Positions 1 to 64,000 of a stretch of 64,000 nt of DNA are shown piece after piece. Location of the stretch: NCBI GenBank assembly GCA_016928975.1, contig JAFGJR010000074.1, forward strand, positions 1-64,000. Direction: 5' to 3'. Every line of letters begins with the position of its first letter. The stretch's first letter is position 1. A program made the translations under genes and the position numbers. The notes beneath the pieces are model-generated. The model was given only the letters and a program-made list of their open reading frames with translations. It was not told where the DNA came from and searched no databases. This DNA is from Sedimentisphaerales bacterium. GTDB lineage: Bacteria; Planctomycetota; Phycisphaerae; Sedimentisphaerales; SG8-4.

Positions 1-47
1 GGCATCCCCCGCCTTCGCGAGGGCAAGCTTTGCCCGTGACTGGCATT

Positions 48-66
48 CATGGGCGAGACGCCCATG
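48..66. repeat. Short perfect inverted repeat in the leading intergenic region
   Basis: CATGGGC - gagac - GCCCATG forms a perfect 7-bp stem with a 5-base loop, next to a second small hairpin-prone stretch (gggcaagctttgccc, 21-35). It may be a REP-like intergenic element. Positions 1-235 hold no convincing gene; the short open frames there lack ribosome sites and have arginine-rich, non-protein-like composition. Confidence 0.4.
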
Positions 67-235
67 CTACTGAAACGCCTGGCGGCGTCACTACGAACGG
101 GGACGACTCGTGCGAAACAAACCCAATTCGCGGTGATTCAGGTGTCCTGCCGGGTGTCGCCGCGCAGGCGTGACAGGGGGCTGTCGGGGCAGCGAACACC
201 GTCGCACGCTCGATTCCGCTTGCAGCCTTGTCTTG

Positions 236-264
236 TTGCATCGCGGCCAGGGGCCGTGTATCAT
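236..264 (+). promoter_or_regulatory. Sigma-70-type promoter of the kinase gene
   Basis: TTGCAT (236-241), 17 bases, then TATCAT (259-264). This matches the consensus spacing and would start transcription near 271, giving a leader of about 85 nt before the chosen kinase start at 356. Confidence 0.5.
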
Positions 265-355
265 AAACGAGTGCAGAATTCTGCCTCTTCGCGGGGTATC
301 GGTCTGTGAGAAAGGTTGGAAAAGGAGTCCGTATCTCCCGTCACGGGACTTTCGA

Positions 356-2698
356 ATGAGGGATGGCCACGACAATTCGGGGACGCCACCAGACGGAGAA
401 GAGACATTTCCACACTGGAGCGACAGTCTGGAGTCGGATGAGGCACAGGGACCGCTGAGTCCTGGCGCCCAGATCGGCAAATTCCGAGTGGAGGGCCAGT
501 TGGGCCGGGGGGGTATGGGCGTCGTGTACTTGGCCCGCGACACGGAACTTGACCGGTTCGTCGCGCTCAAGTGCCTGCCGCCGGAGGTGAGGCGCAACGA
601 GGCCATGCAATCCCGCCTGCGACGCGAGGCTCGCCTTCTGGCGAAGTTGAACCACCCCAACATCGCGACCCTCTTTCAAGGGCCGGAGGAGGCGGAGGGG
701 ATCATCTACCTGGTCCTGGAGTACATAGCCGGGCAGAACCTGGCGGCACATATTCGCGGGGGCCGACTGAGCCTGGCTGAGGCGCTGTCCATCGCGACAC
801 AGACGGCCACGGCAGTGGCGGCCGCGCACGCACACGGCATCATCCATCGGGACTTGAAGCCCGGCAACATCATGATCACGCCGCTGGGCCATGTGAAGGT
901 GCTCGATTTCGGGTTAGGCAGGGCGATGGACATGGAGACGATGGGCTCCAAGAGCCCACCCACCAGGCCTGGCTGGCCGATGGGGACAGTGGCCTACATG
1001 AGCCCGGAATTGGCGATGGGTAGGCCGGCCGACTATCGAACCGACATCTGGTCGCTGGGAGTGGTCGTCTATGAGATGCTTACCGGCGACCTGCCGTTCG
1101 GTGGCGACTCGGAACCGGCCATACTCCACGCCACGGTGCACGATCCACCCCGTGACATGAGGGAGTGGCGTGAGGCGATTCCCGATGCCCTTGAACAGGC
1201 CGTGCTCAAGATGCTCCGGAAGGAGCCGTCGGGCCGGCATGCGAACATGGACCTCGTGGTCGGCGAGTTGACCTCCCTGTCGCAGAGCGGGGGCGGGCCC
1301 ATCGTCGCCGGCGGCGAGACCGCGTCCATCGCGGTGCTTCCGTTCGTCGATCTGAGCCCGAACCGCGATCAGGAGTATTTCTGCGACGGCATCGCGGAAG
1401 AGCTGATCAACGCTCTGACGCGAATCCCAAACCTGCGGGTGATCGCCCGGACCTCCGCATTCTCCTACAAAGGCAGAAACATCAGTGTCCGCCAGATAGG
1501 AAGAGAGTTGAACGTGAGCACGATTCTGGAGGGCAGCGTGCGGTGGGCGGACGACAGGTTGAGAGTCACGGCCCAGCTCATCGACGTCAAGCACGACTGT
1601 CATCTCTGGTCGGAGCGGTACGACCGCCCTCGGGGCGACATCTTCTGCATTCAGGACGACATCACGTCGGCCATCGTGAATCGACTCAAGCTGACGCTTG
1701 CGGACCAGGAGAAAGCGAGGTCGGTTGGAGGGCGTCCGGCGAATCTCGACGCCTACCATCTTTATCTGCTGGGCTGCTACTTTCGCAGCAAGGGAACGCC
1801 GGGGACCGTGCACAAGGCGTTCGAGTACTTCCAGCAGGCGATCGAGCACGACCCGAACTACGCGCTGCCGTACGTGGGACTGGCCTTGTCCTACAGTCTG
1901 CTCCCGTTCTACAGCCTGTCGCCGCCGATGCAGACGGTTCCGAAAGCCAGGGAGATGGTGGCCAAGGCGCTGCAGATCGACCCGATGCTTCCGGATGCAC
2001 ACGGGGCGCTGGGATTCATCAAGACCTGGTACGAGTGGGACTGGGCCGGCGCCCAGCGAGAGATTCGCCTGGCCATCGAGTTGAATCCGGGGTGTGACCG
2101 GCTCCACCTCTGGTACGCGTACTGCCTCATGCTGCAAGGACGCTGCGAGGAGGCCCGCCGACAGGTGTGCGAGGCCCTCGACATGGACCCGATATCTGTA
2201 CTCCTGAATAGGGAATTAGGACTGATCTCATACTTCGCCGGCGACTACGATCGGGCGGTCGATACGCTGCGGAAGACCCTCGAAATGGACCCGTCCATCA
2301 TGTATGCTCACGCTCATCTCGCGGTTGCCTACATGGGCAAGGGGATGTACGAGGAATCGCTGCGCGAGATTCAGAAAGAGCGCGAGATAGCCCGCGGATC
2401 GCACACGTGGGCGGAGACGCTCGACGGGGTCGTGCGGGCCCAGATGGGACAGCGGCAGGGGGCTCGCGAGGCTCTTGACCGGCTTCTGGAGCGGTCGAGG
2501 CGGGAATATATCTCACCGTTCCATCTGGCTTGCATCTACTTCACTCTGGAGCAGGATGATGAGGGCTTCGAGTGGCTGAGCAGGGCGTACCACGGCCAGG
2601 ACCTGTGGTTGTGTTTCCTCCGGGCCCTTCCCCGGTTTGACTGCATCCGCACGGACGCGAGGTGCATCGAGCTGCTGAGGAAGACGAACTTCGCGTAG
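356..2698 (+). CDS. Serine/threonine protein kinase with TolB-like domain and TPR repeats
   Basis: A cytosolic Hanks-type protein kinase of 780 residues. The glycine loop LGRGGMGVVY is near residue 50, the ATP-anchoring lysine near 72 (VALKC), the catalytic loop HRDLKPGN near 163, DFG near 184 and the activation segment end GTVAYMSPE near 215. From about 322 to 450 there is a TolB/FlgO-like module (SIAVLPFVDLSPN, then LNVSTILEGSVR), followed by TPR repeats to the end. No membrane segment is seen. The in-frame reading extends upstream to 170, but 356 is the first ATG past the likely transcription start; AGGAG lies rather far upstream (322-326). The gene converges with the sigma-companion operon, with only 18 bases between the stops, so the kinase may regulate that sigma factor. 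This regulatory link is inference. Confidence 0.9.
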   Translation: MRDGHDNSGTPPDGEETFPHWSDSLESDEAQGPLSPGAQIGKFRVEGQLGRGGMGVVYLARDTELDRFVALKCLPPEVRRNEAMQSRLRREARLLAKLNHPNIATLFQGPEEAEGIIYLVLEYIAGQNLAAHIRGGRLSLAEALSIATQTATAVAAAHAHGIIHRDLKPGNIMITPLGHVKVLDFGLGRAMDMETMGSKSPPTRPGWPMGTVAYMSPELAMGRPADYRTDIWSLGVVVYEMLTGDLPFGGDSEPAILHATVHDPPRDMREWREAIPDALEQAVLKMLRKEPSGRHANMDLVVGELTSLSQSGGGPIVAGGETASIAVLPFVDLSPNRDQEYFCDGIAEELINALTRIPNLRVIARTSAFSYKGRNISVRQIGRELNVSTILEGSVRWADDRLRVTAQLIDVKHDCHLWSERYDRPRGDIFCIQDDITSAIVNRLKLTLADQEKARSVGGRPANLDAYHLYLLGCYFRSKGTPGTVHKAFEYFQQAIEHDPNYALPYVGLALSYSLLPFYSLSPPMQTVPKAREMVAKALQIDPMLPDAHGALGFIKTWYEWDWAGAQREIRLAIELNPGCDRLHLWYAYCLMLQGRCEEARRQVCEALDMDPISVLLNRELGLISYFAGDYDRAVDTLRKTLEMDPSIMYAHAHLAVAYMGKGMYEESLREIQKEREIARGSHTWAETLDGVVRAQMGQRQGAREALDRLLERSRREYISPFHLACIYFTLEQDDEGFEWLSRAYHGQDLWLCFLRALPRFDCIRTDARCIELLRKTNFA

Positions 2699-2716
2699 AG
2701 ACGCCGAACGCGGGGC

Positions 2717-3226
2717 TCACTGACATGCCTGCTGCGCCTGGCGATAGAGTTCTTTCAGGGTCGGCGCCATCCAGGGCTCGTCGGCAAGCACCTGGAAGGA
2801 CTGGGCCAGATAGGCAGGGGAATGTCGCGTGATCCGTTTGTTGTGAGCGATCAGGGCGCGGGCAATCGCCGCGAAGTAGATCGTCGCGTACACGCGCTGC
2901 ATCTTCTTGTTCGATGCCTTCTCGGCCCACTTCTTGTAGCGATCCTTGATGTCCCGCAGGGTGTCCAGGCTGGTCCGGTCGTCCGACAGGACCGCCTGAA
3001 TCGGCCGGCTCAGGCGGAGACACACCTTGTCCTGTACTTCGTCGATGAGCCCGGACCCGGACTGCACGGGCCGCGACACGGGACACTTCTCCGCGAGCTG
3101 CTCCTGGAGCAACTGCTCGATCGGAACCGCCTCGTCCGCCGAGTCCCGCGTCGGCGCGAGGCAGTCGTCCAGGAACTGGCGGATGTCCTGCGGATCAATC
3201 CCGAACACGGTCCGTTTCTCGGTCAT
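2717..3226 (-). CDS. Sigma-factor companion protein, unknown function (copy 1)
   Basis: A 169-residue, mostly helical soluble protein with no signal peptide. It follows the sigma-factor gene on the same strand after an 81-base gap, so the two are probably co-transcribed. The C-terminal half (VYATIYFAAIARALIAH and the following 40 residues) is clearly related to the protein at 9791-10327 (EVALAVYFAAIAAALVSH), which also follows a sigma factor. I chose the ATG at 3226 because GGGAG precedes it by seven bases; a start further upstream at 3265 has less support. I do not recognise a named family. Candidate roles are an anti-sigma or sigma-regulating factor, based only on the repeated gene pairing. 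Confidence 0.75.
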   Translation of the reverse strand: MTEKRTVFGIDPQDIRQFLDDCLAPTRDSADEAVPIEQLLQEQLAEKCPVSRPVQSGSGLIDEVQDKVCLRLSRPIQAVLSDDRTSLDTLRDIKDRYKKWAEKASNKKMQRVYATIYFAAIARALIAHNKRITRHSPAYLAQSFQVLADEPWMAPTLKELYRQAQQACQ

Positions 3227-3307
3227 GTTGTTGCTCCCAGACTGCACATGCTGCCGACCTGCCATACACTACGTTGCAGAATCGGCGATCTTGCGCGCCG
3301 ACGGGAT

Positions 3308-4042
3308 CTACGCCGGGTGATATTGCTCGAAAATGCTCCGAAGGTCGCCTATCGCCTCCTCGATCTCGTCCTGCGAGCTGCCTGGGCGGGCTATGTGCCG
3401 TGCGAGGACGCGGTGGAAGCGACGTTCGACGGTCACAAGCATGTTCGAGGCCTGCTGTGCCGAGGGGATCGCGTACCTCCTGCAAATCTCCCTTGTCGAG
3501 GACTCCGGCTGGTGGCGCAGGGTTCTCAGGAGTCGCTCCTGGAAGACTCCCCAATGGGATTGCAGGCCATCGCGCAGACACTCCGACTCAAGCTCAGTCA
3601 GCACGGCGTCGAGCACTGTGCAAGCCCACGCGTAATCGAATGCGGCCGCCGGGTCGCATGGCACGGCGGCGGGCACCTCGTACTCGGAGACGTCGGCCTC
3701 CGCCCCGGTGGGAGCCCGCTTCTTTCGCAGCTCGTTGCCGATGTAGTTCTGAAACGACTTGACCAGCAGCGACCGAAATTTCCCCCGCCTTCTGTCCGCT
3801 TTGGAGAGAAACTTCCGTTTCCCCACCAGGATGTCGGTCAGGAAGTCCTCTGTGAAGTCCTTCGCGTCTTCGTGGACGAAGCCTTTTCGCCTGGCGTAGC
3901 AGTACAAGGGATCCCAGTACTGCTTGTACAATTCCTCTCGCACGGCTTCCCGCTGGTCTGCATCCTCGATGTGCGTCCAGCGCGTTGAGGGGAAGGCAGG
4001 TCGTCGTCCAAACGCACTGTCCCGATTCCGAGCTCTGGACAC
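3308..4042 (-). CDS. ECF-like RNA polymerase sigma factor (copy 1)
   Basis: A 244-residue sigma-70-family protein of the planctomycete ECF-like type. The region-2-like part includes STRWTHIEDA near residue 20, then YCYARRKGFVHEDAKDFTED and the GKFRSLLVKSFQNYIGNELR helix. The region-4-like part contains REICRRYAIPSAQQASNMLV and ERRFHRVLARHI, consistent with a helix-turn-helix for -35 recognition. The GTG at 4042 is preferred because GGAGGTG lies eight bases upstream (4057-4051). A longer reading from GTG 4084 has no such site. It heads a two-gene operon with the companion at 2717-3226 and faces the kinase gene. Paralogous to the product of 8946-9716. Confidence 0.85.
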   Translation of the reverse strand: MSRARNRDSAFGRRPAFPSTRWTHIEDADQREAVREELYKQYWDPLYCYARRKGFVHEDAKDFTEDFLTDILVGKRKFLSKADRRRGKFRSLLVKSFQNYIGNELRKKRAPTGAEADVSEYEVPAAVPCDPAAAFDYAWACTVLDAVLTELESECLRDGLQSHWGVFQERLLRTLRHQPESSTREICRRYAIPSAQQASNMLVTVERRFHRVLARHIARPGSSQDEIEEAIGDLRSIFEQYHPA

Positions 4043-4087
4043 GGCTTTTTCACCTCCGACGGTCCAGGCTCCCACCTGCGACACGTC

Positions 4088-4430
4088 ATGATGGGAACCT
4101 CAATCACGTGCCTCTCCAGCGTATCGCCGACGACTCCTCCGCGTCAAGGCCGCCCCGCATGTGGGACATCTCCGCTCGCGGGACAAGACCAGCAGGACGA
4201 GCGTCAGAGCCTGGCATATCGCCGGCAACTTCTTCTTCGGCGTCGGCAGGCCGATTGGCTGGCTGGCCGTCGATCCCATGAGCGGAGCGATGTGGGCCCT
4301 GGACAAGGACTGCGGTGCACGACTCGCCCCCGGCGCCGCCTCGTTCACATCGGATACCAGCAGCTTGAAGGTGGTCTGCGTGAACAGCGTGCCAGATTAC
4401 CTTAGACCACACCTGTGCTGGGTGGACTGA
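4088..4430 (+). pseudogene. Likely frameshifted small envelope protein
   Basis: In one frame, 4161-4430 encodes HIAGNFFFGVGRPIGWLAVD followed by PMSGAMWALDKD. This resembles the C-terminal signature (GN..FGG.IG...D..TGAM..L) of small PEGA-like lipoproteins as I recall them. The upstream half that should precede it (a cysteine and a GTSPL-type turn) appears in another frame starting at 4088. One indel around 4160-4175 would join them. The call is tentative: the shorter 4161 frame could be a real gene of 89 residues, or the resemblance may be chance. It overlaps the 5' flank of the sigma gene on the other strand. Confidence 0.35.
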
Positions 4431-4475
4431 ACGCAGCAATCGAATGCACGGCACGAGGGAAGGAACGATATAGCA

Positions 4476-4530
4476 ACTCAAGGGGCGAAACGCCACCTGC
4501 TAACCCCAGGTCGTCGTTCGCCCCTTGAGT
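4476..4530. terminator. Long inverted repeat downstream of the HU-like gene
   Basis: The arms ACTCAAGGGGCGAA (4476-4489) and TTCGCCCCTTGAGT (4517-4530) pair perfectly over 14 bases around a 27-base loop. It lies about 100 bases beyond the HU-like stop on the minus strand and 45 bases past the small-protein remnant on the plus strand, so it could end transcription from both sides. There is no clear T-run, so simple intrinsic termination is uncertain. Confidence 0.45.
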
Positions 4531-4627
4531 CTATTGGCAATCGGGGAGCAATGCCTCCCTGGTGAAAGACAAGCCCACGTTCCGAGCCACAGAGGCGGGC
4601 CCATCCAGACAATCTACGCGTCACCGA

Positions 4628-4939
4628 TCAGACCATGTCCTTGAGGCTCTTCATCGCGCGAATCTTCACGATGTTTCGCGCCGGCTTTGCCTTGAACATG
4701 GTTTCCTCGCCGGTAAAGGGATTGATGCCCTTGCGAGCTTTGGTGGCAGGCTTGCGCACCACAACCAGCTTCATCAAACCTGGTACGGTGTAGGATCCGG
4801 AGCCGTTGCGGCCGAGGCTCTTCTGAATCTGTCCGGCCATCGCCTCGAACACGGAACCCACCTGCTTCTTCGACAGCCCGGTCGTCGCGGCGATCCCCGA
4901 CAGGATCTCACTCTTGGTCATTGGCTTCTTCTCTGCCAT
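4628..4939 (-). CDS. HU/IHF-family DNA-binding protein
   Basis: A 103-residue histone-like protein, close to the usual HU length of 90-100. It binds and bends DNA as a dimer and helps compact the nucleoid. It starts MAEKKPMTKSEILSGIAATT, has the helix GLSKKQVGSVFEAM, and a basic arm region with KARKGINPFTGEETMFKAKP. In that region the usual GRNP.TG core is replaced by GINPFTG. The end is lysine-rich (RAMKSLKDMV). An AAGGAGG ribosome site nine bases before ATG 4939 fixes the start. A strong promoter lies upstream (5055-5027). It is monocistronic. Confidence 0.93.
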   Translation of the reverse strand: MAEKKPMTKSEILSGIAATTGLSKKQVGSVFEAMAGQIQKSLGRNGSGSYTVPGLMKLVVVRKPATKARKGINPFTGEETMFKAKPARNIVKIRAMKSLKDMV

Positions 4940-5026
4940 AACTCATGGCCTCCTTACACTAAGGACAACAGAAAACTATCCATACACGCCACGAAATCCA
5001 CTCGTGCAACGCGGACATCCACAACA

Positions 5027-5055
5027 TCCATACGTGCTCTTGGGGTGTCTGTCAA
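5027..5055 (-). promoter_or_regulatory. Sigma-70-type promoter of the HU-like gene
   Basis: Read on the minus strand: TTGACA (5055-5050), 17 bases, TATGGA (5032-5027). A perfect -35 box and ideal spacing predict a start near 5020 and a leader of about 80 nt before the HU-like ATG. Confidence 0.6.
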
Positions 5056-5232
5056 GCAAGAATACGTCACAGAATCCGTGAAATCATGCGATTCTTCAAG
5101 GGATTCCTGGCAGAGACGGCTGCCGTGAGGGACTTGTGGCGGTCCCCGCGGGGTCTTATCATGGGCGACAGACCGGAAGAACCAGCGTGGTTCACCCGCT
5201 CGTGATGTCACCTTTTGTGTGAGAGAGGAAAC

Positions 5233-8200
5233 ATGGTTGAGAAGCGCCACACAGGGAGGATCGAGGATCGATCTGGAGCCGGCATCATCCTATGTCTTCT
5301 GCTTCTTTCGGCAGCGGGCGGCCTTGACGCCGCATCGAACGAAAGGTATGTGCCTTGCACGCGCGTGGCGATCCGCGAGAGCCGGTGGTTCCTCAATGAG
5401 CAGGTGACGTATCGAGGCACCAGGGCCGAGGGATTGCTGATGAACGTGCGAATGGTCAACTCGGTCTTCGAGGACCGAGGCCGTCCTGACTTCGATCCGA
5501 ACGCCAACACGGAGGAGTTCCTCGCGCAGATTCCAGACTACGTGGCGCACGGCGTCCGCGCCTTCACGATCTGTCTGCAAGGCGGCATGCCCGGCTACGA
5601 AGGCGCCGTCAATTCCGCGTTCAATGCGGACGGCTCCTTGCGCAACTCATATCTGCGGCGTGTGCGCCGGGTCATCGAGGCCTGTGACCGCCACGGAGCG
5701 GCGGTGATCCTCGGCTGTTACTACCAGCGCCAGGACCAGGTCCTTGCGGACGAGGCCGCCGTGCGTGCCGGCGTCGTCCATGTCGCGACATGGATCACAG
5801 AGAGCGGTTTCACGAATGTCGTTCTGGAGATCGCCAACGAGTTCGAACACGGCGGCTTCGACCATCTCGCGTTGAAGACGGGCGAGGGCATCGCCGAGCT
5901 GATCGGCCTGGCGAAGCGGACCTCGCCGTCGCTGCTGGTTTCCGCCAGCGGGCTGGGTCATGGGCGGTCGTCCGACAGCGTCGCCCGGGCGAGCGACTTT
6001 CTGCTGATCCACTTCAACGGCACGCGACTGGAAGAGATCCCGGATCACATTGCGGCGTTGAGGAAGTTTCGCAAGCCGATCGTGTGCAACGAGGACCAGA
6101 AGATCGGCGAGCAGGGCGCGAAGGCCGCCGAGCTGTGCGTGGCCAACGGAGCGTCGTGGGGCTTCATGCACGTCGAGGTGAATCAGCACTTTCCCTTCAC
6201 GTTCCAGGGGGCCGTGGACGATCCGCAGGTGTATGCGGCCATCCGGCGAGTCACGTCAGCCGCCGCTCTTGGCGACACGAGGCTCCGGCTGATCATCGAG
6301 ACCGACGCCGGCGGCGATCCGGACGACGAGCAATCGCTTGTGCGATTCCTCCTGTACGCGAACGAATGGGACGTCGAAGGGATCATCGCGAATCGCCCGG
6401 CGACCCGGCGACCGGAGAACAGCAATCCCGAGGATACCGGCCTGGGTATCGTGTGCCGGCTGCTCGATGCATACGGCGGGTGTTGGCCGAGCCTTGTGCG
6501 ACACGATCCCCGCTACCCCACGAAGGAGTCCCTCCGGCGGCGCACCGTCGCCGGCTACAACGATATGAATGACGCGGTGAACCTGATCGTGGCGGCGGTC
6601 GACAAGGACGATCCTCGCCCGCTCTGGTATTCGGACTGGGGCACGGACAACGGGGCGGCCGTGAACAACCTGAAGCGGGCTCTGGACCTCGTGTATCGCC
6701 AACGCGGGCCGCAAGGCTACGCGCGATTCAAGTCGAAGATTCGACTGGCCTCCTACGACAAGTTCGGCGATCACACGACCACCATCGCGCCGCCGTTTGC
6801 GATCTGGGTGAACACGTTCCAGCCGCCCATGGAGGGCAAACGCTGGTATCACCGGTTCTCCGCCCTCACGTCCCAGGCCGGGGGCTTCGATCTCAAGCGC
6901 GACGTGCTCACGGATCACGGCCCACTCGGTGCCCTGTACCCGACGAATACGACTCACTGGGCCAAAGAAGGCGACACGATGACGTTCCTCTACCTGGTGC
7001 CGACGGGCATGAACGATCCCAACGAGCCGTCCTGGGGCAGTTGGGCCGGTCGCTATGGGCTGAACGAGAGCTTCCCTGCGATGCGGCACCACTGGGCCAA
7101 TCAGACCGATACGCGGAACGGCGCGGCGAGCCGGGACAATACGCTCGCCCGCTGGGCGGCGGATTTGCAGAACGACTTTCGCGCGAGGCTCGACTGGTGC
7201 GTGAAGTCCGTGAAAGAGGCGAATCACCCGCCCCGCGCGGTCGTGAACGGTGTGGAAGGCAAGGCGATTCTGCATCTGGCCGCACAGCCGGGTCAGATGG
7301 TGTCGCTCGATGCCGGTCTCTCGCAGGATCCCGACGGCGACGCGCTCCGCTACGGGTGGTTCGTCTACCGCGAGGCCGGGACATACCCGGGCGAAGTCAC
7401 CTTGACGAGTGCATCGCCATCTGTGGCGCTGCTGAACGTTCCCGGTGACGCGGCGGGCAAGACCATCCACATCATTCTGACCGTGCATGACGATGGAAGC
7501 CCGCCGCTTACGGCGTACCGCCGGGCGGTTGTGCACGTCTCCGCGACCGACTACTTCCCTCCGCCGGAGTCGCAGGGCGGCTGGCGCAAGCTCGACGAGC
7601 CGGCGGAGATTCGCCGGATTGGCGGCATGGACGCCGCGAAGCTGGACGAATTGAAGGACTGGCTGTTGCAGAGTGACGATCGAGGCTTCGCGGCGGTGGT
7701 GATCCGTCGGGGCTACATCGTGCTCGAAGTCGAGCGAGGCAACAGCGCCAAGACAGACGCCCGCCGCGTGGCGTCGGTCTCCAAGGCGGTCTGTGCGACG
7801 GTGCTGGCGATCGCCTCCGAGCGAAGCCGGCAGGGATTGACGCCTCGGCGGATGAAGTTCGACGACCTCGCGTTCGATTTCATTCCGTGGGCCCAGCCAC
7901 TGAGCGACCCGCGCAAAGCACAGATCACCGTCAAGCAACTGCTCAATCACACGTCCGGCCTGTGCCCGGAGGCGACCGGGGCGTCCAACGAAGGCGCGTG
8001 GGAGTACATCCTCGGTCACAGCGGCGACCCGCGGACCGCCAGGCTCGCGTTCGATCCCGGCGCCGGCTGCGGCTATTCCACGCACGCCCTTCACCATGCC
8101 TCGCTGGTGTGCGAGACGGTGACGGGCAAGTCGTACGACCAGTTCGCCATCGAGGCGCTCTTCAAGCCGCTTGGCATCGAGCACTGGTGGTTCCAGTACT

Positions 8201-8679
8201 TCGACGGCGGCGAGGGGATCGGCCGCCATCCCACGCACGGGCTGGGTATGCCGGCGCGCGACCTCGCGCGGATCGCCTATTGCATGCTCCACGGCGGCCG
8301 GTGGGCCGACCGGCAGGTGATCCCGAAATGGTTCGTCGAGGAAACCGCCGCACCTACACACAATGTCCGAACTCCGGAGATGCGCTGGCATCTCAATCCG
8401 CAAATCTTCTCGCACGCCTGGGAGCTGCCCGCGCGTCTGACCGGCGAGGGCGGTCGCACCGGACTCGGCATTCCCTCCGACGCACGCGACAAGCCCGGCT
8501 CGGGCGGTCAGCTCATCGCCTTCGTGCCCAGCCTCGACTTAGTCGTCACGCGCCAGACCGGCAGCAGCGGCGACTGGCAATACGAAGAATACCTGCGCCG
8601 CGCCTGCGCAGCCGTGATGCCAGGCGCAGCAGGGTCTCATTCCCGGACACAAAGGTCACCGGTCGTCTCGAAGCGTTGA
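5233..8679 (+). CDS. Secreted three-part fusion: GH-like barrel, DUF1593 (Sde0182-like), serine beta-lactamase-like hydrolase
   Basis: A 1148-residue exported protein with three normally separate modules. A signal peptide (IILCLLLLSAAGGLDA) precedes a TIM-barrel glycosidase-like region, residues about 40-345, with NVVLEIANEFEHGG typical of a catalytic Glu strand. Next is a nucleoside-hydrolase-like DUF1593 module, about 351-660 (LRLIIETDAGGDPDDEQSL), with its usual beta-sandwich tail at 666-775 (SLDAGLSQDPDGDALRYGWF). The C-terminal part, about 785-1125, is a class C beta-lactamase/transpeptidase-like fold. Its SVSK motif is near residue 847, but YST replaces the usual YxN near 947. I use ATG 5233 because GAGAGG precedes it; an upstream TTG at 5215 is weaker. 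The natural substrate is unknown; carbohydrate or ester hydrolysis outside the cytoplasm is likely. The gene stands alone. Confidence 0.85.
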   Translation: MVEKRHTGRIEDRSGAGIILCLLLLSAAGGLDAASNERYVPCTRVAIRESRWFLNEQVTYRGTRAEGLLMNVRMVNSVFEDRGRPDFDPNANTEEFLAQIPDYVAHGVRAFTICLQGGMPGYEGAVNSAFNADGSLRNSYLRRVRRVIEACDRHGAAVILGCYYQRQDQVLADEAAVRAGVVHVATWITESGFTNVVLEIANEFEHGGFDHLALKTGEGIAELIGLAKRTSPSLLVSASGLGHGRSSDSVARASDFLLIHFNGTRLEEIPDHIAALRKFRKPIVCNEDQKIGEQGAKAAELCVANGASWGFMHVEVNQHFPFTFQGAVDDPQVYAAIRRVTSAAALGDTRLRLIIETDAGGDPDDEQSLVRFLLYANEWDVEGIIANRPATRRPENSNPEDTGLGIVCRLLDAYGGCWPSLVRHDPRYPTKESLRRRTVAGYNDMNDAVNLIVAAVDKDDPRPLWYSDWGTDNGAAVNNLKRALDLVYRQRGPQGYARFKSKIRLASYDKFGDHTTTIAPPFAIWVNTFQPPMEGKRWYHRFSALTSQAGGFDLKRDVLTDHGPLGALYPTNTTHWAKEGDTMTFLYLVPTGMNDPNEPSWGSWAGRYGLNESFPAMRHHWANQTDTRNGAASRDNTLARWAADLQNDFRARLDWCVKSVKEANHPPRAVVNGVEGKAILHLAAQPGQMVSLDAGLSQDPDGDALRYGWFVYREAGTYPGEVTLTSASPSVALLNVPGDAAGKTIHIILTVHDDGSPPLTAYRRAVVHVSATDYFPPPESQGGWRKLDEPAEIRRIGGMDAAKLDELKDWLLQSDDRGFAAVVIRRGYIVLEVERGNSAKTDARRVASVSKAVCATVLAIASERSRQGLTPRRMKFDDLAFDFIPWAQPLSDPRKAQITVKQLLNHTSGLCPEATGASNEGAWEYILGHSGDPRTARLAFDPGAGCGYSTHALHHASLVCETVTGKSYDQFAIEALFKPLGIEHWWFQYFDGGEGIGRHPTHGLGMPARDLARIAYCMLHGGRWADRQVIPKWFVEETAAPTHNVRTPEMRWHLNPQIFSHAWELPARLTGEGGRTGLGIPSDARDKPGSGGQLIAFVPSLDLVVTRQTGSSGDWQYEEYLRRACAAVMPGAAGSHSRTQRSPVVSKR

Positions 8680-8885
8680 CCGTTGCTCAGCGTGCCGCGC
8701 GCACGCTCCTGGGCAGGTACGGTCTGCACGGGAACCTGTGGGCTTCTGCGCGCGGACGCGCGAGCGGGGGACTCGCCAGCCTGCAACGTGCTCGCATCGG
8801 ACGGCGTGGCGGCCCTCCACTACTCTATTCGCAGAAGGGGTCGCATGTCTGCGCGGCCGGTGGATTTCCTGGCGGGAGCCGGCTA

Positions 8886-8914
8886 TTGCGGGCACCGGTT
8901 TCAAATGCTACAAT
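8886..8914 (+). promoter_or_regulatory. Sigma-70-type promoter of the second sigma-factor operon
   Basis: TTGCGG (8886-8891), 17 bases, TACAAT (8909-8914). The -10 box is nearly consensus. The predicted start near 8921 leaves a short leader before ATG 8946. Confidence 0.6.
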
Positions 8915-8945
8915 CGAAGCTGCCGAAAGACGGTAGGTTCCCTTC

Positions 8946-9716
8946 ATGAAGCATGCGGACAGGACAAGCATAGGGGGCGCGAAGAGCGGCTTTGCGACGA
9001 CCCATTGGTCGATCATCCAGGCGGCCAAGACCGACGATTTGACGCGACGACACGTGGTCATTGGCAACCTCACGACCACCTACTGGAAGCCGGTCTACTG
9101 CTACCTCAAGAGGCGAGGGTACGACAACGAGCAGGCCAAGGACCTGACACAGGACTTCTTCTGCGAGATCGTGCTCGGGCGCGGACTGGTGAGCAAGGCC
9201 GACCGCGAAAAGGGCCGGTTCCGGACGTTCCTGCTCACCGCCCTCGAACGGTACGCGGTCAGCAGGATCCGTCGCGACACGAGGCGAAAGGCGGCGCCCA
9301 AGGGAGGGCTGGTCGCCCTGGACTTCGAGGACCTGGCAAACCTGCCGACCCCGCACGCCTCCGGCACGGCGGAAGAGGCCTTCCATTTCCGCTGGGCGGC
9401 CGACCTGCTCGAACAGGTCCTGGCAGAAGTCAAAGAGGAGTACTGCGGCACGGATCGTGCTGCATACTGGGAGGTGTTCCGCCTGAAGATCCTGGTCCCG
9501 ATCCTCGAAGATGTCGAGGGTCCGCCGTTGGCGGAGCTTTGCGCGAGGTTTGGGATCGACAACGAATCCCGGGCGGCCAATATCATCGTCACCGTCAAGC
9601 GCCGATTCCGGGCGGTTCTCCGGCGTCACTTGCGGGACCTGGTGGGATCGGATTCCGAGGTGGACGACGAGTTGAACGAGATTTTCAGAATTCTGTCTGG
9701 ACCTCGCGCAGGATGA
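8946..9716 (+). CDS. ECF-like RNA polymerase sigma factor (copy 2)
   Basis: A 256-residue sigma-70-family protein paralogous to the one at 3308-4042. The shared order is TTHWSIIQAA near residue 18, YCYLKRRGYDNEQAKDLTQD near 52-71, a KADREKGRFRTFLLTALER segment, then ELCARFGIDNESRAANIIV and a VKRRFRAVLRRHL helix as region 4. It should direct RNA polymerase to a dedicated promoter set; no matching target motif could be identified from the sequence alone. A near-consensus housekeeping promoter lies just upstream. The companion gene follows after 74 bases, the same arrangement as in copy 1. Confidence 0.87.
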   Translation: MKHADRTSIGGAKSGFATTHWSIIQAAKTDDLTRRHVVIGNLTTTYWKPVYCYLKRRGYDNEQAKDLTQDFFCEIVLGRGLVSKADREKGRFRTFLLTALERYAVSRIRRDTRRKAAPKGGLVALDFEDLANLPTPHASGTAEEAFHFRWAADLLEQVLAEVKEEYCGTDRAAYWEVFRLKILVPILEDVEGPPLAELCARFGIDNESRAANIIVTVKRRFRAVLRRHLRDLVGSDSEVDDELNEIFRILSGPRAG

Positions 9717-9790
9717 CGATGCATCCGGCGAATCACAGGCAGGAGAGTGGTGCGCGGTGCACCCGACATTGCTATTGATAGGTACATTCG

Positions 9791-10327
9791 ATGGACAAAG
9801 AATCGAAGGGACACCACTTACGGCCGGAGAAACTGGCGCGATTGTGGGATATCGGATCGGATGTCCATATCGAGGCGGCGGACAGTGCCGGCGCCGGCGA
9901 GGAGCGCTATGCCGAGCTGCTCCATGACTGGCTGGCGCGACAGTTGCCCCCCGACCCCGTCCAGACACAGGACCTCGTGTCTCTGCTGCCCGAGGCGCTG
10001 GGGCAAATCTGCCAGGAGGTTCGGCCGTTCTCGGGGGATTCGATCGGCTTCCTGCTTACCCATGCGGATACGGACGTCCAGGTGCTCAGGCGGATCAAGG
10101 ATTACGCCAAGGAATTGGGCGCCCCGCCGGCTGGCGAGGTCGAACGGGAGGTGGCCCTGGCCGTCTATTTCGCCGCGATTGCCGCCGCGCTGGTGTCTCA
10201 CGAGACCCGAATCTCTCAGCACGGTGACGCGAGACTCCGCAGCGCTTTTGAAGCTCTGAGCGAGCGGAACGCCGTCCCATCGGAGCTTCGATCGCTATTC
10301 CGCAAGGCCTGTCGTCGATCTCCGTGA
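9791..10327 (+). CDS. Sigma-factor companion protein, unknown function (copy 2)
   Basis: A 178-residue soluble, largely helical protein. Its C-terminal half (EVALAVYFAAIAAALVSH, later LRSLFRKAC) matches the same part of the 2717-3226 product (VYATIYFAAIARALIAH, later LKELYRQAQ). The N-terminal half differs more, with acidic stretches. No signal peptide, metal-binding cysteines or membrane helix are seen, so it is not a typical ZAS anti-sigma factor. Its position right after a sigma gene, repeated in the other module, suggests it works with that sigma factor. Function is inference only. Confidence 0.75.
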   Translation: MDKESKGHHLRPEKLARLWDIGSDVHIEAADSAGAGEERYAELLHDWLARQLPPDPVQTQDLVSLLPEALGQICQEVRPFSGDSIGFLLTHADTDVQVLRRIKDYAKELGAPPAGEVEREVALAVYFAAIAAALVSHETRISQHGDARLRSAFEALSERNAVPSELRSLFRKACRRSP

Positions 10328-10609
10328 TCGCCCCAACAATGCCACGATCTCCGTGACCGGCCTGGCCGCGCCCGCACCCCTCTTCATACCGGCGGCATTG
10401 TAGAACGCACACCTCGCCTCCTATTCCCGCCTATCGCCATCCGGTCAGTGTCCCCACGCGCTTGATGGAATCTCGCAAGAAAATGTCTCCCTGCCGCGCA
10501 GGATCTCTGCGGAAAGAGCGAACCCCTACGCGCAGAAACGCGGTGCCGGTCGTGAATCGAAGCGGTTCGATCCAGTCGGCACGCGAAAGAATGAAACAGA
10601 GGTGAAGCC

Positions 10610-12661
10610 ATGTGTCCCATGCTCAGGTTCGCTCATCCGCATGTTCGTCCCTGGCGACAAGCCCTTATCGTGAGTGTTGCCGCTCTGATCTACGCCTGCG
10701 GCAGCGTCACTGCTCATCCCATGGCCTCCGCAGACGCCCGGCGAGTCGTACAAGGTTGGCTGAGCACCAGTGGAGAGGCCCTCGGTGTCAGAATGGGCAA
10801 AGACGTCGTGAGGGTGGACAGCTACGCCGGGCAGGACGGCGCCGTGCTCTACCACGTCGTCTCCCTGAAGCCGGGCGGGTTCGTGATCACCTCCGCAGAC
10901 GACGAGATCGAGCCCATCATCGCCTTCGCCGATGACGGGACGTGTGAGTTCTCCGAGAACAACCCGTTGTTCGTGCTTGTGACGCGGGACATGCAGGCCC
11001 GCATGGAGGGCGTTGCAGTCTCGGCCGGCAGCAGGGTCTTCGCGGCCCGGGCGGCGGAAGGCCCCGGCGGCGGCGCCAAATCCAAATGGCATCTTCTGAT
11101 GGGTCAGACAGATGTGCGTCTGTACTCGGCGGCGGCAGAAGTCGCCCAGTTCGTTCCCAACGACGTGCGCGTGCCGCCGTTGCTGGCGAGCCGCTGGAAT
11201 CAGTCGACCGAGCACGGATACTCCTGTTACAACTACTTCACCCCGCAATTGCAGAACGGCAAGCTCGTCTTCCAGTCGGGCGCGGTGGATAATTGCCCCT
11301 GCGGTTGTGTCGCGACGGCCCTTGCTCAGTTGATGTACTACTGGCGCTACCCGGAGCGATCGCCCAGGCAGTCCGAGTACACGATCTTGGTCGCCGCCGG
11401 CGAGGACAGGCCGGACTACGAGTGGCCCGTCCTTCTGCGCGGCGGCGATTCCGAAGGTGGGCCGTACGACTGGGACAAGATGCCCGCCATCCCTGCCCAG
11501 GACGCGACGGACGAGCAGCGGCAGGCCATCGGGGCGCTGTGTGCGGACGCCGGCGCCGCCGTCCACATGAGCTATGGCTCCGATGGGTCGGGGACCACCA
11601 TGGACAGCATCGCCCCCGCCCTTCGCGATACGTTCCACTACCGCAACGCCGTGTTCGGGATCGACCGGCACGATTCGCTCGTCTATGATCTGTCGTCGGA
11701 GCTGGAGTCCATGGCAAACCCGAATCTCGACGCCGGTTGTCCGGTCCTCCTGTGCCTGCTGTCGGCTACTCGCGGGCACGCCATCATCACCGATGGGTAC
11801 GGCTACAATTTCTCCTCCCTGTACTACCACTTGAACATGGGCTGGAGCGGCGTGGATGACGCCTGGTACAACATGCCCCACGTCAGCACTTACACGGTGG
11901 TTGGGGCCTGTATCTACAACGTCTTTCCCCTGGCCGGCGGCGAGATCATCAGTGGGCGAGTCGCCGATTCACAGGGCCGTCCAGTCGGCGATGTCACGGT
12001 GGTCCTGACCGAGGGGGCTGCCGAGCGAGTCACCACGACGAACGAGGCGGGCGTCTACGCGTTCGTCGCTGTGACGTCCGAAGGCCGCTGTCAAGTCTCC
12101 GTGAGCCAGGAGGGCTGCGCGTTCACGCCGGCTGAGCGCGCGGTGACCACAGGTCGGTCGATGGACGCGAGCCCGCTGTGCGGGAACGTCTGGGCCGTGG
12201 ACTTCACGCTGGCGGGTCCAGGGGACGAGAGCGACTCCGGCCGCGAAGACGACGGCAATACCGAGACCTTTGAAGGGGACCGGACTGCGGGCCAATTCGA
12301 CTGGATCACCGACTGGGTCATCAGCGACGCCGCGTGGACCTCTCCACACCACAGCATCAAGAGCAAGCCCATCGGCCATGGCGCATCATCGTCGTTGGCC
12401 ATCAGCCTGGACTGTCGGGAGGGCGAGATCTCCTTCTATCTCAAAGTCTCGTCCGAGGGCAACTGTGACTTCCTGACGTTCCGCATCGACGGCCGGCTAC
12501 TGAGGAGCTGGTCCGGCCAGGAGGACTGGCAGTATGTCTCGTTCCCTGTGACGGGCGGCCGGCACAGCTTTCAGTGGCAGTATTCCAAGGACTACTCGGT
12601 CGCCAAACGAGACGACTGTGCCTGGCTGGACGACATCACCTTCCCGATCTCACGACCGTAG
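10610..12661 (+). CDS. Secreted C10-family (streptopain-like) cysteine peptidase
   Basis: A 683-residue exported protease. The signal peptide ends near SVTAHPMA. The prodomain follows (ADARRVVQGWLS; VSLKPGGFVITSADDEIEPI). The papain-like catalytic domain has the nucleophile in GCVATALAQLMYYW (Cys233) and the general base in RGHAIITDGYG (His390), with the typical LNMGWSG segment after it. A carboxypeptidase-regulatory-like beta-sandwich (SGRVADSQGRPVGDVTVVLT) occupies about 445-530. A lectin-like C-terminal domain with LDCREGEISFYLKVSSEGNC completes it. No PEP-CTERM or other sorting tail is seen. AGAGGTG precedes ATG 10610. The next gene downstream also encodes a likely secreted protein with peptidase-like features. 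Confidence 0.88.
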   Translation: MCPMLRFAHPHVRPWRQALIVSVAALIYACGSVTAHPMASADARRVVQGWLSTSGEALGVRMGKDVVRVDSYAGQDGAVLYHVVSLKPGGFVITSADDEIEPIIAFADDGTCEFSENNPLFVLVTRDMQARMEGVAVSAGSRVFAARAAEGPGGGAKSKWHLLMGQTDVRLYSAAAEVAQFVPNDVRVPPLLASRWNQSTEHGYSCYNYFTPQLQNGKLVFQSGAVDNCPCGCVATALAQLMYYWRYPERSPRQSEYTILVAAGEDRPDYEWPVLLRGGDSEGGPYDWDKMPAIPAQDATDEQRQAIGALCADAGAAVHMSYGSDGSGTTMDSIAPALRDTFHYRNAVFGIDRHDSLVYDLSSELESMANPNLDAGCPVLLCLLSATRGHAIITDGYGYNFSSLYYHLNMGWSGVDDAWYNMPHVSTYTVVGACIYNVFPLAGGEIISGRVADSQGRPVGDVTVVLTEGAAERVTTTNEAGVYAFVAVTSEGRCQVSVSQEGCAFTPAERAVTTGRSMDASPLCGNVWAVDFTLAGPGDESDSGREDDGNTETFEGDRTAGQFDWITDWVISDAAWTSPHHSIKSKPIGHGASSSLAISLDCREGEISFYLKVSSEGNCDFLTFRIDGRLLRSWSGQEDWQYVSFPVTGGRHSFQWQYSKDYSVAKRDDCAWLDDITFPISRP

Positions 12662-12802
12662 GCTCGGATCCGTCAGGCTCCGGGCGAACAACATACCTTC
12701 ACCCCTTTTTGTGAGGACGCAGCCATGAACAAGAAGAAATGTCAACCGCAGGTCGCTGTAACGAGCCACGAACCAAACGCCGCAATTGCCAGGGAGATCA
12801 CC

Positions 12803-14602
12803 ATGAACCGACACAAATTCGTCGTGCTGGCCGCATTGGCCACGATCCTGATCCACGCTTCACTCACATTGGCCGTCGACTACTTCATCGCCAGCGGCTA
12901 TACCGACAGTGAGTACAACGACTATGGCTGGTGCAAGGTGGCCGGCCTGGTCGACGCATTCAACGGCATTGGCCTGACCCAGTACAAGCTCGTGGGCGCC
13001 AGTCCGTGGCAGTTCTATGAGAACTCCCTCATGCCGTCATCGAATCTGCGATGGCCGTTTGACGCCATTCGGGCCGATTACGCGACGCTTGGCGTGTTCT
13101 GTGGCCACGCGGGCACCTTCAAGGACAAGTCCGCCAACAAGTTCTGTCTATTCTTGCAGGCGAGAGATGCGTTCGGCGGGACCGACGTGATCGCCGGCGA
13201 GATGATGGCGCTGGGCGAGAGTCTCAGCCGGGATTCCGCCTATCCGGGATACTGCCGTTACTTCATGGCCCTTGGGTGCAACACCGTGGCCATGGGACCG
13301 GCCATGTCCGACGCCGGCAATCCCACATTCTCCCGACCTGACCTCTATGACAGGACGAACTCAAACCACGCCGATCCCGCCAAGATCTGGTGGCCTGTCA
13401 TGACGGACGGATTGCGGATGGTCATGGGGTTCACGGACTACTCCTATTCCGGCAATCTGGATCGTGGCAAGTGGCAGAAATTCAAGACCTATTACGACAT
13501 GGGTGGCTCGATCGCGTGGTCGTTCGCCAATACGGCGCTCGATGCGTCCAGCTACCACAAGCCGGTAGTGCTGACCCAGGGGCGAGACGGGGATGAGTGT
13601 CTATCCATTGAAAACGAACACTACTTCCGGACCTATCGGCCCAATGGGAATGGGACATTCCGCTGGCACTGGTGGGGTTCCGATCGAGTTCGCAGCTTCA
13701 ACGGCTACTATGTGTGGGATGGCCCTGATCCCGCGGGTGCATCGAACGGCGGCGCGGATCGGACGACCGACCTGCCCAGTGAAGGGTGGGTATATGAGAG
13801 CAGCGACGCCGGGGCCGGTGAGGATCCCACGATTGAGAGATACCTGGCGGCGCTGGGGGCCGAGAGCAACGCCATGTTGTTCGATGCTCCTCGGGAGCGC
13901 GCCACCTACAAAATCGCCGACGGACGGCAGTTGTCGGTGGACCGCCGCAGTGGCTGCCTGCTCTATCAGGACGCTCAGGTCTCGGCCTTGAACGGACCCA
14001 GTGGCCTGTCCCAGGATGAGTGCATCGAGCTGGCCAGGTCCTTTCTGATCGATAGCAAGATCGTGGGACCCAATGAGGTCGTGGTGGACAGCGTGGTGAC
14101 GGAAACGTACATGACAGTTACGGATCGCCAGAGTGATCCAGCGTCCCAGAACCCTGAGCCGCAAGTCGCGCGTTACACCGTCGTCCTCAAGAGGAATCTC
14201 GGCGAGCTTCCGATCCTCACGAATGACACCGACACGATCCGTGTGGAGATCGGCCAGAATGGGAAGATCGCATCCCTGGTCAGTTCCTATAAGTATGGCC
14301 GCAGGGTCAGCAAGGTGGAGTCTGTGAAGGGCGCACTGCCGGACACGTGGCAAGCCAGAGCCGTGTTCGCGAAGTCGGGCAGTATCCAGAACATCCGGGC
14401 AGGCATGCTGCCGATGCCTGATGGAACCTACGTCCCGGTCTACGAGGTCGCGGCGGTCACGTTCCCGGACGGACGCCTGCCCGTCGCTCAGATCACCTGC
14501 CATCGGATGGACACACTGGAGCCCGTCGTTGGCGACGAGGCATCCGCCGGTGATGACCACACGCTGGGGTCCGATGAGCCAGCGTCCGAACCGAGCAAGT
14601 GA
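12803..14602 (+). CDS. Secreted DUF6345-type protein, possible caspase-like peptidase
   Basis: A 599-residue exported protein. ATG 12803 is chosen because AGGGAG lies just upstream and the product begins with a clean signal peptide (VVLAALATILIHASLTLA); a start at 12725 would add 26 residues before it. The N-terminal half is DUF6345-like (DYFIASGYTDSEYNDYGW). Two strand-ends stand out: TLGVFCGHAG with His102, and YFMALGCNTV with Cys159. Their spacing and setting resemble the His/Cys dyad of caspase/gingipain-fold peptidases; this is my inference. The C-terminal half (residues about 350-590) has repeated beta/alpha segments such as YKIADGRQLSVDRRSGCLLY that look like PepSY/propeptide modules. 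It follows the C10 peptidase and ends at a strong terminator. Confidence 0.75.
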   Translation: MNRHKFVVLAALATILIHASLTLAVDYFIASGYTDSEYNDYGWCKVAGLVDAFNGIGLTQYKLVGASPWQFYENSLMPSSNLRWPFDAIRADYATLGVFCGHAGTFKDKSANKFCLFLQARDAFGGTDVIAGEMMALGESLSRDSAYPGYCRYFMALGCNTVAMGPAMSDAGNPTFSRPDLYDRTNSNHADPAKIWWPVMTDGLRMVMGFTDYSYSGNLDRGKWQKFKTYYDMGGSIAWSFANTALDASSYHKPVVLTQGRDGDECLSIENEHYFRTYRPNGNGTFRWHWWGSDRVRSFNGYYVWDGPDPAGASNGGADRTTDLPSEGWVYESSDAGAGEDPTIERYLAALGAESNAMLFDAPRERATYKIADGRQLSVDRRSGCLLYQDAQVSALNGPSGLSQDECIELARSFLIDSKIVGPNEVVVDSVVTETYMTVTDRQSDPASQNPEPQVARYTVVLKRNLGELPILTNDTDTIRVEIGQNGKIASLVSSYKYGRRVSKVESVKGALPDTWQARAVFAKSGSIQNIRAGMLPMPDGTYVPVYEVAAVTFPDGRLPVAQITCHRMDTLEPVVGDEASAGDDHTLGSDEPASEPSK

Positions 14603-14655
14603 CCGGAGGAACCGCTGACGGAGGGGATAGGTCGCGACGGCCACCGGGTGGGTCG

Positions 14656-14696
14656 CAGGGCTGCGAGCACGAGCTCGCAGCCCTGTCTCTTTTGTT
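14656..14696 (+). terminator. Intrinsic terminator after the peptidase pair
   Basis: CAGGGCTGCGAG (14656-14667) and CTCGCAGCCCTG (14674-14685) form a perfect 12-bp GC-rich stem with a 6-base loop, followed by the T-rich run tctcttttgtt. It separates the peptidase genes from the polysaccharide cluster. Confidence 0.85.
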
Positions 14697-14882
14697 CCGG
14701 GTGGATGCGTCGCCGGGAGGCGGCGATTCCGAGGCAGGCCGGTAATACCACGGCACTACGCTCCGCGAATCGCCAGTAGATGGAACCGCAAAAATGGCTG
14801 GCCACTCCGAAAAAAGTTGCGGCCGTTGTGTGTAAAAATAGGGAAAAGCGGGGTAGTGTGGGTGTCCGTGATGATTTATGTC

Positions 14883-14911
14883 TTGACCCTGGGGTGTCTG
14901 AGTGGTATAGT
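14883..14911 (+). promoter_or_regulatory. Sigma-70-type promoter of the exopolysaccharide cluster
   Basis: TTGACC (14883-14888), exactly 17 bases, TATAGT (14906-14911), inside a locally AT-rich stretch. It is the best promoter match in the window and lies upstream of some 41 kb of same-strand polysaccharide genes. Confidence 0.7.
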
Positions 14912-14917
14912 AAGATA

Positions 14918-15346
14918 ACAGTTTTTCGCAGACTGATGAGTTGGGTAGTTAGTCCGTGTGATGATCCGGAGTGTGAAAGGCTCTCTCGCAGAGAAGCTGG
15001 GAGGCACGTCACAGGCAATCACATGGAGGGGGTTAGGAAAGGGCATTTGGCGTTCTGCAATTCCCGAGCACGCAAGACGAGAGTCGGGACGCATTACAGC
15101 CTCAGGATGCCGCCAAGACACTGTGCGAGACACTGATACTTCCCACTGAGTTGGATGCTGAGTCGGGCGCCTATGAGGTGCCGTGCTCAGGGCTGTGGTG
15201 AGTCGCAGTGGCGTCGCTGGCAACAGCAGACGCACTCGGCGCGCCCTGCGCGGACGGAGTCTACATAGGCAAGTCCGATAATCGGGCCACGCGGTTCAGG
15301 CCGATATCGGGCAGCGAGGGTAGAAGTAGATGCTGGGGACGTGCAG
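14918..15346 (+). other. Long untranslated leader of the exopolysaccharide cluster
   Basis: About 430 bases separate the predicted transcription start from the first cluster gene. No supported gene lies here; the open frame at 14780-15136 has no ribosome site and spans the promoter. I saw no JUMPstart/ops core and no recognisable c-di-GMP riboswitch core. Some local hairpins exist, e.g. GCTCTCT-cgc-AGAGAAGC (about 14982-14999). The length suggests room for post-initiation control. Confidence 0.45.
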
Positions 15347-17668
15347 ATGACCATTGTTTATGCTACAGTCCTTTTCGGGACGATGACGATCGCCACATTT
15401 CTTGTGCCGATCATCTCGCGGTTGGCCAAGAGATATCGCCTTGTCGATCCCCCAGGCCCGCGAAAGGTGCATCACGCCCCGATCCCTCGCATCGGTGGCA
15501 TCGCCTTCATCGTGCCGACACTCGCGTTGGTGTCGCCTTTGTTCTTCCTGAACAACGAGATCGGCCGGTCTTTTCGCGAACAGGGGGTGGAGTTTACCGT
15601 CCTGCTGGCGGCTGCGTCCCTCATGTTCGTCATCGGCCTGATCGATGATCTGCGATCGGTGCCGGGCTACATCAAGCTATTGTGCCTGCTCGTGGCTTCC
15701 CTGGCGGTTTGTGCATCCGGGGCGACGCTACGATCGTTTTCGCTGGGGACATGGTTGGATGTCCAGACGGGTCTGGCCGGCTGGCCGCTGACAGTGCTCT
15801 GGATCACGGCGATCACGGTGTGCATGAACTTCGTGGACGGACTGGACGGGCTTGCCGCCGGGATCGCGGCCATGGTCTGTGGCGCCATCGCTCTGTTGGC
15901 CTTCCTGACCGATCAGGCGGCGATGGTCGTCCTGATGCTGGCGCTGTTGGGCAGCGTGGTAGGATTCCTGTTGTTCAACTTCCATCCCGCGAAAATCTTC
16001 ATGGGCGACGGCGGCTCGATGTTCCTCGGCTTCGTGATCGGAGCCGGCAGCATCGTGTGCCAGACGAAGACGTCCACCGCGGTGGGCCTGGTGCTCCCGT
16101 TCCTCGTGTTGGGTGTGCCGATCTTCGACACCGGGTTCACGATCTTCCGTCGCCAGATCCTGGAGCGTCGTTCAGCGTTCTCGCCCGACCGCAAGCACCT
16201 GCACCACCTGCTCCTGGACCTTGGACTGTGTCAGCGCACCGTGGCCCTGGTCATCTATGCGGTCACGGCGATCAACGCGAGCATCGGGGTGTTCCTGATC
16301 ACGGCGACGAACGGACAAGCGGTGGGGCTGACGGTCGCCGGATTGCTGTTGCTGCTCTGCCTGTTCATGTGCGTCCATAGCAGGCGCCATTATGAGATCT
16401 TGGCGACCTTGAAACACAACTGGATCATTGGCCGGGAGATCAAGGCGGTCAATCACAATTTCGAGGCGGCGGAGCTGAGAATGCGTGATGCCACGACCTT
16501 CGCCAGGTGGTGGGAGATTGTATGCGAGATGGGCGGCCAGATGTACTTCCAGAGCATCGGTCTGTGGAATCGGCGCAACGGCGATTACGTGAGCGCCCGT
16601 GCCTGGGACGCGCCCGATGGGAAGTTCCCGACGAACCGGACCACGCAGGTCCACCTGCCGCTTCGGCCGAGCCCCGCCGGTGAGTGCGAGTTGAGGGTGC
16701 GCATCTGGGTGAACGGCTGTCTGGAAGTGGGCGGCCGGCAGGCACTGCTGCTGGCCAGGTTGATGGACGAGTTCCCGCCGCCGGTAGAGAAGGGGGCGGA
16801 GGAACACACGGAGGCGCCTGTGCCGTGCGAAAGTCCGATTTTGTCAAGACAAGAGGAGGCCAGGAACGTGACCGTTGCAGAAGCACAGACAATGACCAGC
16901 GAGGCGCAGATGCCTGCGCCGGTAACCCTCATGGGAGTCCCGGTCGTGCCTTTCGAGACGTACGATCAGGCCCTGGCATGTATCGAAGAGAAGATAGAAT
17001 CGAACTGCCGATCCCTTTGCGTGGCCATCAACCCCATCAAGATGCATCGAGCCTGGCACGAGCCGGAGCTGCTCCACATGCTCCGGCAAACGGACGTGAG
17101 CATCTGCGACGGCATCGGCGTCTCACTCGCTTCCCGCATCCTCCATGGTCGGAGCATCAAGCGGATTACCGGATGTGACCTGTTCTTCAAGCTCCTGTCG
17201 CTGGCGTCTCGGCGACGGTGGGGCGTGTATCTGTTGGGGGCTTCGGCCCAGGCCAATGCGGCCGCACGCCAGGGTCTGCAAGACATGTATCCCCAGTTGA
17301 GGATCGTCGGATGGCACGACGGGTATTTTGAGGATTCAGCCCCGGTGGTCGACGACATCAACGCCAGCGGGGCGGACCTGCTGTTTGTGGCCATGGGCTC
17401 TCCGAAACAGGAGTACTGGCTCTCGCGTCACCGACATCTCCTCGACGCCAGATTTTGTATGGGGGTGGGGGGAAGCTTCGATGTCGCGTCCGGCAACATC
17501 AAGAGAGCCCCGAAGGTCTTTCGGATGACCGGCACGGAGTTTCTGTTCCGCTTTGCAGTGGAGCCACGCAAACGATTATCCCACCAGGGCATTCTTCTGC
17601 GGTTTCTGCTCCGAGTGGTCGGCGCCAAGCTGTCAGGCGCCGATGCATCCCTGAGCGGAGCCAACTGA
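15347..17668 (+). CDS. WecA-like phosphoglycosyltransferase fused to WecG/TagA/CpsF glycosyltransferase
   Basis: A 773-residue fusion that could do the first two steps of repeat-unit assembly on undecaprenyl phosphate. The N-terminal part, to about residue 345, is a polytopic MraY/WecA enzyme: DPPGPRKVHHAPIPRIGG, LIDDLRSVPGY, NFVDGLDGLAAG, FHPAKIFMGDGGS and the DRKHLHHLLLDLG loop. A soluble linker domain follows (about 350-490). The C-terminal part, from about residue 520, is a GT26-type enzyme: INPIKMHRAWHEPELL, ICDGIGVSLASR, ITGCDLF, MGSPKQEYW and GVGGSFDVASG. ATG 15347 is preferred to GTG 15341 because GGGGA lies seven bases before it. An internal ribosome site and in-frame GTG sit at the domain boundary (see next entry). 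First gene of the cluster. Confidence 0.92.
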   Translation: MTIVYATVLFGTMTIATFLVPIISRLAKRYRLVDPPGPRKVHHAPIPRIGGIAFIVPTLALVSPLFFLNNEIGRSFREQGVEFTVLLAAASLMFVIGLIDDLRSVPGYIKLLCLLVASLAVCASGATLRSFSLGTWLDVQTGLAGWPLTVLWITAITVCMNFVDGLDGLAAGIAAMVCGAIALLAFLTDQAAMVVLMLALLGSVVGFLLFNFHPAKIFMGDGGSMFLGFVIGAGSIVCQTKTSTAVGLVLPFLVLGVPIFDTGFTIFRRQILERRSAFSPDRKHLHHLLLDLGLCQRTVALVIYAVTAINASIGVFLITATNGQAVGLTVAGLLLLLCLFMCVHSRRHYEILATLKHNWIIGREIKAVNHNFEAAELRMRDATTFARWWEIVCEMGGQMYFQSIGLWNRRNGDYVSARAWDAPDGKFPTNRTTQVHLPLRPSPAGECELRVRIWVNGCLEVGGRQALLLARLMDEFPPPVEKGAEEHTEAPVPCESPILSRQEEARNVTVAEAQTMTSEAQMPAPVTLMGVPVVPFETYDQALACIEEKIESNCRSLCVAINPIKMHRAWHEPELLHMLRQTDVSICDGIGVSLASRILHGRSIKRITGCDLFFKLLSLASRRRWGVYLLGASAQANAAARQGLQDMYPQLRIVGWHDGYFEDSAPVVDDINASGADLLFVAMGSPKQEYWLSRHRHLLDARFCMGVGGSFDVASGNIKRAPKVFRMTGTEFLFRFAVEPRKRLSHQGILLRFLLRVVGAKLSGADASLSGAN
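16853..16870 (+). promoter_or_regulatory. Internal ribosome site and in-frame GTG at the fusion boundary
   Basis: GAGGAGG (16853-16859), eight bases, then GTG at 16868, in frame with the fusion gene (codon 508). It precedes the WecG/TagA domain exactly. It could be a relic of separate genes or could still yield a free glycosyltransferase of about 266 residues. Confidence 0.55.
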
Positions 17669-18162
17669 TCCGACTGGTGGCAGCATTCGCCGGTGATTGG
17701 TCGCCGATAATATCGTGAGAATCACCGAGAATGCATGACTCACCGCCAGCACGGCCCGAAGAGGCCGACTGCTCGCAACATCATGTCTATTGGGGGTGAT
17801 GGTGCCTGCGTACCATCGAAAACATTCTGAAAAGTCAGTCCCGGAATCTGACGATTCTTCCTGTGCGCAATAGTGCCCTGGGAAGTGGCTGTTTGGCTGC
17901 ACGGAACCTGCGGCGGGCAAGGCCTTCTGGACCCAGAGAGTGTGACCACGGAGCACGTGCAGACACTCGGCAGGGGACTGCAATGCCCCCTGCTGCTACC
18001 CACGGGGACGGAGTCTGCGCAGCGATCATACATCGAAATACATGGACGCTGGAGACGACGAGTCGTCTCCAGTTGTGTCGTCCGGGGTACCTCACGACGG
18101 CGCAGCCGTAGGATTCGAGTGTGCCAACAACATTCTGAGACTTGCAGGATGAGAAGGTGCGT
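17669..18162 (+). other. 494-base gap inside the cluster with a strong hairpin
   Basis: No supported gene. The main feature is a nearly perfect palindrome, CTGGAGACGAC-ga-GTCGTCTCCAG (18049-18072), 90 bases before the tyrosine kinase gene. There is no T-run after it. It could be an attenuator, an operator for a dimeric regulator, or an RNA-processing site that sets the ratio of the first gene to the rest. This is the largest break in the cluster. Confidence 0.5.
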
Positions 18163-20658
18163 ATGAACCGAACAAACGATACAGACAAACGCGTGGACTG
18201 GACGGACGAGCCCGATCCGCAGCGTTCCTCGGACCGGATCGCGCGCAACAGCAAGGACGTGGATCATCCGGAGGAAGTACAGCCGGCGAGGGTCAGCCGG
18301 CGTCCGAGAGCGAGCCAGGATCACGACAATGTGCCCGCCGTCATAGACCAGATCAAGAACCCTGACGCCGGTCCGGATGCGGGGGGGGCCTCACAGCCGG
18401 GAGTCCCCGGGGCGATCAGCCCCGCGCCGTCGGGGAATCGGGCCTGGGTGGCGAATCTGCGCATCCCGGTCGGCTCTTCTCCAGCGGAGGTTCTGGCGTC
18501 GGTGCTGCGCTTCAAATGGACGCTCCTGGCGATTGCCATACTGGTTTCCGCCCCGATCATCCTGGCGATCTGGACGCAGATCGTACCCAAGTACCAGGCG
18601 AGAGCGGAGGTGCGCGTTCGGCCGATCATTCCGCGCCTGGTGTTTCGAACGGACGAAAACGGCGTGATTCCCTTGTATGATTCCTTCGTGAACACCCAGG
18701 TCTCTCTCATCCGGGGCCCGACCGTCCTGCAGCGAGTGCTCGATCAGCCGGAGATCCAGGCGGCCCAGTGGTACAGGAGCCCTCCGCAATCGTTGGTGGA
18801 ACGATTGGGGGGACGGATCGTCCCCCCCATCGAGAAGCTCCGCGACGGCCTCGTGGTTCGCCCGCGCCTTCGAACGGAGATCATCGACATCACGTTTGCC
18901 GACCCTCTGGCCCGGGACGCCAGGCTCCTCGTGGATACCGTTCTGGACCAGTATATCAAATACGTTACGGAGAAGTCCGACGCGACGGAGGATACGCTGT
19001 ACCGCCAACTGGTGGACCAGTACAAAACGCTGGAGAACGAAATCCAGGGACGGGAGAGGGTCTGCATCGAGCTCCACAAGGCTCTTGGCACGGAGGTCCC
19101 GCAGGAGCTCATCGCCAACAAACGGGTTCGTCTGGATGGCACGCGAGCCCGCCTGGGGCAACTGCAAAACAACATTGCCATCCTCCAGTGGAGGATGGAG
19201 CAGGCCGGGGGGAAGGACAGCAACCAGGTGCCGGACGCCTCCCTCACGGCCGTGGAGCAGCAGCCGAAGTACTATGAGGACCCGGAATGGCGAAAACTGG
19301 ATCTGGACGCCAAAAGGATTCAGCACCTGATTGACAACGGCGTCCATGGTCCCAACCACTCGGAGGGAATCCGCATGCGAAAGGACTTGCAGTTCGCGGA
19401 GGAACTGGTTCGACAGCGGGAGACCCAACTGGATGAAGAATGGCGCGACCGGTTGAGGAACTCGCCGGGGACGTCGACCGTGAGTGCCGACATGGAACGT
19501 TCCAACGCTCCACTACGGATGATGCCCATCGAGTACCAACTGGCCCAGGCGAAGCGTGAGGAGCAGCTCCTGCACGCCGACCTGGCCGCCCAGGAGGTGG
19601 AGTTCAAGCAGTTGTTCGAAAGCGCCCAGTCCCTGGAGCGGGAGAACAGCATCCTGCGGCAAAAGCGAGAGTTGTTCGATGCGGTGCGCCAGCGTCTGGA
19701 TCAGAAGAACGTGGAGCGGAACGTCCCCGGCTCGATCGAAGTGTTGACACGGGCGTTCTCTTCGTCCCGGCCCGAGCAGGACCGTCGCCTCGTCTTCACC
19801 GCCATGGCGCTGTTCGTCGGTCTGGGCATGGGCAGTGGCGGCGCCTACTTCCGGGCGAGCAGGAACGCGGGGATCTACGATCCGAAAGACATGCCGCAGG
19901 CCATGCAGGCGCCGTTCCTCGGGCACGTGCCCCTGGTACGCACCCGAAAGCCGATCGGCAGGTCCCTGTGCGAAGAGATCACCCAGAAGCAGTTCATGCT
20001 CGTGGAGTCCGTTCGGCTCGTGCGCACGGCTCTGCTGTCCAGGCTGGACAGTCAGCGCACCACGATGATCCTGATCACCAGCGCCACGCCGGGGACCGGC
20101 AAATCGAACTTCACGATGATCCTCGGCAAGAGCCTGGCGCAGGCCGGCAAGAAGGTCCTCATGATCGATGTGGACTTCTACAAGAGGACGCTCTCGAAGC
20201 GGTTCGACGTGGTGGACAAGCCCGGACTTCTGAATTGCCTGAGCTCCAAATCGATCGACACGGGACATGTGTTCCCGACGGAAACGCCGGGCTTGTGCGT
20301 CATGTCTGCCGGCAAACGGAGCGACACAGGCGCGGCATTCGAGGAAATCGCCAACGGAGCCTTCAGTGCCTGCATGAGCCAGTTGTCGAAGGAGTGCAAC
20401 TACGACGTCGTCCTGCTGGACAGCGCTCCCATTCTGCTGGGCGCCGACGCGACCATTCTGGCCAGCCAAGTCGATGGCACCATCATGGTCGAGCGAGAGC
20501 ACGTATCGAGACGCTCCACCGTGGTCAGCGCACTCACTCGCCTGAATTGTGCGGGCGGACGCCTCCTGGGTACCGTGTTCATCGGTTCCGGCGGCGGCGA
20601 CGACTTCGGATACGGGTACGGCTACGACCGTTATCGCAGCCGAGGCAGAGAGGCATAA
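18163..20658 (+). CDS. Polysaccharide co-polymerase with tyrosine autokinase domain (Wzz/Wzc-like)
   Basis: An 831-residue inner-membrane protein that controls chain length and export. An unusual proline/acid-rich N-terminal tail of about 110 residues precedes TM1 (WTLLAIAILVSAPIILAIW, near 118). The periplasmic Wzz domain and a long coiled coil (about 270-530) follow, then TM2 (LVFTAMALFVGLGMGSGGAY, near 542). The BY-kinase domain has Walker A SATPGTGKSNF near 642, Walker A' LMIDVDF near 669 and Walker B VVLLDSAPIL near 750. The end is a short Tyr/Gly cluster (FGYGYGYDRYRSRG) that probably takes the autophosphates. ATG 18163 with a GAAGG site is preferred to an upstream TTG at 18142. Confidence 0.93.
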   Translation: MNRTNDTDKRVDWTDEPDPQRSSDRIARNSKDVDHPEEVQPARVSRRPRASQDHDNVPAVIDQIKNPDAGPDAGGASQPGVPGAISPAPSGNRAWVANLRIPVGSSPAEVLASVLRFKWTLLAIAILVSAPIILAIWTQIVPKYQARAEVRVRPIIPRLVFRTDENGVIPLYDSFVNTQVSLIRGPTVLQRVLDQPEIQAAQWYRSPPQSLVERLGGRIVPPIEKLRDGLVVRPRLRTEIIDITFADPLARDARLLVDTVLDQYIKYVTEKSDATEDTLYRQLVDQYKTLENEIQGRERVCIELHKALGTEVPQELIANKRVRLDGTRARLGQLQNNIAILQWRMEQAGGKDSNQVPDASLTAVEQQPKYYEDPEWRKLDLDAKRIQHLIDNGVHGPNHSEGIRMRKDLQFAEELVRQRETQLDEEWRDRLRNSPGTSTVSADMERSNAPLRMMPIEYQLAQAKREEQLLHADLAAQEVEFKQLFESAQSLERENSILRQKRELFDAVRQRLDQKNVERNVPGSIEVLTRAFSSSRPEQDRRLVFTAMALFVGLGMGSGGAYFRASRNAGIYDPKDMPQAMQAPFLGHVPLVRTRKPIGRSLCEEITQKQFMLVESVRLVRTALLSRLDSQRTTMILITSATPGTGKSNFTMILGKSLAQAGKKVLMIDVDFYKRTLSKRFDVVDKPGLLNCLSSKSIDTGHVFPTETPGLCVMSAGKRSDTGAAFEEIANGAFSACMSQLSKECNYDVVLLDSAPILLGADATILASQVDGTIMVEREHVSRRSTVVSALTRLNCAGGRLLGTVFIGSGGGDDFGYGYGYDRYRSRGREA

Positions 20659-20664
20659 ACGCGG

Positions 20665-21849
20665 ATGAATCCAGGGAAGTCACCCGACATGCAGACCGTC
20701 TCCAACGTCGTCCAGCAGTTGCGTGCGATCGCCGTCCGGACATTGCCGCGGATGTACTGTCGTGACCAGCGGCTGTTCGCCTTTCGCCTTCGAGAGAAGG
20801 GCGGGATGGAAGTGCGAGAAGGCACGAGCCGCCGGTATACGGCCATTGTTTTGATCGCTCTGGCCGGCGAAGACCGGGACGTTGCCGCAGACGTGCTCGG
20901 GGACCATCGGCCGGAAGACGTATGCACGAATCTGATTGAGCATCTGGACCGAATGGATGATCTGGGCGAAGTGGCCCTGACTACCTGGGCGGCCAGGGCG
21001 CTGGGGCACTCGCAGACGCAACGGGCCATCGACGCACTGCGACGGAGGGAGCCCTGGCAACGCTCCTATCCCATCGTTGAGCTGTCATGGGCATTGACAG
21101 CTCTGGTCGCCGACGGCAACGACACCACCGACATGGCTCAGGCGCAGATGACCGGCCAGGCCCTGCTTGGCTCCTTCAGGCAGGAATCCGGCCTCTTCCT
21201 GCACCAATCTCCGGGAAGCAAGGCATCCAGGCTGCGGGCGCATGTGAGCTGTTTTGCAGATTTCGTGTATCCGATTCAGGCGTTGTCACACTATCATATC
21301 GCGACCGCAGACCACCGGGCGGCGGAAGTGGCCGGCTGGTGCGCCGAGCGCATGTGTCAACTCCAGGGGCCGGCCGGTCAGTGGTGGTGGCACTATGACG
21401 TCCGAACCGGACAGGTACTGGAGCGATATCCGGTGTACGCTGTGCACCAGCACGCCATGGCGCCGATGTGCCTGTTTGCACTGGCCCGGGCATGCGGCCA
21501 GGACCATTCTGCCTCGATCCGTGCGAGTCTCCGCTGGCTGGTCCATCCGGCAGAGAACACTCGGTCTCTCATTGACACAGAACGCAACGTGATCTGGCGC
21601 AAAGTGACCCGGCGCGAGCCTCGCAGGCTGGTTCGAGGACTACAGGCGGCCGTCAGTGGCGTCCATCCAAGCCTCCGGGTGCCGGCGATGGACGTCTTCT
21701 TTCCGCCCGTCGCGATCGACTACGAAACGCGGCCCTATGAGATGGGTTGGCTCCTCTACGCCTGGCCCGTCAGCCGTGACCTGCAATCCATGAGTCCATC
21801 GGCCTCGTCGCAAACCAATGCAACAGTGAGTTCAGACGAGAAAGCATGA
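20665..21849 (+). CDS. Alpha/alpha-toroid-like protein of unknown function
   Basis: A 394-residue soluble protein, helix-rich with recurring Trp/His motifs (LTTWAARALG, IVELSWALTAL, GQWWWHYDVRTG, YEMGWLLYAWP). The pattern of repeated helix pairs suggests an alpha/alpha toroid like those in glycan-processing or terpenoid-cyclase-like proteins. I do not recognise the family. It lies six bases after the tyrosine-kinase stop and overlaps the polymerase gene by ATGA, so it is translated with core export genes. A role in polymer modification or as an adaptor of the export complex is possible but not shown. Confidence 0.75.
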   Translation: MNPGKSPDMQTVSNVVQQLRAIAVRTLPRMYCRDQRLFAFRLREKGGMEVREGTSRRYTAIVLIALAGEDRDVAADVLGDHRPEDVCTNLIEHLDRMDDLGEVALTTWAARALGHSQTQRAIDALRRREPWQRSYPIVELSWALTALVADGNDTTDMAQAQMTGQALLGSFRQESGLFLHQSPGSKASRLRAHVSCFADFVYPIQALSHYHIATADHRAAEVAGWCAERMCQLQGPAGQWWWHYDVRTGQVLERYPVYAVHQHAMAPMCLFALARACGQDHSASIRASLRWLVHPAENTRSLIDTERNVIWRKVTRREPRRLVRGLQAAVSGVHPSLRVPAMDVFFPPVAIDYETRPYEMGWLLYAWPVSRDLQSMSPSASSQTNATVSSDEKA

Positions 21850-23249
21850 GTATCCGTCACGTAGCCCTGTATGTCGTCATTGCCGGTCTCTCCATGTATG
21901 CCTGGAAGGACTGGTTCAAGAGCCTCTGCGGCCTTCTCTTGCTCATGGCGGTCTTCGAACACGAGGACATGCCCAAGGCGGTATTCGGCGTTCAGGGGCT
22001 GAACCCATGGAACATGCTCTTCGTCATGGTAGCGATTGCGTGGGCGGCAAGTCGCCATCGCGAGGGGCTCTTGTGGGACATGCCTCGCCACATAAGCGTG
22101 CTGCTGCTGATATACCTGGCGGTGATTCTCATCGGCGTCCTTCGCGCGGTCTTCGACCGCGCCTATATCGCGGATTACCCCTTGAAGAACTTGATCAGCG
22201 AAGAGCTGATCAATACGGTCAAGTGGGCCCTACCCGCGATCCTGCTCTTTGACGGCTGCCGGACTCGCCGGCGAGTCGTCATGGCTCTGGTCTGCATACT
22301 CGCCGTGTATGTGATCGTCGCCATACAGGTGGGCAGGTTCATGCCGCCCGGTGCGGCCTTTGGCGACAGCGGCTCCCTTGACCGTTTGCGCGTAAGGCTG
22401 GGCAGGTACATTGGGTACAGCGCTTGTGACATCTCCGCAATGCTGGCCGGCGCGTCGTGGGCGATTCTGGCATCGCTGCCGCTTATCCGCCGGCGAAAGT
22501 ACCGCATCATGGGCTGGATATTAGCCGGTGTCGTTGCCTACGGGCAGTCACTCACCGGCGGAAGGGCTGGCTTTGTGGCGTGGGGAGCCACGGGATTCAT
22601 CCTTTGTCTTCTGAAATGGCGCAAGTACCTGATCCTCGCACCGGTCGTTGTGATCTTGCTGCCGGCGGTGTTTCCTGCCGCCGCAGCCAGGATGCTTTCA
22701 GGCTTCGGGCAGACGGATGTCTCCGGACAAAGCGTCAGGGATGATGATACGATAACCTCCGGAAGGAACCGGATGTGGCCGCGAGTCATTGACAAGATTG
22801 GCGAGTCCCCCGTAGTGGGTCATGGACGGCTGGCCATGAAGCGGACCGGCCTGTACCAGAAGCTGCTGGACGAGGACCTGCCCTTTGCTCATCCGCACAA
22901 CGTTTACCTTGAGACGCTGCTGGACAACGGTCTGCTGGGCTCACTGCCGATCGTCCTGTTCTGGGGGATCTTGATCTTTCGCTCGGCCGTGTTGTTCAGG
23001 AGTCCAAACCGGCTGTATGCGGCCATTGGGGGCTTGTCGTTTGCTCTGCTGGTAAGTCAGGCGTTTGCCGGCATCGGGGCGCAGCATTACTATCCGAGAG
23101 TGAGCACGGTGGGCATGTGGGTCGCGGCGTTTCTGATGCTACGGGTGTCCGTGGAGGAGGAACGCGCGCAGGCTGGCGTGGTCGCGGATGAATCCACGCG
23201 GGAGGAGGCGCCTCTACCCGCGGCGGCAGTCCCTGTCGGCGTTTCCTGA
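21846..23249 (+). CDS. O-antigen ligase/Wzy-like polysaccharide polymerase
   Basis: A 467-residue polytopic membrane protein with about 11-12 hydrophobic helices. A large loop near residues 290-350 contains RNRMWPRVIDKIGESPVVGH and later FAHPHNVYLETLLDNGLLGS. The H-N-x-Y-L-E-x-L motif in that loop is typical of the Wzy_C/O-antigen ligase family. It would polymerise lipid-linked repeat units on the periplasmic side. ATGA overlap with the upstream gene. The C-terminal tail after the last helix is acidic and alanine-rich. Confidence 0.9.
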   Translation: MSIRHVALYVVIAGLSMYAWKDWFKSLCGLLLLMAVFEHEDMPKAVFGVQGLNPWNMLFVMVAIAWAASRHREGLLWDMPRHISVLLLIYLAVILIGVLRAVFDRAYIADYPLKNLISEELINTVKWALPAILLFDGCRTRRRVVMALVCILAVYVIVAIQVGRFMPPGAAFGDSGSLDRLRVRLGRYIGYSACDISAMLAGASWAILASLPLIRRRKYRIMGWILAGVVAYGQSLTGGRAGFVAWGATGFILCLLKWRKYLILAPVVVILLPAVFPAAAARMLSGFGQTDVSGQSVRDDDTITSGRNRMWPRVIDKIGESPVVGHGRLAMKRTGLYQKLLDEDLPFAHPHNVYLETLLDNGLLGSLPIVLFWGILIFRSAVLFRSPNRLYAAIGGLSFALLVSQAFAGIGAQHYYPRVSTVGMWVAAFLMLRVSVEEERAQAGVVADESTREEAPLPAAAVPVGVS

Positions 23250-23301
23250 GACTGTTCTGGCTTGGAATCCACCTGGGGATGATTTGAGGACGTTTACCGC
23301 G

Positions 23302-24153
23302 ATGCACGTATCCACGCAAGAGAGTCCGGCCAACATCGTCGCTCGCAGAGCCAGGAACTACGACCACCATTATCGCACCGCCGGATGGAAGGCCGAGCGA
23401 TGGACGAAGGAAACGGTGGAGGATTTCCTGGCGTATGCCGTCGAAGTCGACAAGGGGGGGTATTTGAACGGCAAAGAGGTCCGGTACGCCCTGAGCCGAC
23501 TGGGCGCACCCAATTGTGAGGGGATGAAAATACTGGACTACTGTTGTGGCACAGGCATCACCGCCATATATTTTGCCCTGTGCGGCGCCCAAGTGTGGGC
23601 CTTCGACGCTTCTTCCGAGGCCATCACCCTTGCGATCCAGAGCGCGCAGATGAGCGACGTCGCCGACCGGGTTCACTTCGAGGTCGTGGATGCTCAATCC
23701 CTTCCCTATGAGGACGGGTCCTTCGATGCCGTGTTCTGCCAGTCTGCGCTCCATATCGTCATCGACTATCCCCAGTGCCCTCACGAGTTGTCGAGAGTGC
23801 TGAAACCAGGTGGGATCGCGGTCTTTGGTGAGGAAGGGCTCGGCTACAACCCGCTTTTCAAGCCCATTCGATGGCTGAGACGACGGAGATGGGTCAAGTG
23901 TGGCGGCAGGCCGTTGCGCTATCCCGACATCGAACAGTTCGGCAGACCTTTCGCCAAGACCGAGATTCAACACTTCAACCTGCTCACGCAAGCCAAGACC
24001 TTTTTCCGAGGACAGTTGAATCGCCATGGCGGCCTGCGACCGTGGGCCCGGCGACTCCTGCGGGCCACCGAGCGGATCGACAACACACTGCTGTCTGGAA
24101 TGCCGTGGTTGAAGAGGTACTGCGGAGCGGTTGTTGTGGTGTACACCAGGTAG
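23302..24153 (+). CDS. Class I SAM-dependent methyltransferase
   Basis: A 283-residue cytosolic enzyme. Motif I is MKILDYCCGTGITAIYFA near residue 75, followed by the acidic strand end VWAFDAS, motif II-like DGSFDAVFCQSALH and the HELSRVLKPGGIAVF strand. This is the UbiE/MenG-like methyltransferase pattern; the substrate is probably a cluster sugar. The reading continues upstream to 23188, but that part overlaps the polymerase gene; ATG 23302 starts just before the conserved RARNYDHHY segment and leaves a 52-base gap. Confidence 0.85.
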   Translation: MHVSTQESPANIVARRARNYDHHYRTAGWKAERWTKETVEDFLAYAVEVDKGGYLNGKEVRYALSRLGAPNCEGMKILDYCCGTGITAIYFALCGAQVWAFDASSEAITLAIQSAQMSDVADRVHFEVVDAQSLPYEDGSFDAVFCQSALHIVIDYPQCPHELSRVLKPGGIAVFGEEGLGYNPLFKPIRWLRRRRWVKCGGRPLRYPDIEQFGRPFAKTEIQHFNLLTQAKTFFRGQLNRHGGLRPWARRLLRATERIDNTLLSGMPWLKRYCGAVVVVYTR

Positions 24154-24167
24154 GCGGCGAAGACTTG

Positions 24168-25160
24168 ATGGATGCAAAGCAGCGTATCCCGTACGTGTAC
24201 ATTCTGGGGGCAAGCCATTCTGGGTCCACCCTCCTGGCCATGCTGCTGAACGCTCACCCGGATATCACAACCATTGGAGAGATGTCACCGGGCAGAATGG
24301 GAGACGCGGATACATATCGCTGCTCCTGTGGTCAACTCATTCGAGAGTGTCACTTCTGGGCCAGGATCTCCGAGAGAATGCGCGGCGCGCATCCGGACTT
24401 TCGCCTCGATGACTTCGGCACGAGATTCGAACTGCCTTCGAGCCCTATAGTCAACCGCCTTCTTCACTTTGAGCATCGTGGCGTGGCGCTCGAGTGGCTC
24501 AGGGATGCCGCGTTGCGGCTTTCGCCTCGCTGGCAGAAGGCGCGAGGTGAGATTGCCGCCCGCTGTTACGCTCTCGTCTCGGCTGTGCTGGCCGAATCCG
24601 GCGCTCGCATCTTCGTGGATTCCTCGAAGCTCGCGCATCGTCTCAAGTTCCTTCTTCAGATCCCGGAGTTCGACATCCGGGTGATCCACCTGGTTCGGGA
24701 TGGTCGTGCGGTTGCACTGACCTACATGAAGCAGGACGAATTTGCAGACTCGCGCGAGCCCGCCTTGCGGAGAGGGGGTCGCGGCATGAAAGCAGAGGCC
24801 GTCGCCGAGGCGTTGTCCATGACCCGAGCGGCCCAGGAGTGGCGCCGATGCCTGCAGGCCGCGGAGCATGTCCTGGCCCGACTCGACAAGAGCCGATGGA
24901 TCCAGGTCCGATATGAAGAGTTGTGCAGTGACCCGGAAAGCACCCTTCGCCGGATTCACGGCTTTCTTGGCACGGACTACACCCGGGCGACGAGGTGCTT
25001 TCGCGACGCGGAGAACCACGTGATCGGCAACGGCATGCGCCTGGATACAGACTCTGAAGTCATTGTGGACGAGCGATGGCGCGAGGAGTTGCAGGATGAG
25101 GACCTGCGGACATTCGACAGAGTGGCCGGTAGGGTGAACGCCCGATTCGGGCACGAGTAG
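24168..25160 (+). CDS. PAPS-dependent sulfotransferase family protein
   Basis: A 330-residue cytosolic enzyme. The 5'-phosphosulfate loop is at the start (YVYILGASHSGSTLLAMLLN) and the 3'-phosphate motif is IRVIHLVRDGRAVALTYM near residue 170. The region WIQVRYEELCSDPESTLRRI near 245 is the usual late conserved segment. It would transfer sulfate from PAPS to a sugar hydroxyl, suggesting a sulfated polymer; a Stf0-like enzyme with another acceptor is also possible. ATG 24168 lies 14 bases after the methyltransferase stop; the longer frame upstream overlaps that gene and is not used. Confidence 0.87.
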   Translation: MDAKQRIPYVYILGASHSGSTLLAMLLNAHPDITTIGEMSPGRMGDADTYRCSCGQLIRECHFWARISERMRGAHPDFRLDDFGTRFELPSSPIVNRLLHFEHRGVALEWLRDAALRLSPRWQKARGEIAARCYALVSAVLAESGARIFVDSSKLAHRLKFLLQIPEFDIRVIHLVRDGRAVALTYMKQDEFADSREPALRRGGRGMKAEAVAEALSMTRAAQEWRRCLQAAEHVLARLDKSRWIQVRYEELCSDPESTLRRIHGFLGTDYTRATRCFRDAENHVIGNGMRLDTDSEVIVDERWREELQDEDLRTFDRVAGRVNARFGHE

Positions 25161-25175
25161 ATCACTGGAAACGCG

Positions 25176-26693
25176 TTGGCGCAGGATATGACCGTCGCGG
25201 CAAGAACGGCGCTTGATAGAAGGCAATTCTTTGAGACGGACCATCTTAAGGATGATCTGAAGGGCCGCTCCGTCAGGGGCGGCGCCGTCACAATCCTGGG
25301 ACAGGGCGCGCAACTTGTCGTCATGACAGCGTCCACCATGGTGATGGCGCGACTCCTGACGCCCCAGGATTATGGCCTGGTCGCCATGATTACCGCTGTC
25401 ACCGGGTTCGTCACGCTCTTCAAGGATCTCGGTCTCTCGATGGCCACGGTCCAGAAAGCGGAAGTCACGCACGAGCAGGTCAGTACGCTATTCTGGATCA
25501 ATGTGGCCCTCAGTACGATGGTCATGCTGGTCGTGATGGGCCTGGCCCCGGTGCTTGCGTGGTTCTATGGCGAGCCCGGGCTGCTGCCACTGACGCTGGT
25601 GCTGGCGATCGGTTTCATCCTCGGCGGACTCTCCGTTCAGCACAGTGCCTTGCTCCGCCGGCAGATGCGATTCTGCACCCTGGCTCTGATCGACGTCCTC
25701 AGGTTGATGACCTGCGTGTCCGTGGGAATCGTCACTGCCCTGGCGGGCGCCGGCGTGTGGGCGCTGGTGTACATGCCCTTATCGGCCAGCCTCTTCAGCG
25801 CGGTGGCGGTCTGGATCGTTTGCCGCTGGCGACCTGGTCTTCCCGTCCGAGGCGCCGGGGTAGGGGGGATGCTGTCGTTCGGTGCGAACCTGACCGGATT
25901 CAACGTCGTGAACTACTTCGCGAGGAATCTCGATAACGTCCTGATCGGGAGAGTCTGGGGGCCTGTTTCCCTTGGCCTCTACGCCAAAGCGTACGGCCTC
26001 TTGATGCTTCCCATATCACAGATCACCGCCCCGATATCGGCGGTGGCGGTCCCGGCTCTGAGCCGTCTCCAGAGCGAGCCGGAGCGCTACAAGCGATACT
26101 ACTATCACGCGATCAACATGATCTCGTTTGTCACGATGCCTCCGGTCTGTCTGCTGGCTGCCTTGTCCGGACAGGTCATCCGGTTGATCCTGGGAGAGCA
26201 GTGGATGGGTGCCGCCGGCATATTCAAAGTGCTCGCCTTCGCCGCGTTCCTCCAGCCGGTCGTAGGGACGACCGGTTGGATCTACGTATCCCTCGGGCAG
26301 ACGGGGAGGATGTTCAAGTGGGGACTGATCAGTGTGCCGATCACTGTGCTGTCCTTCATCGTGGGACTATCCTGGGGAGCGCTCGGGGTGGCGGTATCCT
26401 ACACACTGTGCTATGTCACACTGCTGGTCGTTCCTGGCCTGCTCTTCGCGTATCGCCATTCACCGATCCGTATCACGGGCTTCTTCCATTCCATACGCCG
26501 TCCGGCGACAGTCAGCCTCATGATGTACGCCGCCGTCGAGTTGGCACAGAGCTATTTTGGCTGGTACGGTCCCGTCCAGGGCATCGTGTACTCATGTCTG
26601 GTGGCGCTCTGTATAGTCGTGCTCAGCTTGATCTGCTGGCCGAAACTGCGAGAAGAAGCGATCGATGCCGTCAGACTGTTTAAGATGCGATGA
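25176..26693 (+). CDS. Wzx-like polysaccharide flippase (MOP/MVF superfamily)
   Basis: A polytopic membrane protein of 505 residues, with about 14 hydrophobic helices and few long loops. It begins with the typical GRSVRGGAVTILGQGAQLVV helix and includes LLTPQDYGLVAMITAVTGFV, a hallmark of the lipopolysaccharide-exporter branch. It would flip undecaprenyl-linked repeat units across the inner membrane. The start is either TTG 25176 or ATG 25188 (four codons later); neither has a strong ribosome site. The gene is 15 bases after the sulfotransferase. Confidence 0.9.
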   Translation: MAQDMTVAARTALDRRQFFETDHLKDDLKGRSVRGGAVTILGQGAQLVVMTASTMVMARLLTPQDYGLVAMITAVTGFVTLFKDLGLSMATVQKAEVTHEQVSTLFWINVALSTMVMLVVMGLAPVLAWFYGEPGLLPLTLVLAIGFILGGLSVQHSALLRRQMRFCTLALIDVLRLMTCVSVGIVTALAGAGVWALVYMPLSASLFSAVAVWIVCRWRPGLPVRGAGVGGMLSFGANLTGFNVVNYFARNLDNVLIGRVWGPVSLGLYAKAYGLLMLPISQITAPISAVAVPALSRLQSEPERYKRYYYHAINMISFVTMPPVCLLAALSGQVIRLILGEQWMGAAGIFKVLAFAAFLQPVVGTTGWIYVSLGQTGRMFKWGLISVPITVLSFIVGLSWGALGVAVSYTLCYVTLLVVPGLLFAYRHSPIRITGFFHSIRRPATVSLMMYAAVELAQSYFGWYGPVQGIVYSCLVALCIVVLSLICWPKLREEAIDAVRLFKMR

Positions 26694-26694
26694 G

Positions 26695-27444
26695 ATGATG
26701 AACCGCTTCAATCCTTCGTATATCAGCCCTCGCAACGATATTGTGGAGTTGATTCCGCCCGGTACGAAGAGAATCTTGGACGTAGGATGCAGCACCGGCG
26801 AACTCGGAGCGAACATTCAGCGAGCACTTGGCGCGGAGGTCACAGGAATCGAAGCAGATGAAGACATGGCCAGGGTTGCCATGACCAGATTGCATCGTGT
26901 CATTGTTGGAGACATCGAGACCATTGATTTGTCAGACTACTTCGCGCCGGGTGATTATGATTGCATAGTCTTCGCGGATGTGCTGGAGCACTTGAAAGAT
27001 GGGTGGCAAGTGCTGGCACGGAGTGTGGATCTGCTGGAGGATGCAGGTACCGTCATCGTCAGCATTCCCAATGTCAGGCATTATTCGACGATTGTCAGCT
27101 TGCTGTTCCGGGGTGTCTGGCCGTACAGGGAACGCGGGATTCACGACCGGACGCATCTGCGGTTCTTCACATTGCAGAACATCAGAGATATGCTTGGTAA
27201 CGCCGCACTGGAGGTCGTCGCTGTCAAACGACACTACAGGATCATCGAAAGGCCCCATCGGTACAACAGGTATGCAAGATATGTGGCCCTGCTATGTCCG
27301 AAAGAATTGCTGACGTTTCAGTATCTTGTTGTCGCGAGAAAGTGGCGAACAGGGAATCGTGACGATGCCTACTGGGGTGCACGCGGCCCAGCGATCCCGC
27401 GACGGACCGCGTTGATTAGCCAGGGTGCTTCGCGGATCGTGTGA
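26695..27444 (+). CDS. Class I SAM-dependent methyltransferase
   Basis: A 249-residue enzyme. Motif I is RILDVGCSTGELGANI near residue 25, the acidic second strand GIEADEDMA, and post-motif DYDCIVFADVLEHLKDGW near 90, then VIVSIPNVRHYSTI. This is the Methyltransf_23 pattern. It starts one base after the flippase stop, at tandem ATGs (26695, 26698). From here to about 33 kb the sequence is visibly less GC-rich than its flanks. Confidence 0.87.
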   Translation: MMNRFNPSYISPRNDIVELIPPGTKRILDVGCSTGELGANIQRALGAEVTGIEADEDMARVAMTRLHRVIVGDIETIDLSDYFAPGDYDCIVFADVLEHLKDGWQVLARSVDLLEDAGTVIVSIPNVRHYSTIVSLLFRGVWPYRERGIHDRTHLRFFTLQNIRDMLGNAALEVVAVKRHYRIIERPHRYNRYARYVALLCPKELLTFQYLVVARKWRTGNRDDAYWGARGPAIPRRTALISQGASRIV

Positions 27445-27499
27445 AATCGCAAAGGGGTATGACCATCTTCTGAGACGACGTGCGTATGGCGGGGGCCCA

Positions 27500-28408
27500 A
27501 TGATGAGAAAGCACATTCCAGAATCGATCAGGGAACAGTATCGGCGTATGCGTGCCAGGCTGTTGAGTATTGGACTCAGGCGGTGTGGGACGTTCGATCA
27601 GCCGGACGATGAGGTGGAGGCAAGCCGCGACTTCTCCGTGATCGTTGCCATTCACGATTCACCGCAGGTAACCAGGCGATGCCTCGGGAGCCTTGAGAAA
27701 TACGGCGTGAACGCGGAGGTCATCCTCGTGGATGACAACTCGCAACTGCCGGAAACCGTCGCGTTGATCGACGAGTATGGGCAGCGCAATCGCTGGACAG
27801 TCATCCGGCACAGCGAATCCATGGGGCATAGTCGGTCATGTGAGGCGGGCGCCCACGTGGCTACGAGGCCGTGCCTTTGCCTTCTGAACTCGGATACGGT
27901 CGTCACCCCGTGGAGTTGGTCGGGCATTCAGCGTGCATTCGAGTCCGATCCTGAGATTGCGGTTGCCGGCCCATCGACAAGCTGGGCGTTCACCGAACAG
28001 CTCGTGCCTGTGGCGGAATGCTGTCGCCATCACTGGAACGATTGCCAGATCTGGGCCTTCGCCCGGAAGTACGTCGAAGCACACCAGGGTTCCGCGCCGG
28101 TGGACCTGCCTCAGATCAGTGGCTTTGCCTTCTTCATCCGGCACGGTGTATGGGAGAGTTTTGACGGATTCGACGAGAACCTGCCGGACTATGGGAACGA
28201 GTTCGAGTTGTGCATACGCCTGTCGAGAGCCGGATGGCGCCTGGTATGGACGGCAGCCAGCTACATCCATCATTTCGGAAAGGCCTCTTATCAGGAAACG
28301 CGTGACGCCAGGTCTGTTGTAGCCCGGGGATACATTGCACGCAAACATGGTTCCGGCAAGCCCCTCGCGGATCGCAGGCCAGTTGCGCGAGTTGGACCAC
28401 GCACATGA
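27500..28408 (+). CDS. Family 2 (GT-A) glycosyltransferase
   Basis: A 302-residue inverting glycosyltransferase. FSVIVAIHDSPQVTRRCL near residue 40 starts the nucleotide-binding fold; VILVDDNS gives the first acidic cluster; LCLLNSDTVV supplies the DXD-like metal site. The acceptor half contains GFAFFIRHGVWESFDGFDE and the later FELCIRLSRAGWRLVW. A longer reading from 27425 overlaps the previous gene; I prefer the tandem ATG at 27500. The next gene starts inside the stop codon by an ATGA overlap. Confidence 0.87.
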   Translation: MMRKHIPESIREQYRRMRARLLSIGLRRCGTFDQPDDEVEASRDFSVIVAIHDSPQVTRRCLGSLEKYGVNAEVILVDDNSQLPETVALIDEYGQRNRWTVIRHSESMGHSRSCEAGAHVATRPCLCLLNSDTVVTPWSWSGIQRAFESDPEIAVAGPSTSWAFTEQLVPVAECCRHHWNDCQIWAFARKYVEAHQGSAPVDLPQISGFAFFIRHGVWESFDGFDENLPDYGNEFELCIRLSRAGWRLVWTAASYIHHFGKASYQETRDARSVVARGYIARKHGSGKPLADRRPVARVGPRT

Positions 28409-29241
28409 GACATGCCGTTACGCGCCAACGTGGGTTGAGTCTCGATCACAACAGAATGTTGAGAGCCCTGAAGTACCAGCGATGTGCCGCGAGGCCGATC
28501 AAAATGATCATGAGGAAGCTGGGATTCACAGGACCCAGCGAGATCGGCAGAAAGGACGTCCTGGCGGGCTGGGGTTGGCCGAGATCGCTCAGGCGAGAAC
28601 TGCGGAAAGTGCCGGATCGTCTCTTCTCCGGATACTCTCTGACGGGTTCCGGCTGTCTCTGGTTGTACAAGTATGTGACGGCTTGCCGGCCATCCTGTAT
28701 CGTGGAGTGTGGTTCAGGCCTCTCCACTGTGGTGATTAGCCTTGCAATACGTGACTTGGGGACGCAAGGCATGGGCATTCACTTTGTGTCTCTCGATCAT
28801 GAGAGTCACTGGCTCGAAGCGACACGAGCCGTACTGGATATTCTCCAGGTCTCTCCTCATGTGCAGTTGAGTCACTCCCCGATCATAGAGATGCATTATC
28901 TGGGCAATGTCTTCCACGCATACGATGTACCCAGGACTCTTGGGAGTGAGGTGATCGATCTGCTGTTTGTCGATGGTCCGCCCCGGCAATATGGAAGGCT
29001 GGGGGTGGTTCCAGGACTTCTTGAAAATCTGTGCGACAATGCTCTGATTGTATTGGACGACGCCGAACGACTCTCGGAGAGGCAGTGTGTGGAGTTCTGG
29101 GTTCGACACTGTGGTTTGTCATTGATAGGCTATGCTCCGAAGGGACATGGCCTCGCTTTGCTACGAAAGCAGACAGCCTCGCAAATGCGTCTCACGGCGA
29201 AACAAGACACGACGAGGACGCTACAGCGCATGCATACGTAG
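28405..29241 (+). CDS. Methyltransferase-like protein
   Basis: A 278-residue protein with a degenerate SAM-binding pattern: SCIVECGSGLSTVVIS near residue 93 (motif I), HFVSLDHESHWLEATRAVL as strand 2, then VIDLLFVDGPPRQYGR and NALIVLDDAERLSE as later strands. This matches class I methyltransferases of the Methyltransf_24 type. The substrate is unknown. Base composition is lower in GC than typical cluster genes. The stop at 29239-29241 is followed in the same frame by glycosyltransferase-like residues, part of the remnant that comes next. Confidence 0.7.
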   Translation: MRHAVTRQRGLSLDHNRMLRALKYQRCAARPIKMIMRKLGFTGPSEIGRKDVLAGWGWPRSLRRELRKVPDRLFSGYSLTGSGCLWLYKYVTACRPSCIVECGSGLSTVVISLAIRDLGTQGMGIHFVSLDHESHWLEATRAVLDILQVSPHVQLSHSPIIEMHYLGNVFHAYDVPRTLGSEVIDLLFVDGPPRQYGRLGVVPGLLENLCDNALIVLDDAERLSERQCVEFWVRHCGLSLIGYAPKGHGLALLRKQTASQMRLTAKQDTTRTLQRMHT

Positions 29242-29714
29242 CGAAGCGACAAGCAGCTTGTCGTGGCCGGCGGCCGTGACTGTGAGGAGAACCAGTTGTC
29301 GAGAGTACGGCGCAAGGGCATGGGGTCCTGGGTCGGCACATGAGACAACAACGGTTCGACTTCCGAGAAATCCGGACGGAAGAGATGCTCTGCTGCCTTC
29401 CGGCAGCAGACGTGTTTCTCTCGGCTTGTACAAGCGAATTGACATTGAGGGTGTTGCCGATGGGGGCGACTACCAGGATTCCCGTGGCGTATCCGGACAT
29501 TGGCGACTTCAGTGAATACATGCAGGATTGGGTTGCAGAGGGCTATCAATGCGGCGACATCGACGGCGCTCTGGACGCGTTGGATGCTGACATCAAGCGG
29601 ATGGACAGCGGACTCGATTTGGACAACAGGGCCTGGCTGGCCAGGAACTCCTGGGGTGAGCACGTGGAGAGGATGCTCTCCGTTGTGTCTGGGGTGAGTG
29701 GATGCCTCAAGTAG
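29242..29714 (+). pseudogene. Degraded C-terminal half of a GT4 glycosyltransferase
   Basis: Two frames together look like the end of a GT4 enzyme. Frame 1 (29242-29340) reads KQLVVAGGRDCEENQLSRVR, then a stop. Another frame (29340-29714, 124 residues if read from its ATG) continues with FREIRTEEMLCCLPAADVFL, then IPVAYPDIGDFSEYMQDWV and YQCGDIDGALDALDAD, matching the usual late GT4 strands. One frame change near 29337 would join them. The N-terminal acceptor-binding half is absent; the neighbouring methyltransferase-like gene occupies its place. A short real gene from 29340 remains possible. Confidence 0.5.
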
Positions 29715-31906
29715 AGACAGCCCGGCCCACAGAAGCACAGAGGTCGGTGCGGACGAGTGGGGAGTATCCTCCGGGGCGCGGCGGATACACGTATAGGAGA
29801 ACGGTCAACGTAACGACTGCCCTCATCTGTGCGACTATCAGCATGTGTGTATGCCTCTATGCAAGCAAAGAGACTCTGTGTTTGGTGTCCGAGAGTTATC
29901 CCTATCAATCTCGCGGGTCGAAATGCCTTGGACCGGAGAGGGAGGTCGTGGAACGACCTGTTGAACTCTGCAAGACCATTGCCGACAAGGCAGTGCATGG
30001 GATTTGGTCAATCCAGCCTGTGGGAGGAGACGTTTGTTGGCCTGACGTTCAAGTGCCTTTGGAAGTGCTATGGAAGGGGACCGCTGTCGAAAATGAGTCC
30101 TGGAAGTTTGCCCTGCATTCTCTTTTCATTCTTCATGATCTGGTCGTCGCCCATCAGGAGGCTGGCAGCAGGGATTGCCTGGAGACCGGCAGGAAGATCA
30201 TCACGTCGTGGATAAAGTGCAATCCAAGGCTTGTTGCTCCGAACCCGTTTTCGTGGGGCGATCATTCAACGGCAGTCCGTGCGGTCAGCATTTGCGCGTT
30301 TCTGGACTACTACGTGGCGAACACGCCGGATCGAGCCAGTATCAGGAGATTTGAAGAGATTGCAGCGGGGTCATTGTCCGCACATGCCAGATACCTTGCA
30401 TATGGAATGGACTATGTCTTTCCTCACAATCACGGAATGTTTCAGGACTATGCCCTGATCGTGACCGCGTCTCATTTGGCGGCAGGGAAGGCCTCGGATC
30501 GATGGGTGCATATGGGTCTGCAGAGATTCGAAAGGCAGGTGGCTCGTACATTTTCTCCGGAAGGGATCCACCTTGAGAACTCGCCTGGATATCACGTGGC
30601 GATCACAGGACTCCTGAGGCGCACAGTCGCATACTGTGATCACATCGGCCTTGATGTTCCGGAGTCTCTCCGAGAGACGCTGGCTCGTGCCGAATCCGCG
30701 ATCGGTTCATTTGTCATGCCGGATGGAGACATTGTGCCAGTGGGGGATACTCCTCGTCATCTCCGTGTCAAACCAGCCGGGCAGACGAATCTACGGACAT
30801 TTCAGGTGTGGCCCACCGCCGGATATGCGGTCATGAACGGCGATTGGTGGGTATTCCTGGCGGCGTCCAACAACTCATCGACACACAAACACTGTGATGA
30901 TCTGTCGCTGATTATCCATGACGGGGCCGGCATGGTTCTGTCCGATGCGGGCTTTCTCAACTATGAGCCACTGGATCCCCGGCGGGATTTCACCCGATCT
31001 TGGCTCGCGCACAATACGATGACCTCCGCAACAGAAGGTCTGCTTGACAGATCGGAACAATGCGGCATTCATGCATTTGGAGATGGCGACGGGTGCTATT
31101 TCCTCAGAGGCCGCTCCTTCAGGAAGAACGGTGCTGTACATCAGCGATCCGTCCTTTATGACCAGAAAGCACGCATCGTCCTCATAATCGACCGGTGTGA
31201 GGCTCCGGAAGAAATGGAATGGTGGAGGGTCTTTCAACTCGACCCACGGATATCTATACACGACGAGACCGAGTTGAAACAGCGGGTTGTTCTCCGCACT
31301 ATGCAAGGCGTGGACCTTGAGCTATCGTTTGGGGCCGGGGACGTCGCCAGGGAAGTGGTGATTGGAGGAAGAACGCCGTTGTGTGGCTGGGTCGCACAGC
31401 CATTGGGGGAGCTGTTGCCGGCGGCTGCCACGATCGAGCGGATTCGTGGCAAGAAGGTCACACTTGTGGCTGCCTTATCCCCCCTTGGAAGCGTCGTGAA
31501 TATGGGAATGGAATCCGACGATGTGTGTGTGCTTGAGAGTGCCGGGAATCGGATCGCAATCTGCGAAATGCCATCCTCGGTGGCCATTGAAACACAGCCG
31601 GTCGGAGAGCACAATCCGCTGTCCGTGCCTGCGCGGCAGGCAATCGCGCTCCATAGCGTCGAATCAGCGAGACCTTTCGGCAGGCTCAGATACGCAGAAC
31701 CTTTCAACGCCCGGGCAAGGGTCGTCGTTCTTGGCGTCACGCTACTGGGATGGGTTGTTCTGATCCAATCACTGCGATCAAGAATGCTCGCGAACAGCAG
31801 GTATGGTCTTTGCATCGTTTTGGCCTGTGCCCTTCTCAATGCGGTCGTGCTGTGGGCGATATGGGCTCGGCTGGTCTGGTCCTTGCCAGTGGAACAGATG
31901 TTCTGA
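29702..31906 (+). CDS. Membrane-anchored heparinase II/III-like polysaccharide lyase
   Basis: A 734-residue protein. An N-terminal helix (TALICATISMCVCLYAS, near residue 40) probably anchors or exports it, and a C-terminal hydrophobic segment (VVVLGVTLLGWVVLIQSL, near 680) gives a second membrane span. The alpha/alpha-toroid half has FSWGDHSTAVRAVSICAFLD and FPHNHGMFQDYALIVTASH; the beta-sandwich half has SSTHKHCDDLSLIIHDGAG and DAGFLNYE, typical of the Hepar_II_III family. It would cleave uronic-acid-containing chains by beta-elimination, perhaps trimming the cluster polymer. It overlaps the GT remnant by 13 bases. Confidence 0.85.
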   Translation: MPQVETARPTEAQRSVRTSGEYPPGRGGYTYRRTVNVTTALICATISMCVCLYASKETLCLVSESYPYQSRGSKCLGPEREVVERPVELCKTIADKAVHGIWSIQPVGGDVCWPDVQVPLEVLWKGTAVENESWKFALHSLFILHDLVVAHQEAGSRDCLETGRKIITSWIKCNPRLVAPNPFSWGDHSTAVRAVSICAFLDYYVANTPDRASIRRFEEIAAGSLSAHARYLAYGMDYVFPHNHGMFQDYALIVTASHLAAGKASDRWVHMGLQRFERQVARTFSPEGIHLENSPGYHVAITGLLRRTVAYCDHIGLDVPESLRETLARAESAIGSFVMPDGDIVPVGDTPRHLRVKPAGQTNLRTFQVWPTAGYAVMNGDWWVFLAASNNSSTHKHCDDLSLIIHDGAGMVLSDAGFLNYEPLDPRRDFTRSWLAHNTMTSATEGLLDRSEQCGIHAFGDGDGCYFLRGRSFRKNGAVHQRSVLYDQKARIVLIIDRCEAPEEMEWWRVFQLDPRISIHDETELKQRVVLRTMQGVDLELSFGAGDVAREVVIGGRTPLCGWVAQPLGELLPAAATIERIRGKKVTLVAALSPLGSVVNMGMESDDVCVLESAGNRIAICEMPSSVAIETQPVGEHNPLSVPARQAIALHSVESARPFGRLRYAEPFNARARVVVLGVTLLGWVVLIQSLRSRMLANSRYGLCIVLACALLNAVVLWAIWARLVWSLPVEQMF

Positions 31907-31921
31907 TGGAATCTCCCTGGA

Positions 31922-33280
31922 ATGCCGGAATCGAAATCCATACTGATGATCGCCCAGGTGTTTCCGCCTGTGAACAAGGCAGGGATGGCTCGACCGTTCT
32001 ACTTTGCCAGACATCTGTTGGAGTTCGGCTATTATCCTACCGTCATTGCGGCACAGCCTACAGAGGGCAGTCCGGTGGACAATGGTCTGTTACCTCAGTT
32101 GGAGGGGCGCGCAAGGGTCGTACACGTTCGAGAAGCGAGTTTGCGGCGCATTGCCGCCTACATTCCGACGAGTCGTGAGCGGATGACTCAATCCATGCCG
32201 GATGACCCGAGTTCGGAAGGGGTGAGTCGGAGACGATTCTCGATTCTTGAGCGCACAGAACGGTTTGCTCGTCGCCGTTGGCACAGTGGGTCTTGGACCC
32301 TTCCCGTGGTGGCTTGCAGCATGCGGATTCGTCTGAGGCACGGCTTTGACCTGATCTGGGCGACCGGGGATCCATGGAACAGCCTCATGGCAGGGTGGTG
32401 GCTCTCGAAACTCACTGGAAAGCCGCTTGTGGCGGACTTCCGTGATCCCTGGACGTACGGCGTGCTATGGTCGCCTCGCGATGAGCAGGAGGCGTTATGG
32501 AATGAGCGATGGGAACGACGCATAGTTGCTCATGCAAGCCGGACGGTCTTCACGAGCCCTCTCACGTCAGACATCATGGCGCAGAAATACGGCCCACTCA
32601 TCGGTGGCCACTTCGTGACAATCACCAATGGATTTGATGATGCGACGCCCGTGACGGCCACCTATGAATCGAACGACAAATGCGTTTTCAGGTTTGTGGG
32701 CTCTTTGGGTGGCAACAGAGAGCCGAGCGCGTTGTTCAAAGCGATTGTGCAGGCAAGAACCGATCCGGGCTTTTTGCGCGATGCGAGATTTGAGTTCGTC
32801 GGGCGCATGAACAAATACGAGGCAGAGGTGGAGCGGTTTGGATTGAGTGACATGGTCCAGTATGTGGGAATGGTTGGCTACGATGCCAGTCGCAGCTACA
32901 TGCAGACCGCGGACGTACTGATACTGCTCCAGACAATGAGCGGGGGCGAAGACTGTATTTCCGGAAAGGCCTTTGAATATCTGGCCGCGCGACGGCCTGT
33001 TCTCGCAATCGTGCCGGAAAATGGCGGAGATGCATGGCTGATTCGTAGCACCTGCTCTGGTACCGTCACCGGCCTGAGCAGTTCCAAAGTAGTCGCAGAA
33101 GAGTTGCTGAGGTACTGGCGACAGTGGCGGGACAAAGGGCGCGTTGATCCACCACGGTCACAAGGCGTTCAGCAGTACAGCAGAAGGAACACGAGTCGCC
33201 AACTGGCGAAGTTGTTCGACGAGGTTCTGAATGCCAGGAGAAGAAGGCGCAGTGCGCCCGCGGTGGCTGCCAATGCATGA
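31922..33280 (+). CDS. Family 4 (GT-B) glycosyltransferase
   Basis: A 452-residue glycosyltransferase of the WcaI-like branch. SILMIAQVFPPVNKAGMARP at the start is the typical first strand and loop. LVADFRDPWTYG near 160 is characteristic of this branch. The donor half starts near CVFRFVGSLGGNREPSAL, with ISGKAFEYLAARRPVLAIV as the late conserved segment. It lies 15 bases after the heparinase-like gene and ends 13 bases before the next glycosyltransferase. It is the last gene of the stretch with lower GC. Confidence 0.88.
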   Translation: MPESKSILMIAQVFPPVNKAGMARPFYFARHLLEFGYYPTVIAAQPTEGSPVDNGLLPQLEGRARVVHVREASLRRIAAYIPTSRERMTQSMPDDPSSEGVSRRRFSILERTERFARRRWHSGSWTLPVVACSMRIRLRHGFDLIWATGDPWNSLMAGWWLSKLTGKPLVADFRDPWTYGVLWSPRDEQEALWNERWERRIVAHASRTVFTSPLTSDIMAQKYGPLIGGHFVTITNGFDDATPVTATYESNDKCVFRFVGSLGGNREPSALFKAIVQARTDPGFLRDARFEFVGRMNKYEAEVERFGLSDMVQYVGMVGYDASRSYMQTADVLILLQTMSGGEDCISGKAFEYLAARRPVLAIVPENGGDAWLIRSTCSGTVTGLSSSKVVAEELLRYWRQWRDKGRVDPPRSQGVQQYSRRNTSRQLAKLFDEVLNARRRRRSAPAVAANA

Positions 33281-33293
33281 GGGTGGACGTGAA

Positions 33294-34436
33294 ATGCGAA
33301 TGCTGTACCTGTATTTCGGCCGGAATTCGGGGACGAATCAGGCGGTGCTTGACGCGTGGCGGGCGGGGAGCCCGGACGTCGAGATTACGGCTTGTGATCC
33401 CTATGTCCCGGCGTTGCAGGGTGTGCGGTCGAAGGTAGGAGCCTTGTCGCATGCTTTGCGGCGAGGCGGGATAGAGACGATTGTGCCGGGCAGGGGCCGC
33501 TTCATGGACGCGGTACGGCGGTCCGGCTGGTGTATGGAACGGGTCGCCGGCCAGGTGGCACGATTGCAGCAGTCCGATCGCTTTGATTTCTCGCTGGCAA
33601 TCGGAACGGTCGTGCCGAATCTCAAGCCCGCGCAGCCGCATTTCATCTACACCGATCTCACGATACGCGCGAACGCATACTATCCGCAAGGGCAGGAGCG
33701 ACTGAAACTCTGGGAGGAGTGCATCGCCTATGAGGAGGACTCGTTGAGGAAAGCCAGCCTCGTGTTCACGATGAGCGAGCATGTGACCCGGTCTCTCGTG
33801 GAGCAGTACGCGGTGCCTCATGAAAGAGTCGTGCGCGTCAACGGAGGGTGTAATGCGCCGCTCGTCGAGGTCGCCGACGATTCGCGGTATGAGCAGATGA
33901 ACGTCCTGTTTGTGGGAGTGGACTGGGAGAGAAAGGGGGGACCGCAACTCGTCGAGGCTCTTGCCAGGATTCGAACGCGACGCCCGAGGGCCACCTTGAC
34001 CATCGTGGGATGCTCGCCGCACGTTTCGGGTCCGGGAATCCGCGTGGTCGGTCCTGTCTCACAACAGGAGGTCTCCAATCACATGGCAGACGCCACTTGC
34101 TTCTGTATGCCGAGTCGGAGGGAGCCTTTTGGCATCGTGTACATTGAGGCGATGCACGCCGGTCTGCCCGTCGTCGCCTCCGACTTGGGTGCCACGCCTG
34201 ATTTCGTCATCAACGGCTGCACCGGGTACAGGGTCGATCCGGACAATATCGATGAGCTGGCCGGCCGGCTTGATGAGCTTCTGAGCGATCCCGACAAGTG
34301 CCGGCGCATGGGGAAGCAGGCCCGCACGCTGGCTCAATCCCAATACACGTGGGAGAGGACACAACAGAAGATGCATCAAGCGATACGTGGCGTGCTCGTG
34401 CCCTCCAAAGAACGTGAAGGAATCTCCTGCGGGTGA
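33294..34436 (+). CDS. Family 4 (GT-B) glycosyltransferase
   Basis: A 380-residue retaining glycosyltransferase. The donor half has MNVLFVGVDWERKGGPQL near residue 200 and the E-x7-E region SRREPFGIVYIEAMHAGLPV near 280, where the first glutamate should contact the sugar nucleotide. ATG 33294 is used since GGTGGACG precedes it; upstream in-frame codons overlap the previous gene. The stop overlaps the start of the PQQ protein. Confidence 0.88.
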   Translation: MRMLYLYFGRNSGTNQAVLDAWRAGSPDVEITACDPYVPALQGVRSKVGALSHALRRGGIETIVPGRGRFMDAVRRSGWCMERVAGQVARLQQSDRFDFSLAIGTVVPNLKPAQPHFIYTDLTIRANAYYPQGQERLKLWEECIAYEEDSLRKASLVFTMSEHVTRSLVEQYAVPHERVVRVNGGCNAPLVEVADDSRYEQMNVLFVGVDWERKGGPQLVEALARIRTRRPRATLTIVGCSPHVSGPGIRVVGPVSQQEVSNHMADATCFCMPSRREPFGIVYIEAMHAGLPVVASDLGATPDFVINGCTGYRVDPDNIDELAGRLDELLSDPDKCRRMGKQARTLAQSQYTWERTQQKMHQAIRGVLVPSKEREGISCG

Positions 34437-36526
34437 TGGTGGGCGCTATGAATCCATTGACAACCGCTGTCATTCTGCTGACCGCGATCTCCGGCGTCTG
34501 CGGCGACGATTGGCCCGGATTCCGTGGCCTTGAGAGGCAGGGCTGTTGCGGGTCGGCCGCCGGGCCCCTGCACTGGTCGCCCACGCAGAATGTTGCATGG
34601 AAGACCCCTATTCCCGGGCGGGGTCACTCGTCTCCCATCGTATCCGGCGATGCCATTTACCTGACCACCGCATATGAAAGAGCTCGTTCTGATCCGATCC
34701 GGAGCATCCTGCTCTACGCGACGTCTGCTGTCGCTCTGGTGCTGATGATGGCGGGTATCTACAGCATCCCCCGGAGCGTCAGAGCAGAGCACGGGTTGCG
34801 CGACCGAATCTGGCGGTACGCCAGGCTCTTGCTGTTTGTCCAGTTGCTCGTTGGCGTTGCAGTCGTCACTCTCGTAGGCCGTCACCTGCTCAATCCAGGC
34901 GGCGACGTCGCACGCCAGCGGCTGATCTCCGTCGCCTTGGCGTTGTCTTGCGTGATGCTTGTTTCTCTGTCGGCGCCTGCACGATCGCGGTGGTACCTGG
35001 CGACAGGTCTCTTCTCCTGTGTGTTCATGATCCCGGCATACCTTACTCTCCGGCAGGCGGGCGATGTCTTTGCCGTTGGCTCGGCAAAAGACGCGATTGG
35101 GGCCGTGATAGCAGTCTCACCCCTGTTGCTTGGACTTGTCTTGCTGGCTATCCATCTTGTTCGCCGCAGGCAGGAGGCTCCGGGTCGAAACCATGAGGAC
35201 ACTGCGTCCAGGGGCCTCTCTGTGCAGCACTTTCTGGCCACGGGGAGTATCGGATTTCTCGCCGGTGTGGCGCCCTTTTTCCTTCTGCTCTATCGTGCCG
35301 CCGACTATCACATGCCGGACAGCTATGTTTGGGATACTCGTGTGCAACCGGACATTGGCTGGTGGTGGGTTGGCGTGTTCGCTACCCTGTCTTCCGCCGC
35401 GCTTGCAGGCTGCATGTGGAGGTTGGTGCGATGCAAGCCGGTGACGACGTCTTCCTTGCAGCAGGTCTTCTTTGTAGCAGCGCTGGCTTTGGCTGCCTTG
35501 TCCCCCATGCGTGCCGGTCTCCTGGAGAAGCCCAGAGAATTCATCCATGCCATCGTTTGTGTTCATCCCAAGAACGGAGAAGTGCTGTGGGTCTGTGAAG
35601 GGCTGGTGGGGCCCCCGATGGTCGAGAGCAGAATCGCGACACACGCTTCAGCGACCCCCGTTACAGATGGGGAACGCGTGTTTGGCTACTTCGGCGAAGA
35701 CGGCCTCATGTGTGCGAGTTCGACGGGGGAGCTCCTCTGGACCCGGAAGGAACCGATATTCTGTAGCAAGTTCGGCGTCGGGACCTCGCCCGTTCTGAAG
35801 GACAACGTCCTGGTGATCGTAAGCGACACGAGAGAGTCTGATCGGTCACCGTCATTCATTGTCGCCTTCGACGCCACGTCGGGCCAGTGCCTCTGGAAAA
35901 AGGAGAGGCGATGTCCCATTCTTGACGCTTCCTACGCTACGCCTTTGGTCAGATCGTGGAATGGAAGGCAAGTGGTTCTCGTTCACGGCTGGTACGATGT
36001 CAAGGGATATGACCTCCAGGCCGGCGAAGAACTGTGGTGCTGGCCAATGCTCCACAAAGGCCGGCATCTTGTGGCAAGCCTGGTGTCCGACGCGGAGAGG
36101 CTATACGTGACCGGAGCAAAACAGGTGGTCGCCCTGGACCTTTCAAGATTCGGGACCGGCGGTGACCCTATTCTTTGGTCCACGCCGATCGCGGGAGAGA
36201 AGAGTTCGACACCTGTGGTCGTGAACGGACGGATGTTCCTGGTCGCGGAGAACGGAATGGCCTTCTGCCTGGAGACTCAGACCGGGAAAATGTTGTGGAA
36301 GCAGCGTCTGGGAGGGGCGTTTCTTTCATCCGTCGTGGCCGTGGCAGACAGAGTTCTCTTTACCAGCGAGTCCGGGTACACCACGGTAGCCGCCGTTGGC
36401 GGAGAGTTCCGACAACTCGCGAAGAACACGTTGAATGAGCCCGTCTATGCCTCCCTTGTCCCGATGGCCAACCGGCTGCTTGCACGCACGGCAAAGGGGC
36501 TCCATTGCCTTGAAGACGATAGATGA
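34436..36526 (+). CDS. PQQ-type beta-propeller protein interrupted by an eight-helix membrane domain
   Basis: A 696-residue protein. A signal sequence (LTTAVILLTAISGVCG) leads into DDWPGFRGLERQGCC and NVAWKTPIPGRGHSSPIVSG, the standard opening of planctomycete PQQ-like propellers. After about 80 residues the propeller is broken by roughly eight hydrophobic helices (about 88-350), e.g. ILLYATSAVALVLMMAGIYS and FFVAALALAALSPM. Propeller blades then resume: CVHPKNGEVLWVCEGL, FGYFGEDGLMCASSTGELLW, CLETQTGKMLWKQRLGG. An even helix number would keep all blades on the outer face. Its role in polymer assembly is unknown. It begins at the A of the preceding TGA. Confidence 0.82.
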   Translation: MVGAMNPLTTAVILLTAISGVCGDDWPGFRGLERQGCCGSAAGPLHWSPTQNVAWKTPIPGRGHSSPIVSGDAIYLTTAYERARSDPIRSILLYATSAVALVLMMAGIYSIPRSVRAEHGLRDRIWRYARLLLFVQLLVGVAVVTLVGRHLLNPGGDVARQRLISVALALSCVMLVSLSAPARSRWYLATGLFSCVFMIPAYLTLRQAGDVFAVGSAKDAIGAVIAVSPLLLGLVLLAIHLVRRRQEAPGRNHEDTASRGLSVQHFLATGSIGFLAGVAPFFLLLYRAADYHMPDSYVWDTRVQPDIGWWWVGVFATLSSAALAGCMWRLVRCKPVTTSSLQQVFFVAALALAALSPMRAGLLEKPREFIHAIVCVHPKNGEVLWVCEGLVGPPMVESRIATHASATPVTDGERVFGYFGEDGLMCASSTGELLWTRKEPIFCSKFGVGTSPVLKDNVLVIVSDTRESDRSPSFIVAFDATSGQCLWKKERRCPILDASYATPLVRSWNGRQVVLVHGWYDVKGYDLQAGEELWCWPMLHKGRHLVASLVSDAERLYVTGAKQVVALDLSRFGTGGDPILWSTPIAGEKSSTPVVVNGRMFLVAENGMAFCLETQTGKMLWKQRLGGAFLSSVVAVADRVLFTSESGYTTVAAVGGEFRQLAKNTLNEPVYASLVPMANRLLARTAKGLHCLEDDR

Positions 36527-37821
36527 CCGCCATTCTCTTCTGCGCTTTCAATGCACTGCAACGCGGATCCGCTCTCGTGGCGGATCGGATGTGTAGGGCG
36601 AGCGAGAACCGCGAGGAGTCACAAGGATCGATGGAAGATCGGGCAGGAGACAGGGTGAAACCTCGAATCTGTTTTGTCTCGCACCTGGCCTACGGGGCGT
36701 TTGCGGGCGGGACCCAGGGATTCATCGGGGGTGTGGAGAGACAGACGGCGCTCATGGCGCGGTGGTTCGCCAGGCGGGGGCACCCCGTTAGTGTCTTAAC
36801 CTGGGACGAGGGCCAGGGCGACGGGACGGAGATCGACGGCGTGCGAATCCTCACGATGTGTCGCAAAGAGGCCGGGATCAAGGGCCTGCGATTCTTCTGG
36901 CCGAAGTGGACCAGTCTCGTGGCGGCGATGAAACGCGCCGATGCCGAGGTCTATTACCAGAACTGCGGGGAGTATGTCACTGGCCAGGTGGCGCTATGGT
37001 GTCGCCGGCATCGTCGTGCGTTCGTGTACTCGGTGGCGAGCGATCCTGACTGCGACGTCCGCCTGCCGGAAATGCACAAGATTCGCGAGCGGGTCCTGTA
37101 CCGGTACGGATTGAAACATGCCGACCGCGTGATCGTCCAGACGCGCAGGCAACAGAAGATGTTGCAAGCGAGTTTCCAGCGGGAGTCGGTGGTCATTCCA
37201 ATGCCGTGCCCCGGGCCGTCAGACGGGGAGTACGCCGACCACGAAGGGGATCGCAACGGTTCGCAGCGAGTGCTGTGGATTGGCAGGATCTGTGAGGTGA
37301 AGCGTCCCGATCGGTTGCTGGACCTGGCACAGGCTTGCCCGGACGTGACCTTCGACCTTGTGGGGCCGTTGGCGGATACAGAGTACAGCCGCGGCGTGTG
37401 CGCGCGTGCGAAGACTCTGGGAAACGTCGTGCTGCATGGTCCTGCCGCCAGGGAGCGCGTATCGGAATTCTACCGCAACGCCCGAATCATGTGTTGCACG
37501 TCGGACTACGAGGGGTTTCCCAACACCTTCCTGGAGGCGTGGAGTCACGGCCTGCCGATCGTGTCGACCATTGATCCGGATAGCGTTGTAGTAGACAACC
37601 ATATGGGCGTCATCGCCTCAGATCAGCAGGGACTGGCGCAGGGAATCCGGACCCTTCTGGGCGACAGCCGGACGTGGCTGCAAGCATCCCGATTCGCTCG
37701 CCAGTACCATCTTCGCAATCATACGGTGGATTCTGTCATGCCCAGATTCCAGAAGGTGTTCAGGGAGGTCGTGAACAAATCGTCATGCGTGAATGAAGGG
37801 ACCGTACCATGTCAATCATGA
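36523..37821 (+). CDS. Family 4 (GT-B) glycosyltransferase
   Basis: A 432-residue reading. The conserved part starts with RICFVSHLAYGAFAGG near residue 47, continues with VERQTALMARWFARRGHPV, and the donor half has RVLWIGRICEVKRPDRLL near 248 and CCTSDYEGFPNTFLEAWSHG near 325, with Glu as sugar-nucleotide contact. ATG 36523 overlaps the upstream stop as ATGA, but its first 36 residues look non-conserved; ATG 36631 (AAGGA upstream) or GTG 36655 may be the real start. Confidence 0.87.
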   Translation: MTAILFCAFNALQRGSALVADRMCRASENREESQGSMEDRAGDRVKPRICFVSHLAYGAFAGGTQGFIGGVERQTALMARWFARRGHPVSVLTWDEGQGDGTEIDGVRILTMCRKEAGIKGLRFFWPKWTSLVAAMKRADAEVYYQNCGEYVTGQVALWCRRHRRAFVYSVASDPDCDVRLPEMHKIRERVLYRYGLKHADRVIVQTRRQQKMLQASFQRESVVIPMPCPGPSDGEYADHEGDRNGSQRVLWIGRICEVKRPDRLLDLAQACPDVTFDLVGPLADTEYSRGVCARAKTLGNVVLHGPAARERVSEFYRNARIMCCTSDYEGFPNTFLEAWSHGLPIVSTIDPDSVVVDNHMGVIASDQQGLAQGIRTLLGDSRTWLQASRFARQYHLRNHTVDSVMPRFQKVFREVVNKSSCVNEGTVPCQS

Positions 37822-38762
37822 TAACAGGAGGCGCCGGATTCATCGGCTCGATGCTTTGCAAGCTTCTGGTCGAGCGAGGCGAAGACATCATTGTGGTCGA
37901 CAGCCTGCGCAACGGGCGTCGAGATCTCGTCGATGCCCTGGGACGTCGTGCCCGTCTGCTGGAGGTGGACATACGCGATTTCGAAGCGGTCCGCGATATT
38001 GTGAAGGAGGTACGCCCACAAGGCGTCTGTCATCTGGCGGCGATCCATTTCATCCCCTACTGCAACCAGCATCCGCTGGAAGCTCTGGACATCAACGTGC
38101 AGGGGACGCTGAGCGTGTTGGAGGCCTGCAAGGCGGCGCCTCCGGAGATGGTGGTGATTGCCTCGACGGCCGCCGTTTATGGCATTGGCGACGAGCCGTG
38201 CCGGGAAACGGACGCTCCGGGGCCGTTGGATATCTACGGGATCTCCAAGCGCACGTGCGAACGGCTGGCCTGGCTCTACAGCGCCGATACCGAGGCGCCC
38301 TGCATAGCCGCCAGGATCTTCAATGCCGTCGGGCCGAACGAGACGAATCTCCACCTGATCCCACAGTTGATCAATCAGTTGGTGCGCGGCGAACGAGTCG
38401 TGTCCCTCGGCAATCTTGAGCCTCGCCGTGACTACATCCATACTGCGGACCTGGCCAGGGGGTTGATGGCCACGCTGGATCACAGGCAGGAGGGGTACGA
38501 TGTGTTCAACATCGGCACCGGCGAGGAACACTCCGTCAGGGATATCGTCGAGATGTGTGGAGCTATTCTCGGCCAGCCGATTGAGATCAGACAAAGCACG
38601 CGGCTGACCCGCAAAGTGGACCGAATGCATCTGTGCGCCAACATCGACAAGATCCGGCAAACCCTGGGGTGGAAGCCGAGGGTGGGCATTCGCGATGCCC
38701 TGCGCGAGCTTCTCGAAGCCGGTGTCGAGTATGCCACAGGTGAAGTACGAAAGACTCTGTGA
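37809..38762 (+). CDS. NAD-dependent nucleotide-sugar epimerase/dehydratase (extended SDR)
   Basis: A 317-residue cytosolic enzyme of the GalE/UDP-glucose epimerase-like family. The NAD loop is ITGGAGFIGSMLCKLL at the N-terminus, DSLRNGRRDL follows strand 2, VIASTAAVYG carries the catalytic Ser/Thr and DIYGISKRTCERL the YxxxK pair near residue 150. The end shows FNIGTGEEHSVRDIVEM, typical of the substrate-binding lobe. It likely prepares a UDP-sugar for the cluster. Start ATG 37809 has AAGGGA seven bases upstream and overlaps the previous gene by 13 bases. Confidence 0.92.
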   Translation: MSIMITGGAGFIGSMLCKLLVERGEDIIVVDSLRNGRRDLVDALGRRARLLEVDIRDFEAVRDIVKEVRPQGVCHLAAIHFIPYCNQHPLEALDINVQGTLSVLEACKAAPPEMVVIASTAAVYGIGDEPCRETDAPGPLDIYGISKRTCERLAWLYSADTEAPCIAARIFNAVGPNETNLHLIPQLINQLVRGERVVSLGNLEPRRDYIHTADLARGLMATLDHRQEGYDVFNIGTGEEHSVRDIVEMCGAILGQPIEIRQSTRLTRKVDRMHLCANIDKIRQTLGWKPRVGIRDALRELLEAGVEYATGEVRKTL

Positions 38763-38780
38763 GGGTCAGGAGAGTCCCCT

Positions 38781-39995
38781 GTGAATAACCTCGCATCAAC
38801 AGAAAGCAGGCCCGTTCTGATCCGTACACCGAATACATGCGGGGGCGCGCGGATTCGCGTCGCCATCGTCACGGACTTCCCGCGGGATCCCGAGGATCCG
38901 TGCGGCGGGGTCCAGGCGGTCTCCGTTCATCTGGTCCGGGGCCTCTCCACCCTGGACGGGTTGGAGCTGCACGTGGTGACGGAAGACGCCGAATGCGCGG
39001 CGCCGAAAGAAAGCATGTGGGGAACAGTTCACGTCCACCGGCTCCCACAGTCAAAGAAAGCCACTCTCGTGAACGCCATTGGCGCAGGTCGCAAGCAGAT
39101 GGCCGACTATCTCAAGAGGCTGGCTCCCGATGTAATCCATGCGCATGACGTGTATGGGTTGATGGTGAAAGGCTTGTCGATGCCGCGCGTCTTCACGATT
39201 CACGGCCAGATCTATAGGGACACGCGGGTATCGGGAGGCCGGCTTCCGCGAGTGCGATCGTGGCTGTGGAAACAGGTGGAATTGCGTGGCTGGGCGGATC
39301 AGCCGCACGTGATATCGATCAGCCCCTACGTGCGCGAGCAACTGGGGGGAATCGTCTCCGGCACCATTCACAACATCGACAATCCCATCGGGGAAAGCTG
39401 CTTTCGCCTCGAGCGGTGCGAGGAGCAGGGACGGGTCTTCTGCGCCGCCGCACTTTGCGCGCGAAAGAATACGCTTGGGTTGGTTCAGGCGTTCTCTCGG
39501 CTGATCCGGATGGGTGTTGAAGCCGAGCTGAGGCTGTCCGGCGGGGGCGACCGAGAGTATCTGGACCGCGTGCGCCCGCTGATCGAGGAGCACGGGCTGG
39601 AGCGACGCGTCACCCTGCTGGGCCGAGCGACCTATGCGACGATTCAGGACGAGATGGCGCGAGCGGCCGTATTCGCACTGCTTTCTCTGGAAGAGAACTC
39701 TCCGATGGCTATCGAAGAAGCGATGGCCGCCGGGGTCCCGGTGGTGACGTCGAACCGCTGCGGCATGCCCTATATGGTTCGCGAAGCGGAGTCGGGCTTC
39801 CTCGTGAATCCAGAGGACCCGGACGAGACCGCCGAACGGTTGAGGCAACTCCTGGCGGACGACGAGTTGCGGCGCGCCATGGGGGCGAAAGGGCGTGAGA
39901 TCGCCCTGGACCGGTTCCACCCGGCAAGAGTCGCCGCTCGCACACGGGAAGTGTACCTGCAAGCCATCCGGAGTTTCCAGCGAGGGCGAGCATGA
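38781..39995 (+). CDS. Family 4 (GT-B) glycosyltransferase
   Basis: A 404-residue glycosyltransferase. The N-terminal half has RVAIVTDFPRDPEDPCGGVQ and DVIHAHDVYGLM; the donor half has RVFCAAALCARKNTLGLVQA and FALLSLEENSPMAIEEAMAA near 300, the E-x7-E segment. It starts at GTG 38781 with AGGAG eight bases upstream. The stop overlaps the acetyltransferase start by ATGA. Confidence 0.89.
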   Translation: MNNLASTESRPVLIRTPNTCGGARIRVAIVTDFPRDPEDPCGGVQAVSVHLVRGLSTLDGLELHVVTEDAECAAPKESMWGTVHVHRLPQSKKATLVNAIGAGRKQMADYLKRLAPDVIHAHDVYGLMVKGLSMPRVFTIHGQIYRDTRVSGGRLPRVRSWLWKQVELRGWADQPHVISISPYVREQLGGIVSGTIHNIDNPIGESCFRLERCEEQGRVFCAAALCARKNTLGLVQAFSRLIRMGVEAELRLSGGGDREYLDRVRPLIEEHGLERRVTLLGRATYATIQDEMARAAVFALLSLEENSPMAIEEAMAAGVPVVTSNRCGMPYMVREAESGFLVNPEDPDETAERLRQLLADDELRRAMGAKGREIALDRFHPARVAARTREVYLQAIRSFQRGRA

Positions 39996-40432
39996 GACTC
40001 ACACAGGTGATCCGAAAGGTCGTGAGACGCATGGGGTCCCTCGTGGGATGTCTGCGCATCAACTACCTCCGTGCGGCTGGCATATCGATCGGAAGAGATT
40101 GCATGGTCAGTTGGGGAGCGAAACTGGATGTCAGCGGAGGACGGATCATCATCGGCGATCGATGCACGATTACTCACGGCTGCATCATTCTGTCCCACGA
40201 CCGCGCCAAAAAGAGGATTGACTCGGAAGACAAGGGCAGAGGAACGGTGCGATTGGGCAATGACGTGTTCATAGGAGTCAATTCCGTCATCTTGCGGGAT
40301 GTCACGATTGGCGACTACTCGATCGTGGGCGCCGGATCAGTCGTGACGAAAGATGTTCCTTCCGGCGTCGTCGTTGCCGGAAACCCCGCACGGATCATCA
40401 AAAGACTCTCGAGCACCAAGAGTCTGGTATAG
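39992..40432 (+). CDS. Left-handed beta-helix (hexapeptide) acyltransferase
   Basis: A 146-residue enzyme of the WcaF/LacA-like group. Hexapeptide turns run from about residue 35: GRDCMVSWGAKLDVSGGRII, IGDRCTITHGCIILSHD, then VFIGVNSVILRDVTIGDYSI and VGAGSVVTKDVPSGVVVAGN. It should O- or N-acetylate a sugar residue, using acetyl-CoA and acting as a trimer. ATGA overlap with the preceding glycosyltransferase. Confidence 0.9.
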   Translation: MRLTQVIRKVVRRMGSLVGCLRINYLRAAGISIGRDCMVSWGAKLDVSGGRIIIGDRCTITHGCIILSHDRAKKRIDSEDKGRGTVRLGNDVFIGVNSVILRDVTIGDYSIVGAGSVVTKDVPSGVVVAGNPARIIKRLSSTKSLV

Positions 40433-40446
40433 GCCCCCGGGCGAAG

Positions 40447-41757
40447 ATGTCACGGAGAATGATGGTCACAGACGCTTACTCCCGCAGATGCCCTTCGACG
40501 GCCGTGAGATCGTCCGCAAGGGATGAGTCCGCGCCTGGAGTGCGCGACGTGTCGCGGCGGCAGATGCCGTATCCTTACCGCGCCATGCTGGCGATTTGCA
40601 GCGATCTGGATGAGACGCCGGACAGACGAGTGTATCAGGAGATCATGCGGTTTCTGAACACGACAAGCGACACGGCCATGGGGCCGGGGGTGGGGCTGGA
40701 GGTGGGCAACACGATCTACTTCGACATGCCCCCGGGCCAGTTCGCGTACTGGAGCACGGATGATGCGGGCCGGCAGATGGTGCGGACATGGATCCAGAGT
40801 GGGCACATTGACTGTCTGCACTCTTACGGGGATCTTGCCACCACGCGTACCGATGCGGCCCGGGCTCTCGAAGAGCTGGTACGGCACGACTGCCGGTTGC
40901 AGGTGTGGATCGACCACGGGACCGCCGCCACGAATTTCGATCCTTTGATCATGCACGGCCACGGGGATGATCCCGGGCACGAAGCGTATCACGCGGATCT
41001 GACCACGGACTACGGGGTACAATACGTTTGGCGGGGGCGAGTGACGAGCATCATCGGGCAGGATGTTCCGCCAAGATCGAGGGGCATATTCCGGTGGGAT
41101 CATCCCGTCGCCTCCGGTCGGACGCTGCTCAAGGAGCTTGCCAAGCGACGGTTGGCACAAGCCGGCAGCGAGAAATACGCGATGCACGGACCGAATGAGA
41201 CCTTGCGTCCGATCACATTGCGCGATGGTCGTTCCGTGTATGAGTTCATGCGATGCAACCCCCACTGGGGCGGCGTGAGCATGTGCGACCAGGGCAGGCA
41301 CATTGGCTCTGTGTTGACATCCAGGATGCTGAGTTGCCTGGTGAAGCGGGGCGGCACGTGCGTGTTGTACACGCATCTGGGGAAGGTCGATGACCCACGC
41401 ACTCCTTTCAGCTCGGAGGCCGTGAATGCGTTTCGCCGGCTGGCCGAGGAGTCCCGTGCGGGCCGAATCCTCGTGACCACGACCCGACGGCTGTTGGGGT
41501 ACCGCCGTGCCGCTCGCGAGATCATGTTTGACGTGCACACCAGCGGCAAGGGTCTGGCGATTCACATCCACGCCCCCACCGTCGCCGATTCGATCGATGA
41601 ACTGTCCGGCCTGAGCTTCTACGTCCCTGATCCTGGAGCGACGCACATGACGGTCAATGGGCAGGAGGTCAGCAGCATCTCGCGGAATCCACCGGATCAC
41701 ACGGGTCGGCGGAGCGTGTCTGTGCCGTGGCGCGTGTTGGAGTTTCCCCAAGCATGA
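40447..41757 (+). CDS. Polysaccharide deacetylase-like protein
   Basis: A 436-residue soluble protein. The pattern resembles the NodB/glycoside-hydrolase-deacetylase barrel: AMLAICSDLDETPDRRVY near residue 42 (two acidic residues), IDCLHSYGDLATTRTD (His motif) near 120, and VWIDHGTAATNFDP near 155. A later segment GTCVLYTHLGKVDDPRTPFS near 300 also resembles the last catalytic strand. A small C-terminal beta domain follows (FDVHTSGKGLAIHIHAPTVA). The catalytic metal triad is not fully canonical, so activity is uncertain. No signal peptide is seen. Its start could also be ATG 40459 or 40564. Confidence 0.65.
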   Translation: MSRRMMVTDAYSRRCPSTAVRSSARDESAPGVRDVSRRQMPYPYRAMLAICSDLDETPDRRVYQEIMRFLNTTSDTAMGPGVGLEVGNTIYFDMPPGQFAYWSTDDAGRQMVRTWIQSGHIDCLHSYGDLATTRTDAARALEELVRHDCRLQVWIDHGTAATNFDPLIMHGHGDDPGHEAYHADLTTDYGVQYVWRGRVTSIIGQDVPPRSRGIFRWDHPVASGRTLLKELAKRRLAQAGSEKYAMHGPNETLRPITLRDGRSVYEFMRCNPHWGGVSMCDQGRHIGSVLTSRMLSCLVKRGGTCVLYTHLGKVDDPRTPFSSEAVNAFRRLAEESRAGRILVTTTRRLLGYRRAAREIMFDVHTSGKGLAIHIHAPTVADSIDELSGLSFYVPDPGATHMTVNGQEVSSISRNPPDHTGRRSVSVPWRVLEFPQA

Positions 41758-43079
41758 GAAACGAGCACCCACCCGGCGCCGGCACGTCTCTGGATGCGGT
41801 CACTCTCGTCGAGCCGCAAGTGCAGGAGTATGTGGCCGGTCCGGTGTCTTTCAGGCAGCGGCTGCGGCGCCGGTTCTGGCACGTTCTCGCACGGCAGCTT
41901 ACATTGCTGCCCTTGATTGCGTTGGCGGTGGTGCGATGGATCGGCCGGAGGCGTCGCGCTCTCCCTCGTGAGGGATACGAAATACTGCTTACTGGCCGGT
42001 TTGACTCGAAGAACTGGATACTGAATCACCTGGGCCCGTTGTCCGCTTCCGAGAGATGTTCTCACGTGTGGATGGTCTCCAGCAATCCTGTGCCGGTCCT
42101 GCCGAAGGTCGTGGCGATCTATCCGCCGAGGTGGCTGACCACAATTGCCGGAGTGACGCCCGCAAGGCTTCTGACGTTTGTGTGGACAGCGTTGTGGAAG
42201 AGGCCGCATATCATCGGCGGCTTTCACGTCATGGTCAATGGAATGGCAGCCGTCATCACGGCCCGGCTGGTTGGATCTCGATCCATGTATTTCTGCGTGG
42301 GAGGACCTGCGGAAATCCGGGATGGAGGGATCCACAGTGCCGACAGCTTGTTCAAACGGATGGAAACCCCCGATCCCGTCGTGGAACGACGACTTCTGAG
42401 GATCATTGCGGACTCAGACGTGATTGTCACGATGGGCTCCAAGGCAGTGACGTTCTTTCGGGAAAGAGGCGTTGACGCGGATTTTCACGTGGTCTCCGGC
42501 GGCATCGATGTGGCACGATTCCAACCGGTCCAGGACGTCCCGTGCTACGATCTGATTCTGACGGGTCGTCTTGTCGAAGTCAAGCGGATCGACGTCTTCT
42601 TGGAGGCGGTCCAACGCATCGCCGCGAGGATTCCGGATATCAAGGTCGCGGTCGTGGGTGACGGCAAACTGCGTGATGAATTGCATCGATTGGCAGCGCG
42701 ACTGCGCGTTGACCGGCATGTCTGTTTCGCAGGGCATCAGGACAACGTCGAGGGCTGGTTGCGCAAGAGCAAGGTCTTCGCTCTCACCTCGGACTCCGAG
42801 GGGCTGTCTCTCTCGATGATGGAAGCGATGATGTGCGGCTTGCCCGCCGTGGTCTCTGACGTAGGGGATCTTGGCGACCTGGTGGAGAACGGCGTGAACG
42901 GCTATTTGGTTCCGAGACGTTCCCCGGAGCTGTTTGCCGACCGTATTGTCGAGCTTCTTCTGGACGACCGAAAGTTGGCGGCCTTCTCTCAGGCGGCTCG
43001 CAATTCGGCACTACGATACACGACCCAAGCCACGGTGAAACACTGGGACAGTATCCTTGCAGGTCTTGCCGGAACATAG
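41754..43079 (+). CDS. Family 4 (GT-B) glycosyltransferase
   Basis: A 441-residue glycosyltransferase with an extended N-terminal region and a hydrophobic stretch (HVLARQLTLLPLIALAVVRW near residue 50) that may tether it to the membrane. Donor-half motifs are CYDLILTGRLVEVKRIDVFL near 265 and ALTSDSEGLSLSMMEAMMCG near 345. ATG 41754 overlaps the upstream stop as ATGA and is chosen over a GTG at 41727 inside the previous gene. Confidence 0.88.
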   Translation: MRNEHPPGAGTSLDAVTLVEPQVQEYVAGPVSFRQRLRRRFWHVLARQLTLLPLIALAVVRWIGRRRRALPREGYEILLTGRFDSKNWILNHLGPLSASERCSHVWMVSSNPVPVLPKVVAIYPPRWLTTIAGVTPARLLTFVWTALWKRPHIIGGFHVMVNGMAAVITARLVGSRSMYFCVGGPAEIRDGGIHSADSLFKRMETPDPVVERRLLRIIADSDVIVTMGSKAVTFFRERGVDADFHVVSGGIDVARFQPVQDVPCYDLILTGRLVEVKRIDVFLEAVQRIAARIPDIKVAVVGDGKLRDELHRLAARLRVDRHVCFAGHQDNVEGWLRKSKVFALTSDSEGLSLSMMEAMMCGLPAVVSDVGDLGDLVENGVNGYLVPRRSPELFADRIVELLLDDRKLAAFSQAARNSALRYTTQATVKHWDSILAGLAGT

Positions 43080-43116
43080 AGATCAGTCACACGATCGGAG
43101 CTTCTGCCCGTCTGTT

Positions 43117-43134
43117 CAGGAGGATGTCCCATTG
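43117..43134 (+). promoter_or_regulatory. Ribosome site selecting a TTG start for the DUF362 gene
   Basis: CAGGAGGA (43117-43124), seven bases, then TTG at 43132. This is one of the strongest Shine-Dalgarno matches in the cluster. It places the start 25 codons downstream of the longest possible reading. Confidence 0.65.
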
Positions 43135-44637
43135 ACTGCCCATGAGGTTGCCGTCTCCGTTGGGCATGGCAGGTATCCCTCCGAGCCGCCGTACTCTCCA
43201 GGCAGTGCGTACCCGGAGTATCCGTTCGGCTCCGACAGCCTTACGCAAGGCGGTAATGAAGCGTACGACGGGGTGCGGGATGCGCTGCGACTTCTGAAAC
43301 TCGACGAGGAGCGTTATGGTCGAAAGGAATGGAATCCCTTTGGCCGAATCGTCCGCCCCGGTGACACAGTCGTGCTCAAGCCCAACTTCATACGCAATTT
43401 CCGCGAGACGCAGCGGGGGCATGAGGATTGTCTGATCACGCATGGTTCTCTCATCCGTGCGGCGATGGATTATGTCTACATAGCTCTCCAGGGACGAGGG
43501 CGAGCCATCATTGCGGATGCTCCACAGAACGACGCGGACTTCGCCGCGATCCGGCAAATCGCCGGGTTGGATGAGATACAGGCGTTCTATCGTCGGCAAA
43601 CGGGCTTCGACGTCGAGGTCTACGATCTTCGGCCGGAGAAGGCGCGGAAGATGGACGGGGTGATTGTGGGGCACGAACGATTGGCGGGGGACCCGCGCGG
43701 ATACGTCAAGGTGGACCTTGGCCCACAGTCGATATTCGCTGAGATCGAGCCTCTGTGTCATCTGCTCTACGGCTCGGAATATGACACGAGTGAGATCCGC
43801 CGGCACCATACCGGGGGCGTTCATGAGTATCTCATCTCCCGGACGGTTCTGGAGGCGGACTGCATCATCAACCTGCCGAAATTGAAGACGCACAAGAAGA
43901 CCGGCATCACGGTGTGCATGAAGAACCTGGTGGGCATCAACGGGGACAAGAACTGGCTGCCGCACCACCGGTTGGGTACGCCTGCTTGCGGGGGCGACCA
44001 GTTCGCCGACAACGGCGCCAGACGCCGAATCGAGGGAGCTGCCACGGCCTGTTTTCGAAAGACGTTTCCTCTGCTTGGGCCTCTGCGGAGGATCGTGGCC
44101 AGGCCCCTGAAGAAACTTGGAAAAGGCGTCTTCGGCGATACGAACACCGACACGATCCGCTCCGGCAACTGGTACGGAAACGACACGACCTGGCGAATGG
44201 TGATCGATTTGAACCGGATCCTCATGTACGCGGACCAGAACGGGGGCCTTCAGAATCGTCCGATGAGAGGCATGTTCTGCCTGGTCGACGGTATTGTGGG
44301 CGGCGAAGGCAACGGTCCGCTGGACGCGACGCCCAAACGCGCCGGGGTCGTTGTGGCCGGCATGAACCCTGCGGCCGTGGACTTGACCTGTGCAACGCTC
44401 ATGGGTTTTGACCCCGATCGTCTACCGCTGATCCGTCGAGCCTGGCAACATGCATGTTCGCTGCCGCTTGCCATGTTCCACCGGGATCAGGTGACATGCA
44501 GATCTGAAGATGTCCGTTTCGACGGCCTCGCGGGCGGGATCGACGGAACCACCTTGCGTTTCGAGCCGCACTTCGGCTGGCGAGGGCATGTCGAGACGCA
44601 CGCCGATACTGCCCGATGTGCCACTGACAGTGGATAG
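43132..44637 (+). CDS. DUF362-family protein
   Basis: A 501-residue cytosolic protein. DUF362 features include IVRPGDTVVLKPNFIRNF near 80, the central DCIINLPKLKTHKKTGITVC and MKNLVGINGDKNWLPHH near 245-290, and the late AAVDLTCATLMGFDPDRLPL. Known DUF362 proteins often carry ferredoxin-like 4Fe-4S motifs; none is seen here. The family's biochemical role is not established, so no reaction is assigned. It sits between a glycosyltransferase and a CapK-like gene, suggesting a part in polymer precursor or modification chemistry. Confidence 0.85.
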   Translation: MTAHEVAVSVGHGRYPSEPPYSPGSAYPEYPFGSDSLTQGGNEAYDGVRDALRLLKLDEERYGRKEWNPFGRIVRPGDTVVLKPNFIRNFRETQRGHEDCLITHGSLIRAAMDYVYIALQGRGRAIIADAPQNDADFAAIRQIAGLDEIQAFYRRQTGFDVEVYDLRPEKARKMDGVIVGHERLAGDPRGYVKVDLGPQSIFAEIEPLCHLLYGSEYDTSEIRRHHTGGVHEYLISRTVLEADCIINLPKLKTHKKTGITVCMKNLVGINGDKNWLPHHRLGTPACGGDQFADNGARRRIEGAATACFRKTFPLLGPLRRIVARPLKKLGKGVFGDTNTDTIRSGNWYGNDTTWRMVIDLNRILMYADQNGGLQNRPMRGMFCLVDGIVGGEGNGPLDATPKRAGVVVAGMNPAAVDLTCATLMGFDPDRLPLIRRAWQHACSLPLAMFHRDQVTCRSEDVRFDGLAGGIDGTTLRFEPHFGWRGHVETHADTARCATDSG

Positions 44638-44683
44638 CTTCAGCGACAGGCCTCACGTGCACGGGCTACGCGATTTGGCACCC

Positions 44684-46159
44684 ATGAAAAGAACGATGTC
44701 ACGAAAACAGCTCTGGCACACAATGCCGGCGTTCCTGAAATCCGTGCTCGGAACGCTGCTGGAGCCGGTGCCGTCAGCCTGGCTCTTCGGCAAGAGATTC
44801 CGGGACGCCAGCCGGCATGCGCTGGAAGCACAGTGGTGGCCTGCCCAACGCTCCCAGGAGTACGAGTTGGAGGCACTGCGGGCGATCCTCCGGCTTGCCT
44901 ACGAGAACACCGTATTCTATCGTCGCGAGTTTGATGATCTTGGGTTCTCCCCGGACGACCTGCGTTCGTTGGCCGAGATGCGTCGGCTTCCGACGATCGA
45001 CCGGCAGGCGGTCATCAAGCATGCTCAGGACATGCTGACTTGCAGCAGCAATGCGCCCGATGTCAACTTCGTCTCGACGAGCGGCACGTCTGGCACGCCG
45101 CTGCATTTCTACATCAACGCGAGTATCTCAGGGACCGAGTACGCATTCCTGACGGCCAGTTGGAAACGAGTCGGCTACGACATCGACGATCCCATGGGTG
45201 TCCTGCGCGGCCGGCTGGTGCGAGCGAATCGACATGGGTTATATCACGAGTACGATCCGATTCTCCGAAGTCACTACTACAGCAGCTTTCACCTGTCAGA
45301 TAAGGACATGGCGCGTTACCTGGAGCACGTGGCCTCCATCGGGCCGTGCTTCCTGCACGTCTACCCCTCCACTGTGGCGGTGTTGGCTCGTTTCATTCAG
45401 CGCAGCCACAAGCAGGCCCCGAAGAATATCCGGGGCATCATTGCTGAGTCGGAAATCGTCTACCCCGATCAGCGCCGAATGGTGGAAGAGGTGTTTGGTT
45501 GTCGCTACTTCTCCTGTTATGGTCTGTCGGAGAAGGTGGTCCTTGCGGCGGAGTGCGAGCATTCCACCGATTATCACGTCTGGCCCACCTACGGCCACTT
45601 CGAGCTGCTCGACGAGGCGGGCAATCCTGTGACCACGCCGGGCCAGCGGGGAGAGATTGTGGGAACCGGCTTCATGAATACCGTGATGCCATTCATCCGA
45701 TACCGTACCGGGGATTGGGCCACGTACGTGGGGGAGCGTTGTGAAGCCTGCGGCCGCGAGCACACGATCATTCGGGATATCCGCGGACATCGAACCCAGG
45801 AAATGCTCATCGCGGCCGGCGGTTCCGAGATTCCCTGGACGGCGCTGAACATGCATGACGACACGTTCATTCGCGTCCGGCAGTTTCAGTTCATGCAGGA
45901 TGCGCCGGGCCGGGCGGTCCTGCGCATCGTGCCGGCCGGCGGGTTTGGCGACGCGGACCGGAACCGAATCCATCGGAACCTGGGACGCAAGCTCAACGGC
46001 CAACTGAGTTTCACCATCGCACTCGTCGACGCGATTCCGCTGTCCGCCCGGGGCAAGACGATCTATGTCGATCAGCGGATCAAGAGCGATGCGCCGGGTT
46101 GTGGTTGTCTGGGAGAGTGCTCCTCCGGAACCGATGGCGGGAAGGTGCGCGATGACTGA
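44684..46159 (+). CDS. CapK/PaaK-like adenylate-forming protein
   Basis: A 491-residue protein of the phenylacetate-CoA-ligase-like superfamily, found in many capsule clusters. The ATP loop is NFVSTSGTSGTPLHFYIN near residue 130. Other motifs are ISEYLP-like LRLAYENTVFYRREFDDLG near 80, CRYFSCYGLSEKVVLAAECE near 270 and FIRYRTGDWATY near 340. It would activate a carboxylate, possibly an amino acid or uronate, for attachment to the polymer; substrate unknown. The frame is open upstream to 44510, overlapping DUF362; ATG 44684 is preferred, though ATG 44588 has a better ribosome site (GGCGAGGG). Confidence 0.82.
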   Translation: MKRTMSRKQLWHTMPAFLKSVLGTLLEPVPSAWLFGKRFRDASRHALEAQWWPAQRSQEYELEALRAILRLAYENTVFYRREFDDLGFSPDDLRSLAEMRRLPTIDRQAVIKHAQDMLTCSSNAPDVNFVSTSGTSGTPLHFYINASISGTEYAFLTASWKRVGYDIDDPMGVLRGRLVRANRHGLYHEYDPILRSHYYSSFHLSDKDMARYLEHVASIGPCFLHVYPSTVAVLARFIQRSHKQAPKNIRGIIAESEIVYPDQRRMVEEVFGCRYFSCYGLSEKVVLAAECEHSTDYHVWPTYGHFELLDEAGNPVTTPGQRGEIVGTGFMNTVMPFIRYRTGDWATYVGERCEACGREHTIIRDIRGHRTQEMLIAAGGSEIPWTALNMHDDTFIRVRQFQFMQDAPGRAVLRIVPAGGFGDADRNRIHRNLGRKLNGQLSFTIALVDAIPLSARGKTIYVDQRIKSDAPGCGCLGECSSGTDGGKVRDD

Positions 46160-46177
46160 GATGAGGTCCCCATCAGT

Positions 46178-47335
46178 ATGACTCCAACGGAGATGACCAC
46201 GACACAGGCCCCGACACAGACACTGCCGACGGAGCGGCCGCCGGTGGCTGCGCCGCGCAGTCACGGCGACTCCCGGCACAGGGGCGGGACAGCCGGTCTT
46301 TCCCGGTGGCACCTGCCTTCGCTGGATGGGCTGCGGGCGGTCTCGATTTCCCTGGTCCTGTTGGCGCACCTGGCAGGGACCCGATCGTTTCCCTTGACCG
46401 AGAGGTTGTTTGACTACACGGGAGACATCGGGAATCTGGGCGTCCGGGTCTTCTTCGTGATCTCGGGTTTTCTCATCACTTCGTTGCTGCTGCGGGAATG
46501 GGAACTCAACGACAGGGTCTCCCTCAGGAATTTCTATATCCGCCGCCTTCTGCGAATCTTCCCGGCGTCCTACTGCTTCACAACGTGTCTCCTGGTCGCC
46601 GGGTGGTTGGGGTGGATCGCCCTGAAGCCGTGGGACATCGTGGCCGCATACTCGTATACGGCGAATCACCATTATGATCATTCGTGGTACATGGGGCATC
46701 TGTGGTCACTGGCCGTCGAGGAGCAGTTCTATCTTCTGTGGCCGTTTGCACTGGTCCTGTTGGGGCGTCGTCGTGGCTTGTGGCTTGCGGCCTCCATGCT
46801 GATCGTGGCGCCTCTCGTCCGGTTTGGGATGCACGAGTTCTTGCACGCCGCACATGGCATCGGGCGCATCTTCCCCTCCATCGCCGATGCGCTGGCGACC
46901 GGCTGTGTTCTCGCGGGCACCCGGCATTGGCTCGACCAGCGAGTGCGTTGGCGGACGTTCTGTCGATCGAAGCTGTTTCTCGCGGTGCCCTGCGGCGTCA
47001 TGGCGGTGTGCGCTTGCTGCGCCGGCCACCCGCGAGTGATGGACTATGCAGGTCAGACACTTATGAACGTCGGGATCGCGGCCTGCATCTATCGGTGGGT
47101 GACCTTCCCGGATGATCGGTTCGGCCGAGTCCTGAATTCGCGGGCCTTTGTTTGTGTGGGTGTCCTGAGCTACTCACTCTACCTGTGGCAGCAACCGTTC
47201 CTGAACAGGACCGGTAGCAGCATCGTGACGAGCTTTCCGCTGAACCTTTTGATGGTCGTGCTTTGTGCGACGGCCTCCTATTTCTTGATCGAGCGGCCAT
47301 TCCTCAGACTCCGCAAGCGGTTCCAGTGCGTCTGA
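46178..47335 (+). CDS. Acyltransferase-3 family membrane protein (OafA/YrhL-like)
   Basis: A 385-residue inner-membrane protein with about ten helices. The first helix carries the conserved histidine (LRAVSISLVLLAHLAG near residue 55), and FYIRRLLRIFPASYCF near 120 is the typical arginine motif. The GHLWSLAVEEQFYLLWPFAL segment near 175 is a strong family mark. It would transfer acetyl or a larger acyl group to the polysaccharide. A proline/threonine-rich N-terminal tail of about 40 residues precedes the first helix. Confidence 0.93.
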   Translation: MTPTEMTTTQAPTQTLPTERPPVAAPRSHGDSRHRGGTAGLSRWHLPSLDGLRAVSISLVLLAHLAGTRSFPLTERLFDYTGDIGNLGVRVFFVISGFLITSLLLREWELNDRVSLRNFYIRRLLRIFPASYCFTTCLLVAGWLGWIALKPWDIVAAYSYTANHHYDHSWYMGHLWSLAVEEQFYLLWPFALVLLGRRRGLWLAASMLIVAPLVRFGMHEFLHAAHGIGRIFPSIADALATGCVLAGTRHWLDQRVRWRTFCRSKLFLAVPCGVMAVCACCAGHPRVMDYAGQTLMNVGIAACIYRWVTFPDDRFGRVLNSRAFVCVGVLSYSLYLWQQPFLNRTGSSIVTSFPLNLLMVVLCATASYFLIERPFLRLRKRFQCV

Positions 47336-47375
47336 ATCGCTCAAGGGTGTCGATGTCGGATGGAGAGACTCCGAT

Positions 47376-49439
47376 GTGGAGTCTCGGTGGGATCATTGCT
47401 TTGGATTGATTGTGCAGACCCTGAATTGGTATTACCGGCGGCTTCGGACCATGCCTGCGAGTGAGATTGCCTGGCGCGTGCGATCGTCGCTTCGCGATCA
47501 CGTGGATCGCTGCCTGCTCGGCCGGCGGCGGCGATGGAGACCCCTTTCAGAGATACTGAATGGAGATGGCAGCACTGCCCCGGGTTTCCGCGTGTGCGGT
47601 GTGCCGGTCGGGTCCAACGGTTCCGAGAATATCGAGAGCGCCTGGCTGGAGCCGCTGATCGCCAGGGCGGACAAGATCGCTCAACATCGGCTCAGCTTTT
47701 TCGATCTGAACGACAAGCACCTCGGCGATCCAATTCTATGGAACCGCGATCACAAGCGAGGGCAAGACACGCCTCTGGTCTTCAGTCCCGCTCTCGACTA
47801 TCGGGACGTGAACGAGGCGGGGGACTGCAAGTTCGTCTGGGAGCCCAATCGTCATCACCAGCTCGTTGTGCTGGCCCGGGCCTATCGAGCCACGGGAGAT
47901 CCTCGCTACGCTCACGCCGTGGCGGAGCAACTGGACAGTTGGCTCCGGCAGAATCCGTTCGGCCTGGGGATGAATTGGCGCAATGGACTGGAGCTTGGGA
48001 TCAGGCTGATCAACTGGGTCTGGGCGATCGATCTGATCGAGGAATCAGGAGCGATCAGTGACGAACTCCGCCGGCGACTCCTGGATTCCGTATCGAGGCA
48101 CATCTGGGAAATCGACAGGAAATACTCGCGTGGCTCCTCCGTCGGCAACCACTTGATCGGCGAGGCAGCGGGTGTATTCGTGGCGACGAGCTATTTCCGG
48201 ACTCTCCGACACGCCTCCACGTGGCGGCAGCGAAGCTGGGAGATCCTCAACCGCCAGATCATTCAGCAAACGTATCCTGACGGCGGCAATCGAGAACATA
48301 CCGTTGGCTATCATCTCTTCGTCCTGCAATTCTTCGTCGTCGCAGGCGTCGCCGCCCGGGCGACCGGACGTGATTTCCCCGCCTCCTACGGGTCTCGACT
48401 GGAGAAGATGTTCGAGTTCCTGGCGACTCTCAGTGAAGGCGGTGACCGGTTGCCCGCCTTCGGCGACGGCGACGACGGCTACGTGCTCGATCTTGGGCGC
48501 GATCCCCGCAGTGTTCGGGAATGGCTGGCGGTTGGGGCGGCGCTTTTCGCGAGAGGCGACTTCATGGCCAGGGCGGGAGGGTATGCAGAGCCCGTCAAAT
48601 GGCTGCTCGGCGAATCAGGCCGCCGGAGTCTCCAGGCGATCCGGGAATCCTCGGACAGCAAGTGCGTCTCCAAGGCTCTCAGTGACAGCGGCTACTACCT
48701 TCTGCAATGCGGCGACCTCGATTCGCCCGATCGCATCAGCGTCGTGTTCGACTGTGCGCCGCTGGGCCTGGAGCCCCTCGCCGGGCACGGACACGCCGAC
48801 GCCTTGAGTTTCACGCTCCGTGCCTTCGGCAGGGATGTGCTGGTGGACCCGGGGACGTATGACTACTTCAGCTATCCGGCGTGGCGCAAGTACTTCCGCA
48901 GCACCCGAGCGCACAACACGATCGTCATCGACGACCAGGATCAGTCTGAAATGCTCGGTCTGTTCCTGTGGGGCCGCAAGGCGAGAGCGCGGTGTCTCTG
49001 CTGGGAACCCACCGACACCGGCGGCAGAGTCGTCGGCGAGCATGACGGATACACGCATCTCGAAGATCCGGTCATTCACAGACGGGAGATCGAATTGGAC
49101 TGTTCTCGGCGCGCGCTTCTGATACACGACGACATCATTTCTGGGCGGGCACACGATGTGTCTTTGTACCTCCACCTGGCTGAGCATTGCGTGGTGACAT
49201 CCGCAGGGGAAAACTGCTTTCTCATCGATATCGGACCAGGGACGATTGAGCTTCAGATGGACTGCCTTCTGAAGATGGAGTTGCTTCGCGGCAGCGACGA
49301 TCCGATCGGCGGGTGGGTCAGTCGAGGCTATCATCAGAAGGAGCCGGCTGCGACGCTGGTCGGCCGGTGTGTCTGTGAAGGACATGGTTCACTGACATGC
49401 AGAGTGCATATCAGCGGACCGAAGACGAACTCTCAATGA
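47376..49439 (+). CDS. Heparinase II/III-family protein
   Basis: A 687-residue protein. The opening WYYRRLRTMPASEIAWRVR is common to this branch in polysaccharide clusters. The toroid half has FGLGMNWRNGLELGIRLINW and SVGNHLIGEAAGVFVATSYF; the C-terminal beta-sandwich has LAGHGHADALSFTLRAFGRD and VDPGTYDYFSY. No convincing signal peptide is seen, so its site of action is unclear. The GTG at 47376 follows TGGAGAGA at good spacing; a GTG at 47412 is the alternative. It is a second heparinase-like protein, only distantly like the one at 29702. Confidence 0.9.
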   Translation: MESRWDHCFGLIVQTLNWYYRRLRTMPASEIAWRVRSSLRDHVDRCLLGRRRRWRPLSEILNGDGSTAPGFRVCGVPVGSNGSENIESAWLEPLIARADKIAQHRLSFFDLNDKHLGDPILWNRDHKRGQDTPLVFSPALDYRDVNEAGDCKFVWEPNRHHQLVVLARAYRATGDPRYAHAVAEQLDSWLRQNPFGLGMNWRNGLELGIRLINWVWAIDLIEESGAISDELRRRLLDSVSRHIWEIDRKYSRGSSVGNHLIGEAAGVFVATSYFRTLRHASTWRQRSWEILNRQIIQQTYPDGGNREHTVGYHLFVLQFFVVAGVAARATGRDFPASYGSRLEKMFEFLATLSEGGDRLPAFGDGDDGYVLDLGRDPRSVREWLAVGAALFARGDFMARAGGYAEPVKWLLGESGRRSLQAIRESSDSKCVSKALSDSGYYLLQCGDLDSPDRISVVFDCAPLGLEPLAGHGHADALSFTLRAFGRDVLVDPGTYDYFSYPAWRKYFRSTRAHNTIVIDDQDQSEMLGLFLWGRKARARCLCWEPTDTGGRVVGEHDGYTHLEDPVIHRREIELDCSRRALLIHDDIISGRAHDVSLYLHLAEHCVVTSAGENCFLIDIGPGTIELQMDCLLKMELLRGSDDPIGGWVSRGYHQKEPAATLVGRCVCEGHGSLTCRVHISGPKTNSQ

Positions 49440-49479
49440 AAGTGAATTCTGTGCCGTTCCCTCACTGTGCAAGGGGACG

Positions 49480-49504
49480 CGCCGCGGCAAAAAGGGGCGC
49501 GGCG
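49480..49504 (+). terminator. GC-rich hairpin between cluster and giant surface-protein gene
   Basis: CGCCGCG (49480-49486) and CGCGGCG (49498-49504) form a 7-bp GC stem with an 11-base loop in the 155-base gap before the next gene. It lacks a T-run directly after it, so it may weaken rather than stop transcription. Confidence 0.35.
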
Positions 49505-49594
49505 TCATTGGCGACTATTTGCAGGCTTCTTGCAAGACACACATTTGTTTTACATCCTTTTCAGGTAGAGCAGGAGCACTGGAGAAAGACAGCC

Positions 49595-52500
49595 ATGATG
49601 CACAGCAAAGACGTACGTCCGAGAATCACGGACGGAGGATGTCGCATTAGTTCCAACCTGCTCTTTGTGGAGATTCTCTTCGTTGCCGCGTGGACCTCCC
49701 TGTGTTCGGGAGCCTCCTATACTCTGACGGTAACGGCAGACCACGGCTCGGCAACGGTGAGCCCAAAGAAGGCTCAGTACGAAGCAGGCGACGTGGTTCG
49801 TCTGGTCGCGCTTCCGGATGCCGGGTATTCCTTCCGCAACTGGACGGGGGATGTCAACACTCACAGACTGGCGCCCGAAATCACAATGGATGGCCACAAG
49901 TCGGTCACGGCCAACTTTGGGCCGTGGGTTGCGCCTATAGGTATTCCGGACCCCAATTTCGGAGTCCGGGAGACGTACCGGATGTACGACGATCCGGCCA
50001 ACCGAAATGAGTCGCTGACATACAATGCCAGTGGTGCCGGGGGTTACTACACCCACTATGTCGATAAGGATCATCCGAGCGCGACGAATGCAGGCAATCC
50101 GTACGGCACGATTGCCAAGCCGAGAGTGTCTATGCCCTCGATGGCGACAGTCCTGCCGGGTTCAGTCGTAGAAATACACGGCAAGGGGTACACCGGAAAC
50201 ACGGTGTGGAGTTGCGAGGGAACGCCAGAGCAGCCTATCTTCATACGCGGCGTCTCTCGCGACGAACGGCCCATCTTCACGTCCGGCAACACGTACCCAT
50301 CGGGCCGATACATGATTTTTGAGAACATTCACTGGCAAGGCGCGTACGTAATCATCCGCCCGTTGGATGCTGATGATCCCGCGAGCTACATCTGTGTCCG
50401 TCAGTGCGAATCCCAGAGCCATAACTACAGCGCCCTGTACCCCGTGAGCTACACCAGCGGCATGAGTTGCCGGTATATCGTCATGTATGGCAATGAGGTC
50501 CACCCGGACAACATGACGCCGCCGGATTCGCAGGACGAACCGGATAATGTCGCCATCGGGTACATCGGCAGGACAGAGCACTACTGGATTGTGGACAACC
50601 ATATCTACGGTGCCGCGGGTGATGCATGCGGATCTGGGCATGGGGCGAACTATCAGGTCAAGGATGTGTACATGGGTCGCAACGTCATGCACGATTGCAG
50701 TGAGAACGCCGTTGATGTGAAGGAAGTCGAGAACGTCATTATTTCCCAGAACGCCATGTTCAACATGGCTGGTGGGACTTCCGGGCAGATCGATGGCGTG
50801 CCGATCGTGCTCCACTACGGGCCGGACGATGGGCCCAAGAACACGTGGGTCTTGTTCAATGAGATCTATAACGCGAATGGGTGTGCGATCCAGGTGGGTG
50901 GGGGAGTCAAATACCCCGTCTATGTCATAGGGAACGTCATTCATGACATTCGCAACGGCGTGGTCCAGCCCTACATCTTCGCCAGCTTCGACTCTGGAGC
51001 CGATTTCATTTATGAGAAGCTGCGCGCCAAGAACTACGTTCATGCAGACGGAACGGTGGACCCGGACTACTCCGACCTTGATGCGGAGTTCCGAAGCTGG
51101 TTCCCGGAGGGATACGACCAGTTCTCCTACATTGATGCTCGCCTGGACAAGATCAAAGCCAGCAGTGAGACGGCCACGTCCCTTCGCACGTGGCAGTGCA
51201 ACTATGTATACATGATCAACAATACCACTTACAATGTGGACAATGGCGTGGACTGGGATCCTCCGTCGGGGCGACTATTCCTGCAGAACGAGATCATATC
51301 CAACATCAGCAGCCGTGGGTTCCACATCAGCCTGGTGAGGTCGAGAGACAAAGCCGGGATAAGCGATTGCATCTTCCATCAGCCCGGCGGCAACCCAAGG
51401 ATCGTCTGGGACAATAAGACCTGCAGCAACCTTGGCCCGTGGATGACCATGAGCGGCAAAGGGCTTGGGTGTCTGGATGACGATCCGTTGTTCGTTGCTC
51501 CCACGGCTCTGGATTTCCACCTGCAGGAGGGTTCCCCCGCAGTGGGGATCGGCGACGGAAACGAAGTGTTCTCTCTCTTTCGGGATTCCTTTGGCGTGAG
51601 TATAGAGAAGGATTTCGATGGTCAGACAAGACCCGTTGACGCTGCGTGGGACATTGGGGCGTATGAGTACGGCCTCCGTCCGAGCGTGGCAGTCAGTCTG
51701 AGTGTTTCGGCGGTCACCCAGAACTCGGTGACGGTGGCCTGGACGGCGCCGGAGGGGCAGATGACCGGCACTCACTACGATGCCAGGTTCTCCGAGAATC
51801 CCCTCACAGAGGCAGATTGGGAGGCCGCGACTCGGGCACAGAGCGAACCCGTGCCTGGCGGAGGCGGCGCCCAGGAGTCGTTCACGATCACGGGCTTGAA
51901 TCCCGGCACAACCTATTATGTCGGCGTCAGGACCTGCACTCGGGCGGGAATCGCCACGTCCCCGCTGTCGAACGTGGTTTCCGCGACCACAGCGGCGAGC
52001 GGCAACCATGCTCCCGTAATGCAGGCGATTGGCGAACAGTCGGTGATGGAAAATGCGACACTGACCTTTGCAGTACGCGCGACAGATGCCGATGGAGATC
52101 CCCTGAGCTATTCCGCAAGGAACGTGCCGGCGGGTGCCAGCTTCGATCCCGCCACACAGACGTTCACCTGGACTCCGACCGCCGCCCAGCGGGGCACTTG
52201 CTGCGTCACTTTGCTCGTCAGCGATGGTCATGTACAGGTTTCGCAAGATGTCTCCATCGTGGTCACCAAGTATGTCGCTCCTCCTAACCGGGCGCCCGTG
52301 CTCGCCGCGGTGGGCGATCAGAGCGTGGAGGAGAGGGCACTGCTGAGCTTCTCGCTGAGCGCCAGCGATCCAGACGAGGACTCGCTGACGTTCACGGCTG
52401 CGGATCTGCCGGCGGGCGCCTCTTTCGAGAATGCGACGTTCCGTTGGACCCCGCTCCGTGGCCAGGCGGGTTCCTATCAGACTACCTTTTCGGTCAGCGA

Positions 52501-54436
52501 TGGCATGCTCACCGACTCGAAGCCGGTGAGCATCACAGTGGTTCGATCCGTGGATCGAACGTCTCCCAGTGTGCACGATTTTTTTCCTTTGGCTAATTCG
52601 GTTCAGGTCCCGGTCAACCCGGTGATCGCATTCACGATTTCCGATGCAGACGGGGGTATGGACGCCGGTACGGTGAGCATTGAGGTCAATGGCGAGACCG
52701 TGTACTCGGGCGATCGTGTTGTGCAGGAGACCGGCAACGGCATCTGCCGACGCACGGGAACGCCGGAGAGTCTGCGCTACTCGTACCAGTCGGCCCGCGT
52801 GTTTGACATTGACCAGGATGTGTCCGTGCGTGTGTCAGCGGTGGACCTGGCCGGCAACACCATGACGCCGGTGTCTTGGGATTTCCAGACGCAGATGCCG
52901 ATCTTCGGACAGAACCAGCCGGTGGGTACAAGCGGCGTGGGCGTCGGCTGCCCTAGCGTGGCCCGGGACAGCCAGGGCAACCTTTGGGCCGTATGGCATG
53001 CCGGACGGGCCAACGCTCACAACGTCTATCTCGCCAGGTACGACAGCCAGAGCCAACAGTGGGAGGCTCCGCAACGGTTGACAAATGCCTATTCTGACCA
53101 GTGCAACCCTGCGATTGCCATCGGGTCGGATGACACCGTGTACGTCGTATGGCAGGACAGACGCCGCTTCAGTTGGGACATCTATGTCGCGGCCAGGTCG
53201 AGCGAAGGCACCTGGCGGGAGGCCAAGATCACAACCTCATTCCGAAACGAAACCAATCCCGCCATCGTTGTGGATCAGGCGAGCCCCAGTCGCATCCACA
53301 TCGCCTATGAGGACGACAGGATCAGCAACCGTGACATTTGCCTCACCTCGTTGACAACATCCTTCACCGGGGCGAGAACCACAAGGGTGACTTCCGACAG
53401 AGCCAATCAGACACATCCTGTGTTGGCTGTGGGATCTGACAACACCGTGTACGTGGCCTGGACCGACAATCGAAAAGGCACGGCCGACGTGTACGGGTCG
53501 TCATCGCGGGCACGATCCTGGGCCAATGTGCCAATCGTGGCGGGCCCCGGCAATCAACAGGATGCGGTCATTGCCGTGGAGCCTGGCAGTTCCCTGCTGC
53601 ACGTGCTCTGGGTGGATGATAGGGCAGGCAATTCGGACATCCTTTATGGGACTTGCGACGGTTTGCCGTCCAGCCCCATCGCCGGTACGTCGATCATTGA
53701 TGACAGTACGGCGGCCGACCAGCTTGCTCCGGCCATTAGGATTGTCGGGGACGACCAGAATGCCTGTCGTGTATACGCCTGTTGGCTGGACAATCGATCC
53801 ATGGTTAACAACGCCGACAGTGATCTCTACTTCACAGAGATACGAGCCGGCGCGGGCCGGACGAATGTCTTCGTCGGAGACGACGGCACCAACTCCACCC
53901 AGCGAGAGGCGGCTCTTGGATTCGATGAGTATGGTCAGCCGGTGGTCCTGTGGAGTGACGATAGAGACAACACGACCCAGATCTACTCCGCATTCAGCAC
54001 GTACCCCAAACCGGTTCCCCTGGCCTCCGCCTGGATCTCCAGCTCCGCAGGTGGTCGAGTGGGTCCGGATCCGGCTTCCATTGACGAGGCCACGGATGTC
54101 TGCGTGGAGATTCCTCCCAATGCGTACAGCAACGATATCCTCGTCAGTGTTTCGCAGATACAGCATCCTCCCAAATTCCCGTCAGCGTGTATCGCGGGCT
54201 ATGAGATTGGCCCGAGCGGGGTGCAGTTCTCTGTGCCTGTGAGAGTGTCCATACCTTATGCGACGTCCGCGTCGCATCAGGCCGTTCCGTACTGGTACGA
54301 CCCCCTGACGGGGAACCTGAGCGATGACGGCCTGACGGAAGCCACAAACGAGGCGCTCGCCAACGGAATATCCGTCGTCTCTTTTCGGACGACGCATTTG
54401 ACGACGTTCTACATTCTGGAGAGCTCCATCCAATAA
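49595..54436 (+). CDS. Giant secreted multidomain protein: beta-helix, Fn3, Ig-like and propeller-like repeats
   Basis: A 1613-residue exported protein. ATG 49595 (GGAGA upstream) gives a signal peptide ending near SLCSGAS. Domains in order: a divergent InlB-type repeat (YTLTVTADHGSATVSPKKAQ, about 45-105); a right-handed beta-helix with strands such as YWIVDNHIYGAAG and NVIISQNAMFNMAGG (about 150-650); an Fn3 domain (LSVSAVTQNSVTVAWTAPEG, near 705); two cadherin-like Ig domains (ATDADGDPLSYSARNVPAGA; SASDPDEDSLTFTAADLPAG, about 800-985); a Big_5-like domain; then repeated propeller strands (GNLWAVWHAGRANAHNVYLA, VYVVWQDRRR, VYVAWTDNRKGTADVY). No PEP-CTERM tail is seen. It likely binds or processes the exported glycan. 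Confidence 0.85.
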   Translation: MMHSKDVRPRITDGGCRISSNLLFVEILFVAAWTSLCSGASYTLTVTADHGSATVSPKKAQYEAGDVVRLVALPDAGYSFRNWTGDVNTHRLAPEITMDGHKSVTANFGPWVAPIGIPDPNFGVRETYRMYDDPANRNESLTYNASGAGGYYTHYVDKDHPSATNAGNPYGTIAKPRVSMPSMATVLPGSVVEIHGKGYTGNTVWSCEGTPEQPIFIRGVSRDERPIFTSGNTYPSGRYMIFENIHWQGAYVIIRPLDADDPASYICVRQCESQSHNYSALYPVSYTSGMSCRYIVMYGNEVHPDNMTPPDSQDEPDNVAIGYIGRTEHYWIVDNHIYGAAGDACGSGHGANYQVKDVYMGRNVMHDCSENAVDVKEVENVIISQNAMFNMAGGTSGQIDGVPIVLHYGPDDGPKNTWVLFNEIYNANGCAIQVGGGVKYPVYVIGNVIHDIRNGVVQPYIFASFDSGADFIYEKLRAKNYVHADGTVDPDYSDLDAEFRSWFPEGYDQFSYIDARLDKIKASSETATSLRTWQCNYVYMINNTTYNVDNGVDWDPPSGRLFLQNEIISNISSRGFHISLVRSRDKAGISDCIFHQPGGNPRIVWDNKTCSNLGPWMTMSGKGLGCLDDDPLFVAPTALDFHLQEGSPAVGIGDGNEVFSLFRDSFGVSIEKDFDGQTRPVDAAWDIGAYEYGLRPSVAVSLSVSAVTQNSVTVAWTAPEGQMTGTHYDARFSENPLTEADWEAATRAQSEPVPGGGGAQESFTITGLNPGTTYYVGVRTCTRAGIATSPLSNVVSATTAASGNHAPVMQAIGEQSVMENATLTFAVRATDADGDPLSYSARNVPAGASFDPATQTFTWTPTAAQRGTCCVTLLVSDGHVQVSQDVSIVVTKYVAPPNRAPVLAAVGDQSVEERALLSFSLSASDPDEDSLTFTAADLPAGASFENATFRWTPLRGQAGSYQTTFSVSDGMLTDSKPVSITVVRSVDRTSPSVHDFFPLANSVQVPVNPVIAFTISDADGGMDAGTVSIEVNGETVYSGDRVVQETGNGICRRTGTPESLRYSYQSARVFDIDQDVSVRVSAVDLAGNTMTPVSWDFQTQMPIFGQNQPVGTSGVGVGCPSVARDSQGNLWAVWHAGRANAHNVYLARYDSQSQQWEAPQRLTNAYSDQCNPAIAIGSDDTVYVVWQDRRRFSWDIYVAARSSEGTWREAKITTSFRNETNPAIVVDQASPSRIHIAYEDDRISNRDICLTSLTTSFTGARTTRVTSDRANQTHPVLAVGSDNTVYVAWTDNRKGTADVYGSSSRARSWANVPIVAGPGNQQDAVIAVEPGSSLLHVLWVDDRAGNSDILYGTCDGLPSSPIAGTSIIDDSTAADQLAPAIRIVGDDQNACRVYACWLDNRSMVNNADSDLYFTEIRAGAGRTNVFVGDDGTNSTQREAALGFDEYGQPVVLWSDDRDNTTQIYSAFSTYPKPVPLASAWISSSAGGRVGPDPASIDEATDVCVEIPPNAYSNDILVSVSQIQHPPKFPSACIAGYEIGPSGVQFSVPVRVSIPYATSASHQAVPYWYDPLTGNLSDDGLTEATNEALANGISVVSFRTTHLTTFYILESSIQ

Positions 54437-54622
54437 TGGAGGCGGTGGCAGTCGACGAGGCCGTCGTTGCGCCTCATCCCGGCCTCCGCGATCAAACATC
54501 TTCGCATTCCTTCCTTTCTTGCGCGATACCGCATCGCCCGGCGTCTCGTGCGCTTGGACGTCATCGTCGCGACCTTGCAGAGAGCCCGCCGTTCTGATCC
54601 GCGTTGTAGGGGGTTCAGCCGC

Positions 54623-55363
54623 ATGTTGAATTGTGAGACACCCAATTGCAGACCCGTTACGATTGCTGCGGTGGCAGCAAGTCTCCTGATGCTTGTTTCC
54701 GGCCTCGGCTATCGCGTTCTGGCCAGCCGATTGGCGGCTCCAGGGGCCACCCCGTCCATTAGCCCGGCGGCGCTGGAACGACTACCCTGGCAGATTGGTG
54801 GCTGGACAGGCCAGGATGTGCCTCTGGATGACGCGATCGTGCGCGCCACGGATACCGACGCGCATGTCAGCCGTCGCTACTCCTGCAACCGGGGGCTGGA
54901 TTCCGTCTTTCTATACATTGCCTCGGGCGTCAAAGCGCGAGACCTGATGCCACACCGTCCCGAAGTGTGCTACACGGGGAGTGGCTGGACGCTTCTGGAT
55001 CGTCGCTTCAGGGAACTATCGTTGGATGACGGCGCGAAATTGCCGTGCAATGTCCTTCGATTCTCCCGCGGCGTTTTGGACACGAAGGGGGTGACAGTGC
55101 TGGACTACTACATTGTGGACGGTCAGTACTGCCATGACGTCTCGCTGCTGCGTTCCAAGGCGTGGCGCGGTTCGGGCACGGTGCGATATGTCGCCCAGGT
55201 GGAGATCATCGCGGCTGTCAATTCGACTCTGATGGCGGAGTCCGCGACGAAGCTGGTCTGTGCCTTCGCCGGCGATTCCGCCCTGCCCATTGCACAACTA
55301 TTCGAAAACGCCCAGCGAGATCGAGATCCAGACGAATCTCGCGAGGTATCCAAAGGGGAATAG
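54623..55363 (+). CDS. epsI: EpsI-family exosortase-associated protein
   Basis: A 246-residue envelope protein. An N-terminal helix (TIAAVAASLLMLVSGLGYRVL) is followed by the EpsI domain: LERLPWQIGGWTGQDVPLDD near residue 52, DAHVSRRYSC, FLYIASGVKARDLMPHRPEV and CYTGSGW. The family accompanies exosortases in EPS loci and is needed for polymer or sorting functions in some bacteria; its exact chemistry is not settled. ATG 54623 is used because GGGGG lies upstream; the frame is open back to 54467 but that part is basic and non-conserved. The exosortase starts one base after its stop. Confidence 0.88.
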   Translation: MLNCETPNCRPVTIAAVAASLLMLVSGLGYRVLASRLAAPGATPSISPAALERLPWQIGGWTGQDVPLDDAIVRATDTDAHVSRRYSCNRGLDSVFLYIASGVKARDLMPHRPEVCYTGSGWTLLDRRFRELSLDDGAKLPCNVLRFSRGVLDTKGVTVLDYYIVDGQYCHDVSLLRSKAWRGSGTVRYVAQVEIIAAVNSTLMAESATKLVCAFAGDSALPIAQLFENAQRDRDPDESREVSKGE

Positions 55364-55364
55364 T

Positions 55365-56336
55365 ATGAGACGGGACATGGCAAACCAAGACGTTCGCCGC
55401 AGACCGACTCCGCAGACCTTCGGTGGCGATCGGGCGCAGGATATGCGTGTGAAGCTGGTCCTGGCCGCGTTGGCACTATCGGCGGTGACACTATGGTCCT
55501 ACTGGCCGGTCATGGCCGGGTTGTTCGATGAGTGGCAGACCAACGATGACTACTCGGCGGGACAGTTGGTCCCTCTGGTCGCGGTCTTTCTCGTGTGGCG
55601 CGACAGGAAGGCCCTGGGGCGCTGTCCGATGAGACCGAGATGGTTGTGGGGGATAGGCCTGCTCGTGCTGGCGCAGGCGGCACGGGCGTACGGGCTGTTG
55701 TTCATGTTTGAGTCGGCGGAGCGCTACTCGCTCGTGCTGACCGTCGTGAGCCTGGTTCTCCTGGTGGCTGGATGGCAGGTGCTTCAGCGAGTGAAATGGA
55801 TTCTGCTGTTCCTGTTCTTCATGATCCCCTTTCCCGGGCGGGTTCACAACCTGATCAGCGGGCCCTTGCAGCGGGTGGCGACGAACGGATCGGTATTCCT
55901 TCTGGAGGTGATCGGCGTCCGGGTCAGTCAGGAGGGGAATGTCGTGACACTGAACGGAAACACTCCGCTGGCCGTGGCGGAGGCTTGCAGCGGCCTCCGC
56001 ATGTTGACGGCATTCATCATCGTCGCCGCGTTCATCGCCTGCATGGTGAATCGCTCGCGGCTGCAGAAGGCCGTTCTGCTTCTGTCGAGCATCCCTGTCG
56101 CCGTGCTGTGCAACATTGCCAGGATCTCAGTGACGGCGGTGCTCATGCTGGTCGTCAATGCGGACGTGGCGCAGAAGTTCTTCCATGATTTTGCCGGGAT
56201 CGTGATGATGCCCGTTGCTGTGCTGCTGATGTTTGCAGAGATCTGGGTGATGGACCGGCTGATTGAGCCCGAGCCTGACTCCCGGCATCGGCGAACCGTC
56301 GAATCCGTCAGATCAGGCGCGGGGTCGTCCGTATGA
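55365..56336 (+). CDS. Exosortase (EpsH/Xrt family)
   Basis: A 323-residue polytopic membrane transpeptidase that should cut PEP-CTERM tails. The catalytic residues are visible: Cys208 in VAEACSGLRML, Arg253 in LCNIARISVTA and His274 in KFFHDFAGI. The N-terminal helices include SYWPVMAGLFDEWQTNDDYS and LVPLVAVFLVWRDR, typical of the family. ATG 55365 follows AAGGGGA. The frame is open upstream to 55260 but overlaps epsI. This gene ends the long cluster; client genes follow downstream. Confidence 0.95.
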   Translation: MRRDMANQDVRRRPTPQTFGGDRAQDMRVKLVLAALALSAVTLWSYWPVMAGLFDEWQTNDDYSAGQLVPLVAVFLVWRDRKALGRCPMRPRWLWGIGLLVLAQAARAYGLLFMFESAERYSLVLTVVSLVLLVAGWQVLQRVKWILLFLFFMIPFPGRVHNLISGPLQRVATNGSVFLLEVIGVRVSQEGNVVTLNGNTPLAVAEACSGLRMLTAFIIVAAFIACMVNRSRLQKAVLLLSSIPVAVLCNIARISVTAVLMLVVNADVAQKFFHDFAGIVMMPVAVLLMFAEIWVMDRLIEPEPDSRHRRTVESVRSGAGSSV

Positions 56337-56522
56337 TCCGCCGGGAGTGTGACAGCCACCAGTCCCGGCAGTCCGTGCGATGAATTATTTGACAAATCGG
56401 GTAGTCACGGAAGGAGCCGCGGTTCCCCCGTCGAGGTTCTGTAAGTCGTGGAAAGACAATGGTTTAGGATGAATTCAGTAGGGTGCTGGGGATGCACAGA
56501 ACGGCGTGGCAGGCGATTTATC

Positions 56523-56552
56523 TTGACATTTCTCACGCGTTCTGGCTTAATA
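56523..56552 (+). promoter_or_regulatory. Likely promoter of the small secreted-protein gene
   Basis: A perfect TTGACA (56523-56528) is followed after 18 bases by TTAATA (56547-56552) within an AT-rich stretch. It would start transcription near 56560, 36 bases before ATG 56596, separating client-protein expression from the polysaccharide operon. Confidence 0.5.
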
Positions 56553-56595
56553 TACGTAAAGTAATCTTGGACATGGAGTGTAGGGTGATTATCTG

Positions 56596-57183
56596 ATGGC
56601 TGCGGGGCAGAAGAAAGTCATAGCTGTCGTTATGGCTCTGGCTGCCGTGTCGGTAGTCCATGCCGACATGGTGCCGGTGGGTCAGCCGCATGCTGGAGTG
56701 ACGGGGATGCCGCTTGTTTGTGAGGAGGCTCCGATCCAGCTTGCCGCTGGTCCGGCTGCGCATTCCTACCGCACGCCTGATCTCGACATGACCTCCGTCG
56801 AGCTGATGCGCACGGCACATGTAGAGCAGATTCGCCAGGCGGCGCCGCTACAAGTTATGGCGTATGAGCCTGGCAGCTTGAATTTGTGCCTGTACGCCTT
56901 GATCGGCCTGGGACTGTGCAGAACGGCTCCGTGGGTGAAGAGACTGTCCTTTGGTTTCATCCCGGAGTGGTATCACGACGGCGGGCCCTATCAGATCGGG
57001 CACAGTCACGCCATCGGTCCCGAATTCCCGTGCTGTGCAATGATCCGCTGTTTCGTCCAGCCTGAGTACACGGGCCTGGACCTTCTACCGCAATACTACC
57101 TGGGCAAGGTGGCATCCTTACTGCACCAGTTGCTGTTTGTACCTGGGCGACTCGCGTCTCGAGGACCTCCGGTGCACGGTTGA
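56596..57183 (+). CDS. Small secreted protein of unknown family beside the exosortase
   Basis: A 195-residue exported protein. A clear signal peptide (VIAVVMALAAVSVVHA) would leave a mature start DMVPVG, close to the DMVKVT start of the PEP-CTERM protein next door. A conserved-looking centre reads LCLYALIGLGLCRTAPWVKR and then FIPEWYHDGGPYQIGHSHAI, i.e. a short hydrophobic helix capped by basic residues but followed by about 75 more residues. I have the impression that similar sequences occur near PEP-CTERM genes of other Planctomycetota, but cannot check it. No PEP motif at the very end. Function unknown. Confidence 0.75.
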   Translation: MAAGQKKVIAVVMALAAVSVVHADMVPVGQPHAGVTGMPLVCEEAPIQLAAGPAAHSYRTPDLDMTSVELMRTAHVEQIRQAAPLQVMAYEPGSLNLCLYALIGLGLCRTAPWVKRLSFGFIPEWYHDGGPYQIGHSHAIGPEFPCCAMIRCFVQPEYTGLDLLPQYYLGKVASLLHQLLFVPGRLASRGPPVHG

Positions 57184-57242
57184 AAACCGGAGTTTCGTTG
57201 TACGCCTTGTCCTGTACGAAGGACATGCAGAGCAACGACGAG

Positions 57243-57263
57243 AATCGGCCTTTGAGGCCGATT
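57243..57263 (+). terminator. Hairpin downstream of the small secreted-protein gene
   Basis: AATCGGCC-tttga-GGCCGATT is a perfect 8-bp stem, 60 bases past the stop. No T-run follows; termination is possible but weakly supported. Confidence 0.4.
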
Positions 57264-57371
57264 GCGAGTTGATCATCGTGAGTGTGTGAGACAAATGAGT
57301 ACGAGGCAGACGCCGGTGGGCGCCAATCGGCAGGCCGGCCGGTATCTGGCTCGCGTTAGAAGGAGAAAGAA

Positions 57372-57962
57372 ATGAAACGCTTTTTACTGACAATTCTTCT
57401 GGTCGGATTGCTTGTGGGACAGGCCTCCGCAGACATGGTCAAAGTGACCGACGACCTGCTCAAGGAGTTCGACACGTTTACCGTGACGACCGGTAGCGGA
57501 TCCAATTTCGCGGGGCCGTTGACTGCTTACCCGTCCTGGCCGACGATGGAGGGCGACTATGGGTGGCGCGGCGAACTGGATCATTCCAATGACACCGTGC
57601 TGATCCACGCGAGTGGCGACGCCGGCCTCAGCGGCTCCTATGATGGCTTCGCCATGACGTTCTACAACGACGATGACGACAACTGGTCGGTTCGTCTGTA
57701 TGTGAGCACGACGACCGACGGCACGCTGTATGGTGCCTGGACGACCATCTCCGGCCACCCTTATAACACACCCCCTGCCGCTTCGGCGATGGTAAGCCTC
57801 GGTTCGGCGTTCACGATGGATTCCGCCGGCGACATCGGTTTCGAGATGCGGGCTCCGTACAACGACGTGTTCCACATCTCGGCCGTGCCGCTCCCCGGCG
57901 CCATCCTGCTTGGGTTCTTGGGCCTGGGTGTAGCCGGCGCCAAGCTGCGTCGATTTGCGTGA
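57372..57962 (+). CDS. PEP-CTERM (VPLPGA-type) surface protein
   Basis: A 196-residue exported protein. The signal peptide (LLTILLVGLLVGQASA) precedes a mature start DMVKVTDD. A beta-rich middle (about 20-165) is acidic and Gly/Ser-rich (YNDDDDNWSVRLYVSTTTDG). The C-terminal sorting signal is AVPLPGAILLGFLGLGVAGA followed by KLRRFA: a VPLPGA variant of the PEP motif, a hydrophobic helix and a basic end. It is the obvious substrate for the exosortase at 55365-56336, about 1 kb upstream. AAGGAG lies upstream of ATG 57372. Confidence 0.92.
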   Translation: MKRFLLTILLVGLLVGQASADMVKVTDDLLKEFDTFTVTTGSGSNFAGPLTAYPSWPTMEGDYGWRGELDHSNDTVLIHASGDAGLSGSYDGFAMTFYNDDDDNWSVRLYVSTTTDGTLYGAWTTISGHPYNTPPAASAMVSLGSAFTMDSAGDIGFEMRAPYNDVFHISAVPLPGAILLGFLGLGVAGAKLRRFA

Positions 57963-58062
57963 TGAGGTGCGTTGCAGGGGATCCGTCGAAGGGGCTCTGC
58001 CCGGAGACGCCTCTGCTGCGTATCGGCTAACTTGCCTGGACCTCTCATGGTCCGGGAGAAGC

Positions 58063-58110
58063 AACGTTTTTGGCACCCGATTCCTCCGCGATTCGGGTGC
58101 TAAAAGCGTT
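58063..58110 (+). terminator. Long stem-loop 100 bases after the PEP-CTERM gene
   Basis: Left arm AACGTTTTTGGCACCCGA, right arm TCGGGTGCTAAAAGCGTT: 16 Watson-Crick and two G-U pairs. A terminator or 3'-end stabilising structure is likely, although no U-tract follows. Confidence 0.5.
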
Positions 58111-58251
58111 TATAGGCGAAGCGTGGCTGGAGAGACTCAGAGCGACGATCTGCGAAGTGTAGTTGCTCTTGGGTGTTGGTAGGAACCGCCACCCGGCCTG
58201 TATCAACTCGGCCGGTCTGGTCAATGGCAGCCTGATGTGAACAACAGGATT

Positions 58252-58283
58252 GCCGACGAAGCCGTTCTGTGGGCTTCGCCGGC
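58252..58283 (+). repeat. Second stem-loop upstream of the TPR gene
   Basis: GCCGACGAAGCC and GGCTTCGCCGGC pair with one mismatch around gttctgtg. It may end transcription from the client-gene side or act in the leader of the TPR gene. Confidence 0.4.
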
Positions 58284-58576
58284 CCATGGTTCACCTTCAC
58301 CTTCACGCGGCGGTGTCAAACGGGGGGGCGCATCTGGGGGTATACGGGGGTAGCGCAGCAGGTTCGCTCGCGTCACACCGGTCAATCGGATCATCGATTA
58401 TCGGCCGTTCCCTGGTGGAAGTCACATGGGAGAGCCGATCCGGTGTTCCTCTGGGCCTGGAGACGGGCCTCTCCACAACCGATCCAATCGTCCGCAATGA
58501 TATGTAGTGATCTTCCAGGCTCTACGGACCGACTATATACGGGAGTCAATGGGTTGAACTTTAGGGAGGACAGGCT

Positions 58577-61500
58577 ATGTCCTATCACAACCGACGTGCG
58601 AAGATCAATGTGAAATTCCTGGTCATCCTGATCCTGATCACAGTGGCGCTTGGGACCTCCCTGGTCGCCGCTCGTCAGATTCGCAGGAACATTCTCTCGA
58701 AGGTCTCTCTGACCGCCGGAGAGGCTGCGTTTGCGAGCAAGGACTGGCCGGCTGCCTACGAGAACCTCAGGGAATACCTCGCTCGGAACCCTGACGACAT
58801 GGATATCCTCAAGAAATGTGCGAAGGCCCGCCTGTCGATGCGCCCTCTGGAGCCCGAGGCGGTCGCCTGGGCGATCAGCGCCTATCGCCTCGTTCTGCGA
58901 CAGCACCCTCTTGATGAGGTTGCCTACGAGCAACTGGTCAAGCTGTACACCGGCACCCAGAACTTCGACGAGCTTGCCTACATCACCCGGGCACGACTGG
59001 ACCACGTCCCGGACGACCGACAGTCACCCCTGTGGCTGGCGGACGCACTGATCCAGCAGAACAAGCCTGACGAGGCCATTCAGGTACTGGAGCAGCTCAT
59101 GGGGGCGCTCGAGCCCCTTGCGGAGAAACGCGTGGAGTATATGCAGGCCTGTGTGCGCATGAGTGGCATCGTCGCTCGTGAGAGCGGTCCCAGCGCCAAG
59201 ACCAAAGCGCTGGAGTGGCTGAACAAAGCCGTGAGCTACGACCCCAACTGCGCGGAGGCTCGGGCCTATCGGGCCCGGTTCTATCGCCTGACCCCTCAGA
59301 TCCCCGGGGTGAGTGCGAGCGACCGGCTGTCGCTGGCTCGCAGAGACCTCGAGATGGCCGACGCGGCGGGCACCGACGACCCGAAGATGCGCTATTTCCT
59401 CGGCACGGAATGGGCAGCTCTTGGGCATCTCGACCGTGCTGCCATTGAGTTGCAGGCCATCGACCGGCTGTCGCTGGATACGATCGAGAAGCAGTACTTC
59501 GATATCAATGACTGGAAGACAGCCAGATTCCTGTTTGCATCAGAGTTGGCGGCCCGCCGTGGGGCGGCGGCAGAGGCGGCCGCTCTCGCGGACGAAGCCC
59601 TGGCCACCCTCACGGAAACGAGACACAGAGTCCAGGCGCTCCCCACGGCGATCACTGCCTACGTAACCGCGGGCAAGGCCCAGGAGGCACACAAATGCCT
59701 GGACGAGTACGTGGGGATCCTCCGTTCCCGAGGCGCGACGGCAGAAACGCGGCTGAAGATGGCCTGGCTCCAGGCCCTGGTGGCCCGAGCGGAGGAGAGG
59801 TTCTATCTCCTCATCGATACTCTGCAGCCGGTGGTTGTGAATGAGACGTCGCATCCCGAGCTGTGGCGATTGCTGGCCGAAGCCTACAGTCGAACCGACC
59901 AGCCCAGGCGAGCGGTCGACGCGTTAGTCCGATATCTTCGCAGCGATCCGCAGAACCCGGAGATGATGCTGCAACTGACGCGAGAGTACCTGAGACTGCG
60001 GGACTGGAACAAAGCGTTTGAAGCGGCGAGACTCGCGGAACCTCTGAGACCGATGGACACCGTGGTGAAGCTGCTTCGTATTGAGGCGAGCGTCTACGTG
60101 ACGGCCGAGCAACCGCAGGAGAAAGTGGATACGGCGAAGCTCCAAGAGTACTCCGCCGAGTTGTCGAGACTGCGCCAGGAGCATCCTGCCGACGTGGATA
60201 TTCGTCTGCTCCAGGCACTTGTTGCCAACTACCTCGGGCAACCCGACAAGGCGGAGAGCGAGTTGAAACAGGCGATCCAGGAATGCAAGGATCCGCTGAG
60301 GGCGGAGATGGAGCTGGCGCGGCACTACTACCGACACAAGCGCATGGCGGACGCGATCGCCGCTTACCGGGCCTCGTGCAAGAACCATTCCGAGCTGGCC
60401 GAGCCGTGGGTTTCGCTGTCGAACCTGTACGTGGCCAATGAGGACTATTCGTCCGCTCGGGATTGCCTGCGCGAGGGATTGAAGTCCGTCGTCGGCACGT
60501 GGGAGGAGCGGTCTGTGTCGATGGCACTTGGCTTGTTGGAGATCACGCACGGTGATCGGGCAGCCGGGATACAGGTCCTCAACGAGTTAATCGCGAGCAG
60601 GCCGGATGAAGTCCGCGCTCGATCCCTGCTTCTGAGTACTCGTGAAGTCCAGCAGGACCGGGCTGCCTCCGAGAAGCTGATTGCCGAACTGCGGCAGGCG
60701 GAAGGCGAGAGCGGGCGCCTGTGGCGCCTGCATCAGGCGTCCTTGTGGCTCTCCTCTGACGATTGGAGGTCCAAGCAGGCGGAGGTCACCAATCTGCTCC
60801 AGTACTGCATCGATTCGGACCCGGAATGGTCGTCTCCGGTGCTGCTGCTGGCGGGGATGTACGAGAAGCTGGGGGATGCCAGACGCGCCGAAGACGTCTG
60901 TCGGCAGGCGCTGGTTCGCAACCCGTCCGCCACCGATGTGACGGACAAGCTGCTGGCCCTTCTGGAGAACCAGGGCCGTTTCTCCGATGCGGAGAGGGTC
61001 CTTGCGGAAATGGAAACGAATCCCCAAGTTGCTGGCACCTGGCGCATTCGAATGGCGATGCGGTCGGGGGATTTCGCCCGGGCCATCGAAGAGCTGAAGC
61101 TCAGGGCCTCCAACGACGCCCGGGACGCGAACTCCCGAATTCAACTGGCGAGGCTCGTCTACTGGCAGACCAAGGATGTCGACCAGGCGCTTGGCTATCT
61201 GAAGGAGGCGGAAGCCACCGCGTCGGATCTGTTCGCGCTGACGGGTGTGAAAGCCTCGATCTTGAGAGCGGAAGGTCGGGCGGCGGAGGTCCAGCAACTC
61301 CTCGACGACTACGTGGCCGGGCATGGGGACTTCAACGCCCATCTTCTGCGCGCCTCCAATCGCGCCCGGGACGGTCAGTTCGAGCTGGCAGAGAGCGACT
61401 ACAAGAAGCTGACGTCCTTCGCCGACAATGGAGCCGCCGGGTATCTCCTGTTGGGCAACTTCTACGCGGGCAACAAGCGGATCGACCAGGCTATCGCATC

Positions 61501-62983
61501 TCTCGAGGAAGGCTCGAACATCTATCCCGCGGATTCGAGACTGAAACGACGCACGATCCAGTTGCTGCTTCTGCGCGGTCAACCCCAGGATCGGCAACGA
61601 GCAGACGAAATTCTCACGGCGATGGAACAGCAACTGCCGCACGATCCTGAACTACTGCAATTCCGGGCCTTATGCCTGCTGGCGGAACCGGGACCGCAAT
61701 CCGTCCGAGCCGCTCGAGGGAAGCTGGAAGAGGCGGTCAAGCTGGAGCCGACCGCGGTGGAGGGCCATCTTCTGTTGATCGGCATGGCCATGGAGGCGGG
61801 AGAATACGAGAATGCCCGCGACTCTGCCATCCGGGCTCTGGGTGCCAATCCCAACAATGCGGCCCTGCTGACCGTCCGGAGCAAAGCAGAGCTTGCCCTG
61901 AAGAATCCTCGCATCGCGCTGGACTTGGTGCATCTGGCCCTCCAGGCCGACCCGAACAACACGGACGTGATGGACGTCCTTGTGGGAATCGGGGTCAGCG
62001 AGGAAGACAACAAGGTACTCAAAGAGGCCCTGACACGAATCGAAGCGGGTCTTGCGCGCCACCCGCAGGATGAGAAGCTGATGCTTCTGCGAACCCGCAC
62101 ACTGACCGCGATCGGGATGTCGAAGCAGGGAATCCCGGAGTTGGAAGCCTATTGTCGGACCGAGGACGGAAGTCACAGCGTCGCGGCCCTTGTCCGACTC
62201 GCGGACCTGTATCGCCTCGCCGGCGACGTGGATCGGGCCGGACAGTGCATCGAGCGGGCCCGGCAGGTGGATCCGAGCAGTCAGACGGTAGTGCACGCCC
62301 GGCTGCTCTGGCTGGTGGCGCAGAAGCGGTGGGGGGATCTGGCAAACATCAGTTCCGAGTATCTCTCGGCCAAGCCGCAGGATGTGACCCTCGTGCGGAA
62401 CGCTGCGCTTGTGCTGGCTGCCTCTGACTCGATCGAGATGCGAAAGGAGGCCGTGAAGCTCTTCGAGCAGGCGATCGCTCTGTCGCCGCTGTCGATCGAT
62501 GCGCGTCTCGGCCTCGGTTCGTGTCTCTATCAGACGGGCGAAGCCGAGCGGGCGGAGAAGACCTACCGCGGACTGCTCAGCGAGTACCCGAACGATACGC
62601 GCATCCTCAACGACCTTGCCTGGATTCTGCAGGAGCACTATCATCAGTACGCGGAAGCACTGACGCTCGCGGACAAGGGGCTGAATCTCGCGCCCGATGA
62701 TGTGCATCTGTTGGATACGCGCGGTACAATCCTGTCCAACACGACGGATCGACTTGCCGATGCGAAGAAGGATTTTGAAAGACTGGTGGCGCTGTCGTCC
62801 GGCGATACGGAACGGCAAGCCAAGGCGTTGCTGCAACTGGGCCGCGTCTGCGCCAAGCTCAACGAGCTCCCGCAGGCGAAGGAACACCTGGAACGCGCGT
62901 TGCAGATCGATCGAAGGGCGGGGGTTTTCACGCAGGAGGAACGGTCGGAGATCACGAGAATTGTCCAGCGGTGCGGGACCTGA
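58577..62983 (+). CDS. Very large membrane-anchored TPR protein
   Basis: A 1468-residue protein. One N-terminal membrane helix (FLVILILITVALGTSLVAA, near residue 15) is followed by TPR repeats throughout, e.g. AFASKDWPAAYENLREYLAR, ALIQQNKPDEAIQVLEQLMG and LGSCLYQTGEAERAEKTYRG. No lipobox cysteine is present, so it is anchored by the helix, most of the protein facing outward if the helix is a signal anchor. Large TPR proteins often accompany exosortase/EPS loci (PrsT-like) and may guide export complexes; this one is larger than usual. GGGAGGA precedes the start. The next gene follows after 18 bases. Confidence 0.9.
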   Translation: MSYHNRRAKINVKFLVILILITVALGTSLVAARQIRRNILSKVSLTAGEAAFASKDWPAAYENLREYLARNPDDMDILKKCAKARLSMRPLEPEAVAWAISAYRLVLRQHPLDEVAYEQLVKLYTGTQNFDELAYITRARLDHVPDDRQSPLWLADALIQQNKPDEAIQVLEQLMGALEPLAEKRVEYMQACVRMSGIVARESGPSAKTKALEWLNKAVSYDPNCAEARAYRARFYRLTPQIPGVSASDRLSLARRDLEMADAAGTDDPKMRYFLGTEWAALGHLDRAAIELQAIDRLSLDTIEKQYFDINDWKTARFLFASELAARRGAAAEAAALADEALATLTETRHRVQALPTAITAYVTAGKAQEAHKCLDEYVGILRSRGATAETRLKMAWLQALVARAEERFYLLIDTLQPVVVNETSHPELWRLLAEAYSRTDQPRRAVDALVRYLRSDPQNPEMMLQLTREYLRLRDWNKAFEAARLAEPLRPMDTVVKLLRIEASVYVTAEQPQEKVDTAKLQEYSAELSRLRQEHPADVDIRLLQALVANYLGQPDKAESELKQAIQECKDPLRAEMELARHYYRHKRMADAIAAYRASCKNHSELAEPWVSLSNLYVANEDYSSARDCLREGLKSVVGTWEERSVSMALGLLEITHGDRAAGIQVLNELIASRPDEVRARSLLLSTREVQQDRAASEKLIAELRQAEGESGRLWRLHQASLWLSSDDWRSKQAEVTNLLQYCIDSDPEWSSPVLLLAGMYEKLGDARRAEDVCRQALVRNPSATDVTDKLLALLENQGRFSDAERVLAEMETNPQVAGTWRIRMAMRSGDFARAIEELKLRASNDARDANSRIQLARLVYWQTKDVDQALGYLKEAEATASDLFALTGVKASILRAEGRAAEVQQLLDDYVAGHGDFNAHLLRASNRARDGQFELAESDYKKLTSFADNGAAGYLLLGNFYAGNKRIDQAIASLEEGSNIYPADSRLKRRTIQLLLLRGQPQDRQRADEILTAMEQQLPHDPELLQFRALCLLAEPGPQSVRAARGKLEEAVKLEPTAVEGHLLLIGMAMEAGEYENARDSAIRALGANPNNAALLTVRSKAELALKNPRIALDLVHLALQADPNNTDVMDVLVGIGVSEEDNKVLKEALTRIEAGLARHPQDEKLMLLRTRTLTAIGMSKQGIPELEAYCRTEDGSHSVAALVRLADLYRLAGDVDRAGQCIERARQVDPSSQTVVHARLLWLVAQKRWGDLANISSEYLSAKPQDVTLVRNAALVLAASDSIEMRKEAVKLFEQAIALSPLSIDARLGLGSCLYQTGEAERAEKTYRGLLSEYPNDTRILNDLAWILQEHYHQYAEALTLADKGLNLAPDDVHLLDTRGTILSNTTDRLADAKKDFERLVALSSGDTERQAKALLQLGRVCAKLNELPQAKEHLERALQIDRRAGVFTQEERSEITRIVQRCGT

Positions 62984-63001
62984 TAGTCGGAGCGACGCGG
63001 C

Positions 63002-63781
63002 GTGACGGGCATGGTTGTGGCCAAATCGCTCGCTGCGCCGGTCATGTGGGTACTGATCCTGCTGGCGATCGGACTGGGGCTGTCGAGGTGGAAGCGACGT
63101 ACGTCCTGTCCGGCGATCGGATGGTGGGCGGTCCTGGCGGGCATGCTGGTGCTGCTGGGGTTCAGTCTGCGACCGGTGTCGGAACTGCTGACGTACTCCC
63201 TGGAATCGAGGTACGCCCCTGCGGCGATGGAAGAGCTCCGGGGTCTCGATGTCCTGGTCATCCTCGGCGGCGGCCTGCACGCTTCCGGAGGACTTCGCAC
63301 GCAGGCCGATCTGGCCGGGCCAGCACATTCCCGTGCGTATCACGGCATCCGCCTGTTCAACGAAAGCGGCGCCGGTCTGCTGGCCCTGTGCGGGGGCGGG
63401 TTCGGCGAGCAGGCCGACAGTGAAGCGGAAGCGATGAAGGCCATGGCCCTGCAGATGGGCGTCTCCCAGGACAGGATTCTGACGGAGACGAGATCGCTCA
63501 ACACGAGACAGAACGCCGCCTTCCTGGCCGACTTGCTCCCCAGGGGAACAGGCCGGAGGATCGCCCTGGTGACATCCGCCACACACATGCTTCGCTCCCA
63601 GCGGGTGTTCCGCAGGCAGTTCCCCGACGATGTCATCGTGCCGGTCCCCGTCAACTACACGTACGACTCGCTGGTGTGGTCGCCGAGGACCTTTCTTCCC
63701 TCCGTGGACGCTCTCCAGGAGAGCACGATCGCCTTGCACGAATGGTTCGGCCTCCTCTGGTGCTCGCTTCGGGACCGGTGA
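63002..63781 (+). CDS. YdcF/ElyC-family (DUF218) membrane protein
   Basis: A 259-residue protein with two N-terminal helices (VMWVLILLAIGLGLSRW; WWAVLAGMLVLLGFSL), then the DUF218 domain: LDVLVILGGGLHASGG near residue 82, ARAYHGIRLFNESGAGLLAL, ILTETRSLNTRQNAAFLADL and IALVTSATHMLRSQRVFRRQ. Family members affect envelope polymer or lipid-carrier metabolism in other bacteria; the reaction is not firmly known. GTG 63002 with GGAG nine bases upstream is chosen over ATG 63011. It is probably co-transcribed with the TPR gene. Confidence 0.9.
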   Translation: MTGMVVAKSLAAPVMWVLILLAIGLGLSRWKRRTSCPAIGWWAVLAGMLVLLGFSLRPVSELLTYSLESRYAPAAMEELRGLDVLVILGGGLHASGGLRTQADLAGPAHSRAYHGIRLFNESGAGLLALCGGGFGEQADSEAEAMKAMALQMGVSQDRILTETRSLNTRQNAAFLADLLPRGTGRRIALVTSATHMLRSQRVFRRQFPDDVIVPVPVNYTYDSLVWSPRTFLPSVDALQESTIALHEWFGLLWCSLRDR

Positions 63782-63937
63782 CGCCGCGGTGCTTTTCTCC
63801 TCCCTCACAGGATCACAATCCCTTCTTCTGTGGCCACTTCACGAGTACAATAGCCCGTCGTATCGGCCGTCTGCGCCTCTGACGAGGCCGGAGCTTTGTG
63901 AACGCGGGTGATTGCAGCGCTGTGAAGGAGACGAATC

Positions 63938-64000
63938 ATGAATCGTGCGCGACCGGGTTGGATCCCAGGGGTGTGTCTCGGCGTTCTGGCGGGGCTGCTG
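63938..64000 (+). CDS. Start of an exported protein (cut by window end)
   Basis: Only 21 codons are visible. ATG 63938 follows GAAGGAG at a good distance. The residues (MNRARPGWIPGVCLGVLAGLL) look like a signal peptide or first membrane helix. No family can be assigned. It lies 156 bases after the YdcF-like gene. Confidence 0.6.
   Translation, partial: MNRARPGWIPGVCLGVLAGLL

What the first reader, a model, noticed from the sequence alone, without database searches (positions are those of the whole stretch)
2717..10327. Two paralogous sigma-factor/companion modules, one facing a protein kinase
Sigma factors at 4042-3308 and 8946-9716 are paralogs, each followed in the same operon by a small helical protein (169 and 178 residues) that shares the VYFAAIA-type C-terminal half with its counterpart. 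The gap sizes match too (81 and 74 bases). The companions lack metal-binding cysteines and membrane helices, so they are not standard anti-sigma factors. A kinase-TolB-TPR gene converges on module 1. Together they could be a phosphorylation-controlled sigma switch with an undescribed partner family.
Basis: partly seen in the sequence, partly recalled or inferred. Interest (0 to 1): 0.75.

Follow-up and report, generated by a model that had tools for sequence, protein, structure and literature searches.

The report
Sigma-factor partner protein, kinase-linked
Two gene switches in this DNA each pair a transcription (sigma) factor with a small, so far unnamed partner protein; related planctomycete bacteria keep such pairs side by side, usually next to a protein kinase and sometimes fused into one protein, which points to a kinase-linked switch with an extra, undescribed part.

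Summary
Two paralogous ECF sigma genes (3308-4042 -, 8946-9716 +) are each followed by a homologous small helical protein without a meaningful Pfam, NCBIfam or PDB sequence match. A companion-only profile, blind to sigma genes, gave 48 strong companions; 47 have this sigma type directly upstream. Partners diverge together: within-genome shuffles never reached the observed tree correlation (0 of 2000). In six genomes of one order sigma and companion share a single open frame. A Ser/Thr kinase gene abuts the companion in 35 of the 47 sigma-linked modules, 27 on the same strand and 8 convergent as in the window. In six genomes, 27 of 40 fetched sigma genes of this family lack a companion but have a kinase directly downstream: the companion is an extra part between a sigma factor and its kinase. 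Kinase-linked ECF sigma factors are known; I found no description of this third component, but the primary classification papers were not held. Most likely it is a soluble sigma-binding regulator, probably inhibitory. Contact, sign and phosphorylation are inferred; a predicted joined pair was not confident (pTM 0.47).

The parts
170..2698 (+). Ser/Thr kinase with TPR repeats, convergent with module 1
   Evidence: Pkinase E 3.6e-52, TPR; catalytic motifs
2717..3226 (-). Companion 1 (169 aa)
   Evidence: Homologous to companion 2; 154.7 bits to the family profile
2828..2830 (-). Codon of Thr133 in the companion 1 K-R-I-T loop, candidate phosphosite (position read off the sequence)
   Evidence: Matching column is Ser/Thr in 47 of 47 strong rows
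3308..4042 (-). ECF sigma factor 1 (alternative start GTG 4084)
   Evidence: TIGR02937 E 7.2e-08, below its cut-off; paralog of sigma 2
8946..9716 (+). ECF sigma factor 2
   Evidence: Sigma70_r2 E 6.9e-07, above its cut-off
8964..8966 (+). Codon of Thr7 of sigma 2 in the N-terminal T-x-[MI]-G-G motif, candidate phosphosite
   Evidence: Thr in 47 of 51 companion-bearing and 18 of 27 kinase-only rows
9147..9149 (+). Codon of Thr68 of sigma 2, region 2.2 A-K-D-L-T-Q, candidate phosphosite
   Evidence: Thr in 39 of 51 companion-bearing and 23 of 27 kinase-only rows
9791..10327 (+). Companion 2 (178 aa)
   Evidence: 177.9 bits to the family profile; all-helical model
10214..10216 (+). Codon of Ser142 in the companion 2 R-I-S loop, candidate phosphosite
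   Evidence: Ser/Thr in 47 of 47 strong rows

Best explanation
Each module encodes an ECF sigma factor of a kinase-linked planctomycete family and a small cytoplasmic protein that binds it. I propose that the companion is a soluble sigma regulator, most likely one that holds the sigma factor inactive (works like an anti-sigma factor), and that a Ser/Thr kinase, encoded beside companion 1, phosphorylates the companion and/or the sigma factor and so lets the sigma factor reach RNA polymerase. Candidate phospho-acceptors are the invariant Ser/Thr of the companion [KR]-I-[ST] loop (Ser142 in companion 2, Thr133 in companion 1) and Thr7 and Thr68 of sigma 2. Shown by sequence: close linkage, co-divergence, natural fusion, recurrent kinase adjacency. 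Inferred: binding, inhibition, phosphorylation.
For: Sigma directly upstream of 47 of 48 strong companions found by a companion-only search. Six genomes with sigma and companion in one open frame (two of the six followed by a kinase). Sigma and companion distances correlate at 0.617, and 0 of 2000 within-genome shuffles reach it. Kinase next to the companion in 35 of 47 sigma-linked modules against 8-45 kinases per 5.1-6.8 Mb genome. Sigma genes of the same family without companion: 27 of 29 have a kinase directly downstream. Position 142 Ser/Thr in 47 of 47 strong rows.
Against: The predicted joined pair is not confident (pTM 0.47). Eleven of 47 sigma-linked strong modules, module 2 among them, have no kinase next to them. 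Distant relatives of the companion stand away from sigma genes. Kinase-only sigmas show that kinase control does not need the companion. No datum fixes the sign (inhibitor or activator). Ser/Thr at 142 may cap a helix instead of being phosphorylated.
Confidence: 0.5

Rival explanations
1. The companion is a positive factor: it bridges sigma and kinase, or stabilises sigma on RNA polymerase, so that sigma is active only with it.
For: It lies between sigma and kinase genes in 27 of 47 sigma-linked strong modules; fusion to sigma in six genomes fits a constant partner as well as an inhibitor.
Against: Kinase-only sigma genes of the same family do without it (27 of 40 loci). Otherwise the present data do not separate it from the inhibitor reading.
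Confidence: 0.25
2. The companion is not a sigma regulator but a separate effector (for example a DNA- or protein-binding protein) that is merely co-transcribed with sigma.
For: Some distant relatives stand away from sigma genes: four tandem copies in L115, single ones in L117 and L119, and ~250-aa proteins in L124, L125, L128, L129, L130.
Against: Six natural fusions to sigma; co-divergence with the neighbouring sigma beyond within-genome shuffles; 47 of 48 strong companions linked.
Confidence: 0.1

Closest known systems
Kinase-linked ECF groups with planctomycete members (ECF59, ECF61, ECF62, ECF217; from passages of PMC8999054)
   Same: ECF sigma gene beside a Ser/Thr kinase gene, predicted phosphorylation control
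   Different: Those groups are described as sigma plus kinase; here a third gene lies between or is fused to sigma. Which group these sigmas belong to was not testable here.
ECF43: EcfP-PknT and EcfK-PknS (passages of PMC8999054, PMC13147305)
   Same: Sigma factor under a Hanks-type kinase
   Different: ECF43 lacks the acidic DAED motif and has a phosphorylated Thr there; here the Asp is kept (x-A-K-D) and a companion is present
EcfG-NepR-PhyR partner switch (passages of PMC8999054)
   Same: Small soluble partner of an ECF sigma factor
   Different: Signal there is a histidine kinase and a sigma-mimicking response regulator; here a Ser/Thr kinase and no response regulator seen
ECF sigma factors with C-terminal regulatory extensions (such as ECF41, ECF42, ECF57; PMC8999054, passages)
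   Same: Six relatives carry the companion domain C-terminal to the sigma domains in one open frame
   Different: In the window and in the 47 strong linked loci it is a separate protein; relation to the ECF57 extension not tested

Membership tests
Kinase-linked ECF sigma system | Sigma is of the sigma-70/ECF family | tested here: met
   Sigma 2 Sigma70_r2 29.4 bits, above the 24-bit cut-off; sigma 1 reaches only TIGR02937 at 32.2 bits, below its cut-off, but is 33% identical to sigma 2
Kinase-linked ECF sigma system | Ser/Thr kinase gene next to the sigma module | tested here: met
   Module 1: kinase 18 nt away, convergent. Module 2: none. Family: 35 of 47 strong sigma-linked modules; 27 of 40 sigma loci kinase-only
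Kinase-linked ECF sigma system | Assignment to a published ECF group by its model | not testable with these tools
   The group models and the classification paper are not held
ECF43 | Acidic DAED motif of region 2.2 replaced by uncharged residues with a phospho-Thr | tested here: not met
   Asp kept in 50 of 51 companion-bearing rows, with Lys before it in 47 of 51
Anti-sigma factor (works-like question) | Known anti-sigma domain in Pfam or NCBIfam | tested here: not met
   No such match for either companion or for the 42 members of A4 in Pfam
Anti-sigma factor (works-like question) | Fold of a known anti-sigma domain | tested here: inconclusive
   Fold comparison of the companion model
Anti-sigma factor (works-like question) | Binds and inhibits the cognate sigma factor | not testable with these tools
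   Needs experiment; the joined-pair model was not confident
ECF with C-terminal regulatory extension | Extension in the same polypeptide as sigma | tested here: not met
   Separate genes in the window; met only in six relatives

The most novel reading that the evidence does not exclude
The companion is a new class of sigma-regulatory domain, found both detached and fused to sigma, that forms a three-part sigma-partner-kinase switch in Planctomycetota. A neighbouring sigma clade lacks the domain and relies on the kinase alone, which makes a natural with/without comparison of how kinases control transcription.
Probability: 0.5. Interest if true: 0.75.

Novelty: new variant of a known kind. Interest (0 to 1): 0.6.

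Why it matters
How Ser/Thr kinases control ECF sigma factors outside ECF43 is open: the review read in part here says that other kinase-linked groups keep acidic residues in region 2.2 and may work differently (PMC8999054). A conserved, sometimes fused partner between sigma and kinase is a concrete candidate for the missing step. It comes with defined residues to test and with close relatives that have or lack it, often in one genome.

Tried and rejected

Exceptions to linkage, 14 of 81 hits: L093 (N-terminal part missing, a TGA inside the match, kinase still convergent), L115 (four tandem copies), L117, L119, L124, L125, L128, L129, L130, a 35-bit hit in L135 that may be spurious, and L156 (first part replaced by another reading frame, kinase adjacent; contig join or recombination not resolved).

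Rows left out: 8 of the 48 sigma hits were not fetched (all in G007; fragments, broken copies, or simply not chosen). L039 (a 38-aa match) was not followed. L134 and L160 were left out of the paired set. The with/without-companion comparison used 51 companion rows after dropping 15 distant loci, and 27 kinase-only rows. The sigma tree is a quick tree: the fork that holds the 19 kinase-only rows has support 87, not starred. Its companion rows came from companion searches and its kinase-only rows from five of the six genomes, so gain or loss is not settled.

Papers: Casas-Pastor 2021, Jogler 2012 and Wiegand 2020 are not held, so an earlier mention of this neighbour in their text or supplements cannot be excluded. 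The listings of searches (no paper) showed no description of the companion. PMC8195603 (passages) describes other ECF neighbourhoods, not this one.

Full report
What is there. Two sigma/companion pairs lie on opposite strands, pointing away from each other, with 4.9 kb between the sigma starts. Both sigma genes are diverged ECF sigma factors, 33% identical. The companions are homologous over 134 columns. They match no Pfam or NCBIfam family at a meaningful level (best E 0.24 and 0.029) and no PDB sequence was found for companion 2. The 42 members of a wide alignment add only one weak Pfam match (E 0.007), and its profile only weak PDB matches (E 0.15 or worse). Homologs found are named 'hypothetical protein' or not at all. 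The companion model is all helical with a disordered start (pLDDT 81, pTM 0.74).

Linkage. A profile of 55 companions was used to scan genome contigs: 15 loci, all titled as planctomycete MAGs; 14 of 15 have the sigma gene directly upstream. Genome searches found companions in 10 of 10 source genomes, 24 of 392 sampled phylum genomes (at most 8 candidates scored per genome) and 26 of 161 genomes of one order. From these I fetched 74 longer loci. Together with the window they hold 81 companion hits; 67 have the sigma upstream on the same strand. Among the 48 hits of 140 bits or more it is 47. The companion was the only search key, so the linkage is not made by the search.

Fusion. One phylum hit, L060, is a single 468-residue open frame with sigma and companion. 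A search of 170 genomes of that order with this protein gave more. Six genomes (G115, G589, G678, G590, G587, G626) carry both profiles in one open frame of 428-519 aa, with sigma scores of 160-235 bits and companion scores of 62-118 bits. G589 and G678 are only 51% and 40% identical to G115, so this is not one sequencing error. In G589 and G626 a kinase follows; two others end soon at a contig edge. All six keep Ser or Thr at the position of companion Ser142, judged by eye on the translations. Of the 30 loci fetched, the other 25 hold a sigma without a companion, 19 of them with a kinase frame on the same strand inside the 1.5-kb flank. Fusion of two otherwise separate neighbours is a usual sign of physical or functional partnership; that step is inference.

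Co-divergence. For the 47 strong pairs, sigma and companion tree distances correlate at 0.617. Shuffling companions only within the 12 genomes that have several modules (which keeps the species signal) gives a mean of 0.344 and a maximum of 0.564, 0 of 2000 as high. Nearest neighbours agree in 20 of 47, so the trees are similar, not identical. Modules travel as pairs; co-inheritance of neighbours alone could give this too.

Kinase. Of 47 sigma-linked strong companions, 27 are followed by a co-directional kinase domain within 700 nt and 8 (window module 1 included) meet a convergent kinase within 350 nt; 11 have none (window module 2 included) and 1 ends at a contig edge (a 28th co-directional case, L156, has no sigma). 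Six whole genomes have 8-45 kinases in 5.1-6.8 Mb, so by my estimate fewer than one such case is expected by chance. Of the kinases scanned, three of four convergent ones carry WD40 repeats and one a lectin-like part; of three co-directional ones two show no further domain and one a hydrolase. The window's kinase carries TPRs.

The sigma family is itself kinase-linked. In six genomes, 40 of 48 sigma hits were fetched. Of these, 11 have a companion (10 separate, 1 fused; 8 of the 11 with a kinase next), 27 have no companion but a kinase directly downstream on the same strand, and 2 have neither. On a tree of 95 sigma rows, companion versus kinase-only needs two changes; 19 kinase-only rows lie in one fork (support 87, not starred) among companion-bearing rows, and 8 in a distant clade. 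So the companion is an added or lost module of one kinase-linked sigma family; the direction is not settled.

Residues. Sigma rows with and without companion share an N-terminal T-x-[MI]-G-G motif (Thr7 of sigma 2: 47 of 51 and 18 of 27) and A-K-D-L-T-Q in region 2.2 (Thr68: 39 of 51 and 23 of 27) (numbers here follow the sigma 2 protein, three less than in that output). In strong companions Tyr126, Ala131, Leu149 and Ala173 are in 47 of 47 rows, and position 142 is Ser or Thr in 47 of 47, after Lys/Arg in 42 and Ile in 42; in the 17 weaker rows 142 is Ser/Thr in 15 and Cys in 2. These are candidate phosphosites only; 142 could instead cap a helix.

Mechanism. The most economical reading is a kinase-controlled sigma factor with a soluble sigma-binding regulator. 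I favour inhibition because known soluble partners of ECF sigma factors such as NepR inhibit (PMC8999054, passages), but no datum here decides between inhibitor and adaptor. The kinase-only sigmas show that kinase control can do without it, so the companion tunes or gates. Module 2, without a kinase nearby, may answer to a kinase elsewhere; that is speculation.

Comparison. Kinase-linked ECF groups with planctomycete members are known (ECF59, 61, 62, 217) and direct phosphorylation is shown for ECF43 (PMC8999054: passages and part 1 of section 8; PMC8103513 and PMC13147305: passages). The ECF43 signature is not met here. The unusual conserved neighbours named in the part of PMC8999054 section 8 that I read include nothing like the companion. 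The primary classification papers could not be read.

Noticed in passing
window 5215-8679 (+): A 1154-aa protein between the two modules joins a Sde182-type nucleoside-hydrolase-like part, its C-terminal domain and a beta-lactamase-family domain.
   Followed up: no
window 4628-4939 (-): An HU/IHF-type DNA-binding protein gene (PF00216, E 3.7e-17) lies just upstream of sigma 1 on the same strand.
   Followed up: no
window 10610-12661 (+): A C10-family cysteine peptidase with a Spi-type inhibitor domain follows module 2.
   Followed up: no
L124, L125, L128, L129, L130: Roughly 250-aa relatives of the companion domain (shared EYN[WY]CA[LI]ER block, then L-K-[DE]-Y-G-K) that do not sit next to this sigma type.
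   Followed up: partly
L115:6070-9008 (+): Four companion-domain hits in tandem (three or four separate genes) without a sigma gene of this type nearby.
   Followed up: partly
L233:1-1230 (-): Downstream of a fused sigma-companion gene lies a protein with an FHA / YscD-like cytoplasmic domain; FHA domains often bind phosphothreonine (recalled).
   Followed up: no
L093:6031-6366 (+): A decaying companion: N-terminal part and sigma gene missing, a TGA inside the match, convergent kinase still present.
   Followed up: partly
L002:3718-6954 (-): Where a convergent kinase stands in other loci, this module faces a subtilase-family protein instead.
   Followed up: no
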